The notes under the pieces are model-generated. The model was not told where the DNA came from and ran no database searches. It worked only from the letters and a program-made list of their open reading frames with translations. From IMG/VR virus record IMGVR_UViG_3300027708_000057, positions 1 to 64,000 of that record: a DNA stretch of 64,000 nucleotides, one strand, 5' to 3'. Of the stretch, positions 1-64,000 are shown piece after piece. How positions within the stretch are numbered: the stretch's first letter is position 1; every line of letters begins with the position of its first letter. Source of the stretch: a virus. A program made the position numbers and the translations under genes.

Positions 1-726
1 ATAAGAAACGAACTAGTTAATGGGATATATAAAGGAGATATAAGAATTAAATCTAAATATATATTACCAAATCTATCTGATATTGTAGTTAGTGGATATT
101 TTAATTGTCCTGATAATAAACTTACGTCTTTAAAAGGATCTCCTAAAGAAGTTGGTGGAGATTTTTATTGTCCTTATACTAACCTTACATCTTTAGAAGG
201 AGCTCCGCAAAAAGTTGGTAGAGATTTTAATTGTTCTAGTAATAACCTTACATCTTTAGAAGGAGCTCCTAAAGAAGTTGGTGGAAATTTTAATTGTTCT
301 AATAATAACCTTACATCTTTAGAAGGAGCTCCGCAAAAAGTTGGTAGAGATTTTTATTGTGATAATAATAACCTTACATCTTTAGAAGGAGCTCCGCAAA
401 AAGTTGGTGGATATTTTAATTGTTCTGATAATAAACTTACGTCTTTAAAAGGAGCTCCTAAAGAAGTCCGCGGAGATTTTTATTGTGATAATAATAACCT
501 TACATCTTTAGAAGGAGCTCCTAAAGAAGTCCGCGGAGATTTTTATTGTTTTAATAATAAACTTACATCTTTAGAAGGGGGTCCAAAAGAAGTTGGTGGA
601 TATTTTAATTGTTCTAATAATAAACTTACGTCTTTAAAAGGAGCTCCGCAAAAAGTTGGTGGAAATTTTAATTGTTTAAGAAATCTAGCTAGTCTCGACT
701 ATAAAGCATGGTTGTCAAAACAATAA
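1..726 (+). CDS. C-terminal part of leucine-rich-like repeat protein (copy A, truncated by window edge)
   Basis: The frame is open from the first base and ends in TAA at 724-726, so the start lies outside the window. It encodes nine 21-residue repeats of the form LTSLEGAPKEVGG(D/Y)F(N/Y)C..NN and a short tail ending KAWLSKQ. The first ~95 bases are nearly identical to the matching part of the gene at 17151-19004, and the tails also match, so the two are recent duplicates or are kept alike by gene conversion. The repeat resembles bacterial leucine-rich repeats of the IpaH/YopM sort in spacing. If the missing N-terminus resembles copy B, the protein would carry a capsid-targeting leader; that is inference. 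Confidence 0.85.
   Translation: MRNELVNGIYKGDIRIKSKYILPNLSDIVVSGYFNCPDNKLTSLKGSPKEVGGDFYCPYTNLTSLEGAPQKVGRDFNCSSNNLTSLEGAPKEVGGNFNCSNNNLTSLEGAPQKVGRDFYCDNNNLTSLEGAPQKVGGYFNCSDNKLTSLKGAPKEVRGDFYCDNNNLTSLEGAPKEVRGDFYCFNNKLTSLEGGPKEVGGYFNCSNNKLTSLKGAPQKVGGNFNCLRNLASLDYKAWLSKQ
121..684 (+). repeat. Nine tandem 63-bp coding repeats (copy A)
   Basis: Units start with a CTTACRTCTTTA-like sequence and recur every 63 bases without spacers. Variation between units is mostly at codons for the D/Y and N/Y positions and GAPKE versus GAPQK. Units can be matched with units of copy B, suggesting shuffling by recombination. Confidence 0.9.
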
Positions 727-733
727 TCTTATT

Positions 734-805
734 ATGAATAATAAATGTGTGCCAGGAAATGAACCGTTTGGTTTCGTCAAAGGTATGAAACAAAAAGAAA
801 AATGA
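734..805 (+). CDS. 23-residue peptide, translationally coupled to gp16
   Basis: A short frame (begins MNNKCVPGNEPFGF) starts just after the repeat gene and its TGA stop overlaps the gp16 start codon (ATGA). The sequence around its start (AATCTTATTATGAATAATAA) is the same as that at the start of the gene at 19012, so the duplication that made the two repeat genes extended over a neighbouring start site. No recognised function. The coupling and low-complexity-free sequence argue that it is translated. Confidence 0.45.
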   Translation: MNNKCVPGNEPFGFVKGMKQKEK

Positions 806-1260
806 AAAAATCAAAGGAAGATATTCTGGCATCTCTTACTGCTAACACTCCTAAGGAAATGCTGCCTATTGAAGTAGTTCCTGAATATATTGGACCAAGC
901 CATGACGATATTATAAAGGATACTGAAGAAGACTATGCATTTGCAAGAGCACATATGAAGAAACTCATAGATGTTTCTGATGAAGCAATTGCTACATTAG
1001 GAGCATTATGTGCCGATTGTGAACAACCAAAATCCTACGAATTTCTCTCAACATTGATAAAAAACTCTGCAGATATTAATAACAATCTCATGATTCTCCA
1101 AAGAGATCGTAAGAAGCTGATTCAAGATAAACCCAAAGAAACTCAAGCCGGTATTAATGTAGGGGGATCAATTACTACAAATAACAATTCTATCTTTGTA
1201 GGATCTACTATTGAATTGCAGAAGTTTTTGAAAGATCAACAAAAAACTATAGATATATGA
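802..1260 (+). CDS. 16: Terminase small subunit (gp16)
   Basis: 152 residues, close to T4 gp16 (164). Shared features are the acidic N-terminus leading to a D-Y-x-F/V-x-R segment, a central helical pair (around residues 45-110) that forms the oligomeric ring in this family, and a C-terminal segment with an NN.S/T.F.GS.IEL pattern. It recognises phage DNA and regulates the large subunit's packaging ATPase and nuclease. It overlaps the gp17 start by ATGA, as expected for a packaging operon. The ATG at 802 lies in an A-rich leader without a Shine-Dalgarno. Confidence 0.88.
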   Translation: MKKSKEDILASLTANTPKEMLPIEVVPEYIGPSHDDIIKDTEEDYAFARAHMKKLIDVSDEAIATLGALCADCEQPKSYEFLSTLIKNSADINNNLMILQRDRKKLIQDKPKETQAGINVGGSITTNNNSIFVGSTIELQKFLKDQQKTIDI

Positions 1261-1670
1261 TTTTTGATAATCAAAAAACTAAGGAAAATGGATATTTGGG
1301 AAATCTCAATGTAAAGAAAAATGGAGTAAATATAGACTTTACATCAGAACAGATTACTGAATATGTTAAATGTATGCAGGATCCTGCATATTTTATCTGT
1401 AACTATGTTAAAATTATAAGTTTGGATGATGGATTAGTTAATTTTAAATTGCGAGGATATCAGGAAAATCTGATTAGCCATATTACTGATAACAAATTTA
1501 TTGCAGTACTAGCGCCGAGACAATCGTCCAAGTGCCAACATATAAATACAATCGTAACCATTCGTAATAAGATGACAGGTTTAATTGAAAAAATAACAGT
1601 TGGAGATTTATATGAAAGAACTAAAATAAATTTGTCACAAGATATTGACAGAGACCAAACCAAACACTAG
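1257..1670 (+). CDS. 17: Terminase large subunit gp17, N-terminal fragment fused to N-half of split intein 1
   Basis: Residues 1-92 match the N-terminal part of T4 gp17 up to the P-loop (ends APRQSSK). Directly after the P-loop lysine a Cys (residue 93) opens an intein N-half of 45 residues that runs to a TAG stop. The polypeptide therefore ends inside the intein, and the rest of gp17 is encoded from 2682. The P-loop glycine seen in T4 (SRQLGKTT) is Ser here (QSSK/STT). The downstream endonuclease gene starts inside this frame's end (1645), so the genes overlap by 26 bases. A functional gp17 would need trans-splicing with the product of 2682-4076. Confidence 0.88.
   Translation: MIFDNQKTKENGYLGNLNVKKNGVNIDFTSEQITEYVKCMQDPAYFICNYVKIISLDDGLVNFKLRGYQENLISHITDNKFIAVLAPRQSSKCQHINTIVTIRNKMTGLIEKITVGDLYERTKINLSQDIDRDQTKH
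1533..1667 (+). other. TerL intein 1, N-half (45 residues)
   Basis: Begins with the catalytic Cys directly after the P-loop lysine. It holds an intein block A-like start (C.......V...NKMTG...K.TVGDLYER) and stops before block B, which lies on the C-half. This is an unusually early split position compared with classical split inteins such as DnaE or gp41-1. Confidence 0.8.
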
Positions 1671-2685
1671 AAAATTACATCCATTATATACTGAATATAT
1701 TTCTCATATAATAGAAACTCATGATAAAGTTTTCGAAAACTTTAAAACTAAAAGTCCTGTAATAAAAATTAGCAGGCTTTTTAATGCGTTAACTAAAGAT
1801 CATGAAGAAGGGGAAGTTGAATGTCAAATATGTAAACTATATAAAAGAAACAGCATAATTCAACACGTTAATATTTCTCATGGATTGTCTGGAAAAGAAT
1901 ATAAGAAACTATATAATGCAGAATTAGTATCTGATGGAATCAAAGAATATTCATCAGAAAAAATCAAAGGTGATAAAAATCCCGGCTGGCAGCATGGTGG
2001 GAGATTGTCTCCATTTTCAGAAAAATTCGTGAAGTATCAAGGAAAACCTAAGGAAGAAATCTCAGAATCTCTTAGAGAATTATATGAAAAAGTCGGATCA
2101 TCGAATAAAGAAAATGGAAACAATAATAAGACTATAATATATTGGACTTCGAGGGGATATTCAGAAGGAGATGCTAAAAAAGAACTTTCAAAACGAGGAA
2201 TTACATTTTCATTGGAAACTTGTATTGAAAAACATGGAGAAGAGATTGGTAGAAAACTATGGTTGGAACGTCAAGAAAAATGGCAAAAAACAATGAAATC
2301 AAAACCAATAGAAGAAATTGAACGAATCAATCGGGATAAATCTACTGGGCGAATGTGTCAGTTATTTAATAGTAATCCAGAAGTGAAACTTATTCCCAGT
2401 TTGTTATATTATGTTCGATTTTTTAATGATGATAATAGTGTTGAGTTTTGGAAAGTTGGAATTACATCACATGATCAAGTATCTAAAAGATTTCCTTCTA
2501 TTAAACGATATGGTTTACAATATGAAATAATATCTACAAATATTAATATGAATTTTTATGATGCATTTAAAGCTGAACAAAATTTTCTCCATAAATATAA
2601 AGAACATAGAATTAATATTGATTATAATGGATTTACAACAACAGAATCATTTTCAATCAATGTCTTGAATAATCAAATATTATGA
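1645..2685 (+). CDS. Putative homing endonuclease gene nested between the halves of split intein 1
   Basis: 346 residues in a different frame from gp17. It starts inside the intein N-half gene and its TGA overlaps the ATG of the C-half gene (2682). The N-terminal third has a C2H2-like segment (C..C...K...IQ-H-VNISH) and a NPGWQHGGRLSPFSEKF stretch of the type seen in phage mobile endonuclease-like proteins. The C-terminal region (YYVRFF...FWKVGIT....RF...EQ..L) resembles a degenerate GIY-YIG nuclease core. A free-standing endonuclease between the halves of a split intein is the fractured-gene arrangement known from environmental phage genomes. The nuclease class is not certain. Confidence 0.65.
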   Translation: MTETKPNTRKLHPLYTEYISHIIETHDKVFENFKTKSPVIKISRLFNALTKDHEEGEVECQICKLYKRNSIIQHVNISHGLSGKEYKKLYNAELVSDGIKEYSSEKIKGDKNPGWQHGGRLSPFSEKFVKYQGKPKEEISESLRELYEKVGSSNKENGNNNKTIIYWTSRGYSEGDAKKELSKRGITFSLETCIEKHGEEIGRKLWLERQEKWQKTMKSKPIEEIERINRDKSTGRMCQLFNSNPEVKLIPSLLYYVRFFNDDNSVEFWKVGITSHDQVSKRFPSIKRYGLQYEIISTNINMNFYDAFKAEQNFLHKYKEHRINIDYNGFTTTESFSINVLNNQIL

Positions 2686-3050
2686 GTCCTTTATTATCTG
2701 AAACAGTTAAAAGAAAGTTCATTGATACTCTTCCTATAGATGATTATGAAATTCTGACAGATACTGGATGGGAAGACCTTACTCATATTAATGTAACTAT
2801 TCCATATGATGAATATGAGATTACATTAAAGGATAATAAATCTATGATATGCGCGGATACTCACATTTTCTTTAATGAAAATACTGAAGAAATCTTCGCA
2901 AAGGATTGTGATAATATCAAAATTCAAACAGTGGACGGGCCAATTCAAGTTGAGTCTGTTATCAAAAATGGTAAACAATCCAATATGTTTGATCTATCTG
3001 TAAATTCCGACAATAACAGATATTATACAAATGATATTTTGAGCCATAAT
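2682..3050 (+). other. TerL intein 1, C-half (123 residues)
   Basis: Starts at the ATG and ends with block G ILSHN followed by Ser as the +1 extein residue. It holds block B (ADTH) and F/G-like segments (YYTNDILSHN). No endonuclease domain is left inside. The endonuclease gene directly upstream is the likely former insert. Confidence 0.8.
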
Positions 3051-4076
3051 AGCACTACTGCTATTGCCTGGTTGTTTTGGTATATCATGTTTAATGCTGA
3101 TAAACAGGTTGGAATTCTTGCAAATAAAGGGGCTATATCTCGTGAAATGCTTGCTAGATTTACCTTAATGTTAGAAAATCTTCCATTCTGGTTACAACCC
3201 GGATGTAAGGTGCTTAATAAGGGTTCTATCAAATTTTCACATAATTCCGAAATTATTGCGGCTGCCACATCATCATCTAGTATTCGTGGAAGAAGTCTTA
3301 ACTGTGTTACAGGTGATACTAAAATATGTATATCAGCCAGAGATGGTATTTATTATATGACTACCATAGAGAATTTATATACAAATTTTTCTTATGGTAT
3401 GAAAGTAAAAACAAAGGAGGGGTTTAAGCCCTTTGATGGTGTATTAGATCAAGGGGTTTCAGAAAAAATATTATCTATATTTCTTAATAATGGGGAAACA
3501 TTAAATTGTACATATGATCATAAACTTTTATTAAATGATGGAATTTCTTTTATACCAGCAAGATTCTTAGAAAATAATGACATCTTATATCCTGATATAC
3601 AAATAATCAATATATCTGAGCATAAACCAGAAAAAGTATATGATCTTATAAATGTAAAAGATACACATTCTTATTTTACAAATGGTATTATTAGTCACAA
3701 TTGTCTAATGCTCGATGAGTTTGCATTCGTAAATAATGCCGACGAATTTTACACAGGTGTTTATCCGGTTATTACATCTGGCACAGATGTAAAAGTAATT
3801 ATTACATCTACACCGAACGGAGTTGGTAATATGTTTTATAAAATTTGGGAAGGAGCCATTCAAGGAACCAATGATTTTAAACCATTTCGTATTAGGTGGC
3901 AAGAAATACCCGGTAGAGATGAGGTGTGGAAAAGACAAACTATTGCAAATACTTCTATTGTAAAATTTTCTCAGGAATTTGAATGCATTTCATTTTCTTC
4001 AGATATTACTATAAAAGATACTACTACTGGTATTATTTCTAATAAGAAAATAGGAGAACTTCATTCCATTTTGTGA
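2682..4076 (+). CDS. 17: gp17 middle fragment with intein 1 C-half, complete intein 2, and intein 3 N-half
   Basis: 464 residues. Residues 1-123 are the C-half of intein 1 (block B-like CADTHIFF, end ILSHN). Then 84 residues of gp17 ATPase domain (STTAIAWLFW ... SSIRGRSLN). Then a 133-residue mini-intein (starts CVTGDTKI, ends ISHN) inserted just before the Walker B strand CLMLDEFAF. Then 94 residues of extein including the coupling motif TSTPNG. It ends in 30 residues of a third intein starting CISFSSDI. The frame stops in TGA overlapping the GTG start at 4073. The matching T4 gp17 segments lie in the same order, so only the inteins and breaks are foreign. Confidence 0.88.
   Translation: MSPLLSETVKRKFIDTLPIDDYEILTDTGWEDLTHINVTIPYDEYEITLKDNKSMICADTHIFFNENTEEIFAKDCDNIKIQTVDGPIQVESVIKNGKQSNMFDLSVNSDNNRYYTNDILSHNSTTAIAWLFWYIMFNADKQVGILANKGAISREMLARFTLMLENLPFWLQPGCKVLNKGSIKFSHNSEIIAAATSSSSIRGRSLNCVTGDTKICISARDGIYYMTTIENLYTNFSYGMKVKTKEGFKPFDGVLDQGVSEKILSIFLNNGETLNCTYDHKLLLNDGISFIPARFLENNDILYPDIQIINISEHKPEKVYDLINVKDTHSYFTNGIISHNCLMLDEFAFVNNADEFYTGVYPVITSGTDVKVIITSTPNGVGNMFYKIWEGAIQGTNDFKPFRIRWQEIPGRDEVWKRQTIANTSIVKFSQEFECISFSSDITIKDTTTGIISNKKIGELHSIL
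3303..3701 (+). other. TerL intein 2 (contiguous mini-intein, 133 residues)
   Basis: Cys1 after RGRSLN, block A CVTGDTKICI, block B CTYDHKLLL, block F/G VKDTHSYFTNGIISHN, Cys as +1. No endonuclease domain. It interrupts gp17 immediately before the Walker B aspartate/glutamate strand. Confidence 0.88.
3984..4073 (+). other. TerL intein 3, N-half (30 residues)
   Basis: Starts with Cys after KFSQEFE and ends at a TGA after IGELHSIL. Both the insertion point (EFE/C ... N/CEF.GS) and the early split match the atypically split AceL-TerL intein known from an Antarctic lake metagenome, whose N-half is about 25 residues. Confidence 0.75.
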
Positions 4077-4399
4077 AACCTAACTTTAAATACGAAATTC
4101 TTACTACGAAAGGTTTCAAGAAGTTTGATGGGATTTCTAAACAATCTTCATCAAAAACATATACTATTATTGGAGAAACTTTAGAATCTATTGTTGCAAC
4201 TGAAAATCATAAATTTCAATGCTCCGATGATTCATGGGTGTCAGTTCTGGATTTGCTTACTACACATAGAAACTCTATTCTCAAAAATATCGGAGAAATT
4301 GTTGATATATCTCCAAATAATATTACAGAAGATGTATATGATTTGATTAATGTCGCTGATACTAAATCCTTCATTGCATCTGGTTTTATATCTCATAAT
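4073..4399 (+). other. TerL intein 3, C-half (109 residues)
   Basis: Starts at a GTG that overlaps the stop of the preceding frame. It holds block B (TENHKF) and ends FIASGFISHN before Cys+1. The size is close to the C-half of AceL-TerL (about 104 residues). Confidence 0.75.
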
Positions 4400-5203
4400 T
4401 GTGAATTCATCGGATCTGCTCAAACTTTAATTTCTTCTAATATTCTTCTAGGTCTTACTTCCCGAGAACCTATTAAGACTCAATATGAAATTAAATATTA
4501 TATTGAACCGTTGGAAGGGCATGTTTATATAATGACAGTTGATGTTAGTAAAGGCCGAGGGCAAGATTATTCAACATTCTCCATTTTTGATATTACAGAA
4601 CAACCCTTTAAACAAGTTTGCACATTTCGAGATAATATGATTTCTCCGTTAATGTTTCCCGAATATATTATCCGAGGAGCTAAATTATATAATAATGCTA
4701 TTGTTATTATTGAAAATAATGATGTAGGACAAGTTGTTTGTAATTCTGTATATTATGATTATGAATATGATAATCTATTTGTACAATCTTCTCTTAAGGC
4801 TTCAGGTGTTGGAGTTACTATGACTAAGAGGGTCAAACGCGTAGGTTGTTCTAACTTGAAAGATTTGCTTGAACAAGGAAAGTTAGAAGTATATGATGCA
4901 AATACAATAATTGAATTGACTTCATTTGAACCTAAGGGTGAAAGTTATGCAGCATCAGGGTCTAATCATGATGATATGGTCATGAATTTAGTATTATTTG
5001 CATGGTTTGTTTCAACAGAAGCTTTTGGAAATATATCATCCATTGATTTAAAATCATTATTGTATGCCGATAAGATTAAGGAAATGGAAGAGAATGATTT
5101 GCCATTCGCCATAATGACTTCTGAATATAACGAATATTCCAGCCCATCGATGGAGTATTATGAGAAAGCTAAGGCCGAACTTGAAGAGTGGGGTCACTTA
5201 TAA
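4073..5203 (+). CDS. 17: gp17 C-terminal fragment: intein 3 C-half plus nuclease domain
   Basis: 376 residues: 109 of intein then 267 of gp17. The extein carries the RNase H-like packaging nuclease. Its acidic triad is visible as VDVSKGRGQDYS, IENNDVG and SNHDDMVMNL, matching T4 D401, D458 and D542. The start is taken as GTG at 4073 because it overlaps the previous stop. A frameshift in a contiguous intein is the alternative, since removing two bases near 4070 would join the frames. Together the extein pieces give about 537 residues, compared with 610 in T4. Confidence 0.85.
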   Translation: MKPNFKYEILTTKGFKKFDGISKQSSSKTYTIIGETLESIVATENHKFQCSDDSWVSVLDLLTTHRNSILKNIGEIVDISPNNITEDVYDLINVADTKSFIASGFISHNCEFIGSAQTLISSNILLGLTSREPIKTQYEIKYYIEPLEGHVYIMTVDVSKGRGQDYSTFSIFDITEQPFKQVCTFRDNMISPLMFPEYIIRGAKLYNNAIVIIENNDVGQVVCNSVYYDYEYDNLFVQSSLKASGVGVTMTKRVKRVGCSNLKDLLEQGKLEVYDANTIIELTSFEPKGESYAASGSNHDDMVMNLVLFAWFVSTEAFGNISSIDLKSLLYADKIKEMEENDLPFAIMTSEYNEYSSPSMEYYEKAKAELEEWGHL

Positions 5204-5217
5204 AAATGCTCAAAAAA

Positions 5218-5225
5218 TATAAATA
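5218..5225 (+). promoter_or_regulatory. Late promoter TATAAATA upstream of gp18
   Basis: Exact match to the T4 late -10 consensus, about 60 bases before the sheath gene. Confidence 0.75.
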
Positions 5226-5287
5226 GAATTGAGTGAATTCTTCCTTATCATGAGTTTCTTATTATTAACACCCTCGAAAACAAATAT

Positions 5288-7102
5288 ATGTCTACCCTAT
5301 TATCAGCAGGAATTTCGGTCACTGAATCTGACTTAATTTCCTATATACCTCCTGTATCATCTTCAATTGCGGCCTATGTAGGTCATTTCAATTGGGGGCC
5401 TGCAGATGAATTAGTAAATGTAAATTCCGAAAAAGCTTTAGCTACTATCTTTGGCGCGCCAAATATTAATGCTCATGCTGAATCGAATTTTATTACTTCT
5501 TATTTGACTGCTGCGGCCTTTTTTCAATATGGCAACTCCATGAGAGTTGTACGTTCCGTTTCGGATAGTGCAACAAATGCAGTTGGATATATGGAAACTT
5601 ATGGTAACTCTTCAGCCACAGGACTTCTTATTAGAAATAAGGAAGCGTTTGATATTCATAACTTTGCTACCTTATCTCCAAATCATACCCATGATCTCAT
5701 CTTTGCTCGTTATCCAGGAAACCTTGGCAATGGGCTTGAAGTTCAATTTTATCATTTTGATAACTGCCCTCCTTCAGATATTTCAGTTTCAAATTCGTTA
5801 GCTAAAGATTGTAAAAGTTATTTTGGTAAATTGCCAACTACTACATATTGGGCTTCTAATTCACAAGTTCCATTTCTAGAGAATGATGAAATTTATATCA
5901 CAGTAACTGATAGTCTTGGTTACATTTCGGGATCTCCTGGAACTATACTTGAATCATATCAAGGTTTATCATTGTCATCTGGAGCGAAAACCAGCACTGG
6001 TTCTAACAACTACTATGTTGATGCTATTAATGAGGGATCTTCTTACATTTACATCAATGAAACTGCCCATAATTATGGGGTGCTTGCAACATTACATTCT
6101 GGTTCCAATATGTATAATCTTACTCATGAAAATGCCAATTTTATATTTACTGGAGGTTTAAATGGCACCAGTTCAGACTTAGTGTTTTCTTCGGACAATG
6201 TTTATAAGTCATTAACTCTTCTATTATTCTTGGATACTGAAAACACTATCATTGATTTATTGTGTGCGGAATCCTTTGAATCTGACACTATAGGATCAAA
6301 TCCTGCAGCTAATGCCAAGGTGAAGAATCAATTACTTAGTATTGCAGAAACTCGAAGAGATTTAATGGTATTCATCTCGGCACCTCTTGATCTATATAGA
6401 CAACAAACCACTCAAAAACTTCAATGGGTTCTTAGTGGAAGAGACAATCTTTCAGATCCTAGTTCGAGCTTTTCATTCTATGATAATACTCCGGTATATG
6501 TTTATAACAAATATACTGACAAATATTATTGGACTCCTGCTTGTACTCATATGGCTGGTTTGTGTGCATTCACAGATTCTATTACAGATCCATGGTTTTC
6601 TCCTGCTGGGCTTAATCGCGGTTCTCTTCGTGGAGTTACTAAGTTGGCATATAATGCTGCACAACAAGATCGGGATGATCTTTATAATGACAATATCAAT
6701 GCTATTATAAGCATTCCTGGAAGCGGTATTGTTCTTTATGGTGATAAAACGGGATTATCTCGACCATCATCATTTGATCGAATTAATGTTCGCCGACTAT
6801 TCATTAATATTGAAAAGGCTTGTCGTAAAGCTAGTCGCTATCAATTGTTTGAATTGAATGATGAGTTTACTCAACGAGCATTCCGCAATACTATTAATCC
6901 ATATCTCAGAGATATTCAATCGAGACGCGGCATTATTGATTTTGCGGTTGTTTGTGATTCTACGAATAATACTCCGGCCGTGGTATCTTCTAATAGATTT
7001 GTTGCTGACATTTATATCAAGCCAGCCTTCTCTATTAATTACATTCAACTTAACTTTATTGCTACGCGTGATACTATCACATTTACTCAAATTTCAGGTT
7101 AA
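5288..7102 (+). CDS. 18: Tail sheath protein (gp18)
   Basis: 604 residues (T4 gp18 is 659). The N-terminus (LLSAGISVTE ... AAYVGHFNWGPADE...FG.P) and the C-terminal domain with a FINIEKACRKASRYQLFE segment and closing ADIYIKPAFSINYIQL strand are typical of contractile sheath proteins, which polymerise around the tube and drive contraction. It lies directly before the tube gene, as in T4, and has its own late promoter. Confidence 0.93.
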   Translation: MSTLLSAGISVTESDLISYIPPVSSSIAAYVGHFNWGPADELVNVNSEKALATIFGAPNINAHAESNFITSYLTAAAFFQYGNSMRVVRSVSDSATNAVGYMETYGNSSATGLLIRNKEAFDIHNFATLSPNHTHDLIFARYPGNLGNGLEVQFYHFDNCPPSDISVSNSLAKDCKSYFGKLPTTTYWASNSQVPFLENDEIYITVTDSLGYISGSPGTILESYQGLSLSSGAKTSTGSNNYYVDAINEGSSYIYINETAHNYGVLATLHSGSNMYNLTHENANFIFTGGLNGTSSDLVFSSDNVYKSLTLLLFLDTENTIIDLLCAESFESDTIGSNPAANAKVKNQLLSIAETRRDLMVFISAPLDLYRQQTTQKLQWVLSGRDNLSDPSSSFSFYDNTPVYVYNKYTDKYYWTPACTHMAGLCAFTDSITDPWFSPAGLNRGSLRGVTKLAYNAAQQDRDDLYNDNINAIISIPGSGIVLYGDKTGLSRPSSFDRINVRRLFINIEKACRKASRYQLFELNDEFTQRAFRNTINPYLRDIQSRRGIIDFAVVCDSTNNTPAVVSSNRFVADIYIKPAFSINYIQLNFIATRDTITFTQISG

Positions 7103-7124
7103 TTTTATAAACATTAAAAACTAA

Positions 7125-7132
7125 TATAAATA
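7125..7132 (+). promoter_or_regulatory. Late promoter TATAAATA upstream of gp19
   Basis: Exact TATAAATA ending 8 bases before the ATG at 7141. Transcription from it would give an almost leaderless message. Confidence 0.7.
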
Positions 7133-7140
7133 ATAATAAT

Positions 7141-7683
7141 ATGAGTCAAGGAATATCACAATTTAAAGGGCAATTTAATGGTGGAGGTGCTCGACCTAAT
7201 CTATTCAAAGTAGCTATGCAATTTCCCGGAAGTGTTGGAGTAAATGCATCTCAACTTTCGGAATATATGATTAAGGCTGCTTCATTACCATCGAGTGTAG
7301 TTGGAGAAATATCTGTTGGATATCGCGGGCGTAAATTGAAAATTGCCGGAGATCGTGTGTTTGCCAATTGGACCGTCACTGTATATAATGACACTGATAT
7401 GTTATTACGAAATGCGTTCGAATCTTGGATGAGTCTTATCGGGCAAAATGCGGCAAATATATCAAATTCAAATCCTCCCTTGGATGGATATATGACTGAT
7501 CTTGCTGTATATCAATTGGATCGCCAAGAAAATGTTACTAAATCCTATAAGTTTATTGATGCATGGCCAGTAAATATTCAGGACATTCCTCTAGACTTTG
7601 ATACCAATGATGCTATTGAAGAATTTACAGTTGAGTTTGCATATCAGTATTGGGTTTCTCCAGCTGATGGGCAAACTATGTAA
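7141..7683 (+). CDS. 19: Tail tube protein (gp19)
   Basis: 180 residues (T4 gp19 is 163). Matches are ARPNLFKV near residue 20, the VG(Y/F)..RK.(K/N).AGDR.F..WTVTV.ND block at about 60-90 and the C-terminal (E)EFTVEFAYQYW strand. It forms the inner tube of the contractile tail. It lies between sheath and portal genes and is followed by a hairpin terminator. Confidence 0.92.
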   Translation: MSQGISQFKGQFNGGGARPNLFKVAMQFPGSVGVNASQLSEYMIKAASLPSSVVGEISVGYRGRKLKIAGDRVFANWTVTVYNDTDMLLRNAFESWMSLIGQNAANISNSNPPLDGYMTDLAVYQLDRQENVTKSYKFIDAWPVNIQDIPLDFDTNDAIEEFTVEFAYQYWVSPADGQTM

Positions 7684-7697
7684 TATCGACTATTATT

Positions 7698-7733
7698 GTC
7701 CGACTATCTCTAAATTATGAGGGATAGTCGGAC
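7698..7733 (+). terminator. Hairpin terminator after gp19
   Basis: A 14-bp stem (GTCCGACTATCTCT paired with AGGGATAGTCGGAC, one mismatch or wobble) with an 8-base A/T loop, followed by TTATATATAA. It ends the sheath-tube unit. Confidence 0.75.
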
Positions 7734-7746
7734 TTATATATAATTT

Positions 7747-10700
7747 ATGAAATTATTTGGATTTGAAATAAGTAAAAAGATTGATAAAAGGTCCTCTGAA
7801 AGTGGAGGTCTTGAGATTGATAATACTATTAAGTCATTTGCTATACCGTCGCAAAATGACGGTACTATGTTATTGCCCTCATCATCTGCTGCAGGGTATT
7901 ATGGTCAAATCCTTGATATTGATGGCACCTCCTTTGTTAATGAAAAGGATCTTATTCTTAAATATAGAGCGGCGGCAGGTCAGCCGGAATGTGATACTGC
8001 TATTGCTGATATTACCAATGCTGCAATTATCTCAGACTCAAAGGGAAGCCCAGTCAAGTTAGATCTTGATGTAGTTGATTTACCTCAAAAAGTTAAAGAA
8101 CGAATTTTTGAGGAATTTAATATTATTCTTCAACTACTTGATTTCAATTTTACGGGTTATGATATTTTTCGGAGATGGTATATTGATGGAAAAGTGTATT
8201 TCCATCTACAAATCGATTCATCAAAACCAAAGGACGGAATTAAAGGTATAGTACAAATTGATCCTTTAAAGATCAAGAAAATTAAAGAAATATCTACTAC
8301 TATTGATAGAGTATCTGGCATCAAATCAAATAAGATTACAGCAGAATACTTTTTATATTCCGATGATTTTTCCAGTAGTACAACCGGTGTTAAAATTGAT
8401 CCAAATGCTATTGTATATGTACCTTCAGGGATTCTAGATGAATCTGGGAAAATCTCGATTTCGTATTTACACAAATCCATTAAGTTGGTAAATCAATTGC
8501 AAAAGATGGAAGATTCATTGGTAATCTATCGTGTAGCAAGAGCACCAGAACGCAGAATCTTCTATATCGACGTAGGAAATCTTCCTAAAGGTAAAGCTGA
8601 AGAGTATGTTCAGGGTCTCATGGCGAAATACCGGAATAAATTAGTGTATGACGCTTGCTTGGATATGAATACTTTGATACCTCTTCTTGATGGGCGAACT
8701 TTATCATTAAGAGATATACAAACAGCATTCGAAAATGGTGAGAGATTATGGGCGTATTCATGTGATCCTAATACTGGTAAATTTGTCCCAGGTTTAATTA
8801 CAAGTGCAGGAGTTACTAAATTTAATCAAGATGTTATTAGATTGACTCTTGACAATGGTAAGACTATTACTTGTACTCACGATCATAAATTTCCTGTTTG
8901 GAATAAGGGTAAAGTTGAAGCTAAAGATTTAATTATTGGCGATTCAATGATTCCTTTTTATACACGAGAAGAAAAAATAGTATCTAAACATTCCGGTTAT
9001 CATCAACATTTCGATAATTCTGATAAAAAATGGATATTTACACATAGGGCAGTTTCTATCTGGAAAGATAAAAATTTATTAGATAACGAGTGGGTTTATG
9101 ATACATCTGTAGTAATGGAACAAAAAGGAACTATTCATCATAAGAATTATAATAGATATGATAATTCTCCCGAGAATCTAGTCAAAATGAATAGTAAAGA
9201 TCATTTTAAATATCATAAGCAACATAATGGTCTTGCTGGTAAAATTGGAGGTAAAGTTACAGCCGATAGAATTAGAGCAAAGGGAGATAAATTCTTTCCT
9301 AATTTAGATCCGATTAAAATGCGGCTAATTCATGCTGAGTGTGGAAAAATAGCTGGGCGGTTTGCAGTAGAGAATAAAATAGGAATTCATGGATTATCAC
9401 ATGAAGAAATATGTGATAATGCTAAATTAGGAAGTGATGCTTTATTAGCAAAATTTGCTGATCCTGCTTTTTATGCATCTATATGTGCAATACAAAAGGC
9501 CAGTTGGAATAATAGAGACGATCGTAGATTAGCAGCCGCCGAAAGAGGTAAAACCTTATCTATGGAGCATTTTCAAAATATGAGTGTTCTTGGTAATGGA
9601 TCTCGTTGGGGTTCTAATAAATCCGAAGAAAATAGAAAAGCTCTATCTGAATCACAACAGATAATGTATCCTAAGAATATATCATCAATAATCGAAGATG
9701 CAGTTCGAACAAATAAATCCGTTTCCGATATACTTATCCATATAAATGCTCATATTGATCATAATGAATGGACACATCTGAATGATAAAAAGATTATTAA
9801 ACTTCGTAAATCTATATCACCATTTACACATAAAGACCTTAGGCGTTTATGTAAAACTGCTAGCTTTAATACAATTAAAGAATATAAAGAGGCTCTACTT
9901 TATAAAAATCATAAGATTATTAATATAGAATATCTAGATGAAAAAATTGATGTTGGCACACTTGGTATTGATAAAGATGAAATTTATCATAACTATCACA
10001 CATTTGCTCTAGACGCTGGAATATATACATGCAATTCTACAGGCGACATACGAGATGACAGAAAATCAATGTCAATTTTGGAAGACTTTTTCCTTCCCAG
10101 AAGAGATGGGTGTATTTCTCTTGATACTAAGATTAAAATACTAGATGGCAGAGACACACCTCTAATTGATTTAATTCAAGATTATAATTCAGGTATTCAG
10201 AATTGGGTATATTCAGTATCTCCTGATGGTACTATAGTTCCTGGTAAAATCTCTTGGGCTGGTATAACAAGAAGAAATACTGAAGTTGTTAAAGTTTATC
10301 TCGATAATGGAGAAGTTGTTACAACAACTCCAGATCATAAATTCATTCTTCGTAATGGTGAAAAAGTTGAAGCTAAAGAATTAGTAGTTGGTAGTTCTCT
10401 TGCAACATATAATACTGAAGATACTAATAATCTTCATATAGTTGAAACTATTGAGTTTGTTCCTAATAAGATTGATGTTGGTACTCTTACTATTGATGAA
10501 CATCATGAACATCATGACTATCATAACTTCGCTTTAAGTTCTGGTATATTTGTAATGAATTCCAAAGGTACAGAAATCACCACACTTCCCGGCGGAGAGA
10601 ATCTTTCCGAAATTGCTGATATTAATTTTTTCCAAAAGAAGTTATATCGGTCTCTTAATGTACCATCTGCTCGACTTGAAGCTGATTCATTATTTGTATC

Positions 10701-11235
10701 TGGTCGTTCATCGGAAATTTCAAGAGAGGAAGTAAAGTTTCAAAAGTTTATTTCAAGACTTCGCAAAAAGTTTTCCATAATGTTTTCAGATATGTTGCGA
10801 GTACAGTGTATCCTTAAAGGGATTATCACTTTAAAAGATTGGCCAGCAATTCGAGAATGTATGGGCGTTGACTTTATTGAAGATAATTTTTATTCCGAAC
10901 TTAAAGATTCTGAGATTCTCAGAAATAGATTAGAAGTACTCGAATTGATTCAACCTAGTATAGGAATATATTATTCTAACAAATGGATTCGTTCAAATGT
11001 TCTGAATATGTCTGAGCATGATGTTATTCGTATGCAAGAAGAAATGGATGAAGAGAAAGCAGCTGAAGAAAAAACTCCAACAGAAGAAGAACCTTCCAGC
11101 GAGGAAGAAAAATCTGTTCCAGAAGAAGAACCAGAAGCCGAAGTTCCTGCATCTGAGGAAGAAGAACCATCTCCAGAAGGAGAAGAAGAGAAGCCTGGAA
11201 AAGAATGGTCAATTAATATGAATAAGAGAGCATAA
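7747..11235 (+). CDS. 20: Portal protein (gp20) containing two inteins
   Basis: 1162 residues, of which about 552 remain after removing two inteins (T4 gp20 is 524). The exteins match gp20 closely around the joins: LVYDA/STGDIRDDRK...LEDFFLPRRDG/SKGTEITTLPGGENL. Intein A (residues 304-763) carries an HNH endonuclease; intein B (residues 789-938) is small. The C-terminus is a long acidic tail rich in EEE and PEEE runs, longer than in T4. The portal is the dodecameric ring at the capsid vertex through which DNA is packaged. The ATG follows TATATAAT by only a few bases. Confidence 0.92.
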   Translation: MKLFGFEISKKIDKRSSESGGLEIDNTIKSFAIPSQNDGTMLLPSSSAAGYYGQILDIDGTSFVNEKDLILKYRAAAGQPECDTAIADITNAAIISDSKGSPVKLDLDVVDLPQKVKERIFEEFNIILQLLDFNFTGYDIFRRWYIDGKVYFHLQIDSSKPKDGIKGIVQIDPLKIKKIKEISTTIDRVSGIKSNKITAEYFLYSDDFSSSTTGVKIDPNAIVYVPSGILDESGKISISYLHKSIKLVNQLQKMEDSLVIYRVARAPERRIFYIDVGNLPKGKAEEYVQGLMAKYRNKLVYDACLDMNTLIPLLDGRTLSLRDIQTAFENGERLWAYSCDPNTGKFVPGLITSAGVTKFNQDVIRLTLDNGKTITCTHDHKFPVWNKGKVEAKDLIIGDSMIPFYTREEKIVSKHSGYHQHFDNSDKKWIFTHRAVSIWKDKNLLDNEWVYDTSVVMEQKGTIHHKNYNRYDNSPENLVKMNSKDHFKYHKQHNGLAGKIGGKVTADRIRAKGDKFFPNLDPIKMRLIHAECGKIAGRFAVENKIGIHGLSHEEICDNAKLGSDALLAKFADPAFYASICAIQKASWNNRDDRRLAAAERGKTLSMEHFQNMSVLGNGSRWGSNKSEENRKALSESQQIMYPKNISSIIEDAVRTNKSVSDILIHINAHIDHNEWTHLNDKKIIKLRKSISPFTHKDLRRLCKTASFNTIKEYKEALLYKNHKIINIEYLDEKIDVGTLGIDKDEIYHNYHTFALDAGIYTCNSTGDIRDDRKSMSILEDFFLPRRDGCISLDTKIKILDGRDTPLIDLIQDYNSGIQNWVYSVSPDGTIVPGKISWAGITRRNTEVVKVYLDNGEVVTTTPDHKFILRNGEKVEAKELVVGSSLATYNTEDTNNLHIVETIEFVPNKIDVGTLTIDEHHEHHDYHNFALSSGIFVMNSKGTEITTLPGGENLSEIADINFFQKKLYRSLNVPSARLEADSLFVSGRSSEISREEVKFQKFISRLRKKFSIMFSDMLRVQCILKGIITLKDWPAIRECMGVDFIEDNFYSELKDSEILRNRLEVLELIQPSIGIYYSNKWIRSNVLNMSEHDVIRMQEEMDEEKAAEEKTPTEEEPSSEEEKSVPEEEPEAEVPASEEEEPSPEGEEEKPGKEWSINMNKRA
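8656..10035 (+). other. Portal intein A with HNH homing endonuclease domain (460 residues)
   Basis: Cys1 after LVYDA and a final Cys-Asn before Ser+1. Splicing block B is CTHDHKFPV. The HNH motif is clear (IHHKNYNRYDNSPENL...HFKYHK), followed by repeated helical segments and a region near the end (FTHKDLRRLCKTASFNTIKE) that looks like a DNA-binding helix-turn-helix. It is full length and has no stop, so it may be an active mobile element. Confidence 0.88.
10111..10560 (+). other. Portal intein B (mini-intein, 150 residues)
   Basis: Starts CISLDTKIKI after PRRDG and ends FVMN before Ser+1, with block B TTPDHKFIL. No endonuclease. Its splicing blocks resemble those of intein A (both have a .IDVGTL.ID....H.YH.FAL segment), so one may derive from the other. 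Only 25 extein residues separate the two. Confidence 0.87.
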
Positions 11236-11261
11236 AATTCTAAATTATTTTATTTACAAAC

Positions 11262-11269
11262 TATAAATA
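11262..11269 (+). promoter_or_regulatory. Late promoter TATAAATA before prohead core genes
   Basis: Exact consensus, five bases before the ATG at 11275. Confidence 0.7.
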
Positions 11270-11274
11270 CAAAT

Positions 11275-11694
11275 ATGATTGAAAACTTTTTAAATAATCT
11301 TGCTTCTGATAATACAGAAAAGACGGATGCATCATTCAATAACCTTATTATGACCAAGGTTAATACTGTTCTTGATATTAGTCGAATCGAGTTGACTTCT
11401 GATATCTTTAATAAGCAAAAGAGTGTGTCTGAATCTGCAGATGATGCTTATAAATGTGCTCTTGCACAAGAACAATCTAATCCACGATTTGTAGAATCTC
11501 AAGATATTATTGCTCAAGGACTTACTCCTACTCAAGCTCAAGCGTTTGATAGTATGATTTCTCAATGGGTTATTACTGGTGGAAATCTTCAACAACTACT
11601 TCGAAATTTCTATCAAAAACTTTTACTTTCCGGTAATAATATATCAAATCCTCGTATGCAAAAGGCTTTGGCATTTGTTCTCGATAAACTATAA
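11275..11694 (+). CDS. Prohead core protein, paralogue 1 (gp67/gp68-like position)
   Basis: 139 residues. The N-terminal ~45 residues (M-I-x-x-F-(L/I)...D(N/K)...I..KVN..LD..R(I/V)E) are shared with the next two proteins. It lies between portal and protease, where T4 has the small prohead core genes 67 and 68. Such proteins help form the internal scaffold and are processed by gp21. Assignment rests on position and length; sequence similarity to T4 is weak. Confidence 0.6.
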   Translation: MIENFLNNLASDNTEKTDASFNNLIMTKVNTVLDISRIELTSDIFNKQKSVSESADDAYKCALAQEQSNPRFVESQDIIAQGLTPTQAQAFDSMISQWVITGGNLQQLLRNFYQKLLLSGNNISNPRMQKALAFVLDKL

Positions 11695-11700
11695 AATCTT

Positions 11701-12129
11701 ATGATTAAAAAATTCATTAAACTTATATCGGAAGATAATAAATTTGCAAAAGATGCAATGCTTACTAATATTATTATGACTAAAGTCAATACGGCCCTTG
11801 ATATTAAACGGATTGAAATGGCTGTTAGTGTATATAATGAATCGATGGAGGATGATATAGCTTTTGGTAAGCAAGAATTTCTAAAATTAAACCTTAAAGT
11901 GGGAGCTCATACTAATGTAGGCGATTTTATTAAGTCAGATGATGATGCTGCTTATTTTATGAATGGTCCAAATAGGAAAACTATACCATTTGGAGCAAAA
12001 GTTATTGGTGGTAAATCTACTTTTTCTAATATCCGGGTATTAACTGATATAGAATGGGAAGAAAAACAGCAAACTCATACAGATACAATGCAAGCTCATG
12101 TGAATAGAACTCCCAAACGTATTGACTAA
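11701..12129 (+). CDS. Prohead core protein, paralogue 2
   Basis: 142 residues, starting six bases after the previous stop. Shares the MIKKFI...SEDN...IIMTKVNTALDI.RIE leader with its neighbours; the C-terminal half (GAKVIGGKSTF...) differs. Likely an internal prohead protein. Its stop overlaps the next start (TAATG). Confidence 0.6.
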   Translation: MIKKFIKLISEDNKFAKDAMLTNIIMTKVNTALDIKRIEMAVSVYNESMEDDIAFGKQEFLKLNLKVGAHTNVGDFIKSDDDAAYFMNGPNRKTIPFGAKVIGGKSTFSNIRVLTDIEWEEKQQTHTDTMQAHVNRTPKRID

Positions 12130-13112
12130 TGATAAAATCTTTCTTAAATTACATAGCAGATGATAATACTGAATTGAGCAATTCAACTCTTCATAAATTA
12201 ATTAGGAAGAAGGTGAATGAATCTATCTTAGATAAAAAAGTAGAATTATCTGTTGATATTTTAAATGAAAATCCGGTAACTGATAAAGTAAAAATATTAG
12301 GTAAAGCTGGACTATATCCAAAAGATGATGAACTTGATATATTACGCAGTATAAACATTATTTCTAACGGTGGAGACCTTTCAACCATTCAAAGAAAAAA
12401 GGCTTATAATCTTTTACTTAAACTTATTGAAATTGATACAAGTTCAGATCTTTTTATTAAGATAAAACAACATCTAGAAAATGATCAAGTTAAGTTAGGG
12501 GAGAATATAATGAGAAACGAATCTATTGAAAATCCATCCATAGTTGATACTATTGAAAATGATTCAACAAAAAAGAAATCTAGTATAGATGCTATCTTTA
12601 AAAAATTAAGAGGCAAAGATTCTGAATTAACAATGCTTGATTATAACAGATTACATGATTTATTTTATGATGGAGATGGATCTGATAAAAATTGGTCTGA
12701 TACAAAGAAAAAATTAAAGGCTATCCTTGCTGATTATTCTGAAGATGAAGAGATTCCAGATTTAATTCAATCTTTGACTGCTGCTATTAATAAAGGAGCT
12801 AAACTTGTAATATCTCCTGAAAAGGATAATGAAGATAAAATTACTCTTGTAAATAAGCTTGGCAATAAACTTGAGATAATTAAAGAACTTGAAGGTAAAC
12901 TTGAGCCATTAGATTATGAGGATGTGTATAACATATTCTTTAGAAATAAAGCTGATATGGAAGCCGGAAAAGAAATATTGATTAGGTTAATCGCGCAATA
13001 TAAAGAAAATGAAGAGGCTACAACAGTATTAAATAAATTAGCTCCAATGTTAGGAATTAAATCTAAAGAATCTCCGGAAATTGCGCCTGAGGAAGATGAA
13101 GATGAGGAATAA
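12129..13112 (+). CDS. Prohead core protein, paralogue 3 (extended, acidic)
   Basis: 327 residues. The N-terminal ~45 residues match the two preceding proteins. The remainder appears to hold repeated helical modules (SELTMLDYNRLHDLFY... and LEPLDYEDVYNIFF...) and ends in the acidic EEDEDEE. No known function beyond its position in the prohead cluster. The acid-rich end resembles other T4 core proteins. Confidence 0.6.
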   Translation: MIKSFLNYIADDNTELSNSTLHKLIRKKVNESILDKKVELSVDILNENPVTDKVKILGKAGLYPKDDELDILRSINIISNGGDLSTIQRKKAYNLLLKLIEIDTSSDLFIKIKQHLENDQVKLGENIMRNESIENPSIVDTIENDSTKKKSSIDAIFKKLRGKDSELTMLDYNRLHDLFYDGDGSDKNWSDTKKKLKAILADYSEDEEIPDLIQSLTAAINKGAKLVISPEKDNEDKITLVNKLGNKLEIIKELEGKLEPLDYEDVYNIFFRNKADMEAGKEILIRLIAQYKENEEATTVLNKLAPMLGIKSKESPEIAPEEDEDEE

Positions 13113-13134
13113 ATGCAGAAAAACATGCTAAAAC

Positions 13135-13142
13135 TATAAATA
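13135..13142 (+). promoter_or_regulatory. Late promoter TATAAATA (distal) before gp21
   Basis: Exact consensus about 48 bases before the gp21 start, ahead of a small hairpin (GTGCT/AGCAC, 13155-13172). Confidence 0.6.
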
Positions 13143-13176
13143 GAATTGTAATAAGTGCTTGAAAATGAGCACAAAA

Positions 13177-13184
13177 TATAAATA
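13177..13184 (+). promoter_or_regulatory. Late promoter TATAAATA (proximal) before gp21
   Basis: Exact consensus, five bases before the ATG at 13190. Confidence 0.65.
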
Positions 13185-13189
13185 AACAC

Positions 13190-13852
13190 ATGCTTTTAAT
13201 AACAGAAACTCTTGATTCTACTGTAAACCACATAACCGAAATGAATGGTTCTGGAGGTCAGAATCATTATATCACTGGCTGCTATATGCAGAGTGAGGTT
13301 GAGAATCGTAATAGACGCATTTATCCACGACAGATTCTTGAAAGAGCTGTTACAAAATATATTGATGAATATGTAAGTAAAGGCCGGGCAATTTCTGAGT
13401 TGGCTCATCCGTCTGGGCCTGCTATTAATCTTGATAAAGTATCGCATCGAATTACTGAACTCGCTTGGGTTGGTAATGATGTTATGGGTAAGGCTTTGAT
13501 TCTTAATACTCCCATGGGTCTTATCGTAAAAGGTCTGCTTGATGGTGGTTGTAAGCTTGGTGTATCTTCTCGCGGATTGGGAACGGTTTCTTCTCGTAAT
13601 GGTAAGACTTATGTTAATGATGATTATGCTCTTACAGCAATTGATATTGTTCAAGATCCATCGGCTCCTGCTGCATTTGTTAATGGTATAATGGAAATGA
13701 CAGAATACTTCTATGACACCAATACAGATATTGTGGCAGAAACTTCTGAAAAATATAAGAAGTTCATGAAAAATTTAAGTTCGCCTCAATTGGTTGAACA
13801 ACAGACTAAATTGTTTGCTCAATTTTTAAATGAGATAAACATAAAACTTTAA
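13190..13852 (+). CDS. 21: Prohead core protease (gp21)
   Basis: 220 residues (T4 gp21 is 212). Shared blocks are the (M/E)QSEV.NRN.R.YP..ILE.AV segment, the catalytic His in ELAHP, and the catalytic Ser in GVSSRGLG. This serine protease cleaves prohead scaffold and capsid proteins at I/L-x-E sites during maturation. It is preceded by two late promoters and followed by scaffold and capsid genes. Confidence 0.92.
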   Translation: MLLITETLDSTVNHITEMNGSGGQNHYITGCYMQSEVENRNRRIYPRQILERAVTKYIDEYVSKGRAISELAHPSGPAINLDKVSHRITELAWVGNDVMGKALILNTPMGLIVKGLLDGGCKLGVSSRGLGTVSSRNGKTYVNDDYALTAIDIVQDPSAPAAFVNGIMEMTEYFYDTNTDIVAETSEKYKKFMKNLSSPQLVEQQTKLFAQFLNEINIKL

Positions 13853-13980
13853 CTATGGAGACCAACGTTGTTGTGAAGTGAATATTGGTATGGAACTAGT
13901 GAAAATAAACATGAGACTGAAAGCTAAAGAAATTGTTCTTTAATTTCCTCTCCAACTCAAACAAACAAAAGTAATAAAAT

Positions 13981-15372
13981 ATGAAGCATAAAACAAATAT
14001 TGAAGACGAGGATACCATTGAAGATATCTCCGAAAATACATTACTTTCTCTTGATGAGCTTGCAGGAATTGCAAAGGCAATTGCGGAAGCCAAAGGTAAG
14101 AAGAAAGATGATAAAGATAGTGATGAGGAAATAGATGCAAAGCTTGGTCCTAAGGATGAAGCTAAAAAGTCTAAGTCTAAAAAGATTACATCTGACGAAG
14201 ATGAAGATAATTCAGATGATGAAGATGATGAAGATGAAGAAAATTCAGATGATGAAGATGAAGAAAATTCAGATGATGAAGATGATGAAGATGATGAAGA
14301 TGACGAGAATTTAAATGAAGATGAAGAAAATTCAGATGATGAAGAAGAAGCTGAAAAAACTAAACAGTTGAAGCAAACTGGTTTGTTTAGTGATGCTGAT
14401 ATTAAGAAAGTCATTATTACCCTTAAACTAATTAAGGATGAGGAAGAAGTTAGCCAAGAACAAAAAGACTTGGTTGTTTCAGTATTTCTCAAATTAGTTG
14501 GTTTAGTTACTGGTGATGAAGATGTATTCGAAAAGCTTAAAAAAACTATAAAGAGTGCCGAAGAAAATTCAGAAAACAAGAAGTCTAAGAAAGAAGAATC
14601 CATCAAAGTTGATCATTCTGATATCACTCGTCTAGTTGAATCTGAAGAAGGTCTTACAGAAGAATTCAAGGAACGTGCTACTATTATTTTTGAAGCAGCA
14701 GTTCTTTCTAAGGTTTCTGAAATTAGATCTAATCTTGAAGAAGAATATGAAACTCGTTTGAGTGAAGAAACTGAAACTATTAAAGATAATCTCATTGAAA
14801 AGATTGATAATTATCTCACTTATGCAGTTGAGGCTTGGGTAGAAGAAAACAAAGTCGCCATTGAATCAAGTTTGCGTACTGAAATTGCAGAGAACTTCAT
14901 TACTTCTTTAAAATCTGTATTCGTCGAACATTATATTGAAGTGCCTGAAAGTAAGGTTGATCTGTTTGCTAATCTAGAAGCAGAAGTAATCAAGCTTAAA
15001 AAAGATGTACGTGAAGCTGAACGAATTTCTGAATCCTTAGCCGCCGGAGTAATCACTCTGACCCGCGAAAAGATTATGCAGGAATCATTCTCTGATCTTG
15101 CTGATACACAGGTAGAAAAACTAAAGTCACTTGTCGAAGACGTTGAGTTTGTTAATGCATCTTCTTACAAAAAGAAGATTGATACAATTAAGAAATTCTA
15201 TATTACCGGATTAGATAATGACACAGAAACATTGCACGAAGACTACGATGATAATGCATATGTTAGTACTGAAACCATTGTAGAAAATGAAACCATGGAT
15301 GAAGATTACGTATCTCCAATCATGTCAAGATATTTAACCGCTATCTCACGTTCAGCTAAGGCTGCAAGCTAA
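13981..15372 (+). CDS. 22: Major prohead scaffold protein (gp22)
   Basis: 463 residues, longer than T4 gp22 (269) because of a very acidic low-complexity block (roughly residues 45-125, runs of D/E with S and N). The C-terminal region (TREKIMQESFSDLADTQVEK ... VEFVNASSYKKKIDTIK) is the conserved gp22 signature. It forms the core on which gp23 assembles and is degraded by gp21. Lies between protease and capsid genes. Confidence 0.88.
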   Translation: MKHKTNIEDEDTIEDISENTLLSLDELAGIAKAIAEAKGKKKDDKDSDEEIDAKLGPKDEAKKSKSKKITSDEDEDNSDDEDDEDEENSDDEDEENSDDEDDEDDEDDENLNEDEENSDDEEEAEKTKQLKQTGLFSDADIKKVIITLKLIKDEEEVSQEQKDLVVSVFLKLVGLVTGDEDVFEKLKKTIKSAEENSENKKSKKEESIKVDHSDITRLVESEEGLTEEFKERATIIFEAAVLSKVSEIRSNLEEEYETRLSEETETIKDNLIEKIDNYLTYAVEAWVEENKVAIESSLRTEIAENFITSLKSVFVEHYIEVPESKVDLFANLEAEVIKLKKDVREAERISESLAAGVITLTREKIMQESFSDLADTQVEKLKSLVEDVEFVNASSYKKKIDTIKKFYITGLDNDTETLHEDYDDNAYVSTETIVENETMDEDYVSPIMSRYLTAISRSAKAAS

Positions 15373-15430
15373 AGCAACATGAAATAAGGTTCTAACCAAA
15401 ACAACAACAACAACAAAATAGAATAAAAAT

Positions 15431-16846
15431 ATGTTCAACTCAGAACAACTCGAAAAGAAGTGGGCTCCTGTACTAGAAACTCGTGATGCTCCAAAGTTCA
15501 AGGATAACTATCGTCGTGCTATCACTGCGGTTCTCCTAGAAAATCAAGAAAAGGCGATGCATGAAGAAAATTCGGCATCTAATTTCCTCAACGAAAGTAA
15601 TACTATCGGTGGTTCAGCTATCGGTGGTGGTACTGGTGCAGTTAAGACTTGGGACCCTGTCCTTATTAGTCTTGTGCGTCGCGCAATGCCAAACATTGTT
15701 GCGTATGATATTGCTGGCGTTCAGCCAATGACCATGCCTACTGGCTTGATCTTTGCTATGCGTTCTCAATACCAAGATAAAGACGGTGCTAATACAGTTG
15801 AAGCATTGTATAACACTCCTGATACTAGTTTCTCTGGTGATGACCAAGTTGGTGGCCGTCAAGGTCTTACTACTGCTATTGGTGAAACTCTATCTGGCAA
15901 CTCAGCTTCTAATACAACAACATGGGTCGATCCAAATGCTGCTAATGGATATCGTACAGATGGTGGTACTGCTGCAACATATAACCTCGGTCAAACTAAT
16001 GGTGCTAGCGGCGGCGCTGCTGGTGGTTTCGGTCAAATGGGTTTCACTGTCGATAAAACAACTGTTACTGCTAAGACTCGCGCCCTTAAGGCTGAGTACA
16101 CAATGGAATTGGCCCAAGACCTTAAGGCCGTTCACGGTCTTGATGCTGAAGCTGAACTTGCTAACATCCTATCGGTTGAAATCCTTGCAGAAATTAATCG
16201 CGAAGTACTTAGCACTGTTAATGCCAAAGCAAAGCTTGGTGGTATTATCTCCAATGGAACTCCTTCTGGCTACTTCGATATCAATGAAGATGCAGATGGT
16301 CGCTGGGCCGTTGAAAAATTCAAGTCATTAATCTATCAGATTGAGCTTGAAGCTAATGCAGTCGCCAAAGCAACACGTAGAGGGAAAGGTAACATTGTTA
16401 TCTGTTCATCTAATGTAGCCTCAGCACTTGCTGCCGCTGGTGTTATGGACTATGCTCCTGCTATGTCAACCAACTTGAATGTTGATGATACTGGTAATGT
16501 ATTCACAGGTATGATCAATGGTCGTCTCAAGGTGTTCATTGACCCATATGCTGATACTGATTATATCAATGTTGGTTATCGTGGTTCTAATGCATATGAT
16601 GCAGGTATCTTTTACTGCCCATATGTCCCTCTAACCATGGTGCGTGCCGTCAATCCTGAAACCTTTCAACCAAAGATCGGCTTTAAGACACGTTATGGTC
16701 TTGTTGCCAATCCTTTCGCTGGTGGTGCAGCTTCAACTGAAACTGGTGCTAATCGCGCCAACCCTTACTTCCGTATCTTCGGAGTAACTGGTCTTGGTCA
16801 AGGTTCTGATATTCCTACTGGCCGTAGTAACAAATACGGTTACTAA
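15431..16846 (+). CDS. 23: Major capsid protein (gp23)
   Basis: 471 residues (T4 gp23 is 521). It begins LEKKWAPVLE and contains the VRRAMPNIVAYDI, GVQPMTMPTGLIFAMRS and KTRYGLVANPF blocks typical of T4-like capsid proteins. HK97-type fold. The N-terminal ~50-65 residues (ending near FLNES) should be removed by gp21. Codon choice is richer in G/C-ending codons than most neighbours, as often seen in highly expressed genes. Followed by a strong terminator. Confidence 0.95.
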   Translation: MFNSEQLEKKWAPVLETRDAPKFKDNYRRAITAVLLENQEKAMHEENSASNFLNESNTIGGSAIGGGTGAVKTWDPVLISLVRRAMPNIVAYDIAGVQPMTMPTGLIFAMRSQYQDKDGANTVEALYNTPDTSFSGDDQVGGRQGLTTAIGETLSGNSASNTTTWVDPNAANGYRTDGGTAATYNLGQTNGASGGAAGGFGQMGFTVDKTTVTAKTRALKAEYTMELAQDLKAVHGLDAEAELANILSVEILAEINREVLSTVNAKAKLGGIISNGTPSGYFDINEDADGRWAVEKFKSLIYQIELEANAVAKATRRGKGNIVICSSNVASALAAAGVMDYAPAMSTNLNVDDTGNVFTGMINGRLKVFIDPYADTDYINVGYRGSNAYDAGIFYCPYVPLTMVRAVNPETFQPKIGFKTRYGLVANPFAGGAASTETGANRANPYFRIFGVTGLGQGSDIPTGRSNKYGY

Positions 16847-16858
16847 GCTAATTAGTAA

Positions 16859-16885
16859 CAGATTATATTTCTAAAGTATAATCTG
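16859..16885 (+). other. Perfect hairpin after gp23
   Basis: Nine-bp stem (CAGATTATA/TATAATCTG) with a nine-base loop, shortly after the gp23 stop. It may protect the message 3' end. Confidence 0.55.
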
Positions 16886-16899
16886 ATTACGAAAATTCA

Positions 16900-16936
16900 A
16901 AGGGTCTCCTGTAAAAAGGAGATCCTTTTTTGTTTT
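16900..16936 (+). terminator. Rho-independent terminator of the capsid gene
   Basis: Stem AAGGGTCTCC/GGAGATCCTT followed by TTTTTTGTTTT. Confidence 0.88.
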
Positions 16937-17035
16937 ATAATATCGGAAATTCATATAGGTTAATTCTATGAGGAATTGGAAGATAATCAAGTTTAGATGT
17001 GCAATCAAGAAATTCGTTCCAATATACATGAGCTT

Positions 17036-17068
17036 ATAGTTACAATTTTTAATAAAAATTGTAACTAT
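17036..17068. repeat. Solo palindrome related to the end of the TnpB-like element
   Basis: A 16-base arm (ATAGTTACAATTTTTA) and its exact complement around one central base. The outer part ATTGTAACTAT is the same as that flanking both TnpB-like copies (27723-27760 and 34453-34492). No element lies beside it, so it may be a solo end or excision scar. Confidence 0.6.
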
Positions 17069-17135
17069 TCATATATGATGTTCTTATGTTTTATTCATTA
17101 TAGAGCAAAGAATAATTTAATAAAGACTTATCATA

Positions 17136-17143
17136 TATAAATA
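17136..17143 (+). promoter_or_regulatory. Late promoter TATAAATA before repeat protein gene
   Basis: Exact consensus seven bases before the ATG at 17151, making this a late gene. Confidence 0.7.
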
Positions 17144-17150
17144 ATACCAT

Positions 17151-19004
17151 ATGATATCATTTCGCCAATTTATTTCCGAAGATGTAGCTTCTCAAGAACG
17201 TCAAGCTCTTAACATTCTTAATAGAAACCATATTAAAGATCCTGAAGACGTTTTTAATGATCTTAAAGCTATTACCGAACCATATCAGGCCGGTGATAAT
17301 ATAACAAGACCTGCAAGAAATCAAGCTCATCTTCCTAAACTTGCTGAATTTCTTTCGAAAGGAAAAATTAAGATTAACACTTTAAAGGCCTATTATGATA
17401 GGTATATTAAGAATCCAAAATTAAATAAGACGGCAATAGTTAACTTTAAAGACTTTAGAGAGTTTGAACAATTTGTTGATGAAAATGAGGTAGTTAAGAT
17501 GTCAGATCATGATTCTAGAAATAATAAAATTTCCGAAAAGAATGCTATCTATCATGATAGCGAAATAGATGTTTATCTTGGAGACACCAAGCAAGCCTGT
17601 ATGCTTTATGGGCAAGGATCTAAGTTTAATTTATGTATTTCCAGAAATGATTCTAGTAATCTATTTCATGATTATAGATGGAAACATGAACTTACTACTT
17701 ACTTTGTATACTTTAAAGAAGCCGGGGTTAATAATCCTAATTTTATTATCGTAGATGCTTCTAAAAAATCTCCTAAAACGTTTAGCTATAATATAATCAA
17801 ACCTAATTCTGATAAAAATATATCAAAGGAAAATCTTATTACGAAATTCCCGCAATTAAAAACCGCAATGGAAAAGGGTATCTTTAAACATAAGAAAATT
17901 GAAGGAGATGAAAAGAAATATTATATAAAATATCATGGTAAATCTATTACAGATTTTTCAACTCTAGATGATAGAATTAACTTTATTGAAATGGGGGAAG
18001 AAATTGAAGGTAATCAATGGTCTAAATTAGGAGATATGGTTCCTAAACTGTTACCTTATTATATTGAAATCGGACATGATATTCCAAAGGAAGTACTTGA
18101 TAAGAATACATCTTTTAAAAAACGATATGAACAAAAGTTACAACAAAGAGTTCAAATGAATCTTGATGATAATACTGATCTTGATGATTATACAAAAGAT
18201 GAACTAGAATATGCTTTAAGAAATAATGATAGGGTAAAAGATAAGATAAAGCAGATAAGCAAACTAGAAGAACTTAAAATAAGAAACGAACTAGTTAATG
18301 GGATATATAAAGGAGATATAAGAATTAAATCTAAATATATATTACCAAATCTATCTGATATTGTAGTTAGTGGAGATTTTTATTGTCCTTATAATAAACT
18401 TACATCTTTAGAAGGAGCTCCTAAAGAAGTTGGTGGAGATTTTAATTGTTCTAGTAATAAACTTACATCTTTAGAAGGAGCTCCTAAAGAAGTTGGTGGA
18501 GATTTTTATTGTGATAATAATAACCTTACATCTTTAGAAGGAGCTCCTAAAGAAGTTGGTGGAGATTTTTATTGTTCTAGTAATAAACTTACATCTTTAG
18601 AAGGGGGTCCAAAAGAAGTTGGTGGATATTTTAATTGTGATAATAATAACCTTACATCTTTAGAAGGGGGTCCAAAAGAAGTTGGTGGATATTTTAATTG
18701 TTCTGATAATAAACTTACTTCTTTAGAAGGATCTCCGCAAAAAGTTGGTGGATATTTTAATTGTTCTGATAATAAACTTACTTCTTTAGAAGGATCTCCG
18801 CAAAAAGTTGGTGGATATTTTAATTGTTCTGATAATAAACTTACATCTTTAGAAGGAGCTCCTAAAGAAGTTGGTGGAGATTTTAATTGTTCTGATAATA
18901 AACTTACATCTTTAGAAGGAGCTCCTAAAGAAGTTGGTAGAGATTTTTATTGTTCTAATAATCTAGTCAAATTAGACTATAAAGCATGGTTGACAAAACA
19001 ATAA
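17151..19004 (+). CDS. Candidate internal head (ejected) protein with leucine-rich-like repeats (copy B)
   Basis: 617 residues. The first ten (MISFRQFISE) have the form of the T4 capsid-targeting sequence (M-x-T-(F/Y)-x-x-F-I-x-E) that directs internal proteins and Alt into the prohead and is cut off by gp21 after the Glu. Residues ~130-230 form a globular domain (DSEIDVYLGDTKQAC...GSKFNLCISR...TTYFVYF) also known from other phage proteins of unknown function. Residues ~415-605 are nine 21-residue repeats. A late promoter and the position next to the capsid gene fit a packaged protein. The delivered function is unknown; a role in the infected cell is inference. Confidence 0.7.
   Translation: MISFRQFISEDVASQERQALNILNRNHIKDPEDVFNDLKAITEPYQAGDNITRPARNQAHLPKLAEFLSKGKIKINTLKAYYDRYIKNPKLNKTAIVNFKDFREFEQFVDENEVVKMSDHDSRNNKISEKNAIYHDSEIDVYLGDTKQACMLYGQGSKFNLCISRNDSSNLFHDYRWKHELTTYFVYFKEAGVNNPNFIIVDASKKSPKTFSYNIIKPNSDKNISKENLITKFPQLKTAMEKGIFKHKKIEGDEKKYYIKYHGKSITDFSTLDDRINFIEMGEEIEGNQWSKLGDMVPKLLPYYIEIGHDIPKEVLDKNTSFKKRYEQKLQQRVQMNLDDNTDLDDYTKDELEYALRNNDRVKDKIKQISKLEELKIRNELVNGIYKGDIRIKSKYILPNLSDIVVSGDFYCPYNKLTSLEGAPKEVGGDFNCSSNKLTSLEGAPKEVGGDFYCDNNNLTSLEGAPKEVGGDFYCSSNKLTSLEGGPKEVGGYFNCDNNNLTSLEGGPKEVGGYFNCSDNKLTSLEGSPQKVGGYFNCSDNKLTSLEGSPQKVGGYFNCSDNKLTSLEGAPKEVGGDFNCSDNKLTSLEGAPKEVGRDFYCSNNLVKLDYKAWLTKQ
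18399..18962 (+). repeat. Nine tandem 63-bp coding repeats (copy B)
   Basis: Same unit as at 121-684. Neighbouring units 6 and 7 are identical at the protein level, a sign of recent unit duplication. Confidence 0.9.
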
Positions 19005-19011
19005 TCTTATT

Positions 19012-19461
19012 ATGAATAATAATCTTCTTCCACTTACAGGGTTCAAACTATCCGTTGGCACAGACCAATTTAAACATCTCCGACACTTTGCTGTATCGGC
19101 TAATATGCCCGGTTGTAATATTGGAGAAGTATCTACGACATACCGAAATTTATCCGGGTATGTTCCATCTGATCATATATCGTATGATTCTTTGAATATT
19201 CGGTTTGCCGTCGATGAAAGTATGGTTGTATATGATGAAGTATTCCAATGGTTATCATCATGTACATCCTCTAATGTAATACCTGTACATGATATTGTCT
19301 TAAACTTTTTAACAAGTAAATTTAATATATCCCGAAGTGTAAGCTTTAGTAATGTATTTCCATCAAGTATTTCGGGTATTAATTTTGATGTACAAAATAC
19401 CGAAGTTGAGTATGCTTATATCGATGTTATATTTAGATATGACAATTTTGTGTTTGTATAA
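19012..19461 (+). CDS. Tail-tube-fold structural protein (gp19/gp48/gp54-like)
   Basis: 149 residues. The pattern LTGFKLSVG......L..F.VSANMPG..(I)GEV...YR near the start, and the closing NTEVEYAYIDVIFRYD, match the phage tail-tube fold used by tube and baseplate-junction proteins. It could be a tube-initiator or baseplate protein. Last gene of the + strand morphogenesis block. Confidence 0.6.
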   Translation: MNNNLLPLTGFKLSVGTDQFKHLRHFAVSANMPGCNIGEVSTTYRNLSGYVPSDHISYDSLNIRFAVDESMVVYDEVFQWLSSCTSSNVIPVHDIVLNFLTSKFNISRSVSFSNVFPSSISGINFDVQNTEVEYAYIDVIFRYDNFVFV

Positions 19462-19481
19462 CAAATTATCTGACATAATCG

Positions 19482-19529
19482 AAAACCCCCCTCATTACTT
19501 TTTATGGTAATGAGGGGGTTTTATTTTTA
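19482..19529. terminator. Strong bidirectional terminator between convergent gene blocks
   Basis: A 16-bp stem (AAACCCCCCTCATTAC / GTAATGAGGGGGTTTT, one mismatch) with an A-run before and T-run after, separating the + strand late block from the - strand block. Confidence 0.9.
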
Positions 19530-19581
19530 TTGTAATTATATATTATTCAGATTCTAAATAGCGATAAGGATCAACAAATAT

Positions 19582-20568
19582 TTATACCTTCTTTTTTCCT
19601 TTGGGAAACACTTTATCATATACTTCCGTGATAGATATAATATTTCCACGTCCACCTCTAGGGCTTATGTTTAATCTAGTATTTGGAATACCATAATCAG
19701 ATCTATCTCCACCTTTATGAGTAGCCATTAATACAGGTTGATATTCATATATGGCTAAATCACCATTATAATATATGTGATTCGCCTTAATTTCATATAT
19801 GCCATTAGAATTAATAAGAACAATATCTCCTTGTATGATTAAAGATACATTATTCCTTCCCATACTTTTGCCATAATCCTTACCATACATTGCCAATAAT
19901 TGTAATTTTTTATTAACTATATTTTCATATACAGTTGTATTAGGAGGCAATCCATTAGGATATAATAGCTTTATGTTTTCAATAAAAGTTTTAGTTTCTA
20001 ATTGTTTTGCTATTATTTCCTCTTCTCTTAAAGAAATACCACCCCATTGATGAAAATCATTAGCTTTAGAACCTGACTTATGCGATATCCATACTATTTC
20101 TTTTCCATCAATATCAATTAAATGAAAATCAGATTTTGCATTGGGAGGATTTGATCTTGGAGTTGATTTTACGGCAGATACTTCATATATCTTACCTTTA
20201 ATTTTAATTTTAATACTCGAATATCCTTCAGTCTCTTTTGCTTTATCAATTTGTTTATTCAATGATTCTATTACTTTATCTTCATTAGAAACTCTATAAT
20301 ATATATCTTTTCCTATGAACTCAGTATTCAATAGTATTGATTTAAACATATAAGATGACTTACAATCCGTGGATAATAGAATTAAATCATCTATAGATTT
20401 ACTTTGATTTTCTATTGCCTCTATAATAGTAGGAAGAATTTCAAATACAACTTTTTTTCTATCACTTAATTCAAACGGTTCTTTAGCTTTATATTTTCTA
20501 AGAAATACAGTCGAAGTCCATGTATATTGTTTTCTCGTTATGTCCGAAAAAGTTTCTAAAATAGCCAT
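19582..20568 (-). CDS. Protein of unknown function with possible PD-(D/E)XK-like segment
   Basis: 328 residues. The central segment KSDFHLID..GKEIVWISHK.G...FHQWGG has the spacing of a restriction-type nuclease core (acidic residue, then a strand ending in K), and similar segments occur in other phage proteins. The catalytic pattern is not complete enough to be sure. The end is basic (GKKKV). It lies two bases from the metalloprotease-like gene and is the last gene of this - strand run. Confidence 0.5.
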   Translation of the reverse strand: MAILETFSDITRKQYTWTSTVFLRKYKAKEPFELSDRKKVVFEILPTIIEAIENQSKSIDDLILLSTDCKSSYMFKSILLNTEFIGKDIYYRVSNEDKVIESLNKQIDKAKETEGYSSIKIKIKGKIYEVSAVKSTPRSNPPNAKSDFHLIDIDGKEIVWISHKSGSKANDFHQWGGISLREEEIIAKQLETKTFIENIKLLYPNGLPPNTTVYENIVNKKLQLLAMYGKDYGKSMGRNNVSLIIQGDIVLINSNGIYEIKANHIYYNGDLAIYEYQPVLMATHKGGDRSDYGIPNTRLNISPRGGRGNIISITEVYDKVFPKGKKKV

Positions 20569-20569
20569 A

Positions 20570-21052
20570 TTATTTTAGATTGTAGATATTTCCTATATAT
20601 GCATCAAACTCTATATGATGCTTTCTAAAAGAAAGCGTTAACTTCTTTTCTAAATGTTCAGCTTCATATTCCCATGGATATTCAGATGTATAAACTATAT
20701 CTTTTTCAAATCTTTCTTTTTTCCATTTAGTATGTTTTGAAAAAAATACAAGTTCTCTTTTATCAAATTGTTTTACATGAACCATTTCATGAGCAAGAGT
20801 TCTAATAGTTTCATACGGAGACATATCAGCATTCAACTGAATTATATATTTAGAAGGATTGATTTTATTACTATAGTTATAACATTCACCATAAGCTTTT
20901 TCCTTCTTAACTAGATTATTCACAATCTTAACTATAATATCAATATTGTGTTTGTTTGGTAACAACTGATTCAAAAAATAAACAGATGCCCTAGATAAAC
21001 ACTTCTTGAGAAGTTTATCATTAGAGCATCCGTATATTTTGAGATTAATCAT
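20570..21052 (-). CDS. Zinc metalloprotease-like protein (HExxH)
   Basis: 160 residues with LAHEMVHVKQF at about residues 85-95, the HExxH zinc site, and a later EYEAEHLEK that may supply the third ligand. The size and order resemble SprT-like or minigluzincin proteins. It sits directly downstream of the split ATPase genes with a two-base gap, so the three may act together. The substrate is unknown. Confidence 0.65.
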   Translation of the reverse strand: MINLKIYGCSNDKLLKKCLSRASVYFLNQLLPNKHNIDIIVKIVNNLVKKEKAYGECYNYSNKINPSKYIIQLNADMSPYETIRTLAHEMVHVKQFDKRELVFFSKHTKWKKERFEKDIVYTSEYPWEYEAEHLEKKLTLSFRKHHIEFDAYIGNIYNLK

Positions 21053-21054
21053 TA

Positions 21055-22128
21055 TTATGCATACGCCATGATTAGCCGAGTAAGATCATCATCTTTAATA
21101 GAAACTCCGGCAGCGACAGCACCACCGGCAATAGCAAGACCTCGGGATAATTTGCGAAGATTGGCGGATTGTTTAGAGTTGCCTTTACGAAGTAATTCAA
21201 CTACATGTTTACGTTGAGCTAATGTTAATTGTAGACCATCTTCTAACTCCATATCTCCTACAATCTTATCCATGAAGTCATAAATCTCTTCTACTGTTGG
21301 ATCAATGTCAATGATAAATGCTCTTGTACGAAGAGCTTTATCTGGATCTAATTTATCAAGAGACATATTAGAAATAAATATAATCTTTCCAGTAAATTCA
21401 AAATATCTAGGAATCATCCCAGCATCAAGAATTTCATCATCTGTCATTGTATCTGGATCAACGACGTTCTTACCCATCTTATTCCATACGAGCTTGCGTT
21501 TTTTCTTAGTATCTGTTGCAGCTTTTAGAATATTACGTCCTTCTGTATCCCCAAAGACATCATCTGAATCATCGAATAGAATAATTTTATCCTTATATCT
21601 GAATAACAGTGAATATAGACCAGCAGCCGAAGCAGAACCTGTATTTTTGAAATACCCCTTACCATCCTTAAGCCCCATGGAATGTAGGACTTTTTCAGTT
21701 GTGTGAGTTTTACCGGTATTGTGATGACAAATACCATTTGCTGTAAAATATAGATGATCGGCTGAATCAATTTCAACATCATAATAATCCGAAACAGAAT
21801 CTGAAATTATTATATTAATAATTTTCACATAAGATCCATCTTGCGTCATCACTTCATCCCCAATTACTAAATCTCTTACTTGTAAACTTCCTTTACTTGT
21901 AGTTAATAGATGTACATCCGAACATTTAATAATTCGATCATCTTCAAATTTAACCAATGTATCTTTACCAGGTTTAATAACAAATGATACAATCTTTGAA
22001 CTTCCAGAAGGAGTATCGATTTTTATATTTAAGGAAGAAATATCATAAAATTTGAAATGTTCTAGATAATCGCCATACAATTTTTCTGTAAGGTCTTTAA
22101 TATCTTGTATTGTGTTAAGTTTTTTCAT
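21055..22128 (-). CDS. AAA ATPase C-terminal fragment preceded by 137-residue intein C-half
   Basis: 357 residues. Residues 1-137 are an intein C-half (block B CSDVHLL, block F/G ADHLYFTANGICHHN). The extein starts exactly at TGKTHT, the second half of a P-loop whose first half (FVSGVGG) ends the upstream gene's extein. Walker B is KIILFDDSDD, and a sensor-like strand is GKIIFISNM. Joined extein is about 501 residues. The biological role of the ATPase is not known to me. Confidence 0.85.
   Translation of the reverse strand: MKKLNTIQDIKDLTEKLYGDYLEHFKFYDISSLNIKIDTPSGSSKIVSFVIKPGKDTLVKFEDDRIIKCSDVHLLTTSKGSLQVRDLVIGDEVMTQDGSYVKIINIIISDSVSDYYDVEIDSADHLYFTANGICHHNTGKTHTTEKVLHSMGLKDGKGYFKNTGSASAAGLYSLLFRYKDKIILFDDSDDVFGDTEGRNILKAATDTKKKRKLVWNKMGKNVVDPDTMTDDEILDAGMIPRYFEFTGKIIFISNMSLDKLDPDKALRTRAFIIDIDPTVEEIYDFMDKIVGDMELEDGLQLTLAQRKHVVELLRKGNSKQSANLRKLSRGLAIAGGAVAAGVSIKDDDLTRLIMAYA
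21718..22128 (-). other. ATPase split intein, C-half (137 residues)
   Basis: Covers everything from block A's end onward, including blocks B, F and G, ending CHHN before Thr+1. His-His-Asn at the end is the normal intein C-terminus. Confidence 0.82.
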
Positions 22129-22157
22129 TGATTAAATTTGATTTGGTCTCTATGATG

Positions 22158-22289
22158 TTATTTATATATTCCTAACAATCCTTCATTACATCTTCTAATA
22201 AAGAATTTTAGTACTTCAACCCATCCGAATATAACAATAAAAGAAACAAATAATATAAAGATATTTAATACTTTATTCCATAGTAGCAT
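22158..22289 (-). CDS. 43-residue single-pass membrane peptide between the ATPase halves
   Basis: A frame starting MLLWNKVLNIFILF, inside the end of the upstream ATPase gene but in another frame, fills the gap between the two ATPase gene halves. It has one strongly hydrophobic helix (residues ~8-23) followed by a basic stretch. Its position mirrors that of the endonuclease gene in the terminase split intein. No homologue recognised; it could be chance. Confidence 0.4.
   Translation of the reverse strand: MLLWNKVLNIFILFVSFIVIFGWVEVLKFFIRRCNEGLLGIYK
22159..22166 (-). promoter_or_regulatory. TATAAATA upstream of the ATPase C-fragment gene
   Basis: Exact late-type consensus on the - strand, about 30 bases before the start at 22128. 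The two ATPase halves could thus be transcribed separately. Confidence 0.5.
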
Positions 22290-23157
22290 TAATTTCCGTA
22301 TCTGCTGATAAACAACCCCCAACACCAGATACAAATATTGCGTTAGACGCCCCTGATATTGTTAATTTAAGGAGATGTTCTAAGTCTGCCAACTGTTGTT
22401 CAAACGTAAGTTTATCAATCTTAGTTTCAAGAGTATCAATATCTTGAATATCTTCATAAGTTTCTTTTGAAGAACCTTTAGTAATCTTACCTGTAACGAT
22501 ACCAATAGAATCTGTAATATCATCAAGATCCTTCATAATATTTTGAAGTTGTTTTGGTGTGCCTGTCCATTCATAATCAACACCATTCTTAACGATTTCC
22601 TTTGAATATGTTGTAAGAAGATAATCAAAAATCTTAATTCCAGGTGATGCATATTTAGCTCTTACATCCCCTTTGCTTGCGCCTGGACCAGAAATCATAT
22701 CGAGTATACCAGAAAGAATATCTTTTGGTGTATCTCCTCTAGCTTCATTCAGAGGAATTCCATCAGGCATTGTATTAATTTCTCCAGTATAACCGTTAGC
22801 TGATATAATATCTGCAATAACAGGAAGTGTCTTTATAAGCGATACTTCTTTATCAAACTCTATATGATATGGTCTGGCACTTTCTCCATTCCAGAAATCA
22901 ACAGATTCTAAACCACTTAATCCGATAGAATTGGATAACGACCAATTGAATCGGATAGATTTACTATCTTTAGTACTATAAAACCGAATACCTCGACCCT
23001 TACCAGACTCGTTTTGATATACTTCGACCCCGGCAGATTTAAAGAATAATAATCCGGTTTTCTTTTGAAGATATTTTGTAATGATCAGACCAGCCTTCTC
23101 AGCTGAACTTGAAGTCATTGCTTCGACAATACATGGTTTGAAACTTAAATTGCTCAT
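22273..23157 (-). CDS. AAA ATPase N-terminal fragment ending in a 13-residue intein N-half
   Basis: 294 residues. The extein (281 residues) has an N-terminal domain, a linker, and ends ASNAIFVSGVGG, the first half of a P-loop. It is followed by CLSADTEINATME and a stop. CLSADT is a standard intein block A, and the matching C-half plus the rest of the P-loop (TGKTHT) is in the next gene. Thirteen residues is among the shortest natural intein N-halves; VidaL, at about 16, is a known comparison. Confidence 0.85.
   Translation of the reverse strand: MSNLSFKPCIVEAMTSSSAEKAGLIITKYLQKKTGLLFFKSAGVEVYQNESGKGRGIRFYSTKDSKSIRFNWSLSNSIGLSGLESVDFWNGESARPYHIEFDKEVSLIKTLPVIADIISANGYTGEINTMPDGIPLNEARGDTPKDILSGILDMISGPGASKGDVRAKYASPGIKIFDYLLTTYSKEIVKNGVDYEWTGTPKQLQNIMKDLDDITDSIGIVTGKITKGSSKETYEDIQDIDTLETKIDKLTFEQQLADLEHLLKLTISGASNAIFVSGVGGCLSADTEINATME
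22276..22314 (-). other. ATPase split intein, N-half (13 residues)
   Basis: Cys1 directly after the P-loop GVGG, then LSADTEI, which fits block A. The stop TAA follows 12 codons later. All other blocks lie on the C-half encoded at 21718-22128. Confidence 0.8.
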
Positions 23158-23165
23158 ATATGTTA

Positions 23166-23173
23166 TATTTATA
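23166..23173 (-). promoter_or_regulatory. TATAAATA upstream of ATPase N-fragment gene
   Basis: Exact consensus eight bases before the ATG at 23157. Confidence 0.55.
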
Positions 23174-23185
23174 TATTGAGAAGAA

Positions 23186-24583
23186 TTACATCTTAAAATC
23201 CTTGAAATTACCTTTAGGTTTGGAACCTAGTATAAATGGGGTTTGCTTTACATCTGGTAATGCTGGTGCAGAATCATTCATGATATTAGCTGTAGGATCG
23301 GCAATATCATAAAGCCGCATTTTGCATCGTTCTATACCAACAGTGAATCTTCGGTTTTCAGCTAAACTATCATAACGATTCTTCAACTGCTTAAACATTA
23401 TTTGATTCATTTTTTCTAATTGTTCTGTAGAAATAATAGATAAAAACAAATCTACAGTAAAAACAAGTCCGATTGATTCACTAACATCTGTTAATTCTGT
23501 ATCCGATGCTAATTGAGATCCCCGGTTTGACTGAGTTGCGCTCCAAATTGGAACATTAAATTCTACAGCAAGACCGCGAATTTCTTCTGCAATAGATTTA
23601 ATTAAACCATAAGTACCGACGCTTCCAGATACACCTCCTTTAATTCTTGAAGATGCGCAAATATTCAAATAATCAATAAATATGAGTTCCGGTATAAAGT
23701 TTTTCTTTAGTCTTAATTCTTGAAGTAATGCTCTGAAATGTCCAACATGAGCCGCAGCTGTTGGATATTCCTTAATAATCAATTTACCATGAGTTTTAGA
23801 TTTTATTCCTGCGACTTTTTTTGTAAATGAATCTTTAGATAGATTAAATATCTGTTTAATATCAACATCGAATAAATTAGCATCTATACGTTCTGCTATT
23901 TTTTCTTCACTCATTTCCATTGTAATATATAATACATTTTTACCTGCAGCTAATGCAGCGGAAGCAAAATGACACATTACAAGACTTTTCCCAACTCCGG
24001 TTCCCGCCATGAGTACGGAAAGAGTTTTCTTAGAAATTCCTCCATTCGTGATTTTATTAAGTATTTCAATATCAAACTTGATTTTCTCTTCATGTCGATG
24101 ATAGAAATCATAACGAGCTTCTCCATCCTCCAAAAAATCATGTCCAACATTCGTATCAAATGAAACTGATAGAGCATTTGATAAAATCTCTGGTATAGAT
24201 CCAGTCGCAAGAGTTTTATCAGAGCCATCAATAATTTCTACAGATTTCATGATGGCTAGATTTATGGCTCTATCTTTACACCATTTTTCCGTTTCTGTAA
24301 GAAGCCAATCCATATCAACCTGAGTCTCTTCTGATAATAATTTGATGGTATGAAGGATTTCATTTCTATCTTGCCGATTAATATGATTTGAAGATCTATA
24401 ATCAATATCTAGTGTAGACGAATTCGGAAGCTTGTTATACTTCGAGATAAAATTAAGAATCAATTCATATATTACTCGATATTGATTAGAAAAATAATCA
24501 AGTTTTAAATGAGGAATTGCCTTTCGTACAAATGGTTCATTATGGCATAGATTATTAAGTATAATTAGTTCTAGATTTTCCAT
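23186..24583 (-). CDS. 41: Replicative DNA helicase (gp41, DnaB family)
   Basis: 465 residues (T4 gp41 is 475). An N-terminal helical domain is followed by a RecA-like core with Walker A GTGVGKS near residue 195, the ITMEMSEEKIAERI block, Walker B LIFIDYLNI, and the QSNRGSQ arginine-finger region. It unwinds DNA at the replication fork. No intein here, although gp41 is a common intein host in related phages. A strong -35/-10 promoter lies directly upstream. Confidence 0.93.
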   Translation of the reverse strand: MENLELIILNNLCHNEPFVRKAIPHLKLDYFSNQYRVIYELILNFISKYNKLPNSSTLDIDYRSSNHINRQDRNEILHTIKLLSEETQVDMDWLLTETEKWCKDRAINLAIMKSVEIIDGSDKTLATGSIPEILSNALSVSFDTNVGHDFLEDGEARYDFYHRHEEKIKFDIEILNKITNGGISKKTLSVLMAGTGVGKSLVMCHFASAALAAGKNVLYITMEMSEEKIAERIDANLFDVDIKQIFNLSKDSFTKKVAGIKSKTHGKLIIKEYPTAAAHVGHFRALLQELRLKKNFIPELIFIDYLNICASSRIKGGVSGSVGTYGLIKSIAEEIRGLAVEFNVPIWSATQSNRGSQLASDTELTDVSESIGLVFTVDLFLSIISTEQLEKMNQIMFKQLKNRYDSLAENRRFTVGIERCKMRLYDIADPTANIMNDSAPALPDVKQTPFILGSKPKGNFKDFKM

Positions 24584-24588
24584 TATTG

Positions 24589-24617
24589 ATTATATATTAT
24601 TTTGTGAGACCTGTAAA
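24589..24617 (-). promoter_or_regulatory. TTTACA-N17-TATAAT promoter before gp41
   Basis: On the - strand, TTTACA (24612-24617), a 17-base spacer, then TATAAT (24589-24594). The expected start of transcription is at or next to the ATG at 24583. Confidence 0.75.
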
Positions 24618-24620
24618 TGC

Positions 24621-24663
24621 AAATAACCTATGTTAGATCGAGAGACCATAACATAGGTTATTT
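24621..24663 (-). terminator. Hairpin between the uvsX unit and gp41
   Basis: Perfect 15-bp stem (AAATAACCTATGTTA and complement) with a 13-base loop, after the stop of the small gene downstream of uvsX. It lacks a long T-run. Confidence 0.6.
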
Positions 24664-24677
24664 CTAATTCGAGACTA

Positions 24678-24980
24678 TTAAGAAGAAAGTTTACCAATTT
24701 TGAAATCATTACAAAGAATACTATTCAAAATATTACCCATGTGTTCTTTAAACTCTGGATTCTTTTTTAGAGATTCCTCCGAAATATCAATTGGAGTTTC
24801 GATAATTTCATAATCAAATGAAACTCTCAATTGTTTTTTCTCTTCATGAAACTTAACAGATCCATATTTGTAGATAACATCTGTATATTTACCTTTAATA
24901 ATTTGAACATGGTACTGATTTTCAGAATCAATACTTTCAATTAGTTTGTAATCAACAGTTTCACGTAAGTTCATCTTCAA
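24678..24980 (-). CDS. Conserved small protein downstream of uvsX
   Basis: 100 residues, overlapping the end of uvsX by 20 bases. It contains IIKGKYTDVIYKYGSVKF followed by a strand-rich region. Proteins of this kind lie next to uvsX/41 in other T4-like phages, but I do not know a function. Coupled expression with UvsX suggests a recombination or replication role. Confidence 0.55.
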   Translation of the reverse strand: MKMNLRETVDYKLIESIDSENQYHVQIIKGKYTDVIYKYGSVKFHEEKKQLRVSFDYEIIETPIDISEESLKKNPEFKEHMGNILNSILCNDFKIGKLSS

Positions 24981-26040
24981 TGACTTCAGCTGGTTCTACT
25001 TTATCAAATGCTAACAAATCTTTCAAAGATATAGTAAAGTGTTTTTTAACGGCTTGTTTAAAATCTGTCACATTAAAAATTGTATCTTCCCAAAACTCCT
25101 TAGTCATTGTTGCAGCTACTCGAAGATTTCCTGTAAGGGCTGTTTGAGTTTTTGGATCAAATGCGTAATACCATCCTTGTTTTTCAGACTTAACATATCC
25201 TAACTCTTTTGCCACATCAAGGAGTCCTGAGTATTTCTCAATACCATTTTTCCAAGAAATAGAAATCGGAATTTTAGATTTTTCTTTAACAAACCTAGAT
25301 TTTTCCACATTAATAACGAAATTATATCCAGTAATATCGGTCCCGAATTTTTCTTGCTGACGCCCAATGAAAAAGATAGAATTTGCCCCATAATAATTTC
25401 CAGTTCCCCCGCTCATAATATCTTTCGGGTATAAGGATTGTTCTTTGTATGTATGATTTACTACAATTAGAGGAATATCATTAATTTCCAAATATGGAAC
25501 GATCATTCGAAAAAGACTTTTCAACGCCTTTGCCCTCGTCATATCTCCTACTGATTTTTCTGCTAATGTATCTTCGATTTCCTTTTTACTAGCCACGTTA
25601 CCTACGGAATCTATAATAATAATGACTTTATCGGCCCGATTGATATTCTCTAATTGTCCAACTAAATCGAATTTCAGTTCCTCTAAATTCTTCACAGGAA
25701 TATGCAGTACTCGATTTAGATCAATTCCACAACTAGTAAAATATGATTGAGGCGCACCAAATTCTGTATCATAGAACATCAAAATCGCATCTTTATCTTT
25801 TTTAAGATACGCGGAAGCAATAATTAAAGAGTATAGACTTTTTAGATGCTTACTTGGTCCAGCAAATGTAGTTACGCCAGATGTTAACCCTCCATCAATA
25901 TCTCCTGATAATGCCACATTTAGCATTGGAATTCCTGTTGAAGTGAAATCTTTGATTCCAAAGAATTTGGAGTCAGCTAGTACATCTGCTTCTTTGATCT
26001 TACAATTTTTTTTTAATTTTTCTAGTAATGAATTTGACAT
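24961..26040 (-). CDS. uvsX: UvsX RecA-like recombinase
   Basis: 359 residues (T4 UvsX is 391). The P-loop is the relaxed GPSKHLKS form, as in T4 (GPSKSFKS), at about residues 61-68. Also seen are the MFYDTEFGAP block, Walker B VIIIIDSVGN, the VGDMTRAKALKSLFR block and the VVNHTY strand. It performs strand exchange for recombination-dependent replication. Starts after an ATATATAAACAT leader. Confidence 0.93.
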   Translation of the reverse strand: MSNSLLEKLKKNCKIKEADVLADSKFFGIKDFTSTGIPMLNVALSGDIDGGLTSGVTTFAGPSKHLKSLYSLIIASAYLKKDKDAILMFYDTEFGAPQSYFTSCGIDLNRVLHIPVKNLEELKFDLVGQLENINRADKVIIIIDSVGNVASKKEIEDTLAEKSVGDMTRAKALKSLFRMIVPYLEINDIPLIVVNHTYKEQSLYPKDIMSGGTGNYYGANSIFFIGRQQEKFGTDITGYNFVINVEKSRFVKEKSKIPISISWKNGIEKYSGLLDVAKELGYVKSEKQGWYYAFDPKTQTALTGNLRVAATMTKEFWEDTIFNVTDFKQAVKKHFTISLKDLLAFDKVEPAEVIEDELT

Positions 26041-26072
26041 ATGTTTATATATTGTATTCTTTTATTGTTAAA

Positions 26073-26477
26073 TCAAGCAGGGTCATTTGTTAAGAAAAAA
26101 TGATTAATAATATAATCATCTCCAATTAATCCATCTTTCACAGTTCCCATTCCAGAAGGTCTTAGAAATAAAGTTTTATTGAACTGCGATTCAAATGACG
26201 GAAGATGAATCGGAAAATGTTTTGATAATAATACCGGAGAAAACTCAGCTTCTCCAATTAAGTTATCACCTTCAATTTTAATATCGGTAATCATTCCAAC
26301 AGCATCTTCTAAATTCACTTCAGATCTTTCCAATGATAGATGTGATGTTACAAATAACCTTCGTTCTTCCATATCTTTCCTCGATTTTTCAATTGCTTTT
26401 TCAATGACTTCGCTTGGGTAAATTCGGTCATTATGGTTCGGAGAATTTAGTGTAAGTAAAGTAGTTGTATATTTCAT
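26073..26477 (-). CDS. Small gp21-like protease-fold protein
   Basis: 134 residues. The segment NHNDRIYPSEVIEKAIEK parallels NRN.R.YP..ILE.AV of gp21. It also has a His in VTSHLS, a D(N)L(I)GEA strand, and FLRPSGMGTV in place of the serine motif. So it looks like a compact paralogue of the prohead protease family, here in the replication region rather than the head module. Whether it is active is unknown. It overlaps the upstream gene's stop by four bases. Confidence 0.55.
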   Translation of the reverse strand: MKYTTTLLTLNSPNHNDRIYPSEVIEKAIEKSRKDMEERRLFVTSHLSLERSEVNLEDAVGMITDIKIEGDNLIGEAEFSPVLLSKHFPIHLPSFESQFNKTLFLRPSGMGTVKDGLIGDDYIINHFFLTNDPA

Positions 26478-26719
26478 TTGGTTATATTGATTTTTAGAAG
26501 AACTTTAGGATTTTTCGGAATATCAATTGATATTTTGTAGTCAGTGATTATTCCTGATAACAAACCATTCGTTAAATCTTTTTCAAGAAGTTGCGTAACT
26601 AATTTTTCAATTTCTGATATTGAAACAGGAATATCATTATATAAAATGGAGAAACTCTTTTGTAAATATGCAACAGCACACGCAATAAGATGACACCGTT
26701 TTTTCTCTTCTACAGTCAT
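26474..26719 (-). CDS. Small protein of unknown function
   Basis: 81 residues. The N-terminal half is helical (EEKKRCHLIACAVAYLQKS), the C-terminal half strand-rich (DYKISIDIPKNPKVLLKINI). Overlaps the protease-like gene by ATGA-type coupling. No family recognised. Confidence 0.5.
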   Translation of the reverse strand: MTVEEKKRCHLIACAVAYLQKSFSILYNDIPVSISEIEKLVTQLLEKDLTNGLLSGIITDYKISIDIPKNPKVLLKINITK

Positions 26720-26724
26720 AATTA

Positions 26725-26934
26725 TTAACCTTCTAGATATTTCTCTAAAGTCAATTCATGTTTGTGAAAACTCTCCTCAATGAAACATCCATATTCGCTT
26801 TTATACTGCACCCACCAACAATTAGGATTTGTCAAATATAAGGACGTAATTACTCCCCAACAATTGACGGAGCCGCCATATCCACATGCATCAATATCCT
26901 GATGCGAAATCCACACATTATCTCCGATTTTCAT
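26725..26934 (-). CDS. Small protein of unknown function
   Basis: 69 residues, starting MKIGDNVWISH and rich in W, Y and C (CGYGGSVNCWGVITSL, CWWVQYKSEYG). Compact beta-rich domain, possibly SH3-like or metal-binding. It overlaps the next gene's stop (ATGA). Confidence 0.5.
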   Translation of the reverse strand: MKIGDNVWISHQDIDACGYGGSVNCWGVITSLYLTNPNCWWVQYKSEYGCFIEESFHKHELTLEKYLEG

Positions 26935-27164
26935 TTTCGAATTAGTAAAAGTTTAATGAGATTGAAAGTGACAATACACATTTCAATTATAAGTACACTA
27001 ATAATTGCCACAACAACACCAAGCCAAAAATTTTCACAAAGTTTTCCATATTGAATTAACCATGGTGGTACATTAATTACCAAAGTGGTAAATGGTATTG
27101 AAATCAGTGATGTGGCAAGGAATAGTGTAACAATCAATGCTAAGATATTACTAATGATTTTCAT
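26931..27164 (-). CDS. Two-helix membrane protein
   Basis: 77 residues from the ATG at 27164, chosen because it follows AAATAAT and abuts the upstream stop; a longer frame reaches 27218. Two hydrophobic helices (ISNILALIVTLFLATSLISI and LGVVVAIISVLIIEM) are joined by a short loop. Holin-like topology but no other evidence for that. Confidence 0.5.
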   Translation of the reverse strand: MKIISNILALIVTLFLATSLISIPFTTLVINVPPWLIQYGKLCENFWLGVVVAIISVLIIEMCIVTFNLIKLLLIRK

Positions 27165-27165
27165 A

Positions 27166-27384
27166 TTATTTCGTTGGTAGATTTCGAGTAGATTCATAAC
27201 CTTTACGGCAAGCATCAATTACTTTTGGATGAATATAATGTTCTGGTACAGTAGCTTCATGATCATTAATTCTACACCAATCACCATCATCAGTTCCAAA
27301 ATAGTACGCAATCCTAAGATCGTGAACATTAGGTTCTTCGTCAATTGCACATGTTGAATGCATTAGATTATTAATTATTCCCAT
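27166..27384 (-). CDS. Small protein of unknown function
   Basis: 72 residues with a central YYFGTDDGDWCRINDHE...EHYIHP stretch that may bind metal. Overlaps the upstream gene end by 14 bases. No family recognised. Confidence 0.45.
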   Translation of the reverse strand: MGIINNLMHSTCAIDEEPNVHDLRIAYYFGTDDGDWCRINDHEATVPEHYIHPKVIDACRKGYESTRNLPTK

Positions 27385-27724
27385 GATTGTTAAAGATGTG
27401 TTTTCTATATCGCATAATATTAGTAAGATAAAGTAAATCCATATCTTCTAAATCTTGTTCATACGTCTTCATATTTTTTGAAGTCAATTCAGCTTTAATG
27501 ATAGAATCGATATGTACTCCTCGATCTCGCTCGATATACTCCTTAAATTCTTCAAAAAACCCTTGTTCAAACGACGAAAACTTTCTCGAGGAGAATTCCC
27601 TAGATTTAATAAATTCCATTGTACAAGCAAATAGAATATTTAAAATTGGATCTTCATTAGTAGTTGCAGATGCGGAGAACATCTCAGAAAGACGTTCATA
27701 TAACGATTGTGTTTTATTTTTCAT
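27371..27724 (-). CDS. Helical protein of unknown function beside TnpB copy 1
   Basis: 117 residues, mostly helical (ILNILFACTMEFIKSREF, FEQGFFEEFKEYIERDRG). Its ATG comes directly after the terminal palindrome of the TnpB-like element, so the element may have replaced its original leader. Confidence 0.5.
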   Translation of the reverse strand: MKNKTQSLYERLSEMFSASATTNEDPILNILFACTMEFIKSREFSSRKFSSFEQGFFEEFKEYIERDRGVHIDSIIKAELTSKNMKTYEQDLEDMDLLYLTNIMRYRKHIFNNHGNN

Positions 27725-27760
27725 AGTTACAATTTTTATTGAAAATTTTCAGTAAGATTG
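27723..27760. repeat. Terminal palindrome of TnpB-like copy 1
   Basis: Imperfect inverted repeat (ACAATTTTTATTGAAAA versus TTTTCAGTAAGATTGT) at the 3' end of the element. The perfect form is at copy 2. Confidence 0.6.
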
Positions 27761-28952
27761 TTTTTAGTATCCGGGGCTATAAGCTCCGAACCATCAATCT
27801 TAAATAAACCTTCTGGTTTCCAAAAGAAACCCTTGCCTAAGTTAAGACCTTTGCCTAAAAAGTTAAACGGAATCGGTTCAAGATCACATTCATGATTCAT
27901 AGCGGCGTTAAAGTCGGCATCACCGACCCATCCGCAGTTTTTACATGAATACTCCTTCCCTTCCTATTAGCCTTCCGGACCAGACTGTATTGATGGCATC
28001 TTTGAGACCGATAAACACTTTCTTGCAAAACAACTGGAACCTCCAGTTCTTCACAACGCCATAAAACCTTATCTCTTATCTCAGGATTCGACCAATGAGT
28101 CATACTTCTGGAAGTTTTAACACCTTTATTGATGTTGACGATCTTTTCCAACCTAACTTCCGATAGGTTAGAAAAATCCAATTGGTTTATGCTCCAATTG
28201 ACAAAATTTTTACGATGGGTTTGAGCTTTCTTAAAGCCTTTAGAACCCTTCTTTTTTCTTGATAACTTTTTGATTACTGATTGTAATGAATGGCCATGGC
28301 AATCGGCATCTGGTGTGGTTTGACCATCGGAAAGAGTTGCAACTGTTTTAAGACCTTGATCAATACCAATAATCTTATCACCTTGTGCTTTTGGACTCTT
28401 TTCTACCTTCCAAGCAAGCTGAAAATGATTCTTGAAAATCTTAATGGAATTACAGATAGTTCCGTTCTTACTCCACTTTTGGAAAGGTTTTGTTTTATCA
28501 ATAGGAATATTAATATGACCAAATACTTTCCCTAAAGATTTTAGTCTGGCAAATCCAGCAAACTCTTTACTTTTATCAAATTCGAAGTCTAAACATAATC
28601 AACTCAGTTGAGGATATATGATATTCTTTATTTCAGGTTTTGAATATACTGAATTTAAATTCTTCCCATACTTTTCATTTATGAATAATCGCCGTTTTTG
28701 CTTTTCAATAGTTCCCGCAACAATTCCTCTTGCTTGATCAATGCAACGCCTTAAAGCTCTAGCAGACATGCCAGTTTTATCGACATAAGAAGTATCTAGA
28801 TATTTTGCGATTACTAAATTGTCTGGTAAATTATCCCAAATATTATTAATAGCAATTCTACATATCTTATCATACTTATGAACAAATGCTTCCAGACGAG
28901 AATCCTTTCCGAGATTCAATTTCTTGAAGGAATGCCTTGTGGAACCCATCAT
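27736..28952 (-). pseudogene. TnpB-like (IS200/IS605 OrfB) gene, decayed copy 1
   Basis: Reading through two defects gives about 400 residues typical of TnpB: N-terminal helical region, RuvC-I (IIGIDQGLKTVATLSDG), RuvC-II-like Glu segment (SEVRLEKIVNINKG), zinc ribbon and RuvC-III (DADFNAAMNHE). Defects are an in-frame TGA at 28599-28601 and a one-base deletion near 27960 just before the second CxxC; the first zinc-ribbon Cys pair is also broken (CHQY). No TnpA gene is near. The 3' end runs into an imperfect terminal palindrome. Confidence 0.85.
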
Positions 28953-28968
28953 GGTAAAATGGTCCCTT

Positions 28969-30048
28969 TCAAGGATATAAATAAGTTATTACTGAGCTTT
29001 TAAGTTTATTTTGAAACCATGTAGCTGCCTTTTTAGATACAGCTCCTGTAATTTCCTTTCGGGAAATATCAGATGCTAACAATGAATCAGATTCTTCATT
29101 CCAGATATCTTCAACAACCCATTTAATAAAATTGGCAATTTTCTGAGGAACTGCATCTGCGGGAGATGATACTACAATACCATAACCTTGCTCAAGTCTA
29201 TCTTCATTACAATAAGTCTCTACCGCAACTTGTATTGAATCCAGCTTTACAACCTCAACTGTTATTGTCTTTTTTACATGAGATTTTGAATGAGATTCAC
29301 CCTTAACTTTAAAAGCTCTTGAAAAGCTAGGATCATCAATGGGTTTAAAAACAATACCTTCTCCATGGCCTGAAATATCGAAAGTTTTTGCGAAAGGGCA
29401 TTCCTTATCAATACTATCAACCCATTGATTCATGATCTCAATAGATTTATTGGCTTGATTCAAATCAACTTCAATAATATATGGTTTTGTTCGGCGAACA
29501 TTAAATACTCCGATATCAGGATTCTCGTAGGATGTAGAACTCCATACAGAAGTAACTTCTTCATTACTATTGTCAGTTGTAAACACTTGCTTAACTCCAA
29601 AGATAACAAACATTTTTTGCATAGAACTGAGAGCAACTCCCCCTTGAATTGAGCCCCCACACCATTCGCCATAAACAATAGTTCTTACCCCATCATTATC
29701 TGACTTAAAATGAGGGACGATCTTATACCCATCCTTGGCGACCCAATGAGCAAATCCTGCATTATCTTTAATCTGATCAATTACATTTTCTCGGGATTGA
29801 CAGTAATATGTCCCATCAGAATTAATTACGATTGCTGCATTAGTGCCATGAAGTTTTACAAAACCTTCAAATGTTATAATGGGCAATTCTTTTGTATCAT
29901 CATAGATTGGATCTCCTTTCTCATCAACTCCTGAGAATTGGTAAGACAGTTTTAAGCTTTGTAATACTTGATGATATTGTCGAATTTTTGGGAACGCGTA
30001 GTGTTTCATATTAGTAGTTATTGGTGAGTGACTCTTATTAATTTTCAT
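28969..30048 (-). CDS. RNA ligase, Rnl2-like
   Basis: 359 residues with nucleotidyltransferase motifs in order: motif I VKLHGTN near residue 65 (adenylated Lys), motif III VYGEWCGG, motif IV GEGIVFKP, motif V FKVKGE. The C-terminal ~100 residues are a helical domain. Such ligases repair nicked RNA, for example tRNAs cut by host defence. Located beside TnpB copy 1. Confidence 0.85.
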   Translation of the reverse strand: MKINKSHSPITTNMKHYAFPKIRQYHQVLQSLKLSYQFSGVDEKGDPIYDDTKELPIITFEGFVKLHGTNAAIVINSDGTYYCQSRENVIDQIKDNAGFAHWVAKDGYKIVPHFKSDNDGVRTIVYGEWCGGSIQGGVALSSMQKMFVIFGVKQVFTTDNSNEEVTSVWSSTSYENPDIGVFNVRRTKPYIIEVDLNQANKSIEIMNQWVDSIDKECPFAKTFDISGHGEGIVFKPIDDPSFSRAFKVKGESHSKSHVKKTITVEVVKLDSIQVAVETYCNEDRLEQGYGIVVSSPADAVPQKIANFIKWVVEDIWNEESDSLLASDISRKEITGAVSKKAATWFQNKLKSSVITYLYP

Positions 30049-30060
30049 TTTGTTTGTTTT

Positions 30061-30288
30061 TTAGATTGGTTTAATATATTTTACAGCTAATGGATTTTCA
30101 AATTGAGCAATTCGTATTCGATTATGTCTTGCCCGAATTCGTTGACCATCAATTGTAATATTGTGCCCACGACCACCGTCAGTGAAATCGGAAATCGCAT
30201 AAACCATTAAAGAAGCTTTTTCAATTCTTGAATCATAATCAGAGCCAAGAATATGCTTGTAATATAATTTATAGAGATAATGGATCAT
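30061..30288 (-). CDS. Small basic protein of unknown function
   Basis: 75 residues, with GGRGHNITIDGQRIRARHNRIR in its middle. Follows the ligase's upstream leader. No family recognised. Confidence 0.45.
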   Translation of the reverse strand: MIHYLYKLYYKHILGSDYDSRIEKASLMVYAISDFTDGGRGHNITIDGQRIRARHNRIRIAQFENPLAVKYIKPI

Positions 30289-30355
30289 AATTTTGTTAGA
30301 GAGATTACTTAGAATTAGTTGCGATTTCAGTAAGTAAATTTTTAGACGAATATCC

Positions 30356-30526
30356 CTATTCTGATGCAGATTCTTCTGAATCCTTGGAAATCTTCTTAAG
30401 AAATGCGGCTTCTAACTCTGCGCATTCTTCAGGAGACTTTCCTATACATTCCTCAACCAATTTTTTAGTGAGAATCTTTGCGAGCTGTTTTGTGCCCGTG
30501 TGTCTAATATATTTACTTTTGCTCAT
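30356..30526 (-). CDS. Small helical protein of unknown function
   Basis: 56 residues from the ATG at 30526 (MSKSKYIRH). Basic N-terminus, then an amphipathic helix (ECAELEAAFLKKI). Overlaps the lipoprotein gene end by 14 bases. Confidence 0.45.
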   Translation of the reverse strand: MSKSKYIRHTGTKQLAKILTKKLVEECIGKSPEECAELEAAFLKKISKDSEESASE

Positions 30527-30962
30527 TCTGTTTTTTATTATTTGTTTCACTTCTTTTCACTATGATCTCCATATATTCAGGCATTGTTCGGGCTAATTTT
30601 TTCATTTCAGCTCTATTTTTACAAAATATATCAAAAACATATTTACTATCCTTTTTTCCACCAGCTGCCGTTTTTCTTGTTACCGCCGGTCCTCTATCTT
30701 CTACGATATATTCATGTCCTAATTTTGGAATAATGATGTGAGTCCCAAATTTAAAGTTAGGGTGTGCAGCAACCGTATGATTAGGAGTAGCTTTCTTTAC
30801 ATTAGCTTGAGCAACATGTGAACCAAAAGGTTCCTCAGCACAATAATAAGTGATCCTAGCTTTGATGGTTTGATCTGTAGATTCAATGTTTGTTTGTGGT
30901 GATGCAATAGAACTACAGGACGATAGTATTAAAAACATAAGTGTTGATAATAGATATTTCAT
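30513..30962 (-). CDS. Lipoprotein with 3D (double-psi barrel) domain
   Basis: 149 residues. A signal peptide (MKYLLSTLMFLILSS) is followed by a lipobox Cys (LSSC). The mature part has ARITYYC, the (T)VAAHPNFKFGT strand, VEDRG and KYVFDIFC, the Asp-rich pattern of 3D-domain proteins related to lytic transglycosylase barrels. It likely acts on or binds the cell wall from the membrane. A lipoprotein made by the phage may alter the infected envelope. Confidence 0.7.
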   Translation of the reverse strand: MKYLLSTLMFLILSSCSSIASPQTNIESTDQTIKARITYYCAEEPFGSHVAQANVKKATPNHTVAAHPNFKFGTHIIIPKLGHEYIVEDRGPAVTRKTAAGGKKDSKYVFDIFCKNRAEMKKLARTMPEYMEIIVKRSETNNKKQNEQK

Positions 30963-31004
30963 ATTTGTTTATGGTTGAAGGCATTTAAATTCCCATAAAA
31001 GGAA

Positions 31005-31033
31005 ATTATATCATATGCCATTGTTATTGTACA
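31005..31033 (-). promoter_or_regulatory. TGTACA-N17-TATAAT promoter before lipoprotein gene
   Basis: One mismatch to TTTACA, exact 17-base spacer, exact TATAAT. The leader is about 35 bases. Confidence 0.6.
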
Positions 31034-31135
31034 TGAAGAAATAAATCATCACACACTAGACTTCAATCACGATGCCGAAATGCATCTATCGAATATTCTA
31101 CATTACCAACTTATAGTAAATGCAGCTATTTTTAT

Positions 31136-31861
31136 TTATAACTTAGAATCTGATAAATACTCAGATTTCACCAAAATATATTTCATTTTCTTTGCCATTT
31201 TTGGAGATAAAGTTTTGTACCAACTATATCCTTCAGCTTTTTTGTATAATTTTCCAGGCTCTCCTGAAATTTCACATGTTTTTGAAGATAAATTCTCAAC
31301 TAATCGTACCATACCTGCAACAACCTGATCTCCGCCTGAGTAGTAGAAGCGAAGTTCTCCAAATTTTTCCTTAATTTGGTTTATAACTACTTTAGGAACT
31401 TTTTCTATATGCCACTTATAATGTGGTCGAAACCAGGAGAAAAAATATTGGGTATTTGTAAAAATTGATAATCTCCAAGGATGTTTTTCTTTTATTAATT
31501 CTAAAATCTCAGGTTTAATAAGCCAATATTCATCGGTCTTATCTGATTTTGTTTTATATTTTTTATATGGATCAAGCAATCTATAGAAAACTTCACCTAA
31601 GGGTCTAATAAATTTATTATAGATAAACAGTTTAATAGTAAACAACATTTTATTTTTCTGAGTATGGCTTTCTCCAAATGTTGTATAATTATTAATGGAT
31701 GCACAAAGATTTTCCACAAGAAATTTCCATCCATCTGGGACATAAATTCCACAATCTGTGCAAATTGGTTTATTCTCACAATCTTTATTAAAAAGATTGG
31801 GATAAAGGTTCATAAGATGCTCTTCGAATGATATTTCTGGTTGTGTTATTTTTTTACTCAT
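31136..31861 (-). CDS. Phage protein of unknown function with C-terminal Cys-containing domain
   Basis: 241 residues from the ATG at 31861 (MSKKITQPEISFEEHL). The frame is open further upstream, but that region overlaps the next gene. CTDCGIYVPDGW near residue 35 and a conserved IKEKFGELRFYYSGGD...LVENLSSKTCEISG...W.KTL segment near the end are seen in other phage and bacterial proteins of unknown role. Confidence 0.6.
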   Translation of the reverse strand: MSKKITQPEISFEEHLMNLYPNLFNKDCENKPICTDCGIYVPDGWKFLVENLCASINNYTTFGESHTQKNKMLFTIKLFIYNKFIRPLGEVFYRLLDPYKKYKTKSDKTDEYWLIKPEILELIKEKHPWRLSIFTNTQYFFSWFRPHYKWHIEKVPKVVINQIKEKFGELRFYYSGGDQVVAGMVRLVENLSSKTCEISGEPGKLYKKAEGYSWYKTLSPKMAKKMKYILVKSEYLSDSKL

Positions 31862-31877
31862 AATTAACATTGGGGGG

Positions 31878-32078
31878 TTAAAAAGGATGTGGGATATTCG
31901 GAACAAGTGGTAAATGAAACAGTGGAAGAACTTTACAATCTGAATAAAACAGAATCGAAGGGTTAGGAGGATTATTTCTGAATTCCTCAAATTCTTTCCG
32001 AAGATATGCAAGTTCTTTACGTAGATCCTCAATTTCTTTAAGTAATTCTGATTTTTTATGTCCATAGATATCCAACAT
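31878..32078 (-). CDS. Short coiled-coil protein
   Basis: 66 residues: a heptad-like helix (KKSELLKEIEDLRKELAYLRKEF) then a proline-rich hydrophobic tail. It overlaps the end of the upstream gene by 23 bases. No known function. Confidence 0.5.
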   Translation of the reverse strand: MLDIYGHKKSELLKEIEDLRKELAYLRKEFEEFRNNPPNPSILFYSDCKVLPLFHLPLVPNIPHPF

Positions 32079-32874
32079 TTTTTGTGATTACTCCCATAGC
32101 CCATTGATCTTTCTCTTCGATCAATGCTTCAATCCGATTAGTCTCTGCATAAATTTTTTCATACGTTGCTCCAAATCGTTCTTCACAAGACTTAAGTACT
32201 GTAAATGAAATCCCATTTACAATCTTTTTATCTTTTTGAATCCAATCATCAGAAAAAGTACTTTCCGGATATGATGCATTAAGATCAATCTCTAATTGCG
32301 GCCGTTCGGTCTTTACATATTCATATGCTTTTTTAAGATCACCATATAATTTATTGATATTATCGACATACTCTTGTGTTGCATATCCTTTCTCAATATC
32401 TTCACTCCAGTCCATATCGAGCTGATCCAAACAATTTTCTTCTTCAACGAAGTTTATCAAACAAGTGAATAGAAGATTTGGAATTAAATCAACTTTATCC
32501 GTCCAAGTTTTTGGAATGGAATTTCTCAACCAATCTTGGCAATCTTCATTATCTTCACTAGTTTCTGTTTTTGTAGAAGGTTTCTCCATCAATGCAGCCT
32601 TTAATTCCTCAACTATTTTTTTCTGATAAATGAGTTCATTCCTATAAGCTTGAATTAGATTATTAGCATTATGAGTATCTGTTAAAAGAGCTTTATCGAC
32701 TTCTTTTAGCCACAATTGACATATTGGATCAGACAGTTTAAATTCATACTCTTCTGGTTCGGTGTAATTTGAATCACTTGTATATTTACACATAATAGCT
32801 TCTCGTACTTCTTTAGGATATGCATAATCAGTAGGTTCAAATTTATAATCCGTCGGTTTAAATTTGGAATTCAT
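32056..32874 (-). CDS. Protein of unknown function
   Basis: 272 residues, acidic, with an N-terminal near-repeat (KFKPTDYKFEPTDY) and several long helices (ANNLIQAYRNELIYQKKIVEEL). A TTTACA/TATAAT promoter lies just upstream. No family recognised. Confidence 0.55.
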   Translation of the reverse strand: MNSKFKPTDYKFEPTDYAYPKEVREAIMCKYTSDSNYTEPEEYEFKLSDPICQLWLKEVDKALLTDTHNANNLIQAYRNELIYQKKIVEELKAALMEKPSTKTETSEDNEDCQDWLRNSIPKTWTDKVDLIPNLLFTCLINFVEEENCLDQLDMDWSEDIEKGYATQEYVDNINKLYGDLKKAYEYVKTERPQLEIDLNASYPESTFSDDWIQKDKKIVNGISFTVLKSCEERFGATYEKIYAETNRIEALIEEKDQWAMGVITKNVGYLWT

Positions 32875-32880
32875 ATTATT

Positions 32881-32909
32881 ATTATAAACTAATTTTGATG
32901 CTTTGTAAA
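32881..32909 (-). promoter_or_regulatory. TTTACA-N17-TATAAT promoter before 32056-32874
   Basis: Exact -35 and -10 hexamers with 17-base spacing, inside the end of the NADAR gene. Predicted start of transcription is at the ATG. Confidence 0.75.
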
Positions 32910-33464
32910 TGCGTATTTTCTAACCCACCCTATAATATCTCCAAGTAGATTTTTCCCAGACCAAAGTGTTTGATCAAAACATGCAGGATCATCAATATCA
33001 ATTCCAGTTCCCCAAACGAGATCAATTGCAGTAGATTCTGCAAATTTTGTGTCATAAGGAAATTGCATTATGAAGTTTTTAAGATGTTCATTTTGTGTGA
33101 ATTTTTGAAAATTTCCAATAGAAACTAATTCGAATTTCATACTATCCCAAATCTCCTGATCATAATTCTTAACTTGTCTGCCGAGCGCTTGCATTTCCCG
33201 AGGATTTCTTTCATTCATGATCTTTTCAAGAGTCTCTTTATCACCAAACAATTTAGCCTTTGCTGCCATCATAAATTGTTCTGCGCACATATAAGTGATC
33301 GGAGGATCATCCCAGTTATCACATAATTTATGACTTGTAAAGTTTGATGATTGATTAGAGAAACACCCCCACCATTGGGAAAAAGGGCTTGTTTTGAAAA
33401 GACATACTCTGTTCTCAATTTTGCACCCGTATTCTTCGGGACTCTTCAATGTTTCTATTTTCAT
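32889..33464 (-). CDS. NADAR-family protein (ADP-ribose/NAD-related hydrolase)
   Basis: 191 residues from the ATG at 33464. Motifs typical of the family are seen: F(S)NQSS..F near the start, CAEQFMMAAKAKLFGD, LGRQVKNYD.EIWD, LVWGTGI and W.GKNLLGDIIGWVR near the end. NADAR enzymes cleave ADP-ribose from guanine in DNA or act on NAD-derived metabolites, and phage members can counter DarT-type ADP-ribosylation. Activity here is inferred from family. Confidence 0.85.
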   Translation of the reverse strand: MKIETLKSPEEYGCKIENRVCLFKTSPFSQWWGCFSNQSSNFTSHKLCDNWDDPPITYMCAEQFMMAAKAKLFGDKETLEKIMNERNPREMQALGRQVKNYDQEIWDSMKFELVSIGNFQKFTQNEHLKNFIMQFPYDTKFAESTAIDLVWGTGIDIDDPACFDQTLWSGKNLLGDIIGWVRKYAFTKHQN

Positions 33465-33468
33465 ATTG

Positions 33469-33843
33469 TTAATTAAATTTCCGCGTTTGACTTTGATTGA
33501 ATTGTGGAATCCCCAAAGCATCTTTACCTGAACTCTTCGATCCCTTTATAAGATAGTATCCAGCATTACTCCATTCCTCATAAGACATTGCCGTATCATC
33601 CATTTCTAATTTTAAACTCTTTAGATTTTTAACTCCTCCTCTTGGTAATATATAACCATCTTTATGATAATGGAATAAAAACTTATCTTCTTTAACTTTC
33701 TTCTGTTTTGCTACTGTACTCGCCGACAATAATTCATGATCAATTGGTTGGGTCTCGAAAAAGTCCATTCCAGAATCATCATGAAATAATTCTGGAAGTT
33801 TTAATGGAGAATGATCACATAGGAAATCAAGTAGATTGTTCAC
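33469..33843 (-). CDS. Protein of unknown function, 5' end probably altered by TnpB copy 2
   Basis: 124 residues from a GTG at 33843. A later ATG exists at residue 26. The C-terminus (YYLIKGSKSSGKDALGIPQFNQSQ) looks conserved. Copy 2 of the TnpB-like element begins about 20 bases upstream of the GTG, so the original start may have been lost; GTG starts are rare in this window. Confidence 0.45.
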   Translation of the reverse strand: MNNLLDFLCDHSPLKLPELFHDDSGMDFFETQPIDHELLSASTVAKQKKVKEDKFLFHYHKDGYILPRGGVKNLKSLKLEMDDTAMSYEEWSNAGYYLIKGSKSSGKDALGIPQFNQSQTRKFN

Positions 33844-33860
33844 AGATTATAATGAGATGT

Positions 33861-34466
33861 TTCAAAACAGTTGCTACTTTATCCGATGGCCAAACTACAC
33901 CGGATACAGATCGCCATGGGCATTCCTTGCAATCAGTAATTAAAAAGTTATCAAGAAAAAAGAAGGGATCTAAAGTATTTAAACTGGCTCAAACCCATCG
34001 TAAGAATTTTGTCAATTAGTCTATCAACCAATTGGATTTTTCAGGTCTGAAGGAAGTCAGACTAGAAAAGATTGTCAACATCAAAAAAGGTGTTAAAACT
34101 TCCAGAAGTATGGCTCATTGGTCTAATCCTGAGATTAGAGATAAGATAAAACACAGATGTGAAGAATTGGAGGTTCCAGTTGTAGAACAATCATGTGCTT
34201 ATCGGTCTCAAAGGTGTCACCAATGTTCTCAGGTCCGAAAGGTTAATAGGAAAGGTAAAGAATATTCATGTAGTAATTGCGGATGGGTCGGCGACGCCGA
34301 CTTTAACGCATCTAAGAATCATGAATGTAATCTTACACCAATTCCATTTAGTCTTGTCGGCAAAGGTCTTAATTTAGGCTCGGGTTTCTTTTGGAAACCA
34401 GAAGGCTTATTTAAGATTGATGGTTCGGAGCTTATAGTCTCGGATACTAAAAACAATTTTTATTGA
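33861..34466 (+). pseudogene. TnpB-like gene, 5'-truncated decayed copy 2
   Basis: Homology to copy 1 begins within RuvC-I (KTVATLSDG); everything upstream is missing. An in-frame TAG at 34017-34019 replaces a Trp codon intact in copy 1. Downstream it keeps an intact zinc ribbon (CHQC ... CSNC) and RuvC-III (DADFNAS.NHE). Opposite strand to its surroundings. The 3' palindrome is perfect. Confidence 0.85.
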
Positions 34467-34486
34467 AAATTTTCAATAAAAATTGT
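34453..34486. repeat. Terminal palindrome of TnpB-like copy 2
   Basis: Two perfect 17-base arms (ACAATTTTTATTGAAAA and complement) with no loop, followed by AACTAT. It is the likely right end of the element, comparable with the hairpins recognised by IS200/IS605 transposases. Confidence 0.7.
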
Positions 34487-34556
34487 AACTATAACCACGA
34501 TCAATTAGTTTTTCAAGTACTTCTCGCACTTCGGAATATTGTTCGGTTATTTTCAT
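34473..34556 (-). CDS. 27-residue frame, probably a gene truncated by TnpB copy 2
   Basis: Starts MKITEQYSEVREVLEKL behind a good TTTACA/TATAAT promoter and ends inside the element's palindrome. A promoter for so short a frame suggests that it once continued, perhaps into the gene now starting at 33843. Confidence 0.4.
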   Translation of the reverse strand: MKITEQYSEVREVLEKLIDRGYSYNFY

Positions 34557-34564
34557 ATATGAAT

Positions 34565-34593
34565 ATTCTATATTATTTTTGAAGCTTTGTAAA
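34565..34593 (-). promoter_or_regulatory. TTTACA-N17-TAGAAT promoter
   Basis: Exact -35, 17-base spacer, one mismatch in the -10. Directs transcription towards the truncated frame at 34556. Confidence 0.65.
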
Positions 34594-34603
34594 TAATAAA
34601 TTA

Positions 34604-34864
34604 TCAATAATCACATATATAAGGAAGCAGTCGTGTATCCTCATCCGGTCGCGACTTGAGAGAAAGAGATTCACTTTCGCCAGTACATTTACCCCATCGA
34701 ATAAATCCTGCAGAAATTGGTTTACGTGTTACTCGTTCCCAAGAACCCCACGATTGATCTCGCATGTGAGAAATACTTTCAGCCATAATGTTATGCGGTA
34801 CCGATTCAGGAAAGATAAAGATTTCTTCCATGCCAGCATCTTGGGTAGTTACAATATATTTCAT
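34604..34864 (-). CDS. Protein of unknown function, paralogue of the next gene
   Basis: 86 residues. It shares with the neighbouring 84-residue protein the layout KY(I/V)...(E)IFIFPE.V.H......(I.)AGFI, then a Gly/Ser-rich end. Four-base overlap with that gene. No function known. Confidence 0.5.
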   Translation of the reverse strand: MKYIVTTQDAGMEEIFIFPESVPHNIMAESISHMRDQSWGSWERVTRKPISAGFIRWGKCTGESESLSLKSRPDEDTRLLPYICDY

Positions 34865-35115
34865 TCTTGAATTTTTAAGTTAAGTTCTTCTGCAATTGTT
34901 TCATCATCAAAAGATCCTCCAGATTCAATTCCTAGAGAATGCGAAGATCCATGGCAATGGATCTTTCCTTCATTATCAAAGTCAATATAACCGGCTCCAG
35001 TAATTGCTGAATGCGCAGATTGCTTGAGTAATGTTCCTGCATCAATGTGTTGTACATATTCAGGAAAAATCATGAATCCTCCCAGCTCGTCTATTACATA
35101 TTTAAGATTTTTCAT
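34861..35115 (-). CDS. Protein of unknown function, paralogue of 34604-34864
   Basis: 84 residues from the ATG at 35115 (MKNLKYVIDELGGFMIFPE). The SHSLGIESGGSFDDE segment and ITGAGYIDF strand align with the neighbour. A tandem duplicate pair. Confidence 0.5.
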   Translation of the reverse strand: MKNLKYVIDELGGFMIFPEYVQHIDAGTLLKQSAHSAITGAGYIDFDNEGKIHCHGSSHSLGIESGGSFDDETIAEELNLKIQE

Positions 35116-35117
35116 AA

Positions 35118-35390
35118 TTATTCTTTTATAGTTGACCTTGTGCATAATGGGAATGTACAACCCAGCATGAATCCAAAGTCATATAAATGGCCTGTATTAG
35201 AAACTGCATAAATCACAACATTAGAATCAAAAAAAGATATTAGAAATGAAATTGGAAGGATCATACCATGCCAAACCCCATGGAAGAATCCAGGAATATC
35301 AGTGGATACAACATTTGCAGAATCTGCACAACTCGATAAAAGTAGAGCAAATAATACAAGGAATATTTTTGTCATTGTTTTGTTTTTCAT
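35118..35390 (-). CDS. Small lipoprotein / membrane protein
   Basis: 90 residues: signal peptide with lipobox LLLSSC, then a conserved-looking PGFFHGVWHGMILPISFLISFFDSN helix and a YAVSNTGHLYDFGFMLG segment found in bacterial and phage envelope proteins. The second lipoprotein of the region. The start could also be the ATG five codons later. Confidence 0.6.
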   Translation of the reverse strand: MKNKTMTKIFLVLFALLLSSCADSANVVSTDIPGFFHGVWHGMILPISFLISFFDSNVVIYAVSNTGHLYDFGFMLGCTFPLCTRSTIKE

Positions 35391-35487
35391 ATGTTTGTTT
35401 TTATGTAGGAAATTATTAAGTCTTGATGCGGGAACATGCTAATACACTCATAATTTAACGTGGTTAAGTTGTGGTTTCCTTGCGGAA

Positions 35488-36252
35488 TTATTCTACACTA
35501 TTTCTGACCCAGTGTAAACAAAAAAGTGTATAAAACTGAATTATTTTTTCACCGTTGATTTTCGACGGCTTACGCAATTTCTTTAGGTATTCCCACCCTT
35601 TTTCCAGAAAAATCCCGTATTTCATGAATTCTTTTGACTCGCCATACCAGCCAATACCGAACGGGTTATGACATTCCACAATGATGATTTCTCCGGATTT
35701 CAGCTCTGCTACATCAATCGTTCCACACCAACTTTTCGGAATCTCAAGACCAACTGGTAATGGCGGAGATTCCGATTCTTCCTCCTTCGGATCATGAGAG
35801 TACCAGCCATCACAAATCATTTCTCCATGGACAATATAATAACGTCCTTCTTTTACGATTTCAACAAGGGTTTGCAATTCATATGGTCCAACGGGAAGTT
35901 CATCATATACTTTTAAAGGATCATAGATAAATCCATCAAATCTCTTAAATGCATCCGCAGGTTTCACAAACGTTTTTTCGTGAATATTATCAAGATCATT
36001 AGCGTACCAAATTTTCCGACCAGCAAATTCTTTTGTAAATTCTGGAAAATAATCTGGAACAAATGTTCGATTCAGAGCTTTTTGAACAATCTCAACAGAA
36101 CCAGAAATCATTACACCTTCTTCAATATCTTCATATGGAATTTCTGATAAATCTCTAAATAATCTTAATCTTCGATCAGTTTCCATTGCATATCTTGCTA
36201 ATGCTTGAGATTCTCTAGAACCTCCATCAAACAAATGCCAAATATTTTTCAT
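35488..36252 (-). CDS. ATP-grasp-like protein
   Basis: 254 residues from the ATG at 36252. Features are FVKPAD.FKRFDGFIYD, GRYYIVHGE and TIDVAELKSGEIIIVECHNPFGIGWYG, as in ATP-grasp proteins of the DUF4343 sort, which ligate an amine to a carboxylate using ATP. The last ~25 residues overlap a promoter and may be less constrained. Adjacent to a glycosyltransferase. Confidence 0.65.
   Translation of the reverse strand: MKNIWHLFDGGSRESQALARYAMETDRRLRLFRDLSEIPYEDIEEGVMISGSVEIVQKALNRTFVPDYFPEFTKEFAGRKIWYANDLDNIHEKTFVKPADAFKRFDGFIYDPLKVYDELPVGPYELQTLVEIVKEGRYYIVHGEMICDGWYSHDPKEEESESPPLPVGLEIPKSWCGTIDVAELKSGEIIIVECHNPFGIGWYGESKEFMKYGIFLEKGWEYLKKLRKPSKINGEKIIQFYTLFCLHWVRNSVE
35490..35518 (-). promoter_or_regulatory. 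TTTACA-N17-TAGAAT promoter at the end of the ATP-grasp gene
   Basis: Exact -35 and 17-base spacer. The upstream flank on the coding side (TGTAAACAAAAAAGTGT on the + strand) is shared with the promoter at 47013-47041. Confidence 0.6.
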
Positions 36253-36256
36253 ATTA

Positions 36257-37312
36257 TTAAATCTCAATGAAATCTTTCCAGATATATGCAGAATTTTTTA
36301 CATACTTTTTTAGACCTCTTTTATGGAGATACACATTAATCTTTGGGAATGTATATGATAAGCAAAGAGCATCAATCATACTTTTATGATCTGTCGCCTT
36401 TGCAGAAAACATTCTTGATGCCCATGGGATTTCTTTATGAGTAACAATTATTGGAACATTACAACTAATAAAATCTGCAGATACTATATTGAACGTCTCA
36501 CTTAAACTTATTTGCATACCCATATCCATTGTCGCACATAATTCAAGGAATTCTGTCCGAGGGAGCCAATCATGACATATCAATTTATGCCCAATAGAAT
36601 TCAAATGCTTGAACATCTCAAATAGATTCTTCATCGCACTATCACCTTTTTGTTCAATGCGACTACTATTAATATGAAAATGTAGTTTCTTTCCAATAAT
36701 ATTGACAAAATCTAATGCAGCAATAGCTTGTGCCAAATGATTCTTGAGAGGACGAATAGCGCCAAAGCAAGCAATGTCAATATGGTCTTTACACTTATTA
36801 AGGTTCTTACAAGATAAATCATATACAGGATAGTAATTCGGTAAATAAACGATCTTATCCTCAATATTATGAGTATGAAGAATTGTTTTAAGTACAATCT
36901 CCAGGGAATGTTCCATCCGGGGAGAATTAACCCCAACCATAACATTTGGAATATGACAATATTCTCCAATCCATTTCAAAGCAATACCTTCACCTGCAAG
37001 AAATGGAACTTCAGAATGAATACGAACAACCCACTTGATTTTAGGATATAGTCTCTGGAGTTGTGCAAGTTTCTCAGGTGTTACCCATAAAGCTTCTATA
37101 ATAACAAGAGTAGCCCTATGCTTTACAATTTCGTGTTCAATAGAGTTGGCATCATGCACAACAGAAATATTACTAATATATCCATTCTCGATAAGCATAT
37201 CGGAAACATATTTTGCTGAGTTATAAAGACCTGAACTTAAACTCAGATTACTAGAACTTTTCTCATTATAGATTTCACGATGTTTGAGAATGAAGAGAAT
37301 AGATTGCGTCAT
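36257..37312 (-). CDS. GT-B-fold glycosyltransferase
   Basis: 351 residues. The C-terminal domain has IDIACFGAIRPLKNHLAQAIAAL, a nucleotide-sugar binding entry strand, and a late MDMGMQISLSETFNIVSADFI segment with the acceptor-side Glu of GT4-like enzymes. May glycosylate phage DNA, phage proteins or host surface; the target is unknown. Confidence 0.65.
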   Translation of the reverse strand: MTQSILFILKHREIYNEKSSSNLSLSSGLYNSAKYVSDMLIENGYISNISVVHDANSIEHEIVKHRATLVIIEALWVTPEKLAQLQRLYPKIKWVVRIHSEVPFLAGEGIALKWIGEYCHIPNVMVGVNSPRMEHSLEIVLKTILHTHNIEDKIVYLPNYYPVYDLSCKNLNKCKDHIDIACFGAIRPLKNHLAQAIAALDFVNIIGKKLHFHINSSRIEQKGDSAMKNLFEMFKHLNSIGHKLICHDWLPRTEFLELCATMDMGMQISLSETFNIVSADFISCNVPIIVTHKEIPWASRMFSAKATDHKSMIDALCLSYTFPKINVYLHKRGLKKYVKNSAYIWKDFIEI

Positions 37313-37321
37313 ATATGAAAC

Positions 37322-37329
37322 TATTTATA
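37322..37329 (-). promoter_or_regulatory. TATAAATA upstream of the glycosyltransferase
   Basis: Exact late-type consensus nine bases before the ATG at 37312. Confidence 0.5.
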
Positions 37330-37332
37330 CTA

Positions 37333-37370
37333 AGAAAGGATTCATTTGTTTTTCTTCATGAATCCTTTCT
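37333..37370 (-). terminator. Hairpin between YqeY-like gene and glycosyltransferase
   Basis: Perfect 13-bp stem (AGAAAGGATTCAT and complement) with a 12-base loop, between the two units. Confidence 0.6.
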
Positions 37371-37456
37371 CATGTTATTAATTTAGAAGTTAATCAATTA
37401 CTTTAATGAAATTTGTAACTATTGTATATATTCTCGTGTCATATTGTTTATGTTTG

Positions 37457-37909
37457 TTATTTCAAAATTTCCAGGATCTTTACTGAAACTGTTTTAGGAT
37501 CTGCATGCCCATCTGCAATTTCCAGAACTTTCTTAATCACTATTCACACGTGTTTTCGGCCAGTTGCATTTTCTTCTGTAATCACTCTATTAATAATTTC
37601 TACAATTTCACAATCTTCTAATTGTTGTGGTAGAAATGATTCTAGAATTGCAACTTTTAACTTTTCTTTTAATGCAAGTTCGGGTCGATTACCATTTGTA
37701 AATTGGGTAATACTATCTTTTCCTGAAGCAATCTTTTTTCGAATTACTCCAAGAACTTCGGCATCTGTTAATTCAGTATTTACATTCCCTTTTCGTAAAG
37801 ATGCATGGATCAATTCGGTTTTCAATGCCCGAAGTACAGTAAGTCGAGTATTTCCTGAATCTCGATTCTTGATTGATCGAGTTATTTCTAAGTCTATATT
37901 TAAAATCAT
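37457..37909 (-). pseudogene. yqeY: GatB/YqeY-family gene interrupted by an in-frame TGA
   Basis: Residues 1-121 match YqeY (LRALKTELI.A......LTDAEVLGVIRKKI.....SI..F..G.R.ELA..EK...AILESFLPQQL). The frame then meets TGA at 37544-37546. Beyond it the same frame continues 29 codons with the expected C-terminus (IKKVLEIADGHADPKTVS). In relatives the interrupted position is Gly (GGA), so one base change explains it. YqeY relates to the tRNA-binding tail of GatB. A 121-residue product could still be made. Confidence 0.75.
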
Positions 37910-38445
37910 AATTTGTTTTCTAGTTTATTCAAAGCTTCAAAGAGGAGTCTTGCACTTAATCGAGAATCCGCAAGAGGTTCATGCGCAGGTAATTCATTAG
38001 GAAGTCGATCATATGTTTTCATTGGATCCATTCCCGCACAGAGCATTACAGTTGCAATTTCATGCATAGGATATGGACTATCCTGGGATCGAGATGATAT
38101 CATCTCATTATCAATACACACCCTTACAAAATTAGTTTCCACAGGAAAACCACACTCGACAAACACGACAGCATCATAAATAAGATTTGCATATATCCAT
38201 TCATTCCAGAATACATCCTGAATTCTACATGGGCTGTTAAATTCAATTGAAGATTCATGAACGGTCACATTATCATTAATCCATTGTCTATCTTCAAAAG
38301 AACCACCAGATGCATTACCAGAAAAACAATGAAACGCGAATTCTTTTATACATGAACCATCTCTTCTATAAATTCCCCCAGCAACTGCAAATCCTTCCCC
38401 ATATAAACCAACCGACTCTACATCAAAAATAAAATAATTCTTCAT
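37906..38445 (-). CDS. DEDDh 3'-5' exonuclease-like protein
   Basis: 179 residues: FDVES at residues 7-11 (first Asp/Glu pair), a middle Asp in a IYDAVVFVE strand, and HEPLADS near the end (His and last Asp). This is the RNase T / epsilon layout. Overlaps YqeY by ATGA. Confidence 0.7.
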   Translation of the reverse strand: MKNYFIFDVESVGLYGEGFAVAGGIYRRDGSCIKEFAFHCFSGNASGGSFEDRQWINDNVTVHESSIEFNSPCRIQDVFWNEWIYANLIYDAVVFVECGFPVETNFVRVCIDNEMISSRSQDSPYPMHEIATVMLCAGMDPMKTYDRLPNELPAHEPLADSRLSARLLFEALNKLENKL

Positions 38446-38528
38446 AGTTTCAAAAATTTATAAGATATATAAAAAATAATTATCCAAACAATTATTTCAC
38501 AAAAGGTTATTACTAAGTTTTTTAACAT
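38442..38528 (-). CDS. 28-residue membrane peptide
   Basis: A short frame (starts MLKNLVITFCEII) beginning inside the previous gene's stop region and ending with TGA overlapping the exonuclease ATG. One hydrophobic helix fills most of it. The exact fit between neighbours favours real coding. Confidence 0.45.
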   Translation of the reverse strand: MLKNLVITFCEIIVWIIIFYISYKFLKL

Positions 38529-38833
38529 AATTTTGGAACGGTCTCCATCAGATACACTGAATTCATTGTCTTAAATCCATTTTCTGTAATTTCTGTAATA
38601 GGTGATGTTGCAAAGACCCCAGGAATTTCGACATCATTTCGGATATATCTAAACATCCTCAAAGATTCTCCGATGATAGGTCCATCTAAAATTTCTCCAA
38701 TAACCCAATAATCAACATTGGGGGAAAGACCAATATCATCTATAAGAGATTCTCTATATTCATCATGTGATACGGCTGTGGTAACTTGAAAGTTCACAGT
38801 TGGTTTAATTTTTGTTATTTTATGTAGTTTCAT
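38522..38833 (-). CDS. Conserved protein of unknown function
   Basis: 103 residues: VTTAVSHDEYRESLIDDIGL, DYWVIGEILDGPIIGESL, RNDVEIPGVFATSPI, pieces that look conserved in phages. Possibly a small beta-barrel. Overlaps the upstream gene by 14 bases. Confidence 0.5.
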   Translation of the reverse strand: MKLHKITKIKPTVNFQVTTAVSHDEYRESLIDDIGLSPNVDYWVIGEILDGPIIGESLRMFRYIRNDVEIPGVFATSPITEITENGFKTMNSVYLMETVPKLC

Positions 38834-39035
38834 ATTTGTTTATCATATATTGGTGCCAAGCTTCAGCAGCTTCTTCGGCAGAATTGTAATCTTCTCTGAG
38901 ATCAGTTATATATGCAGATGCATCATGAATCTGGGCTCGGTTATCAAGTTCTTTTATTAGAAGCCAAATGTTTTCTCGAACTTCATTAATGTGAGCTAGT
39001 GTAGCCTGATCATGTTGTAATAGATTATCATTCAT
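38820..39035 (-). CDS. Small helical protein of unknown function
   Basis: 71 residues, helical, with AEEAAEAWHQYMINKYE at the end. No family recognised. Confidence 0.45.
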   Translation of the reverse strand: MNDNLLQHDQATLAHINEVRENIWLLIKELDNRAQIHDASAYITDLREDYNSAEEAAEAWHQYMINKYETT

Positions 39036-39084
39036 ATATTATTTAATAGATTTTTGCAATCAATCAGTGATTCTCATAGTAATT

Positions 39085-39210
39085 TTAATTCAGTAAATAG
39101 TTGTATACAAAATAAACATCAAGCCCCAATAAGATTATCAAACCTGTTAGTATTTTTCTATTATCGAATTGATGATCACCTGATAAAAAAGATAGCAAAT
39201 ACTTCTTCAT
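39085..39210 (-). CDS. 41-residue membrane peptide
   Basis: Starts MKKYLLSFLSGDHQF one base after the previous gene's TAA (TAATATG). One transmembrane helix (ILTGLIILLGLDVYFVY). Confidence 0.5.
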   Translation of the reverse strand: MKKYLLSFLSGDHQFDNRKILTGLIILLGLDVYFVYNYLLN

Positions 39211-39211
39211 A

Positions 39212-39406
39212 TTAAAAATCAAATTGAAGTTGTTTATGAGTTTTCAAACAATCTCTTTTCAATTCATGTTTAATCATTTCAGATAAGTCTTGCAATATCT
39301 CCGAAATATCATGATCTGTGTATTCAAGTTTTGTAGGAATACTAGATCCCATGCGGAATACAGTATTGATATTAGTGTCTTTGATTATTACTTTAATTCG
39401 GTTCAT
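39212..39406 (-). CDS. Small protein of unknown function
   Basis: 64 residues from the ATG at 39406 (MNRIKVIIKD), chosen because it abuts the upstream stop as TAATATG. The C-terminal half is helical. No family recognised. Confidence 0.5.
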   Translation of the reverse strand: MNRIKVIIKDTNINTVFRMGSSIPTKLEYTDHDISEILQDLSEMIKHELKRDCLKTHKQLQFDF

Positions 39407-39407
39407 A

Positions 39408-39603
39408 TTAAGGATTCTTTGTGAAATAGTCAATCATACATTTTGTGGAACAGAAATCAAATTGGGATTTTGTATGAGGAACCCATAGTGTTGTGCTTTC
39501 GTTTACAATATTCACATCAACCCAATCATTGAGTGCACTACCCCCCATATTGAGGATTATTCTCAAATTTACAATTGTCACAAATACTTCGTGTTTGTTT
39601 CAT
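39408..39603 (-). pseudogene. Small two-CxxC zinc-ribbon-like gene with a frameshift in a G run
   Basis: Starts MKQTRSICDNCKFENNPQYGG and stops at TAG after a run of six G (C on the + strand, 39541-39546). With five G, the frame continues through SALNDWVDVNIV and a second Cys pair (CSTKC) to the TAA that abuts the next gene. Either a real frameshift mutation or an error in the homopolymer. Confidence 0.65.
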
Positions 39604-39671
39604 AGTAGTGGTAAATGAGTTGTAATTCCTTCAAAACAGTAATCCCAAGCAGGTCCAATGGCAATACTCAT
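39600..39671 (-). CDS. 23-residue peptide bridging two genes
   Basis: Starts MSIAIGPAWDYCFEG; its ATG overlaps the stop of the membrane protein gene and its TGA overlaps the next ATG (two ATGA joins). Confidence 0.45.
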   Translation of the reverse strand: MSIAIGPAWDYCFEGITTHLPLL

Positions 39672-40042
39672 AGATTTGAAAAGTAATAGAATGTACCAAA
39701 TAAGGTAATGTAATGAATCATTTGATCAGCACCAATGATAACAAATGCATTGTGATAATCGTTCTCTTTGAATAGTAGAGATGATGCTTGGGATGTGCAA
39801 TAATCAGTGAAGAAATGTGCAACACTATTAACTACTAACCAAAATGACACATGTAACCAATTATGAAAATATATCGAGTTTAAAACTGTCATACAACATA
39901 GACCACTAATGTAAACATTAATATGTTCCCAAAGAGCTAAATTGGACTTGGATTTATTCTTCGCCATTTCATCTGTTTGTAGAAAAAAGTCAAAGATCCA
40001 ATGAATAATTAGAAATGTAAAAATAGTGTAAAGCGAGATCAT
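39668..40042 (-). CDS. Membrane protein, DUF3307-like
   Basis: 124 residues with three or four hydrophobic helices and HWIFDFFLQTDEMAKNKSKSNLALWEH near the start, the pattern of DUF3307 integral membrane proteins. Function unknown. Confidence 0.65.
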   Translation of the reverse strand: MISLYTIFTFLIIHWIFDFFLQTDEMAKNKSKSNLALWEHINVYISGLCCMTVLNSIYFHNWLHVSFWLVVNSVAHFFTDYCTSQASSLLFKENDYHNAFVIIGADQMIHYITLFGTFYYFSNL

Positions 40043-40053
40043 AATTTTTAACT

Positions 40054-40590
40054 TTATTTCTCATTATAAGCTTCTTCAAGACGACGATAATCCTTCCAAA
40101 GAGTTGCTAATTCCAGTTTGAGCATTAGATTATCTTCACAGAGTTCTTTTTGATCAAGCTTCTCAACATCCTTCCAGTCCAATGCTTTATTAGCCAAGTC
40201 TTGAGCATATTCTGTACCATCTCGAATCATTTCAAGAGTTTCTTTATATATACAGTAATCATTTTGAAGACATTCGATAGTTTTCTCAACTTGGTCAATG
40301 TCAATATCTAGTCCAAGTATATCACACAACCTTTCTTCGGCTTCTGCATACTTAGAATATTTCTCAACAAAGAAACCAATTCGTTCAGAAAGATTTTCGG
40401 GCTTGTGTGTAGTTACATTACCTACAGGAATCTCTCTCATACAATCATTGATAATCTTCGATTGTTCAATAACTAATTTAGCAAGAGTTTCCCCAGCTTT
40501 TTTGTACTCTGCTATCTTTCGGTCAGCGTTTGCGAGTTGCTGATTAAGATTTGCTATCATTTCTAACGTATTTATTTGTATTGTTTTCAT
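40054..40590 (-). CDS. Coiled-coil protein of unknown function
   Basis: 178 residues from the ATG at 40590 (MKTIQINTLEMIANL), preceded by AAATAAT. An N-terminal coiled coil (residues ~10-45) and further helices. No family recognised. Confidence 0.5.
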   Translation of the reverse strand: MKTIQINTLEMIANLNQQLANADRKIAEYKKAGETLAKLVIEQSKIINDCMREIPVGNVTTHKPENLSERIGFFVEKYSKYAEAEERLCDILGLDIDIDQVEKTIECLQNDYCIYKETLEMIRDGTEYAQDLANKALDWKDVEKLDQKELCEDNLMLKLELATLWKDYRRLEEAYNEK

Positions 40591-40597
40591 ATTATTT

Positions 40598-40780
40598 TTA
40601 ATTAAAGTTTTCAGAATTGTCTCGGAATAACATATCAATAGTGGCAAGCTCAGCCAGAACTTCCTCTTGGTTTAAAGCTATATTTCGATAAATATAGATT
40701 CTTCCGCAAATATCTTTGAGAATTATCAGTTGTTCTTCGGGTGTGTAATCAAGAATATTTTTTAGTTTCTCTTTTTCCAT
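40598..40780 (-). CDS. Small helical protein of unknown function
   Basis: 60 residues behind its own TTTACG/TATAAT promoter. Acidic, helical. No family recognised. Confidence 0.5.
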   Translation of the reverse strand: MEKEKLKNILDYTPEEQLIILKDICGRIYIYRNIALNQEEVLAELATIDMLFRDNSENFN

Positions 40781-40785
40781 GGATT

Positions 40786-40814
40786 ATTATATCACATTTT
40801 TCAAGGAGCGTAAA
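40786..40814 (-). promoter_or_regulatory. TTTACG-N17-TATAAT promoter
   Basis: One mismatch in the -35, exact spacer and -10, with transcription expected to start at the ATG at 40780. Confidence 0.65.
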
Positions 40815-40822
40815 TAAAATAA

Positions 40823-41902
40823 TCAGCAATTAAAATACCACCCTCGATCAGTAAGTGTTAGTATTTGTTCAAATGCTGTTGTATATTGTTTACCACAAGT
40901 TTCAAGACTATACCTTGATCGTGCAATTTCAGCTACTTTACTACGATCTATATCAGAACATTTTTCAATCGCTTCCAACCATTGTTGCAACATTTTACAG
41001 CGATAACCTGTAACTCCTTCAATTGAATTTGTTTCTTGAAAACAACCGTAATCAACACTAATCATTGGAGTTCCACAAAGAGCTGCTTCGATATTACTAC
41101 CGCCTAGAGGTTCTATGTACTCAGTAGGAGCAAGAATTGCTCTCGCATTACCCAAAAACTTAGATCTGTCTTTGCCAGTAATAGGATCTCGAAATATAAT
41201 TTTAGATTCCCTCCATGGAGTAGTATCACCTTGGCCACATGCAATAACTGGAAGGTTTATACGATTAGCAATTTCAGCGACGGTATTTAATCCTTTGGCT
41301 GAACAGATTCTCCCAAAGTATGCAATATATCCTTCAGGATTTAAATTAATATCCCAATCATCAATATCAAAATAATTCGGAATTACAAAATCAAAGTTCT
41401 TTCCAGAACTATTACTTTTGCCATAACAGAAATTACGCCATGCATGTGATTCAAAAATTTTAAAAGTTGATTCCATTTGATCTGGATAACCGATTCCACT
41501 TTCCACATGATAACAGTTCGGAAACAAAGAAACTACCTTTGAATGTGCAGTACCAAATGGATGGCAAATTATATCTCCATCCTTAACATTATTAAGTAAT
41601 GCAATTAATAATCTTTTTTCAAATTCTATATGATGTGGAGAACCAATTGTTGCAACGTCTCCATGGAAAATACTTTCTTTTCCAATAAGGGATTTGAGTT
41701 CGGTTTCAGAAAGAATTTGAATAATTCTATTACACCCCGATTCACTGTTTCCATTCGAGTATTCAATACAATCCCAACCTTCTCGCTGCATCATTTTTGC
41801 CCATCTCAAGACTTTTCCTGTAAATGCACAATGAGAATATTCTTGATTTGGAATTGTGTGAAACAATCCAATCATGTGAAGAGATGTCCTATTATTGCTC
41901 AT
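40823..41902 (-). CDS. GT4-like glycosyltransferase
   Basis: 359 residues. The C-terminal domain has GYIAYFGRICSAKGLNTVAEIA, then the ILAPTEYIEPLGGSNIEAALCGTPMIS block with the EPLGGSNIEA acceptor/donor loop of GT4 enzymes. Second glycosyltransferase in the window. Ten-base overlap with the HAD gene suggests joint action. Confidence 0.75.
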   Translation of the reverse strand: MSNNRTSLHMIGLFHTIPNQEYSHCAFTGKVLRWAKMMQREGWDCIEYSNGNSESGCNRIIQILSETELKSLIGKESIFHGDVATIGSPHHIEFEKRLLIALLNNVKDGDIICHPFGTAHSKVVSLFPNCYHVESGIGYPDQMESTFKIFESHAWRNFCYGKSNSSGKNFDFVIPNYFDIDDWDINLNPEGYIAYFGRICSAKGLNTVAEIANRINLPVIACGQGDTTPWRESKIIFRDPITGKDRSKFLGNARAILAPTEYIEPLGGSNIEAALCGTPMISVDYGCFQETNSIEGVTGYRCKMLQQWLEAIEKCSDIDRSKVAEIARSRYSLETCGKQYTTAFEQILTLTDRGWYFNC

Positions 41903-42416
41903 TATGAAGTTGAATTAGAAATTCTGTAACATCCAAAAATTCACCATTCCCATATTCTACTCCATAGAAATCATCACATTGATAATAACGATCTGTATCG
42001 ATCCCGATCAAATCAATCTTATTCATATTATATTTCCATGGTAGATTATCGATAAGAACATTATTTTTATGAGCCATAGCGCATGGACAAGTTGTTCCTC
42101 CTCCGTATACAGTTGATGCCCAATGATTGTTAATCATTTCTTTATGGAAAATATGATCTTCATCAAACCCGAATTTACCCAGCTCATTAACTTTGGTAGC
42201 ATAATCCTTGGTGGCAACAGTCAAAATATATACATTATCACGTCCAACGAGATTACGAGAAAATTCAATAAGATCCAATGCTCTGGGATGAATGATTGAA
42301 AAATATCGTAATGCTCGTTCTCCAAGCACGAATGTGATATGATCCTGTTCTGGAGCAGGATATAAAGTATGAATTAGAGTCTCATCAAGGTCTATAAAAA
42401 TACAATTGATTGCCAT
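41892..42416 (-). CDS. HAD-superfamily phosphatase-like protein
   Basis: 174 residues: FIDLDETL near the start (nucleophile and acid Asp), ILTVAT (motif II Thr) and a VLIDNLPW strand (motif IV). Could process a sugar phosphate or nucleotide. Confidence 0.7.
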   Translation of the reverse strand: MAINCIFIDLDETLIHTLYPAPEQDHITFVLGERALRYFSIIHPRALDLIEFSRNLVGRDNVYILTVATKDYATKVNELGKFGFDEDHIFHKEMINNHWASTVYGGGTTCPCAMAHKNNVLIDNLPWKYNMNKIDLIGIDTDRYYQCDDFYGVEYGNGEFLDVTEFLIQLHNEQ

Positions 42417-42456
42417 TAATTTATTATATCAGGATTGGCTTGTAAAGGATAATTTA

Positions 42457-42666
42457 TTAAGAAATGATATCCCAATTATGAAGAAATTCTTTAAAGCTTC
42501 CTTCCCATCTAAAATCTCGATCTGTATTTACTAGAACGAAATCTCCATTTAAATCTGCAGCAATTAATGTAGCAATAACTTCAGGATCAAGACTATATGA
42601 AGAATAGTTACGACCAAGCAATATTGAATATTTTTTACACAATTCGATTTTTTCGGAATTATTCAT
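42457..42666 (-). CDS. Small protein of unknown function
   Basis: 69 residues from the ATG at 42666 (MNNSEKIELCKKY). Contains LIAADLNGDFVLVNTDRD. No family recognised. Confidence 0.45.
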   Translation of the reverse strand: MNNSEKIELCKKYSILLGRNYSSYSLDPEVIATLIAADLNGDFVLVNTDRDFRWEGSFKEFLHNWDIIS

Positions 42667-43051
42667 GAGTTTCAAATTCTATATCATCTGAGATTCCACA
42701 CTCTTTACAACTATCCCAAAGAAGACTAAATTTATCATCACTAAAATCTCCTTGTTTTAGAAAATGACAGAAACCATTTGCTTGTTTTGGAAATTGTAAT
42801 ATTTTATCCCAGAAAGGGCATTGTTTATAAGTACCATCTTCGCCTCGACTATAACAATAAAGTGTATTCTTTGGAATAAATGAATGAGCTTCTTCTTCTG
42901 TCAATGCAGCTTCGATTACACATTCTTCATTAAGACTTGGCCAGATACCCAGTGGATGTACTCCAGCATCAAGCAATTCTTGTTTGGTCGCATAGAGCCA
43001 ATATAAATTTCTATTTGTGTAGAAATCATTAGGATAGTCTTGATAGTTCAT
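42659..43051 (-). CDS. Conserved phage protein with Cys residues
   Basis: 130 residues from the ATG at 43051 (MNYQDYPNDFY), preceded by GTTAATA. CPFWDKI...ANGFCHFL and LLWDSCKECGI are conserved in related phage proteins; the cysteines may bind a metal. Function unknown. Confidence 0.55.
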   Translation of the reverse strand: MNYQDYPNDFYTNRNLYWLYATKQELLDAGVHPLGIWPSLNEECVIEAALTEEEAHSFIPKNTLYCYSRGEDGTYKQCPFWDKILQFPKQANGFCHFLKQGDFSDDKFSLLWDSCKECGISDDIEFETHE

Positions 43052-43055
43052 ATTA

Positions 43056-43289
43056 TTAACAGTATGGTTGTTTAAATTTAACAAAGTAATCTTCACTAAC
43101 TAATTCAAAGAAATGAGTCTTAATCATATTTCGTTTTTGAGCTTCTTTGACTATAGCAGCAATAGATTCTTCACTTTCAGCTTCTTTCATGGTGTTCCAA
43201 TAAAAGTTATGGAATTTCTCCCAGGTTTTATTATCTGTTGAACAAATGACTATAGTCTTTAAAGCTTTTTTAGTTCCTTTGATTTTCAT
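43056..43289 (-). CDS. Small protein of unknown function
   Basis: 77 residues from the ATG at 43289 (MKIKGTKKALKTIVICS). Overlaps the end of the upstream gene by 20 bases. Confidence 0.45.
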   Translation of the reverse strand: MKIKGTKKALKTIVICSTDNKTWEKFHNFYWNTMKEAESEESIAAIVKEAQKRNMIKTHFFELVSEDYFVKFKQPYC

Positions 43290-43719
43290 AATCTGATAAA
43301 ACTTTTGCAATATTTACAGCACCAACCGAATTTGCACTATGTACATGCCATACAGGAAGTGCTACATTAGCTTCTTTACATTTCTGCACTAACAATTGAG
43401 CACAATGATATCCGGTACTTTTTGGACTTAGATTTCCATATTCAATAAGATTAGTAAGTTGTGTAACTTTAAAGTAATGTTGAATATGTTCAAATGATAA
43501 ATCATGATCAAATGAAACCATGGAAGGAATTCCATATTCATTAATAGCATTTTCAAATTCAGAATATGATCTTACAATATCCCAATCATGTGATTCAGTA
43601 CTCGTTAGAACAAGTAATGAAATAGTTGCAACAAGACCTAAATCTTTTCTACGTACTCCCGACACAAATGCATCGGAAGGATTTCTCAGATCATCTAGAA
43701 AGAGATTGAATGGTTTCAT
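43270..43719 (-). CDS. Cyclic-phosphate-processing receiver-like (cREC) protein
   Basis: 149 residues: LFLDDLRNP at the start, VSFDHDLSFE in the middle, STGYHCAQLLVQKC and WHVHSANSVGAVNIAKVL at the end. These are the hallmarks of the receiver-like domain tied to processing of cyclic phosphates on RNA ends. It may work with the RNA ligase at 28969-30048. Confidence 0.75.
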   Translation of the reverse strand: MKPFNLFLDDLRNPSDAFVSGVRRKDLGLVATISLLVLTSTESHDWDIVRSYSEFENAINEYGIPSMVSFDHDLSFEHIQHYFKVTQLTNLIEYGNLSPKSTGYHCAQLLVQKCKEANVALPVWHVHSANSVGAVNIAKVLSDYENQRN

Positions 43720-44267
43720 GTGAATTGTTTATCTAATTGATAATGGCAATTTTCAATAGCTTTAAAAATATCTTCATTCGAACAATTAAACATATTATAT
43801 ACAGGAATCCCTAAATCTTGTGCAATACGGATTGCTTGTCCGGTCCCTCCAACAATCTCTCCTCCAGGTGTCCAACAAAGCACAAATTCTGAATTAGCTT
43901 CTCCATTACGTCCAACTATCTGTCGATAGTTTCTTGCCATCAATTTCAGACTGTTTGAATTTAGACTATTCATTTTAGGATGATACTTGGCGATAGATGC
44001 AAATGCTTCCTTATCATCAGGAAAAATTACTTCATAGATATGTTTAGGATATCTATTAGAAAATCCCTTATTGAATCCATAATATGGTAACCAAATCTGA
44101 GCTTCACTTTTAACTCCTGATGAAAATGCTTGATCTGAACCAATAGCATTTCCGGATCGTAATGTGTAACCTTTAATTTCGAGAACAATTGCTATTGCCC
44201 ACATTCGATCTTGAATATCTTGTGGAGCTTTTCGGCTTCCAATACCAGCATAGAATTTTTTACTCAT
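43716..44267 (-). CDS. SLOG-fold (DprA/YpsA-like) protein
   Basis: 183 residues: GIGSRKAP, GYTLRSGNAIGSDQAF, and GGTGQAIRIAQDLGIPVYN, the nucleotide-binding Rossmann pattern of SLOG proteins. Four-base overlap with the cREC gene. It may bind a nucleotide signal. Confidence 0.75.
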   Translation of the reverse strand: MSKKFYAGIGSRKAPQDIQDRMWAIAIVLEIKGYTLRSGNAIGSDQAFSSGVKSEAQIWLPYYGFNKGFSNRYPKHIYEVIFPDDKEAFASIAKYHPKMNSLNSNSLKLMARNYRQIVGRNGEANSEFVLCWTPGGEIVGGTGQAIRIAQDLGIPVYNMFNCSNEDIFKAIENCHYQLDKQFT

Positions 44268-44272
44268 ATAGA

Positions 44273-44482
44273 CTATTTCTCAAAAATATGTTCTTCAGCA
44301 AGTTCTGGGTTCCAGGTCGGATTCATCACGTAATCCCATAACCAATTCTTCTCACTTTTAGAAAGGTGATCAGGTAATGATTCTTCAAGATCAATATATT
44401 TCAAATCAATTGCTGATTGTAATACTTCAATTTCATTTTTTACAAAATCAACCCGCTCTTTTTGTTCTTTGTTTAATTTCAT
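44273..44482 (-). CDS. Small helical protein of unknown function
   Basis: 69 residues, starting with a coiled coil (EQKERVDFVKNEIEVLQSAI), then SKSEKNWLWDYVM. No family recognised. Confidence 0.45.
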   Translation of the reverse strand: MKLNKEQKERVDFVKNEIEVLQSAIDLKYIDLEESLPDHLSKSEKNWLWDYVMNPTWNPELAEEHIFEK

Positions 44483-44485
44483 ATT

Positions 44486-45184
44486 TTATTTCCAAATGTC
44501 GAATTGTTTTCTGTATTCGATAATGATATCCTCTATATTATTCAGTTTTGAAACCATGCCCCATTCATCATGAATACATTCAGGAGAATGGATAATATCC
44601 ATGATTGAATCTATCAATTTTTGTTCAGGGGTTGGATATTTCGATCTACTTTGTCGAAGATTATTTTCAAGTTCTGCTCTTTGAATCTTAAACTTAATTT
44701 CATTTTCTTGAATCTGTTCTTCACTATATTCAATAGGATCTTCAACTAAAAACAATTCAATTGTTTGAAGAAGTCCTTGATAAAATATAGCTTTATATTC
44801 AACCCACCCAGTTTCAAATTTATGCTGATTATTAATATCAATCTTATAATTAAGATGATGCCAAACTTCATAGAAATTGATAGTTCCAGTAAATAATACA
44901 GGTTCCCACCAAGTCTTAGTTCTAATATAAGAACCTAAAGCTTTTAATTTTTCATGACACGAGGCAGATTCTATATTTTCTACTGGGTCACTTTCAGACC
45001 AAACCCCTTCATATTTTTCCAATAGAAGAATACCACTCGATTCAATCTTATAGTAAGATATTGAATTGTCAATATCTTTCGTTTGCCACATTATTTCAGA
45101 AGAATTGCCGCCACGGTGTGCTAAAAATTCTAAAGGTAAGTTTGGTAATGTAAATTCACACAAGATATAATCGAACATTGACAT
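44486..45184 (-). CDS. Protein of unknown function
   Basis: 232 residues. LFTGTINFYEVWHH and TGWVEYKAIFYQGLLQTIEL resemble segments of conserved phage and bacterial proteins without known role. The last third is helical. Confidence 0.5.
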   Translation of the reverse strand: MSMFDYILCEFTLPNLPLEFLAHRGGNSSEIMWQTKDIDNSISYYKIESSGILLLEKYEGVWSESDPVENIESASCHEKLKALGSYIRTKTWWEPVLFTGTINFYEVWHHLNYKIDINNQHKFETGWVEYKAIFYQGLLQTIELFLVEDPIEYSEEQIQENEIKFKIQRAELENNLRQSRSKYPTPEQKLIDSIMDIIHSPECIHDEWGMVSKLNNIEDIIIEYRKQFDIWK

Positions 45185-45192
45185 AAAAATAT

Positions 45193-45393
45193 CTATACAA
45201 TAGAAATATCCCTTGGATCACAATCCCCATAATCATCTTCATCATCATCTTGAAATAATTTATCGGATTGTAATTGCTTCTTTCCAAGAAGTCTATGACA
45301 AAGACACAATTGAATAAGCTCAGAAATTGAAATCTTTACAAGCCTATTACTATTTTCTTCACTAAATTGTACATGTGTATTATAAATAGTCAT
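45193..45393 (-). CDS. Small acidic-tailed protein of unknown function
   Basis: 66 residues with a DDDEDDYGDCDPRD stretch near the end. Four-base overlap with the upstream gene. Confidence 0.45.
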   Translation of the reverse strand: MTIYNTHVQFSEENSNRLVKISISELIQLCLCHRLLGKKQLQSDKLFQDDDEDDYGDCDPRDISIV

Positions 45394-45677
45394 AGTTCTG
45401 TCAATGAAGTTAGAAGACGATTTAGAGCGTTTGGAAATTGTTTTTCATATTCTTTATTTGGATCTCCTAAGGAATACATTGAACCTGATTTAGTTACAAT
45501 GAAATCTTTATATCTACCCTTGATTGTAGAAGTAATAATTGGATCTCCATCCTTAAAATTTTGTCGGTCCGTAACAAACCCAGCAATTGCCATTCGACGT
45601 AGTTCGGGGGCTAGACACGGGTTTTGATCGTCAAGAGCAATAATAGACCAATCGTTAATTTTTGGAAAATAATTCAT
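45390..45677 (-). CDS. Small protein of unknown function
   Basis: 95 residues. The middle (DPIITSTIKGRYKDFIVTKSGSMYSLGDP) looks like a small beta domain seen in other phage proteins. Three bases downstream of the HD hydrolase gene. Confidence 0.45.
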   Translation of the reverse strand: MNYFPKINDWSIIALDDQNPCLAPELRRMAIAGFVTDRQNFKDGDPIITSTIKGRYKDFIVTKSGSMYSLGDPNKEYEKQFPNALNRLLTSLTEL

Positions 45678-45680
45678 TTT

Positions 45681-46130
45681 TTAATGTGTTAAAATATATT
45701 GGCTCATTCGATATTTATCGAGAAGTGTTCCCGGGTTTAAATCATATGCGTTATGTTCATTATCTGCCCATTTCACACGCCGAGCAAAGTAATTATCTTT
45801 TGCGCGAAGAACTGCATTGATATATGGTTCTTCACTATGTTTGGTCAATGCATCAACGGCATCAGCAATGATAGAACCGAAACGACTATAAAGTTCATGA
45901 CGATCCACCCAACTAACATCTTCAATAGTGTCATGTAAAAGTGCTACTGTATACAAGATATCCCCCTCTAGAGTACTAAAGGGTTCGAACACTTTATCAC
46001 ATTTAGCCAAAACAATTTCTGCAGCCGCAATAGGATGAGTGATATAAGGAAGTCCAGAACCATTTCGTAATTGTCCTTGATGAGCAATTGTTGCAAATTC
46101 TAAAGCGTGTTCTTTGAGTGATTGTTTCAT
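45681..46130 (-). CDS. HD-domain hydrolase, MESH1/SpoT-like
   Basis: 149 residues: AHQGQLRNGSGLPYITHPIAAA, ALLHDTIEDV and VKWADNEHN are the HD motifs of (p)ppGpp hydrolases of the RelA/SpoT type. There is no synthetase domain. It may remove alarmones during infection. Other HD nucleotidases are possible. Confidence 0.7.
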   Translation of the reverse strand: MKQSLKEHALEFATIAHQGQLRNGSGLPYITHPIAAAEIVLAKCDKVFEPFSTLEGDILYTVALLHDTIEDVSWVDRHELYSRFGSIIADAVDALTKHSEEPYINAVLRAKDNYFARRVKWADNEHNAYDLNPGTLLDKYRMSQYILTH

Positions 46131-46131
46131 A

Positions 46132-46590
46132 TTAAAGTCGAATACTACTTTTCTTTAATTGTTCAAATTCTTCAAGAATATCAAATTCGTCGATATCCAC
46201 TGTTTCTGTATTCTTTTTCACGTAGAGATCCTTAACTAAATTACGCTCAGTCATGTGACGTTTGACAATCTTAGCAATCAAATTTTTGCGAGCAAGCAAG
46301 GTTTCTTCTGAAATTTCAGTCTCTGTCTTGATATGCTTTAGAATCTTCGGGGCTTTTGGAGTTTTTGGACTCTTCGTCTTTTTATAAGTCTTTTCAGCGA
46401 CGATTGCGCTTTCTACTGCATACTTGCCAGGACTTATTTTCTTAGAATTTCCAAGAAATAGTTCTCGAATAATACGGCCAGGCACCTTGAAAGTTTTCGC
46501 AGTATTAAATAGAAATACTGGCGAAAACCCCAAGTCAGAATTTGGGAGCGCCTTCAAATAGGTAATCATCGAATCGAATTTATTTTGCAT
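46132..46590 (-). CDS. Lysine-rich protein of unknown function
   Basis: 152 residues with a basic low-complexity centre (KKTKSPKTPKAPKILK) that could contact nucleic acid. No family recognised. Confidence 0.5.
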   Translation of the reverse strand: MQNKFDSMITYLKALPNSDLGFSPVFLFNTAKTFKVPGRIIRELFLGNSKKISPGKYAVESAIVAEKTYKKTKSPKTPKAPKILKHIKTETEISEETLLARKNLIAKIVKRHMTERNLVKDLYVKKNTETVDIDEFDILEEFEQLKKSSIRL

Positions 46591-46626
46591 AATTTAGCTT
46601 TGGTTGTAGTATTGTTTTGAGATTTT

Positions 46627-46980
46627 TCAATAATCACAAACGGTTCCACGATTTGCAGGATTGGAATCCCATGCGAATTGCCGCGCCATATCCTCTTCTT
46701 GCCAAGCAACTGATCCATAAACCGAAAATGTTTCGGACCAAAGACCTGGAGAAATTGCACCCACATTCTTAATTCGAGTAACCAGCTTTTGAGCTTTTTT
46801 AATTTCTTCAAGATTGAATTGAATTCCCGAAAGAATATACCGACGACCATCCGAAGTGGTTGCACTAATAAACAAGGCTTTATCATATCTGTCACCATTC
46901 GGATTACCCATATCGGAATATTCCGAATCTGAGTCGAAAATATACTCGTCTTCAAATAGAACGACATCATGAATTCTCAT
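46627..46980 (-). CDS. Protein of unknown function
   Basis: 117 residues, acidic N-terminus (FEDEYIFDSDSEYSD), then a strand-rich part. A promoter is 33 bases upstream. No family recognised. Confidence 0.5.
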   Translation of the reverse strand: MRIHDVVLFEDEYIFDSDSEYSDMGNPNGDRYDKALFISATTSDGRRYILSGIQFNLEEIKKAQKLVTRIKNVGAISPGLWSETFSVYGSVAWQEEDMARQFAWDSNPANRGTVCDY

Positions 46981-47012
46981 GGTAGTGGTGTTTGAGGTTT
47001 CCGTACGGGCTC

Positions 47013-47041
47013 ACTATACCACAAAAACCAGTTCCTGTAAA
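47013..47041 (-). promoter_or_regulatory. TTTACA-N17-TATAGT promoter before 46627-46980
   Basis: Exact -35, 17-base spacer, one mismatch in the -10. Confidence 0.65.
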
Positions 47042-47185
47042 CAAAAAAGTGTGTAAAAAGAGAAAATAATTTTGACCATTGATTTACAACGAGTTACGTC
47101 CAAAATTCCGAGTTTTTTCTATTCCTCAAAGAAAAGAGACGCAGTGGACGCATTTTCTGTGCTGGGAAACCAGATTCGAGGAGCG

Positions 47186-48280
47186 TTAGGAGAAGAATTG
47201 ATCTAAGGAGTTACGAATTTGTGATGCAATTGGAATGCTTGAGTCTTGTCCTGTCCAATATGGGTAGAACTCACGACTAAGATGAATTGATTTAGGAGTT
47301 TCCATATATGCAAAATCGAGTTCGCCACTTGCATTAATAAGGTAATTAGTCCATTTCTTAAAGGTAATAGTAGGATGAGAATCACATAGATTTTCAAGAG
47401 TATTATTAAATTCTGTCCGAACTGCATTTCGCTCAAGCCATGTTCCCCAAAATGGCTTTCCTTTATAGAACCCGGTCTTAGGAATCTTTCGAGATGGATT
47501 TTCAATAGGTAACAATTCATACAATACAATATTAGGAATTGTTAATTCTTTTGCGGCATTAAAATAGCGTGTTGCTAATTCCTTTGCATTATGAATATGA
47601 TTGCCTTCTAGACGGCATAGGTGATGGCGAACATCAATATTTCCAAAATAACATTCTAAATATTTAACTTCATTTAGCGGACGAATTTCTTCAACAAATG
47701 AACTTAATCCGCTGGTCAATGCACCATTCAATGTTTTAGACTTAACAGAGTTAACTGTCCAGCCTGGGCGATACATACAAATTGCGTGAGAATCACCAAT
47801 TACAACCTTATCAGTAATGTGAGGAAATGGAACACATTGCATAGATTCGACCATTTTACCCAGATTATCCATGTCTACATCATACCAACCTGGTTGAATA
47901 ACCCAAGTACCTTTAACTTCTGCTGAATGTAGCCTTCTTTTAAGAAGCGTATGATATTCTGGGCATTGTACTCCCAAAGAGTATACTTTTCCTTTAAATT
48001 TTGATACATTGATAACATTGGATAGATATAGAAATCCGTATACTCCATTATATAAATTTATAACTTTATTCCAATCAGATCCATGGTAAAGGAACATATC
48101 ATCAAACTCATTATGATTTGTTATTGTTTTAGCTCGCCAATCAATAACAACTTCATCATACTTACCAGATTGTTTGATCATATCAGCATAGATGACACCT
48201 AAGGCTGATCTATGAGAACCCAATATAGATGTAATTGGAACAAACGGACATGTAACTAGTGCTCTTCTTGTAGTAGTCAT
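47186..48280 (-). CDS. SGNH-hydrolase-like protein
   Basis: 364 residues from the ATG at 48280 (MTTTRRALVTCPFVP). VVIGDSHAICMYRPGW gives a GDSH block I, and PKSIHLSREFYPYW near the end could give the catalytic His. Lies next to the putative DNA-modification genes, so it may modify a base. A longer open frame reaches 48316, but the internal ATG sits in the usual A/T-rich context. Confidence 0.55.
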   Translation of the reverse strand: MTTTRRALVTCPFVPITSILGSHRSALGVIYADMIKQSGKYDEVVIDWRAKTITNHNEFDDMFLYHGSDWNKVINLYNGVYGFLYLSNVINVSKFKGKVYSLGVQCPEYHTLLKRRLHSAEVKGTWVIQPGWYDVDMDNLGKMVESMQCVPFPHITDKVVIGDSHAICMYRPGWTVNSVKSKTLNGALTSGLSSFVEEIRPLNEVKYLECYFGNIDVRHHLCRLEGNHIHNAKELATRYFNAAKELTIPNIVLYELLPIENPSRKIPKTGFYKGKPFWGTWLERNAVRTEFNNTLENLCDSHPTITFKKWTNYLINASGELDFAYMETPKSIHLSREFYPYWTGQDSSIPIASQIRNSLDQFFS

Positions 48281-48285
48281 ATATG

Positions 48286-49491
48286 TTAGGAAAATATTAG
48301 AGTAGCATATGTCCAATCTGAATATTGAGGAAGTTCCTTTACCTTTTTTATATATTGGATAGGGGTTAATCCAGCAGATCGTATTACTTGATCTGAGAAA
48401 AATCCTCCAGAAAGATTATTAAAAGATTTTACCAATCCTAAATCCAGCATAGCCTTTTGCCTGCCGTATGGATGAATAAGTTTACTTGAATTCCATAAAG
48501 TATCACCATCAATATGATTATAATCAGAACCTGAACGGTAATAATTTGTAATGTATCGAATAAAATCACAAGCAACATCTTCTGCATTATAAGGCTCTGA
48601 CCCAGTATCTTCAAAGATTTGCATCATAATAGCATCCAACAAATCATCTGTTTTCATTTTAACCTTAGTTTTTGCAAGGTATGAAATACATTCTGTTGCA
48701 TTACTACCATAATAAAATAAAGAATTTCGATTAACATACTGAGGAAACCAATCTGCAATATCAGAGATTGTTGCTGCATACTGGAAGAAGTATTTTCTAA
48801 GACCATTCTTAACATTCCAATCTAGCATAAAAGTACCAATCTCACGCAGGTCTTTTTTATTACCCTTTACCAACCAATCTGCTAATTCTCTTGCAAGACG
48901 AGGAGCATACTCACATAAGTAATAATCACCACCCCGTTTATATTCGGATGGTGGTTTAGGAAATGCTGGAAATTGATATCCAACTGAAGAATAAAAAGAA
49001 TTCTTTTCGTTTTTAATCATATGACACATCTTTTCAATACTATCGGCTCGATAAAGTTTTGATAATATTGTATTGTAATACCCCGACGGTCTTAATGAAT
49101 AATTAATACCTGAGCCACATACACGATGTAAAATGAATATGTATAGCCATTCAGGTAAACCAAACTGTGATTGTTTGCCGGTCCAATCATGTGCTATAAC
49201 ATTCCTCTGTTCACAATAAAGACCGGCGCTCATCTTTTTCCAATACGGATGATCTTCTGACCAACCATAAAAACAATCATGTATAATCTGTGAAAATCCT
49301 GCATATGATCTTTCAACAACATCATATAACTCAATCTGCTCCATAAGGTCATCTCCTATACCAGATTGAGCATGTGGAATCATTCCATACGGAGGATCTT
49401 GTGAAACATTACATTTCTTCTGTTGTTCCTTGGCGAAATTATAATAACGAATAAATTCATTATAATATTCAGTTTTTTCAATTAAAGACAT
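48286..49491 (-). CDS. Candidate DNA-base hypermodification protein (thymine pyrophosphorylase/5-hmdU kinase helical domain-like)
   Basis: 401 residues. GLPEWLYIFILHRVCGSGINYSL followed by GYYNTIL, and many aromatic residues, recall the helical proteins that replace or extend the modified group on 5-hydroxymethyl-uracil in phages with hypermodified thymine. Its position two bases from a DUF1599-like gene and close to a pyrimidine hydroxymethylase supports that. The family match is by memory of motifs and needs a profile search. Confidence 0.5.
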   Translation of the reverse strand: MSLIEKTEYYNEFIRYYNFAKEQQKKCNVSQDPPYGMIPHAQSGIGDDLMEQIELYDVVERSYAGFSQIIHDCFYGWSEDHPYWKKMSAGLYCEQRNVIAHDWTGKQSQFGLPEWLYIFILHRVCGSGINYSLRPSGYYNTILSKLYRADSIEKMCHMIKNEKNSFYSSVGYQFPAFPKPPSEYKRGGDYYLCEYAPRLARELADWLVKGNKKDLREIGTFMLDWNVKNGLRKYFFQYAATISDIADWFPQYVNRNSLFYYGSNATECISYLAKTKVKMKTDDLLDAIMMQIFEDTGSEPYNAEDVACDFIRYITNYYRSGSDYNHIDGDTLWNSSKLIHPYGRQKAMLDLGLVKSFNNLSGGFFSDQVIRSAGLTPIQYIKKVKELPQYSDWTYATLIFS

Positions 49492-49492
49492 A

Positions 49493-49843
49493 TTAATCTT
49501 TTTTGTAAGGGCGATTTAGAAAATCATGATCTAGATTTTGACCATTAATCTTTCCACGAGAATATGCAATTGCGAAAGATAGGTAATTAATTGCATCCTT
49601 AAAACTGTCTTCAAAAGATTCAAAATTAGGTTCATATGTAGGATCATTTGTCATGGCTTCAATAACAGATCGAGCTCTAAGAATCTTAGCATGTACAATA
49701 TCAACAATTGTAGATACACCATTGAGATAGTAGTCGGCTTGTTTAATCCGCGAATATGGATTTTGATAATCTCGAGATTTTAATTTTTGAGTCTCAATAC
49801 ATTCTTTGAGAACTGTTACAGATTCAGCTTGAATTTGATTCAT
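49493..49843 (-). CDS. Nucleotide-modification-associated domain protein (DUF1599-like)
   Basis: 116 residues: KSRDYQNPYSRIKQADYYLNGV, AKILRARSV, and NFESFEDSFKDAINYLSFAIAY. The D-Y and F-x-D-x-x-N-Y pattern fits DUF1599 proteins that accompany DNA base-modification genes. Directly between the hydroxymethylase and the transferase candidate. Confidence 0.65.
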   Translation of the reverse strand: MNQIQAESVTVLKECIETQKLKSRDYQNPYSRIKQADYYLNGVSTIVDIVHAKILRARSVIEAMTNDPTYEPNFESFEDSFKDAINYLSFAIAYSRGKINGQNLDHDFLNRPYKKD

Positions 49844-49891
49844 TTAGTTTTAGTTATAGAGATTTTAAGAAGCGATTTGGGACTCTTAGGT

Positions 49892-50596
49892 TCAACAATA
49901 TGTGATATTATTTACTAAGTAAAGATAGTCTTCAATATATTTGAAATGACGTTCATATAAATGTAGTGATCCTACCTGCCAAGTAATGTTCCCTTTTAAG
50001 AGAGGATTATCTCCATTAACTCCATTGTAATCACTAATAAGAGAATTAAGCATATATTCCTGCCATGCATAATCATTGGCATATCCGAAGATGAGATCAT
50101 TGCTCCTCATTTGCACAACTGCATGCATTTTACTACTACGAATTAGATATTGAACAGTATTTGTGCAAATAAAATCAGACATACCATCCTTATTATAATC
50201 AGTATGCATGGTAGGCCTTGTGTAAATCATGACAGCACGACGACTATGGGGATTAATAAGCAGTTCGTTAAGAACGTTTATATATTGATCTCCGTTTTTA
50301 TATGAATCAACAAGGTATCCATAATTCGAATTGATGAGACCTTCAGGAGATGCGACTTCTTGCCAAATCTTAGGCGTAACACCGCGAATATCATTCACGT
50401 TAAGAGATTGAGATTGATACCATTCAAGTTCTCTCGCAATATATTCTATATTAGGTTTACCAAAAATAGCCGGTTCATCTGCAATAAAACTTGTACCAAC
50501 CAATTCAATAGTTTTTACTCCGCTCTTATCAATTACAAATTCACTTGTTTGATACTTTACTAATAATTGGCGTCGTATTGATTCTACATTATCCAT
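49892..50596 (-). CDS. Pyrimidine hydroxymethylase (thymidylate-synthase family)
   Basis: 234 residues, close to T4 gp42 dCMP hydroxymethylase (246). Motifs are NSNYGYLV, RRAVMIYTRPTMH, the catalytic Cys in DFICTNTVQ, RSNDLIFGYANDYAWQ and GSLHLYERH. These mark a dUMP or dCMP hydroxymethylase rather than plain thymidylate synthase. It would make 5-hydroxymethyl nucleotides for phage DNA. Confidence 0.78.
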   Translation of the reverse strand: MDNVESIRRQLLVKYQTSEFVIDKSGVKTIELVGTSFIADEPAIFGKPNIEYIARELEWYQSQSLNVNDIRGVTPKIWQEVASPEGLINSNYGYLVDSYKNGDQYINVLNELLINPHSRRAVMIYTRPTMHTDYNKDGMSDFICTNTVQYLIRSSKMHAVVQMRSNDLIFGYANDYAWQEYMLNSLISDYNGVNGDNPLLKGNITWQVGSLHLYERHFKYIEDYLYLVNNITYC

Positions 50597-50607
50597 ATGT
50601 ATTTAAT

Positions 50608-50636
50608 ATTATACGTTATTTTTATCTAATAGTAAA
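50608..50636 (-). promoter_or_regulatory. TTTACT-N17-TATAAT promoter before the hydroxymethylase
   Basis: One mismatch in the -35, exact spacer and -10, 12 bases before the ATG at 50596. Confidence 0.65.
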
Positions 50637-50773
50637 CAACAAAAACGAAAATAATTGACTCACTACTATAAACAAGCGGCTTAGGAAGATGGTAAAAATC
50701 CATGAGACTTTCAATTCCTTTATCTTATCGGATATTCTACTGTAGATGGTTGTAAGTTGTCTCAAACTATGGG

Positions 50774-51715
50774 TTATAACGACTTACACACGAAAGCTAG
50801 CGCTCTAACTGCCTCAGTTTCGAGAGGCCGATTTTTGTACCATCCACCAGTGGCTGTATCAATTTCCGAACAAAGAACAGCAATCTCGTGTGATGAAATT
50901 GGATACCCTCGGCGCATAGCCGATGATGCGATTGACACCATTATCTGATACATCTTGCTATACCAACCTGTTTCTGATATATGTCGATATTCAGCAATGA
51001 GTGTATGATTGACGAAAGGACAATCTAAGTATGACTTCCAAGAATATGATGTATTAGTCAGTTTCTCTTTTCGATATGCAATAATTCGTTCACGTATTTC
51101 TGGTGATAGACTATCCACTAATGAGTTTGAACTCATAGAAATGAATGGATGGGTTTCCATTAGCTCATTAGGATTAATCATAGAAGCATCCTTATGAGAG
51201 AATATGAATTGGTATGAATCTGGATATTGTGCCGGGATGTAGTACATTCTAGATAAATCCTTTGTTTGTGGATCACTCAATGATTTAAATTCCTTATTCA
51301 ATGCATATACGAAATGACGAATTTTATTTGCAGGAACAGATGATAGTAAAGGAAGTACTACTCGAAATTTTGGTTTTTTGTATGTACTAGAAGATGTTGA
51401 ATAACATACAAACCTATTTGTTTTAAATACAGCAACAGCATCTTCAAAAGGTGTATCATAATTATCAACATCCATACATGCCCATGACGCCCATTCTAAA
51501 ACATTTTCATTTTTTCGGGTAGTACCTTCTTTAAAGATAGCCGGAGTAATTAAAGGAGATGCATTTTTAATGCGCTCTCCCTTTTTAGGTTTATATCCTG
51601 GTTCTTTAGATAGGTTATACAACAAAGTCTCAAACATATCCCAGGAATTAAAATCCATACGTCGATGGGTTTTATTATCAAAGATTGACGTAAAGATTGT
51701 TAATGAATACTTCAT
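50774..51715 (-). CDS. Archaeo-eukaryotic primase-like replication protein
   Basis: 313 residues. ASWACMDVDNYD has the D-x-D pattern of primase-polymerase active sites. YSTSSSTYKKPKFRVVLPL is the typical next strand of RepB/AEP-type primases, and a helical C-terminal region follows. In this replication cluster it may serve as primase. No gp61-like gene is seen in the window. Confidence 0.6.
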   Translation of the reverse strand: MKYSLTIFTSIFDNKTHRRMDFNSWDMFETLLYNLSKEPGYKPKKGERIKNASPLITPAIFKEGTTRKNENVLEWASWACMDVDNYDTPFEDAVAVFKTNRFVCYSTSSSTYKKPKFRVVLPLLSSVPANKIRHFVYALNKEFKSLSDPQTKDLSRMYYIPAQYPDSYQFIFSHKDASMINPNELMETHPFISMSSNSLVDSLSPEIRERIIAYRKEKLTNTSYSWKSYLDCPFVNHTLIAEYRHISETGWYSKMYQIMVSIASSAMRRGYPISSHEIAVLCSEIDTATGGWYKNRPLETEAVRALAFVCKSL

Positions 51716-51716
51716 A

Positions 51717-52223
51717 TTAGGTTGTATGATTTAGAGCAGTTTGAATTACTCCCAAGTTATCTTTATGACAAGGAGCCTGCCACCCAAACTCCTTGATAAG
51801 ATCCGGTAATGAAAGTGGATTTGGTCTACTTGCTTTAATACCTACTTTTTTATTCATATTAGCAATCAATACTTTATTCCAGGCTGTTCTAAAGTCAACT
51901 CCAAGAAGATCTAACGTGCCTACGGCAACAACAACGAGGTCAATAATGCTATCAACAACTCCGTCTCCATCTTTGTCATCAATCGCTTTAAACCCTTCTG
52001 TAACTTCCTCTTGAAGGAATCGGAAGCGGAATGAAATAAATTCCTTAAGTTGTTCTGGACTAAGTTTTTCCATCGCTTGATGAATACCATAATAAGAGTG
52101 CATAAGATTCATATCATCTTGTACTACTCCTGGATTAATAATACTATTCTCATATTCATCATTTCTGATAAATGCTTCTTTTTTGTAACCCCATTTTATT
52201 TGTGCTTGTTCAATTGTCATCAT
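51717..52223 (-). CDS. MazG-like nucleotide pyrophosphohydrolase
   Basis: 168 residues from the ATG pair at 52223. FRFRFLQEEVTEGFKAIDDKD and DGVVDSIIDLVVVAVGTLDLLG give the EExxE/ExxD metal-binding helices of all-alpha NTP pyrophosphatases, and NKVLIANMNKKVG is typical of the end. It cleaves NTPs to NMP and PPi; it may adjust nucleotide pools. An intact TTTACA/TATAAT promoter lies just upstream. Confidence 0.8.
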   Translation of the reverse strand: MMTIEQAQIKWGYKKEAFIRNDEYENSIINPGVVQDDMNLMHSYYGIHQAMEKLSPEQLKEFISFRFRFLQEEVTEGFKAIDDKDGDGVVDSIIDLVVVAVGTLDLLGVDFRTAWNKVLIANMNKKVGIKASRPNPLSLPDLIKEFGWQAPCHKDNLGVIQTALNHTT

Positions 52224-52229
52224 ATAGAT

Positions 52230-52258
52230 ATTATATATTTTATTATAGTGTTTGTAAA
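52230..52258 (-). promoter_or_regulatory. TTTACA-N17-TATAAT promoter before the MazG-like gene
   Basis: Exact hexamers and spacer, seven bases before the start. Confidence 0.75.
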
Positions 52259-52269
52259 TATAAAAGATA

Positions 52270-53597
52270 TTAACAAAAGAAATCACTAAGATCAGATAAT
52301 GGTATAGCCTTCCAGTTAATTGCGTCCAAAATTAATTGTAATGGGGAGATAAATGTCTTTTCGAATAATAAATCTCTATCTACATATTTGTCAAGATCAA
52401 ATTCTGTTGGAAGTTTATCAAGGAACGCAATTACGTTTTCTCCTGTAGGATTGCCTTTACGAAGGAAGATATATTTAATACGATCACCTCCTTTAATATA
52501 TTGGTGCTTGTTTGTCAATCCCATAGTTTTTATTAAGTGATTATACATGATAGATGCCCTACTATTCATAGGGGTTCCTTTGATATATGGAACTTTAATT
52601 CCATTTGCTCCTACCTTTTGAATATATTTTTTAATATTAGTAAGACCACGAGGAAATGCAATCTTTTCAATTGGTTCTTGTTCAAACTCTTCTCGAAATC
52701 GTTCCACCTCTGTCTGAATTTCCAATTCAGATGCTGCCATAAGAAGTTTAAATAACTTTTTAAATTCAGTTCGACAAATCTTAGGTGTTGAAGATTTAAT
52801 AGCCTCAATACCTTTCATAACAAGTTTAGGTTCTTTATAGACTACCCCTTCACTTGAAATTACATTGAATATGTATCTTTTTTTCGCTTGGATAATTCCA
52901 ACAGAACAAATTTTTTCTGTTTTCATAACCATAGTGTTCTTATATGTATTAACTTTCAAAGCTAATTCAGAATATGCTTTTTCAATAACAGGTTCTAAAG
53001 CACTTCTTCCAAAATCTAAAAGAAATTGATGAGGATCTCTTGGCTTGCATTTATCAACGACATCTCCGAGATGAGTGGCAATTGAATCAGTGTCGGACAT
53101 AAGGATTCGATCATTAAAAGTAGAATCTTTTAATGAGGTTGATAAGAAATTATTTACGGCATGTTCAGCTGTTTGTACTGCTAATTGACCAGATAACGTA
53201 ATAGCTTCTGCAATGTCAATATTATAATATCGGAAAAACCTATTTGAAAATGCTCCATAGCAGGAATTTAATCATTTATGTTAAGTATGATTCGTTAATT
53301 TCATACTCAGTATTACTACTGCTTATAGTTTCCTATAAGATCAGACTATATCTTCAACTCAGAGAGTTGTCATGCGCTTCCACTCACTTGAGTGTACTCC
53401 TTACGGATAGTCGTTGCACCTTCTATTTCTAGCTTGGCTCAGGATTAGCATATTAAAGCCTTCCCTGAATTCACATGAAGTTTACCTCTATATTGCTATA
53501 GAGGGTCCCATTAGTTTAGGATTTTAAGACCCATTTGTTCATTATTAAGTCGATCAATTTCAATTTCCAATTCTCTTTTTCTTTTTTCTATATTCAT
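52270..53597 (-). CDS. 43B: DNA polymerase C-terminal subunit (gp43B), split by a group I intron
   Basis: Two exons, 53597-53518 and 53272-52270, join to 360 residues. It begins MNIEKRKRELEIEID, then NNEQMGLKIL / LNSCYGAF across the splice join (polymerase motif B), then motif C DTDS. The end is the thumb region. The ATG at 53597 follows AAAATAAT, the usual start context here. With gp43A the total is 857 residues (T4 gp43: 898). Polymerases split into 43A and 43B are known from some T4-like phages of Aeromonas. Confidence 0.82.
53273..53517 (-). ncRNA. Group I intron in gp43B (245 nt, no ORF)
   Basis: Core elements are visible in order on the - strand: AATCCTGAGCCAAG (Q-like, 53433-53446), GGTGCAACGACTA (R-like, 53408-53420) and AAGATATAGTCTGATC (S-like, 53339-53354). 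The R and S forms match T4 td-type introns. The 5' exon ends in U (ATCCT), the intron ends in G, and joining restores KILLNSCYGAF exactly. Unspliced, the frame stops just after the 5' exon. Confidence 0.85.
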
Positions 53598-53799
53598 ATT
53601 ATTTTGTTTACGTTTTTCAAAATGATACCTGGTCATATTGCTAACTTTACTATGACAGTCGCAATGGGGACTTATCATTAACTTTAAATTTCTAGGATTA
53701 TGCAGATACGGTGTGGTTTTTTAATATGATTTAGAGACATATCTGGGCATAATATGATGCTTTTATAAAAACACATCATACTAAATTCTCTATATGGGA
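53598..53799 (-). pseudogene. Remnant of an HNH-like homing endonuclease between gp43A and gp43B
   Basis: About 200 bases with no full gene. Pieces in two frames read CPDMSLNHIKK and YLHNPRNLKLM...CDCHSKVSNMTRYHFEKRK, which resemble the H-N-rich zinc finger of HNH endonucleases; an A run separates the frames. Free endonuclease genes between 43A and 43B are known in related phages. Low certainty. Confidence 0.4.
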
Positions 53800-55293
53800 T
53801 TATTTTAACAATTCTAATTCTTTCTGAGCTTCAATCATTCGTCTCTTTACAAGAACTCTATTCATATAGATATCTTCCATAAGAGCTCCAAGAAACCCCT
53901 GTTTATCTCGTTTAAAGCAACAACCATTTGCTGCTATTGCTAAGTTTTCCTCAGGAGACCATTGTTTTCTATCAATATTTTCTAATATCTTTTCTGGTGT
54001 AATTCCCGGAACTTTCATATGAGGTACAATAGTTTCTGGGCTCATATTATATTGAATGATAGTATTTGGATATAGACTATTTAAATCATATGTCATTACC
54101 CAATCAAACCGGCCTTTGTGAGCTTCTTTAACATAACCTCCTTCATATTCAGTTTTAAAAGAAACTTCATTTTGAGGAATTGCAATACGTTTATTAGCAA
54201 GATATCTAAAGATAATAGCATCCCAAATTGCAACAGTTCCTAATGTATCATTATAATTAGTACCTGCATAATATGATAAAGTAAATACTAGATTGATTGT
54301 TCCTAGCTTTTCTTCAAGCTTTGTAATAAGTTCAATATCGACGAGATTGTATGAACAGTAGAAATCATAATCCTTTTCATATAGTTCAGTAAGATTTGAA
54401 TAGCCAGATTCTCCATAATTAATCTTACCTTCTCCAAGGACGAGATCGGCAATAAAATCTAGCTTGTGTGACTCTTGTTTACCGTAAGTATTTAAACTGA
54501 ATTTAATAAATAAATCAAGATAATCTAATTGTTGAACTCCACTGATATCAAAGAATGTACAGTCCTTGCCAGTTTTATCTATCTTAGTTCTTTGAGAAAT
54601 ATTATTCCATGGAGATAATCTTTTAGCTTCATCTGATCCTAAAACTCTTGATAATCGATTGATTAAATATGGAACATCATATAATTTTGTATTCCATCCA
54701 GTAATTACATCAGGTGTATTCATGGGGTCAGACCACCATGTAATAAAATCTGATAACATTTCGTGTTCAGAATCAAATTCTCTACGCTCAAGATTAATAT
54801 GAGGAACTAGAGACTTGTCTTGATCGAAATGTTTTGTCCCCCACTGAATATAATGAGAATGAGTAGATGCTTTCAAACCGATGAGAGTAATTTCTTGATC
54901 GGCAACTGTAGACTCCGTAAATTCTCCCGTAGAAGAAACCATATTTTCTATATCTAGGAAGCAAATCTCAATTCTGCTTGACTTAAATTGAATCTTATCT
55001 GGAAACTTTTCTTGAATATATGATATGATATGCCGATCATTTCCATAAATCTTAAAAGACTTGATATCTTCATAAGTCTTTTGAAAGTTTCTACAATCAC
55101 TCATTGACTCAAATTTCATTTCTTCAACTGGTGTACCTTCAAGTGTATGCCAAAGAGTATCTGAACTTTTTGCTTCGAGATACATTGTAGGCTTATACTT
55201 GATTTTATTGTAAATCTTTCGTCCATCTGCATCATATCCTCTATAGAGAATATTATTCATATGGCGGTCAACACAAGTGTAAAATTCAATCAT
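53800..55293 (-). CDS. 43A: DNA polymerase N-terminal subunit (gp43A): exonuclease and palm motif A
   Basis: 497 residues. It has 3'-5' exonuclease motifs FLDIEN (D-x-E), TGWNTKLYDVPYL and YNLVDIEL, polymerase motif A YDLNSLYPNTI, and the fingers start (NRVLVKRRMIEAQKELELLK), where it stops. T4 gp43 continues directly into the segment that begins gp43B here, so only the break is new. The gene starts right behind a TTTACA/TATAAT promoter. Confidence 0.9.
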   Translation of the reverse strand: MIEFYTCVDRHMNNILYRGYDADGRKIYNKIKYKPTMYLEAKSSDTLWHTLEGTPVEEMKFESMSDCRNFQKTYEDIKSFKIYGNDRHIISYIQEKFPDKIQFKSSRIEICFLDIENMVSSTGEFTESTVADQEITLIGLKASTHSHYIQWGTKHFDQDKSLVPHINLERREFDSEHEMLSDFITWWSDPMNTPDVITGWNTKLYDVPYLINRLSRVLGSDEAKRLSPWNNISQRTKIDKTGKDCTFFDISGVQQLDYLDLFIKFSLNTYGKQESHKLDFIADLVLGEGKINYGESGYSNLTELYEKDYDFYCSYNLVDIELITKLEEKLGTINLVFTLSYYAGTNYNDTLGTVAIWDAIIFRYLANKRIAIPQNEVSFKTEYEGGYVKEAHKGRFDWVMTYDLNSLYPNTIIQYNMSPETIVPHMKVPGITPEKILENIDRKQWSPEENLAIAANGCCFKRDKQGFLGALMEDIYMNRVLVKRRMIEAQKELELLK

Positions 55294-55298
55294 GTGTT

Positions 55299-55327
55299 AT
55301 TATAACATAAAGGGCTCACTCTGTAAA
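55299..55327 (-). promoter_or_regulatory. TTTACA-N17-TATAAT promoter before gp43A
   Basis: Exact hexamers and spacer. It overlaps the terminator hairpin at 55309-55348, so the end of one unit and the start of the next share bases. Expected transcript starts at the ATG. Confidence 0.75.
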
Positions 55328-55348
55328 TATCAAAGTGAGCCCTTTTTT
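55309..55348. terminator. Bidirectional terminator between Hsp20 and gp43A
   Basis: A 12-bp stem (AAAGGGCTCACT / AGTGAGCCCTTT) followed by a T run on the + strand and a shorter one on the - strand. Confidence 0.75.
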
Positions 55349-55362
55349 AAGTTAGATTATAA

Positions 55363-55776
55363 TTAGTATTCAATTGCAATATTGCGCGGTTTCTTTTCTT
55401 CAGGAATTTCCAATTTTAAAGAAACTCCAAGAATACCATTCGCTAATGTCGCATTTTCGACAATAACTTGCTCAGCCAATTTAAAAGATCGTTCAAATGC
55501 ACGCGTACCAATCCCTTTATGAGAATAATTACGTTCATCTTTATCCGTCTTCTTGCCTGTTATAGTTAATGTGTTGTTTTTCACCTCAATGTTTAACTCA
55601 TTCCCAGAGAAGCCTGCTACCGCAAGTTCTACGAGGAATTCATTGCCTTCATTTCCTATTCGCACAATATTATGTGGTGGATAGGATAAAGCAGGACCAA
55701 CTGCGAGGGCTTGTTCAAATTCAGTAAAGAATCGTTCAAATCCGATACCGAAATTACTATTGTTTATGTATTTCAT
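55363..55776 (-). CDS. Small heat-shock protein (Hsp20)
   Basis: 137 residues from the ATG at 55776 (MKYINNSNFGIGFE). The alpha-crystallin domain spans residues ~30-125 (NEFLVELAVAGFSGNELNIEV.NNTLTITGKK ... FERSFKLAEQV...A.LANGILGVSL). It closes with IAIEY rather than the usual I-x-I tail. Hsp20 genes are frequent in marine T4-like phages, and may protect folding of virion proteins. Confidence 0.9.
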   Translation of the reverse strand: MKYINNSNFGIGFERFFTEFEQALAVGPALSYPPHNIVRIGNEGNEFLVELAVAGFSGNELNIEVKNNTLTITGKKTDKDERNYSHKGIGTRAFERSFKLAEQVIVENATLANGILGVSLKLEIPEEKKPRNIAIEY

Positions 55777-55871
55777 TTTTAACTTCAATTTATGCTAGTT
55801 ATTTTGTTGGTTATTCTACACATGACCCAAAGGCATCATATGTTTTATGACCGCAACAACACGATCAGAAA

Positions 55872-56777
55872 TTATTTCTTTACAAAATCCTTGAAACTCA
55901 AAAGCTTACGATTAGAAATGATCTCAAAGAAAGTCTTATTTTTTTCATTAGAAAGTTTGTGATAGCAAAATTCGACAGACGAATATATTGGAGTATAATG
56001 TAAAGTACTTTCTGCAGGAACTACCAATAAAGTTCCAGTTGTAACCATATCTCCTTTTTTAGGATCCCCGGTACGAATTGGATTCATGAAGGGATCCTTA
56101 CTCGGGCTTTGGTTTAAAGCATCTAATAATCCCTTTGGGTTTGTTATATCATTATCTCTCAAATAGTTATTTACTATTTTCCATCTTGATTCAGAACTTT
56201 CTCGGCATTTTTTGATATAAGGATCCTTAGAATCTTTTACATATCCTAACATGGGCATATCAATTCCATGATTAGTACGTACTGCATAATTAGCTTCCTT
56301 GGTAATTTCTTTTAGATTGTAAATATAATCCCTAGGATAATCTTTAGTTGCCTTCTTTTTTCTGATAGTAAAACCTCCTTCAAGAAGATAACATATGTCT
56401 CTATTAAAAATGAAGGTGGCTCCAGCTAATTGTTTATTAATCAAATATTCTGCAGCTTTCTTAGGATCTTTTAATAATAAAGCATTACGAATTGCAAGAC
56501 CGTCTGGAGATATAATAGGTTTTTTGGTTTTCTTTTTCAATAATATTTTTTTACCTTCCTTCTCATCATCAGCTACAGAAAAGGATGCAGATATAATTGA
56601 TAAGCCTGTTTCATTTAAACCTTCAGTCCAACGAGTTGTCTGATCATCAATATAAAGTCTTTGAATTGAATCTCTATTCGAATTAATGATTTTAATGAAA
56701 CACGGATAATTTCTATCTCTGCATTTGGCTCCAACAAAACCAATATCTTTTAAAAATTTCACAGCAATGCAGCACAT
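55872..56777 (-). CDS. Ntn-hydrolase-fold protein (choloylglycine/acyl-transferase-like)
   Basis: 301 residues starting MCCIAVKF, which would leave Cys2 as N-terminal nucleophile after Met removal. RDRNYPC, (QTTR)WTEGLNETGLSII and YAVRTNHG match the pattern of Ntn hydrolases of the C45/C59 kind. It would hydrolyse an amide. The substrate is unknown; it sits between Hsp20 and RegA. Confidence 0.65.
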   Translation of the reverse strand: MCCIAVKFLKDIGFVGAKCRDRNYPCFIKIINSNRDSIQRLYIDDQTTRWTEGLNETGLSIISASFSVADDEKEGKKILLKKKTKKPIISPDGLAIRNALLLKDPKKAAEYLINKQLAGATFIFNRDICYLLEGGFTIRKKKATKDYPRDYIYNLKEITKEANYAVRTNHGIDMPMLGYVKDSKDPYIKKCRESSESRWKIVNNYLRDNDITNPKGLLDALNQSPSKDPFMNPIRTGDPKKGDMVTTGTLLVVPAESTLHYTPIYSSVEFCYHKLSNEKNKTFFEIISNRKLLSFKDFVKK

Positions 56778-56783
56778 ATCTAT

Positions 56784-56791
56784 TATTTATA
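56784..56791 (-). promoter_or_regulatory. TATAAATA upstream of the Ntn-hydrolase gene
   Basis: Exact consensus six bases before the start at 56777. Confidence 0.5.
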
Positions 56792-56800
56792 AAAATAAGA

Positions 56801-57175
56801 TCATTTCTTACCTATTGAATATTTTACGCGAAATTCCCAATTACATTTATCTTTATGTGGTACAATCTTAATTTTTTTTAAATCTGATACTGGAACAGCT
56901 TTCGATATATCTGCAATTTTCAATAAATTCCAATCTTGTAAAAGAACTGCAATGGTATTTCTGCGTGAAATATCTTCCTTAGTGATTGTAGTAATTTTAC
57001 CATCTAGGGCAAACATCTCTTTAAAGGATACAATATAATAATGACCTCTCTTATGAAGTATATGGCAACTTTGAAATAATACATTAGGTTCTCGTTTAGA
57101 CTCAATACCTATCCTAGAAAGAGTTTCCTTAACTTTTAGAAAGTTATCGGGAGTTTCCAAAATAATTTCAAGCAT
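56801..57175 (-). CDS. regA: RegA translational repressor
   Basis: 124 residues (T4 RegA is 122) from the ATG at 57175 (MLEIILETPDNFLKVKETL). LFQSCHILHKRGHYYIVSFKEMFALDG is nearly the same as in T4. It binds start sites of early messages and represses translation. In this phage, whose starts lack Shine-Dalgarno sequences but share AATAATATG, its targets could be different. Same neighbours as T4 (62, 44). Confidence 0.92.
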   Translation of the reverse strand: MLEIILETPDNFLKVKETLSRIGIESKREPNVLFQSCHILHKRGHYYIVSFKEMFALDGKITTITKEDISRRNTIAVLLQDWNLLKIADISKAVPVSDLKKIKIVPHKDKCNWEFRVKYSIGKK

Positions 57176-57235
57176 TATAGAGGAAGACCAGTTTATAACA
57201 CTATCTTGTGGAGAATGATTCATAATAAGTAAATT

Positions 57236-57243
57236 TATTTATA
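57236..57243 (-). promoter_or_regulatory. TATAAATA upstream of RegA
   Basis: Exact consensus about 60 bases before the ATG at 57175. Confidence 0.5.
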
Positions 57244-57261
57244 TGCAAAATTTGCATAGTT

Positions 57262-57486
57262 TTACTTACGATGTTGCTGCCGTCGATGCCTCGATTTTCT
57301 TGAAACTTTCGATGCTGCCCGTCTCTTAGAAAATCTCTTGGGAGATAAATTCTTTTTTGACTTGCATATCGGCTGAGCTTTGCTAAGTTTAATCTCAGGT
57401 TTGGAATTAAGATATTCCGAATTCATATGACTCCGACTATCTGTCGAGTTTGGATCATATGTTTCTATCATAGTACTATTATTCAT
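57262..57486 (-). CDS. Small basic-tailed protein of unknown function
   Basis: 74 residues from the ATG at 57486 (MNNSTMIETYDPNS), ending in a highly basic tail (SRKSRHRRQQHRK) that could bind nucleic acid. The ATG lies two bases beyond the stop of gp62, so it is probably cotranscribed. Confidence 0.5.
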   Translation of the reverse strand: MNNSTMIETYDPNSTDSRSHMNSEYLNSKPEIKLSKAQPICKSKKNLSPKRFSKRRAASKVSRKSRHRRQQHRK

Positions 57487-57487
57487 G

Positions 57488-57961
57488 CTATTGCTTTCCT
57501 CCTTTATCAACTCTTTTCCGCAACACAATCATCTGATCTTCCGTTAAACATGGCAACGCAGCACGAGCTTTTTCTGCACTATAATTATACAATTCCATTA
57601 GAACTGCAACATCTCCAGAATTATCACTTGCTTTACCCCATTTTGCAAATCTTTTTTTAGGTCGAATAGTATTCCTTAAAAATTCATATTGCATTTTATG
57701 AGGAAGACCTGGATATGAATTTAATACATTTGCAAGGAGAATAGTGTCTGAAAAATTTGAGAAATTTCGATTGATTAGAAATGAATTGTATAATTTCTCA
57801 ATTTCAGTTTTTGCATTTTCAGATTGATCTGCTGAGCAATCCTTCATTAAGTTTTCACCCCGAATCCCTTCATTGATATTAAATACAATATCAAAAACTC
57901 CAAAAGATTTAATCTTCGGAGGAAGTTGAGACTTTTCCTCTACTTTCTTTTTTGCAGCCAT
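57488..57961 (-). CDS. 62: Clamp loader small subunit (gp62)
   Basis: 157 residues from the ATG at 57961 (MAAKKKVEEKSQL); T4 gp62 is 187. The region KKRFAKWGKASDNSGDVAVLMELY matches T4 gp62's GKRYGKWAK block. Position between 44 and regA is as in T4. Confidence 0.85.
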   Translation of the reverse strand: MAAKKKVEEKSQLPPKIKSFGVFDIVFNINEGIRGENLMKDCSADQSENAKTEIEKLYNSFLINRNFSNFSDTILLANVLNSYPGLPHKMQYEFLRNTIRPKKRFAKWGKASDNSGDVAVLMELYNYSAEKARAALPCLTEDQMIVLRKRVDKGGKQ

Positions 57962-57968
57962 GATATAA

Positions 57969-58922
57969 TTAGTGCTTCCAATTAATGCTTCCCATAATTT
58001 CTGTACAAGCCGCAACTAATTGTAACTCCTTATCAACTGTATTTTGTGACTTGAAACTATACTCTGCAAGAATTAGAACAGCACTAGGAATACTTGAAGC
58101 TTCAACATGTTCAGATAGAGCGTCATAGATTTTATGATATACAACTGTAGAATCTAAACTTGAATTAGTTGCGACCCATGAACGCATTTTTCCAAAGTCT
58201 TTTGTTTTCAGATACGTAATAAGTTCACCTAAATTCTCATCAGAACTTCCAACAAGAATATCAGATGTAATTTCCCCAGATACTGAATAACGTTGACATT
58301 CTCCCAAGACTCGACGCCAATCCGGAGCAAATTTAAGAATAAGTTCGACAAGGATTTTATCATCAGCACATTTAATATTTTCAGTTTTGAGAATAAACTT
58401 CATGCGCTTCATAAACTGCTGAGCAAGAGATACGATATCTTTTTTTGAAGGATTAAAATCAATTATAGTACAACGGCTTTGAATAGCATCTAAAATTTTA
58501 CCTTGAAAGTTTGCGGTAAAAATGAAACGAGTGTTTAAAGCGAATGTTTCAATACTAGATTTGAGCGCCATCTGGAAGGCTGACGTAAGTCCGCAAGCTT
58601 CATCAATTATTACAACCTTAACGCCACCTCCAAATGAAACAGTTGATGAAAATTGAGTTATCTTATTTCTAAGGATGTCAACTCCATTTTCCGAGGATCC
58701 ATTTATGAAGATATAATCCAATCCCATTGCTTTACACATAGAAATTGCGCTTGCCGATTTTCCGCAACCGCTTTTTCCAACTAAAAGCATATTTGGAATA
58801 TCCCTAGACTTTACTATTTCACTTAGAGTATTTTTAATGCTTTGTGGTAAAATACAATCCTCAATTATTTGCGGACGATATTTTTCTACCCACAATGATT
58901 CATTTAAGTTAATTTTTTTCAT
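57969..58922 (-). CDS. 44: Clamp loader large subunit (gp44)
   Basis: 317 residues (T4 319): LWVEKYRPQ, Walker A VGKSGCGKS near residue 50, Walker B VVIIDEACGL, sensor 1 FIFTANF, and IQSRC (Arg finger). AAA+ ATPase that loads gp45 on DNA. Confidence 0.93.
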   Translation of the reverse strand: MKKINLNESLWVEKYRPQIIEDCILPQSIKNTLSEIVKSRDIPNMLLVGKSGCGKSASAISMCKAMGLDYIFINGSSENGVDILRNKITQFSSTVSFGGGVKVVIIDEACGLTSAFQMALKSSIETFALNTRFIFTANFQGKILDAIQSRCTIIDFNPSKKDIVSLAQQFMKRMKFILKTENIKCADDKILVELILKFAPDWRRVLGECQRYSVSGEITSDILVGSSDENLGELITYLKTKDFGKMRSWVATNSSLDSTVVYHKIYDALSEHVEASSIPSAVLILAEYSFKSQNTVDKELQLVAACTEIMGSINWKH

Positions 58923-58937
58923 GTTTTGTATAAATAG

Positions 58938-58966
58938 ATTATATATTAAGTTATGTGATTTGTAAA
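58938..58966 (-). promoter_or_regulatory. TTTACA-N17-TATAAT promoter before gp44
   Basis: Exact hexamers and spacer, 16 bases before the start at 58922. Confidence 0.75.
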
Positions 58967-58976
58967 TAACCTTTCA

Positions 58977-58984
58977 TATAAATA
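58977..58984 (+). promoter_or_regulatory. TATAAATA upstream of the GIY-YIG gene
   Basis: Exact late consensus on the + strand, directly ahead of the endonuclease frame. A second copy lies at 58929-58936. Confidence 0.55.
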
Positions 58985-58985
58985 A

Positions 58986-59938
58986 TATATACCCGAAGGT
59001 TTAACATGTAAAGATCCTTATGTTTATGGGATACGACACAGACCGTCCATGGAATTATATATAGAATCTAAATATTCAAAATTTACATGTGATTCTTCAA
59101 TATTGATGATGAAATTTGGATATTTAACATCATCAGAATATATCAAAAAATACATTGAAAGGGACGGATTAGATTCATTTGAAATCTTATTCATTAAGCA
59201 TTTTGCAACAGGTCCTGAAGCTATTGCATATGAAACATGGTCTTTTACAACAGTTAATGCCGCAAGACATCCTAGATATACAAATAAATCCAATGGTGGT
59301 ATTTCATTTTATTGTATAACTCGTACCGAAGAGGCGAACCGCAAAATTACAGAATTTCAAAATAACAGTCCCTATTGGACTAATGGAACTGTAAACAAGC
59401 GAGCGAGAACATCTCCCGGACCTGATTTTTATAAAGGGTTTACTACATCAGAAGATTTTCATACAAGATTGCATGATATTAATATAGATATGATCTTATG
59501 GACTAATGGTACTATATCAACATATTCAAAAGAGTGTCCAGGTCCTGATTATATTAAGGGTCACCATGATCGTGAAAATATAAATCAAAAACAGAGTAAA
59601 GCTAAACAGGGTATGTTAGTTGGACCAATGGAACTATTAATAAATTTTGTATAGAATGCCCCGATTCTAATTATATATTAGGAATTACAGTGTCAGAGGC
59701 TTCTCTAGAAATAAGAAGAAATAAAAAACTTAATATAAGATGCTGGAATAATGGGATAATTAATATAAGCTCACTTGATTGTCCAGGAGAGGATTTCTCT
59801 TTAGGTAAGATAGTTTCAATTGAAGAAAATCAAAATAGAGCCAAAGCTAGAAAAGGTAAAAAACTCTATGATAAAGAAGGTGAGGGTCAACAATATTTCT
59901 TTGAACAACCAGAAGATACGGCATGGGTTCTTAGATAA
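58986..59938 (+). pseudogene. GIY-YIG homing endonuclease gene, frameshifted
   Basis: The open frame from 58986 starts with PYVYGIRH...LYIESKY, a degenerate GIY-YIG core, then FGYLTSSEYIKKYIERDGLDSFE and a (K)SNGG end. The first ATG (59049) lies inside the domain. Four copies of a WTNG....CPGPD-F/Y.KG DNA-binding-like repeat follow, the third broken by a one-base insertion near 59620. It lies on the opposite strand between gp44 and the gp45 cluster. Confidence 0.75.
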
Positions 59939-59943
59939 TCAAA

Positions 59944-59982
59944 ATAAAAAAACTCTTGAAAGACATAATGATCTTTCAAGAG
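59944..59982 (-). terminator. Terminator of the 60-61 kb gene cluster
   Basis: Perfect 11-bp stem (CTCTTGAAAGA) followed by a run of T on the - strand. Confidence 0.85.
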
Positions 59983-59997
59983 GCTATTTCGTATCTT

Positions 59998-60258
59998 TTA
60001 AGGCTGCGGCTTCGTAATCGCAGAATATAACTCCTTAACTTCTCCAACTTCAGCTTCAAACAATGCCACAGTTCTACTGTGAAACAACTTTGCTACCTTT
60101 CGCAGTGTTTTCTTTTCTAGCTCGAACGCCGCCGAACTTGTGTCAATGATCTCCTTAATTTGCTCTCTCGCATCGTCAATCTTCGACATCTCTAGAGAGA
60201 TTTCACGAATAGAATCAAGAATTTCTTGGTTCTTTTTAGGGTCTGTTAGATCAATCAT
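59998..60258 (-). CDS. DsbA-like dsDNA-binding protein (tentative)
   Basis: 86 residues, helical: EISLEMSKIDDAREQIKEI, then LEKKTLRKVAKLFHSRT. The layout recalls the T4 DsbA family of late-transcription dsDNA-binding proteins. Last gene before a strong terminator. Confidence 0.5.
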   Translation of the reverse strand: MIDLTDPKKNQEILDSIREISLEMSKIDDAREQIKEIIDTSSAAFELEKKTLRKVAKLFHSRTVALFEAEVGEVKELYSAITKPQP

Positions 60259-60264
60259 ATATGT

Positions 60265-60768
60265 TTATTCTTGATGTTGTTTGAGAAATTCTAAGGCTTG
60301 GGAAGTAATATCTTTCATATCATTTGTTGTAACGTTCATAATTTCTTTATAGAACACTTCAAAGGCTTCTTCTTTACTACGTGTAACCTCTAAATCTTGT
60401 ACACGTTTTAGACTATATGTAACAATAGTGTTATCCTCTTGGCCGATAACACTAATCATAGGCATGAATGTATTGCAATCTATAAAGCGAAGAATTCTAA
60501 ATGGTGGTCTAGTTTCTGTTAGGAGTTTACGGCAATGATCTTGGAGATGATCAATTGCTTCAAGGACAAGTTCCTTTTCTTCTTCTGTTGATGCAGCAAT
60601 TTCAACTTTTCGCAACAATTCAAAAACAAAATTCTGATTAAATAATCCCGGATGAATTGGATCCATATCAACTTTAACAAGTAATTGATTATCCTTTTCA
60701 CGTAATGTCATTACTCCGAGACGCCGCTGATGATTATCGACTGAAATGATCTTATACGAGTTTTTCAT
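60265..60768 (-). CDS. Protein of unknown function
   Basis: 167 residues; strand-rich start (SVDNHQRRLGVMTLREKDNQLLVKVD) then helices. Found next to the clamp gene cluster. No family recognised. Confidence 0.5.
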   Translation of the reverse strand: MKNSYKIISVDNHQRRLGVMTLREKDNQLLVKVDMDPIHPGLFNQNFVFELLRKVEIAASTEEEKELVLEAIDHLQDHCRKLLTETRPPFRILRFIDCNTFMPMISVIGQEDNTIVTYSLKRVQDLEVTRSKEEAFEVFYKEIMNVTTNDMKDITSQALEFLKQHQE

Positions 60769-60769
60769 A

Positions 60770-60946
60770 TTAATTGGTTAGTTTATAATCAGTATCTTCA
60801 ACAAGCCCATTAGCTTTCAAAGTCATCATCGCTTGAGTAATAGCACCTGTCGTGAAAAACTTCAAAACAGTTTCAGAATCAAATGAATCAAAGCAGACAT
60901 TTCCAATAAGACAAGCTTTTGCAATGTTCAATGATTGTGTATTCAT
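60770..60946 (-). CDS. Small protein of unknown function
   Basis: 58 residues from the ATG at 60946 (MNTQSLNIAKACLIG). LKANGLVEDTDYKL at the end recalls a winged helix end. Confidence 0.45.
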   Translation of the reverse strand: MNTQSLNIAKACLIGNVCFDSFDSETVLKFFTTGAITQAMMTLKANGLVEDTDYKLTN

Positions 60947-60977
60947 AAATTTAAGAAATAACATAATAATTATAGAT

Positions 60978-61014
60978 AGAAGGGCATATCAATATAAAAT
61001 CAATATGCCCTTCT
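60978..61014 (-). terminator. Hairpin between two small genes
   Basis: Perfect 12-bp stem (AGAAGGGCATAT and complement) with a 13-base loop, after the stop of the 61026-61301 gene. Confidence 0.6.
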
Positions 61015-61025
61015 GGGTTAGCCTC

Positions 61026-61301
61026 TTAGGCTTTAACTCCCGTGAAATCGATGGAAATTACATTTGATTCTTTTTCTGAATTCACGGTATCTAATGTAGT
61101 AGGTACTTGTTCAGTATCAGAAGAATCGTCTTCATTCTCTTGAACTGGTAGAAATGCACGAAGTCGTTCAAAGAACGCTCCAACCACACTAAATTCCTCA
61201 GGAGCAATTGCTCCACGTCGACTAACTGTAGAAATAATGGAAACCATTAATGAGATATCTTCTAGACTAAGTGCTACTGTATTTTGTGTTTCTTGTGTCA
61301 T
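61026..61301 (-). CDS. Conserved small T4-like phage protein
   Basis: 91 residues: LEDISLMVSIISTVSRRGAIAPEEFSVVGAFFERLRAFL resembles small proteins near gene 45 in marine T4-like phages; Asp/Glu-rich tail. Role unknown. Confidence 0.5.
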   Translation of the reverse strand: MTQETQNTVALSLEDISLMVSIISTVSRRGAIAPEEFSVVGAFFERLRAFLPVQENEDDSSDTEQVPTTLDTVNSEKESNVISIDFTGVKA

Positions 61302-61335
61302 ATTATGTTTTGTTTTTGTTTATTGTGAGATTTTA

Positions 61336-61594
61336 TCAGAATCGAGAAGGATTAATACGTTGTTTTGGAGCAATACTTGGTCCGCCAGTTGGTGTTGCAT
61401 TAATGTTCACATCAACTTCTTCAGAAAAAACCAGCTGTTCAATATCAAGGGTAATACAATCTGTAGGCATACCATCTTTCAATACTTTCGGCTGAAAACT
61501 TACCCTTCGACCAATGCGATACACAAACCACAACTCCAGATGCTCCTGTAATTTTATCAGTTGCAAGATGGCCTAATTTCAATTCGTTTTTCAT
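61336..61594 (-). pseudogene. Small conserved phage gene with a frameshift
   Basis: From the ATG at 61594 (MKNELKLGHLATDKITGASGVVV) the frame is lost. The rest (YRIGRRVSFQPKVLKDGMPTD...FDIEQL-like) is in another frame after about 61525. Together they form a common phage domain (TG..G.V.....(G)R(R)V..QPK.LKDG.P). Mutation or sequence error. Confidence 0.6.
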
Positions 61595-61599
61595 AATTA

Positions 61600-62274
61600 T
61601 TAGATAGTAAATGTTGAGCTTTTTTCAAGAGCAAGATAATATTGTACTGGAACTGTTGCATGAGTCCAATGAGAAATCAATTTGGATGAAATATTAACAG
61701 TATAATCTCCAGAAATTACTTTCAAGTTTGAGATTAGAAATTCAAGAGAGAAAACACTTTTGCAATCATTATTTTCATCAATAAGAATATCAAAACTATT
61801 AGCTGAACTATTCTTGGGATCCATCACTGATAATGAAATTACGCCATTATCTCCCTTGATTGAAACCACACTGTGCGATAATGCACTTGCAGCTTTTCTG
61901 ACTTGCGCAATATCTTCTGCAGTGATCGTAAGTGTCAGATCAGATGCAGGCATTTTTACCGCTGACTTTGGAGTTGTAAGAATACTAATATCTGCAAATC
62001 GGAAATTAGCCTTACTACGACCACACGAAAATTGAACCGAGCTTTCGTTAAATTCAAGTTCCGGGGAATCTCCAGTAAGATTATAAATTGCTAGGAATTC
62101 ATTCAAAGAATAAATACCAAATTCTTGTGGAAAAGAATCTGTAAGTTCTGCAATTGAAATCACATTCTTCGCTTCAGAAATTGAAGAAATAGTAGAGCCT
62201 TGCTTTACTACAAGATTTTCATTGATTGTACTAAAATTCTTGAGAATATCTAGAGTTTGTTGAGATAACTTCAT
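61600..62274 (-). CDS. 45: Sliding clamp (gp45)
   Basis: 224 residues (T4 228). The N-terminal LKNFSTINENLVVKQGSTI..IS.AKN, ADISILTTPK and final strand regions follow gp45. As a trimer it tethers the polymerase and, in T4, activates late transcription. A promoter with exact hexamers lies upstream. Confidence 0.92.
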   Translation of the reverse strand: MKLSQQTLDILKNFSTINENLVVKQGSTISSISEAKNVISIAELTDSFPQEFGIYSLNEFLAIYNLTGDSPELEFNESSVQFSCGRSKANFRFADISILTTPKSAVKMPASDLTLTITAEDIAQVRKAASALSHSVVSIKGDNGVISLSVMDPKNSSANSFDILIDENNDCKSVFSLEFLISNLKVISGDYTVNISSKLISHWTHATVPVQYYLALEKSSTFTI

Positions 62275-62306
62275 ATTTTATATTATTGAGTGTTTATGTT
62301 AAAATT

Positions 62307-62335
62307 ATTATATACTATTTTGAGAGAATTGTAAA
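62307..62335 (-). promoter_or_regulatory. TTTACA-N17-TATAAT promoter before gp45
   Basis: Exact hexamers and spacer, with a ~25-base leader. Confidence 0.75.
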
Positions 62336-62662
62336 TTACTTTGTTATATTTCCGGGATGAGATAGTTCATACAGAAACATCAGATTACACAATGCATGAG
62401 CTAAATGAGAAAACCCTGATTCTGGATCATTTGTTTCTCCGCGTTTCCATGCCCAAAGGTGTCTATTGATTGCAGCAAAATATCTCGTTTCTCCATTATC
62501 GACATGCCGCCAATTATCTGGAGAATATTTTGCGGCACCATGTGTAAGTACGGCTACCATAGAATCCAGCGCAAAAGGAGGAATCAAATCATACCGATGT
62601 TTTTCGGTATCATATTTAATTCCAACTTCTTTTATCGGTACTGCAGTATCTTTGCTTTTCAT
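62336..62662 (-). CDS. dATP/dGTP diphosphohydrolase-domain protein
   Basis: 108 residues: KYDTEKHRYDLIPPFALDSMVAVLTHGAAKYSPDNW and FAAINRHLWAWKRGE...SGFSHLAHALCNLMFL match the N-terminal domain of phage dATP/dGTP pyrophosphohydrolases (MazG-like fold). It may shape nucleotide pools, in line with the MazG-like gene and the base-modification genes. Confidence 0.75.
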   Translation of the reverse strand: MKSKDTAVPIKEVGIKYDTEKHRYDLIPPFALDSMVAVLTHGAAKYSPDNWRHVDNGETRYFAAINRHLWAWKRGETNDPESGFSHLAHALCNLMFLYELSHPGNITK

Positions 62663-62766
62663 TCGGGAAAATTTGTAACTATATTATTGATCAAGTTGAA
62701 TTATAAAGGATATAATTGCTGATTTCTATTTCATAATATAGAGACTCTGTGATGTTTATCTAAGAA

Positions 62767-62809
62767 GGAGACGGTATTGCACACCACACACAATACCGTC
62801 TCCTATTTT
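62767..62809 (-). terminator. Terminator after 62820-63068
   Basis: Perfect 13-bp stem (GGAGACGGTATTG and complement) with an 11-base loop; on the - strand followed by CTTCTTAG rather than a long T run, on the + strand by TATTTTA. Confidence 0.75.
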
Positions 62810-62819
62810 ACCCTACCAA

Positions 62820-63068
62820 TTAGTAATTTTCGCCAAGGGAATAAACTGTGGTAGTTGTACCATCGCGAAGAGTACGGCGGCTAGAATTGATTTTGATGCC
62901 ATGCTCTGTGCGCAGTTTATTCACTACACGCTTCGGATCCTTGACTGCTACCGACTTTGCATCGGTTGCAGCCAGCTCATTTCCCGCAGCAAGGAATGCA
63001 TACACAGATTCCTTTTGGGTGTACTTCGAGAGTAGAGCGGTCAACTTCTTAGTTTGTGGCTTTGTCAT
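62820..63068 (-). CDS. Small basic winged-helix-like protein
   Basis: 82 residues: helical start (KKLTALLSKYTQKESVYAFL) and RVVNKLRTEHGIKINSSRRTLRDGTTTTVYSL, a helix followed by a two-strand wing. Probably DNA binding. Between two strong signals (promoter and terminator), so a single-gene unit. Confidence 0.55.
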   Translation of the reverse strand: MTKPQTKKLTALLSKYTQKESVYAFLAAGNELAATDAKSVAVKDPKRVVNKLRTEHGIKINSSRRTLRDGTTTTVYSLGENY

Positions 63069-63110
63069 ATCGTTTTTTATTTTTGTTGTTTTTGTTTTAT
63101 GTGAGATAGT

Positions 63111-63139
63111 ATTATAAACTATTCTTTATGATTTGCAAA
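63111..63139 (-). promoter_or_regulatory. TTTGCA-N17-TATAAT promoter before 62820-63068
   Basis: One mismatch in the -35, exact spacer and -10, with a ~35-base leader. Confidence 0.65.
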
Positions 63140-63150
63140 TAAAATTTTGA

Positions 63151-64000
63151 TTAAACCAGAACTTCATCCAAAGTATCAGTTTCTGCAACTAGTTCCATAC
63201 TTTCTGAATTATCAGCTTTGATTAGATTTGCATCAATTTTCTGATAAAGATCCAAAAAGGCTTCACGGACTTCGACTTCAAATCGAGCAATACACATTGA
63301 GATTGCGATAAGACGATCTTGGAAAACCGAATATGTTTTTGCAATATGGCAAAGCCGACGAGTGCTAATCAGTTCGTCAACACCTTCATCTGCATAAGTT
63401 TTGCGAATAACTGAAGACCATGAGACCAGCTTATCAGTAAATTCTTCATCATTACAACCATAAGCTTTCATGTGTTTTGCGAGAATATTACGCTCGATCT
63501 TAAACCCAGGATATGGTTGATCGATTGTGGCGACAAAGCGTTCAAGGAAAGCTTCATCAATAATAGTCGCTGCGGTATAATGATTATCATCACCATACCC
63601 ACGACCCTTTGTATTTGCCGTTGCAATAACATTGAATCCTTGGGCTGGATGAATAATTTCTCCAGTTTGAGGAATCATAATAGGTTTGCCTTCAAGTGCC
63701 CCATTTAGTGCGAAGTATGCCTTATTATTTCCACGGTCAATTTCGTCGATTAGAAGAATTGCTCCAGCTTCCATAGCTTTTACCAAAGGTCCTTTATGGA
63801 AAAATGTCTCTCCATTAATAAGTCGAAATCCTCCTAAAATTTGGTCATTATCAGTTTCAGGTGTAATTTGAAGTCGAATATATTCACGACCAAGCTTTGC
63901 ACAACATTGTTCCACAGAAATAGTTTTGCCTCCCCCGCTTAAACCAAAAATATACACAGGAAAGAACATACGAGATTCAATGATTTTCTTGATATTCTTA
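63151..64000 (-). CDS. CobS/MoxR-like AAA+ ATPase (N-terminus outside window)
   Basis: The open frame continues past 64000. Seen parts are Walker A GLSGGGKT, Walker B AILLIDEIDR, sensor 1 VIATANT, and an Arg-finger region (FLERFVA). CobS-like ATPases of this form are common in marine T4-like phages, where their role is not settled. At least 283 residues. Confidence 0.8.
   Translation of the reverse strand, partial: KNIKKIIESRMFFPVYIFGLSGGGKTISVEQCCAKLGREYIRLQITPETDNDQILGGFRLINGETFFHKGPLVKAMEAGAILLIDEIDRGNNKAYFALNGALEGKPIMIPQTGEIIHPAQGFNVIATANTKGRGYGDDNHYTAATIIDEAFLERFVATIDQPYPGFKIERNILAKHMKAYGCNDEEFTDKLVSWSSVIRKTYADEGVDELISTRRLCHIAKTYSVFQDRLIAISMCIARFEVEVREAFLDLYQKIDANLIKADNSESMELVAETDTLDEVLV

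What the first reader, a model, noticed from the sequence alone, without database searches (positions are those of the whole stretch)
21055..23157. AAA ATPase split inside its P-loop by an intein with a 13-residue N-half
The upstream gene ends FVSGVGG + CLSADTEINATME, and the downstream gene has a 137-residue intein C-half ending CHHN directly before TGKTHT. The joined extein restores GVGGTGKT exactly. Thirteen residues would be among the shortest natural intein N-halves; VidaL, at about 16, is the nearest known example. It could be both a switch on the ATPase and a very compact tag.
Basis: partly seen in the sequence, partly recalled or inferred. Interest (0 to 1): 0.93.

Follow-up and report, generated by a model that had tools for sequence, protein, structure and literature searches.

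The report
Phage ATPase with tiny split intein
A T4-like phage makes one of its ATPases as two separate proteins, broken in the middle of the ATP-binding loop, and the two are predicted to be stitched together by a split intein whose first half is only 13 amino acids long, two shorter than the shortest natural one described in the papers I could read.

Summary
On the minus strand, gene 23157..22273 ends FVSGVGG|CLSADTEINATME*. Gene 22128..21055 opens with a 137-residue intein C-half ending ICHHN|TGKTHT. All 75 related loci with a readable empty site encode the same ATPase (T4 NrdC.10/phrog_1250, AAA+ fold) in one piece, reading G[KSR]GG|VGKT. They fix the insertion site exactly and show that position +1 changed from V to the required nucleophile T. 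The window region is identical in two further IMG/VR contigs and differs by one base in a third, so it is not an assembly fault.

A second virus (L004, C-half 81% identical) has its own 13-residue N-half, CLSADTAIVATQD*. It also has a free-standing 417-aa endonuclease-like gene between the halves, the known 'fractured gene' layout. The window's 144-bp gap keeps a decayed relic of that gene's 3' end. Joined, the 13+137 residues match the intein N-terminal model end to end, so nothing is missing. pN/pS is 0.20 on the C-half.

Most likely this is a working class 1 atypically split (S1-site) intein. Its N-half is shorter than the shortest natural one described (PolB16 OarG, 15 aa; VidaL 16). Splicing itself is inferred. 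The 'switch' idea has no support. The same phage carries at least five other inteins, two split.

The parts
22273..23157 (-). N-gene: N-extein of NrdC.10-like AAA+ ATPase (281 aa) + 13-aa intein N-half + stop
   Evidence: homologous to the N-terminal part of the intein-less proteins
22315..22326 (-). First half of the P-loop, GVGG (last four N-extein residues)
22276..22314 (-). Intein N-half (Int-N), 13 aa, CLSADTEINATME; Cys1 nucleophile, block A
   Evidence: L004 equivalent CLSADTAIVATQD
22129..22272 (-). 144-bp gap between the two genes; site of the endonuclease-like gene in L004
22121..22210 (-). Decayed relic of the 3' end of the free-standing endonuclease-like gene (60% identity to L004 ORF residues 387-416, with two stops)
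   Evidence: E 9.3e-6; DNA alignment score 42 against a maximum of 35 in 500 shuffles
21718..22128 (-). Intein C-half (Int-C), 137 aa, MKKLNTIQ...HLYFTANGICHHN; block B-like CSDVH, block F YYDVEIDSADH, block G HHN
21706..21717 (-). Second half of the P-loop, TGKT; T is the +1 nucleophile (V in 75 of 75 intein-less loci)
21055..21717 (-). C-extein: AAA+ ATPase core after the P-loop (phrog_1250 / T4 NrdC.10 family) and stop
21055..22128 (-). C-gene: Int-C + C-extein
22159..22166 (-). TATAAATA box about 30 nt before the C-gene start, T4-late-promoter-like; also present in L004. Weak: box number in the window is not above chance

Best explanation
The two genes encode one AAA+ ATPase (T4 NrdC.10 family) broken between the fourth and fifth residues of its Walker A loop (GVGG|TGKT) by a naturally, atypically split class 1 mini-intein (13 + 137 = 150 aa). 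The split lies in the loop between strand beta2 and helix alpha1, the 'S1' site. Shown: the two halves, the exact insertion site, a second natural member, completeness of the joined intein, and purifying selection. Inferred: the 13-residue N-half fills the first strands of the HINT fold formed by the C-half; Cys1 attacks the preceding Gly, the chain passes to Thr+1, the terminal Asn (137 of the C-half, 150 of the joined intein) cyclises, and the exteins join as GVGG-TGKT, which creates the ATP site; neither gene product alone holds a complete P-loop. Origin (partly shown, partly inferred): a free-standing GIY-YIG-like homing endonuclease gene sits in the break in the relative L004, and the window virus has lost all but about 90 nt of it, so here the split intein outlived its endonuclease.
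For: The site G[KSR]GG|VGKT is uninterrupted in 75 of 75 intein-less loci, and the +1 residue is T only in the two intein carriers. L004 has its own 13-aa N-half and a 417-aa ORF in the break. The joined sequence matches TIGR01445 over 1-83/83 at E 9.6e-4 (window) and over 1-82/83 at 1.3e-4 (L004); neither window gene alone matches. PDB sequence matches of the C-half include CatC, gp41-1 and VidaL. Foldseek ranks 1-18 for the C-half model are all inteins. pN/pS is 0.20 for Int-C and 0.22 for the C-extein. The same region occurs in four contigs in all. The endonuclease relic is detected in the window. The model of the intact host protein has 194 PDB matches at E<=0.001, those listed being AAA+ family proteins.
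Against: No splicing data exist. Profile scores are below curated cut-offs (20.1 and 22.8 bits against 24.5), so the intein is divergent. The C-half model is poor (pLDDT 65, TM about 0.35). Only two distinct viruses carry it. On 13 codons the N-half pN/pS (0.41) is weak evidence of constraint. The endonuclease call rests on homology to the window's terminase-associated ORF, whose own GIY-YIG-type (MUG113) match is below the curated cut-off (E 0.0023).
Confidence: 0.9

Rival explanations
1. The intein is a dying relic: after loss of the endonuclease the halves no longer splice and the ATPase is dead in this virus.
For: The endonuclease-like gene is decayed to a relic in the window; many intein-less viruses exist; the N-extein evolves faster than the C-extein (pN/pS 0.46 against 0.22).
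Against: Int-C and C-extein are under clear purifying selection (0.20, 0.22); both halves, catalytic residues and P-loop residues are intact; no stops or frameshifts in four contigs.
Confidence: 0.06
2. The two gene products work as a non-covalent two-subunit ATPase and the intein residues are not used.
For: Split proteins can sometimes reassemble without ligation (general knowledge; no tool result).
Against: The break is inside the P-loop between GG and xGKT, where a contiguous loop is needed; the +1 residue was changed to the intein nucleophile T; intein motifs are kept under selection.
Confidence: 0.02
3. Assembly or sequencing artefact: part of a longer N-half has been lost and the true N-half is longer.
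For: Metagenomic assembly; no isolate exists.
Against: The same sequence was assembled in four contigs, one with a SNP; L004 has its own 13-aa N-half with a different stop codon; the joined sequence covers the whole intein N-terminal model with no gap needed.
Confidence: 0.01
4. A regulated intein: trans-splicing acts as a switch that delays ATPase activation, for example until late expression or a temperature or redox cue. (An addition to the best explanation rather than its opposite.)
For: The P-loop cannot form before splicing; a TATAAATA box precedes each half.
Against: The number of TATAAATA boxes in the window is not above chance (18 against 13.3 expected); most relatives have no intein, so the ATPase does not need such a switch.
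Confidence: 0.07

Closest known systems
PolB16 OarG split intein (sheep gut metagenome; PMC10189870)
   Same: Natural, atypically split close to the N-terminus (S1 site), very short N-half (15 aa), long C-half
   Different: Ser1/Ser+1 against Cys1/Thr+1 here; in a DNA polymerase; 15 + 168 aa against 13 + 137 aa
VidaL split intein (PDB 6vgv; N-half 16 aa according to PMC13014065)
   Same: Natural S1 split, cysteine-dependent; C-half weakly similar in sequence (phmmer E 0.039). The aligned construct ends in ...SGK, which looks like a P-loop too (inference)
   Different: N-half 16 aa; Ser at the aligned +1 position; a different host protein as far as I know
AceL TerL / GOS TerL / CatC-type atypically split inteins
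   Same: Short N-half and long C-half; CatC is the best PDB sequence match of the C-half (E 4.2e-5)
   Different: S2 split after helix alpha1 (25-37 aa N-half); terminase host
Fractured genes with free-standing homing endonucleases (Dassa et al. 2009, known by citation; AceL NrdHF with a GIY-YIG-type gene, PMC7891396)
   Same: Host gene broken by a split intein with an endonuclease gene in the break, as seen in L004
   Different: AceL NrdHF is canonically split 98/48 aa and class 3; in the window the endonuclease is lost
Artificial S1 splits such as Ssp DnaX S1 and M86 (11-aa N-half; PMC11766414, PMC13014065)
   Same: Show that an 11-residue N-half can be enough
   Different: Engineered, not natural

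Membership tests
Class 1 intein (HINT fold) | Cys/Ser at position 1 and block A motif | tested here: met
   CLSADT in both members; TIGR01445 model matched from position 1
Class 1 intein (HINT fold) | Block B [T/S]xxH | tested here: met
   CSDVH / CSDKH, invariant S and H; same SxxH in gp41-1 (alignment)
Class 1 intein (HINT fold) | C-terminal block with His-Asn and +1 Cys/Ser/Thr | tested here: met
   HHN|T in both members
Class 1 intein (HINT fold) | HINT fold | tested here: inconclusive
   Model of the C-half alone is low confidence (pLDDT 65), yet Foldseek ranks 1-18 are all inteins
Class 1 intein (HINT fold) | Profile score above the curated cut-off of a library model (a detection aid, not a defining property) | tested here: inconclusive
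   Below cut-off: TIGR01445 20.1 and 22.8 bits against 24.5; PF14890 17.1 and 18.5 bits against 35.8. Divergent, but the whole N-terminal model is covered
Class 1 intein (HINT fold) | Protein splicing activity | not testable with these tools
   Needs biochemistry
Naturally atypically split intein (S1 site) | Two separate genes, break in the beta2-alpha1 loop, no residues missing | tested here: met
   Break after residue 13; helix alpha1 is residues 7-18 of the C-half in the (low-confidence) model; full model coverage when joined
Fractured gene | Free-standing endonuclease gene between the halves | tested here: met
   Met in L004 (417-aa ORF); in the window only a relic remains
GIY-YIG homing endonuclease (L004 ORF) | GIY-YIG domain match | tested here: inconclusive
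   No direct Pfam hit to this superfamily; homologous (E 2e-22) to window ORF 1645-2685, which weakly matches MUG113 (E 0.0023)
T4 NrdC.10 / phrog_1250 AAA ATPase (host protein) | Sequence match and AAA+ fold with Walker A | tested here: met
   phrog_1250 E 5.5e-23 for the C-extein; 20 of 20 relatives match AAA_16 (first member below its cut-off); Foldseek finds AAA+ proteins

The most novel reading that the evidence does not exclude
The shortest natural intein N-half known (13 aa), functional and conserved in two viruses, kept after loss of its homing endonuclease, in a phage that must run three mutually orthogonal split inteins at once (one here, two in the terminase).
Probability: 0.7. Interest if true: 0.62.

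Novelty: new member of a known kind. Interest (0 to 1): 0.52.

Why it matters
Short N-halves can be made as synthetic peptides and disturb a tagged protein least; natural pairs tend to behave better than engineered ones. A natural 13-residue N-half would beat the described record of 15 and comes with a ready-made natural variant pair (window and L004) for comparison. The pair of loci also catches a fractured gene before and after loss of its endonuclease, so it makes testable whether a split intein persists once it is no longer mobile.

Tried and rejected
Searched for further carriers of this intein with the two-member C-half alignment: only the window virus and L004. A DNA scan for HNTGKTHT added one contig, L095, which is a chance match inside an unrelated ORF that looks like an HNH-type endonuclease. 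A scan for GG-C[L/F]SADT gave phage tail-tip-like proteins with an unrelated Hint domain and chance matches, no further short N-half. The endonuclease search gave only L004 itself and one weak relative. The N-gene has no match in named phages. The promoter idea (TATAAATA boxes) was not above chance in number. Considered and rejected: hidden extra N-half residues in the gap. The gap's 3' part is endonuclease relic, the joined model needs no extra residues, and L004 stops at the same codon. The Dassa 2009 paper is not held in the library, so it is cited by reference only.

Full report
WHAT IS THERE. On the minus strand two neighbouring genes lie 144 bp apart. Gene 23157..22273 (294 aa) ends FVSGVGG-CLSADTEINATME-TAA. 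Gene 22128..21055 (357 aa) starts MKKLNTIQDIKDLTEKLYG..., and its first 137 residues end ANGICHHN directly before TGKTHT. The second gene has no alternative upstream start, since its frame closes one codon before the ATG. The same 2103 bp are found unchanged in L001 and L002 and with one base changed in L003, so the arrangement is not an assembly fault.

THE HOST PROTEIN. The part after the intein matches phrog_1250 at E 5.5e-23 and T4-like NrdC.10 proteins. NrdC.10 has been noted as a weak match to the AAA ATPase family in T4-like phages (PMC1524935). Of the 80 loci fetched from IMG/VR, 75 (L005-L079, not all independent viruses) hold the same protein as one gene of about 512-520 aa (a few cut by contig ends) with an uninterrupted P-loop, GKGGVGKT, GSGGVGKT or GRGGVGKT. 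A model of the family (pLDDT 73) puts this loop between strand 288-292 and helix 296-309. Foldseek gives 194 PDB matches at E<=0.001; those listed are AAA+ family proteins such as NorQ, proteasomal ATPases and p97. The neighbours are UvsX- and gp41-like genes, and the helicase is about 55% identical to those of cyanomyoviruses, so this is a T4-like myovirus.

THE INSERTION SITE. The empty sites define the junction as GG|VGKT. In the window and in L004 it is GG|TGKT. The +1 residue is V in all 75 intein-less loci and T in both carriers, as class 1 splicing demands (Cys, Ser or Thr). The joined loop GVGGTGKT is a canonical Walker A but not letter-for-letter that of the relatives.

A SECOND MEMBER. 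L004 (contig IMGVR_UViG_3300010885_023196) is 58% identical over the first gene and 81% over the intein C-half. Its first gene ends FVAGRGG-CLSADTAIVATQD-TAG, again exactly 13 intein residues. Between the halves lies a 417-aa ORF (L004 3761-5014) that overlaps the start of the second gene. This ORF is homologous (BLASTP 2e-22) to the window ORF 1645-2685, which itself sits in the break of a split-intein terminase and weakly matches the GIY-YIG-type family MUG113 (E 0.0023). This is the 'fractured gene' layout known from split inteins, including AceL NrdHF with a GIY-YIG-type gene (PMC7891396).

THE RELIC. The window's gap aligns over 103 columns with the 3' end of the L004 ORF. The score is 42, against a maximum of 35 in 500 dinucleotide-preserving shuffles. 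A translated search of the genome finds the relic at 22121-22210 (60% identity to residues 387-416, E 9.3e-6, two stops inside). The simplest reading is that the window virus once had the endonuclease gene and lost it, while both intein halves stayed.

IS THE INTEIN COMPLETE? Neither gene alone matches the intein N-terminal model. The two joined match TIGR01445 over its whole length, 1-83 of 83, at E 9.6e-4, and L004 over 1-82 at 1.3e-4. Scores are just under the curated cut-off (20.1 and 22.8 against 24.5 bits), so the intein is divergent. The C-half's best PDB sequence matches are the engineered intein CatC (E 4.2e-5), gp41-1 (0.022) and VidaL (0.039). A model of the C-half is poor (pLDDT 65), but the top 18 Foldseek matches are all inteins. 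In that model helix 7-18 is the first helix of the fold, so the break falls in the loop before it, the S1 position of the literature.

SELECTION. Between the window and L004, pN/pS is 0.20 for the C-half, 0.22 for the C-extein, 0.46 for the N-extein and 0.41 for the 13 codons of the N-half, the last too short to weigh much. C1, L2, S3, A4, D5, T6, I8, A10 and T11 are identical while several codons differ silently.

MECHANISM. Shown: the parts, the site, the completeness, the second member, the selection and the relic. Inferred from established intein chemistry: association of the 13-mer with the C-half, an N-S shift at Cys1, transfer to Thr+1, cyclisation of the terminal Asn (137 of the C-half, 150 of the joined intein) and joining of the exteins. 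A complete P-loop exists only after splicing. That does not make splicing a regulatory switch; most relatives live without an intein and nothing here points to control.

COMPARISON. A 2026 paper gives natural atypical N-halves as 15-37 aa and calls the 15 aa of PolB16 OarG record-short; VidaL has 16 and artificial M86 11 (PMC13014065; PMC10189870). I found no natural N-half below 15 in the papers searched, but subscription journals and unannotated metagenomes were not searched exhaustively. The finding is a new member of a known kind with an extreme value, in what appears to be a new host protein.

VERDICT. Confirmed and well supported; splicing untested. Interest 0.52: a useful and neat case for the intein field rather than a new kind of system. 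The wider genome, with three split inteins in two genes and at least six inteins in all, adds interest.

Noticed in passing
window 1257-5203 (+): The large terminase (gp17) of the same phage is broken into three ORFs by two split inteins and also holds one contiguous intein. ORF 1257-1670 ends PRQSSK|CQHINTI... (N-half about 45 aa, Walker A). ORF 2682-4076 starts with a C-half ...LSHN|STTAIAW (matches gp41-1, E 1.5e-7), carries a contiguous intein RSLN|CVTGDT...SHN|CLMLDE beside Walker B, and ends SQEFE|CISFSS... (N-half about 30 aa). ORF 4073-5203 starts with a C-half ...ISHN|CEFIGSAQTL (matches CatC, E 7e-4).
   Followed up: partly
window 1645-2685 (+): Free-standing ORF with a weak MUG113 (GIY-YIG type) match in the first break of the terminase; homologous to the ORF in the L004 break.
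   Followed up: partly
window 7747-11235 (+): Portal protein gp20 of 1162 aa carries two contiguous inteins, the first with an HNH_3-like endonuclease region.
   Followed up: no
window, e.g. 7125-7132, 11262-11269, 13177-13184, 17136-17143, 23166-23173, 56784-56791: TATAAATA boxes (T4-late-promoter-like) often lie only 6-9 nt before start codons with no Shine-Dalgarno motif, which could mean leaderless or nearly leaderless late messages; the total count is not above chance.
   Followed up: partly
L096, L098-L102, L104-L108: Phage tail-tip-like proteins carry a Hint domain in a poly-glycine stretch, GGGGG|CFSADT...KVHN|GGGGGK, with Gly instead of a nucleophile at +1, so an intein-like domain that may not splice in the usual way.
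   Followed up: no
window 17151-19004 (+): 617-aa protein ending in about ten near-identical repeats of the type NKLTSLEGAPKEVGGDFxC (leucine-rich-repeat-like).
   Followed up: no
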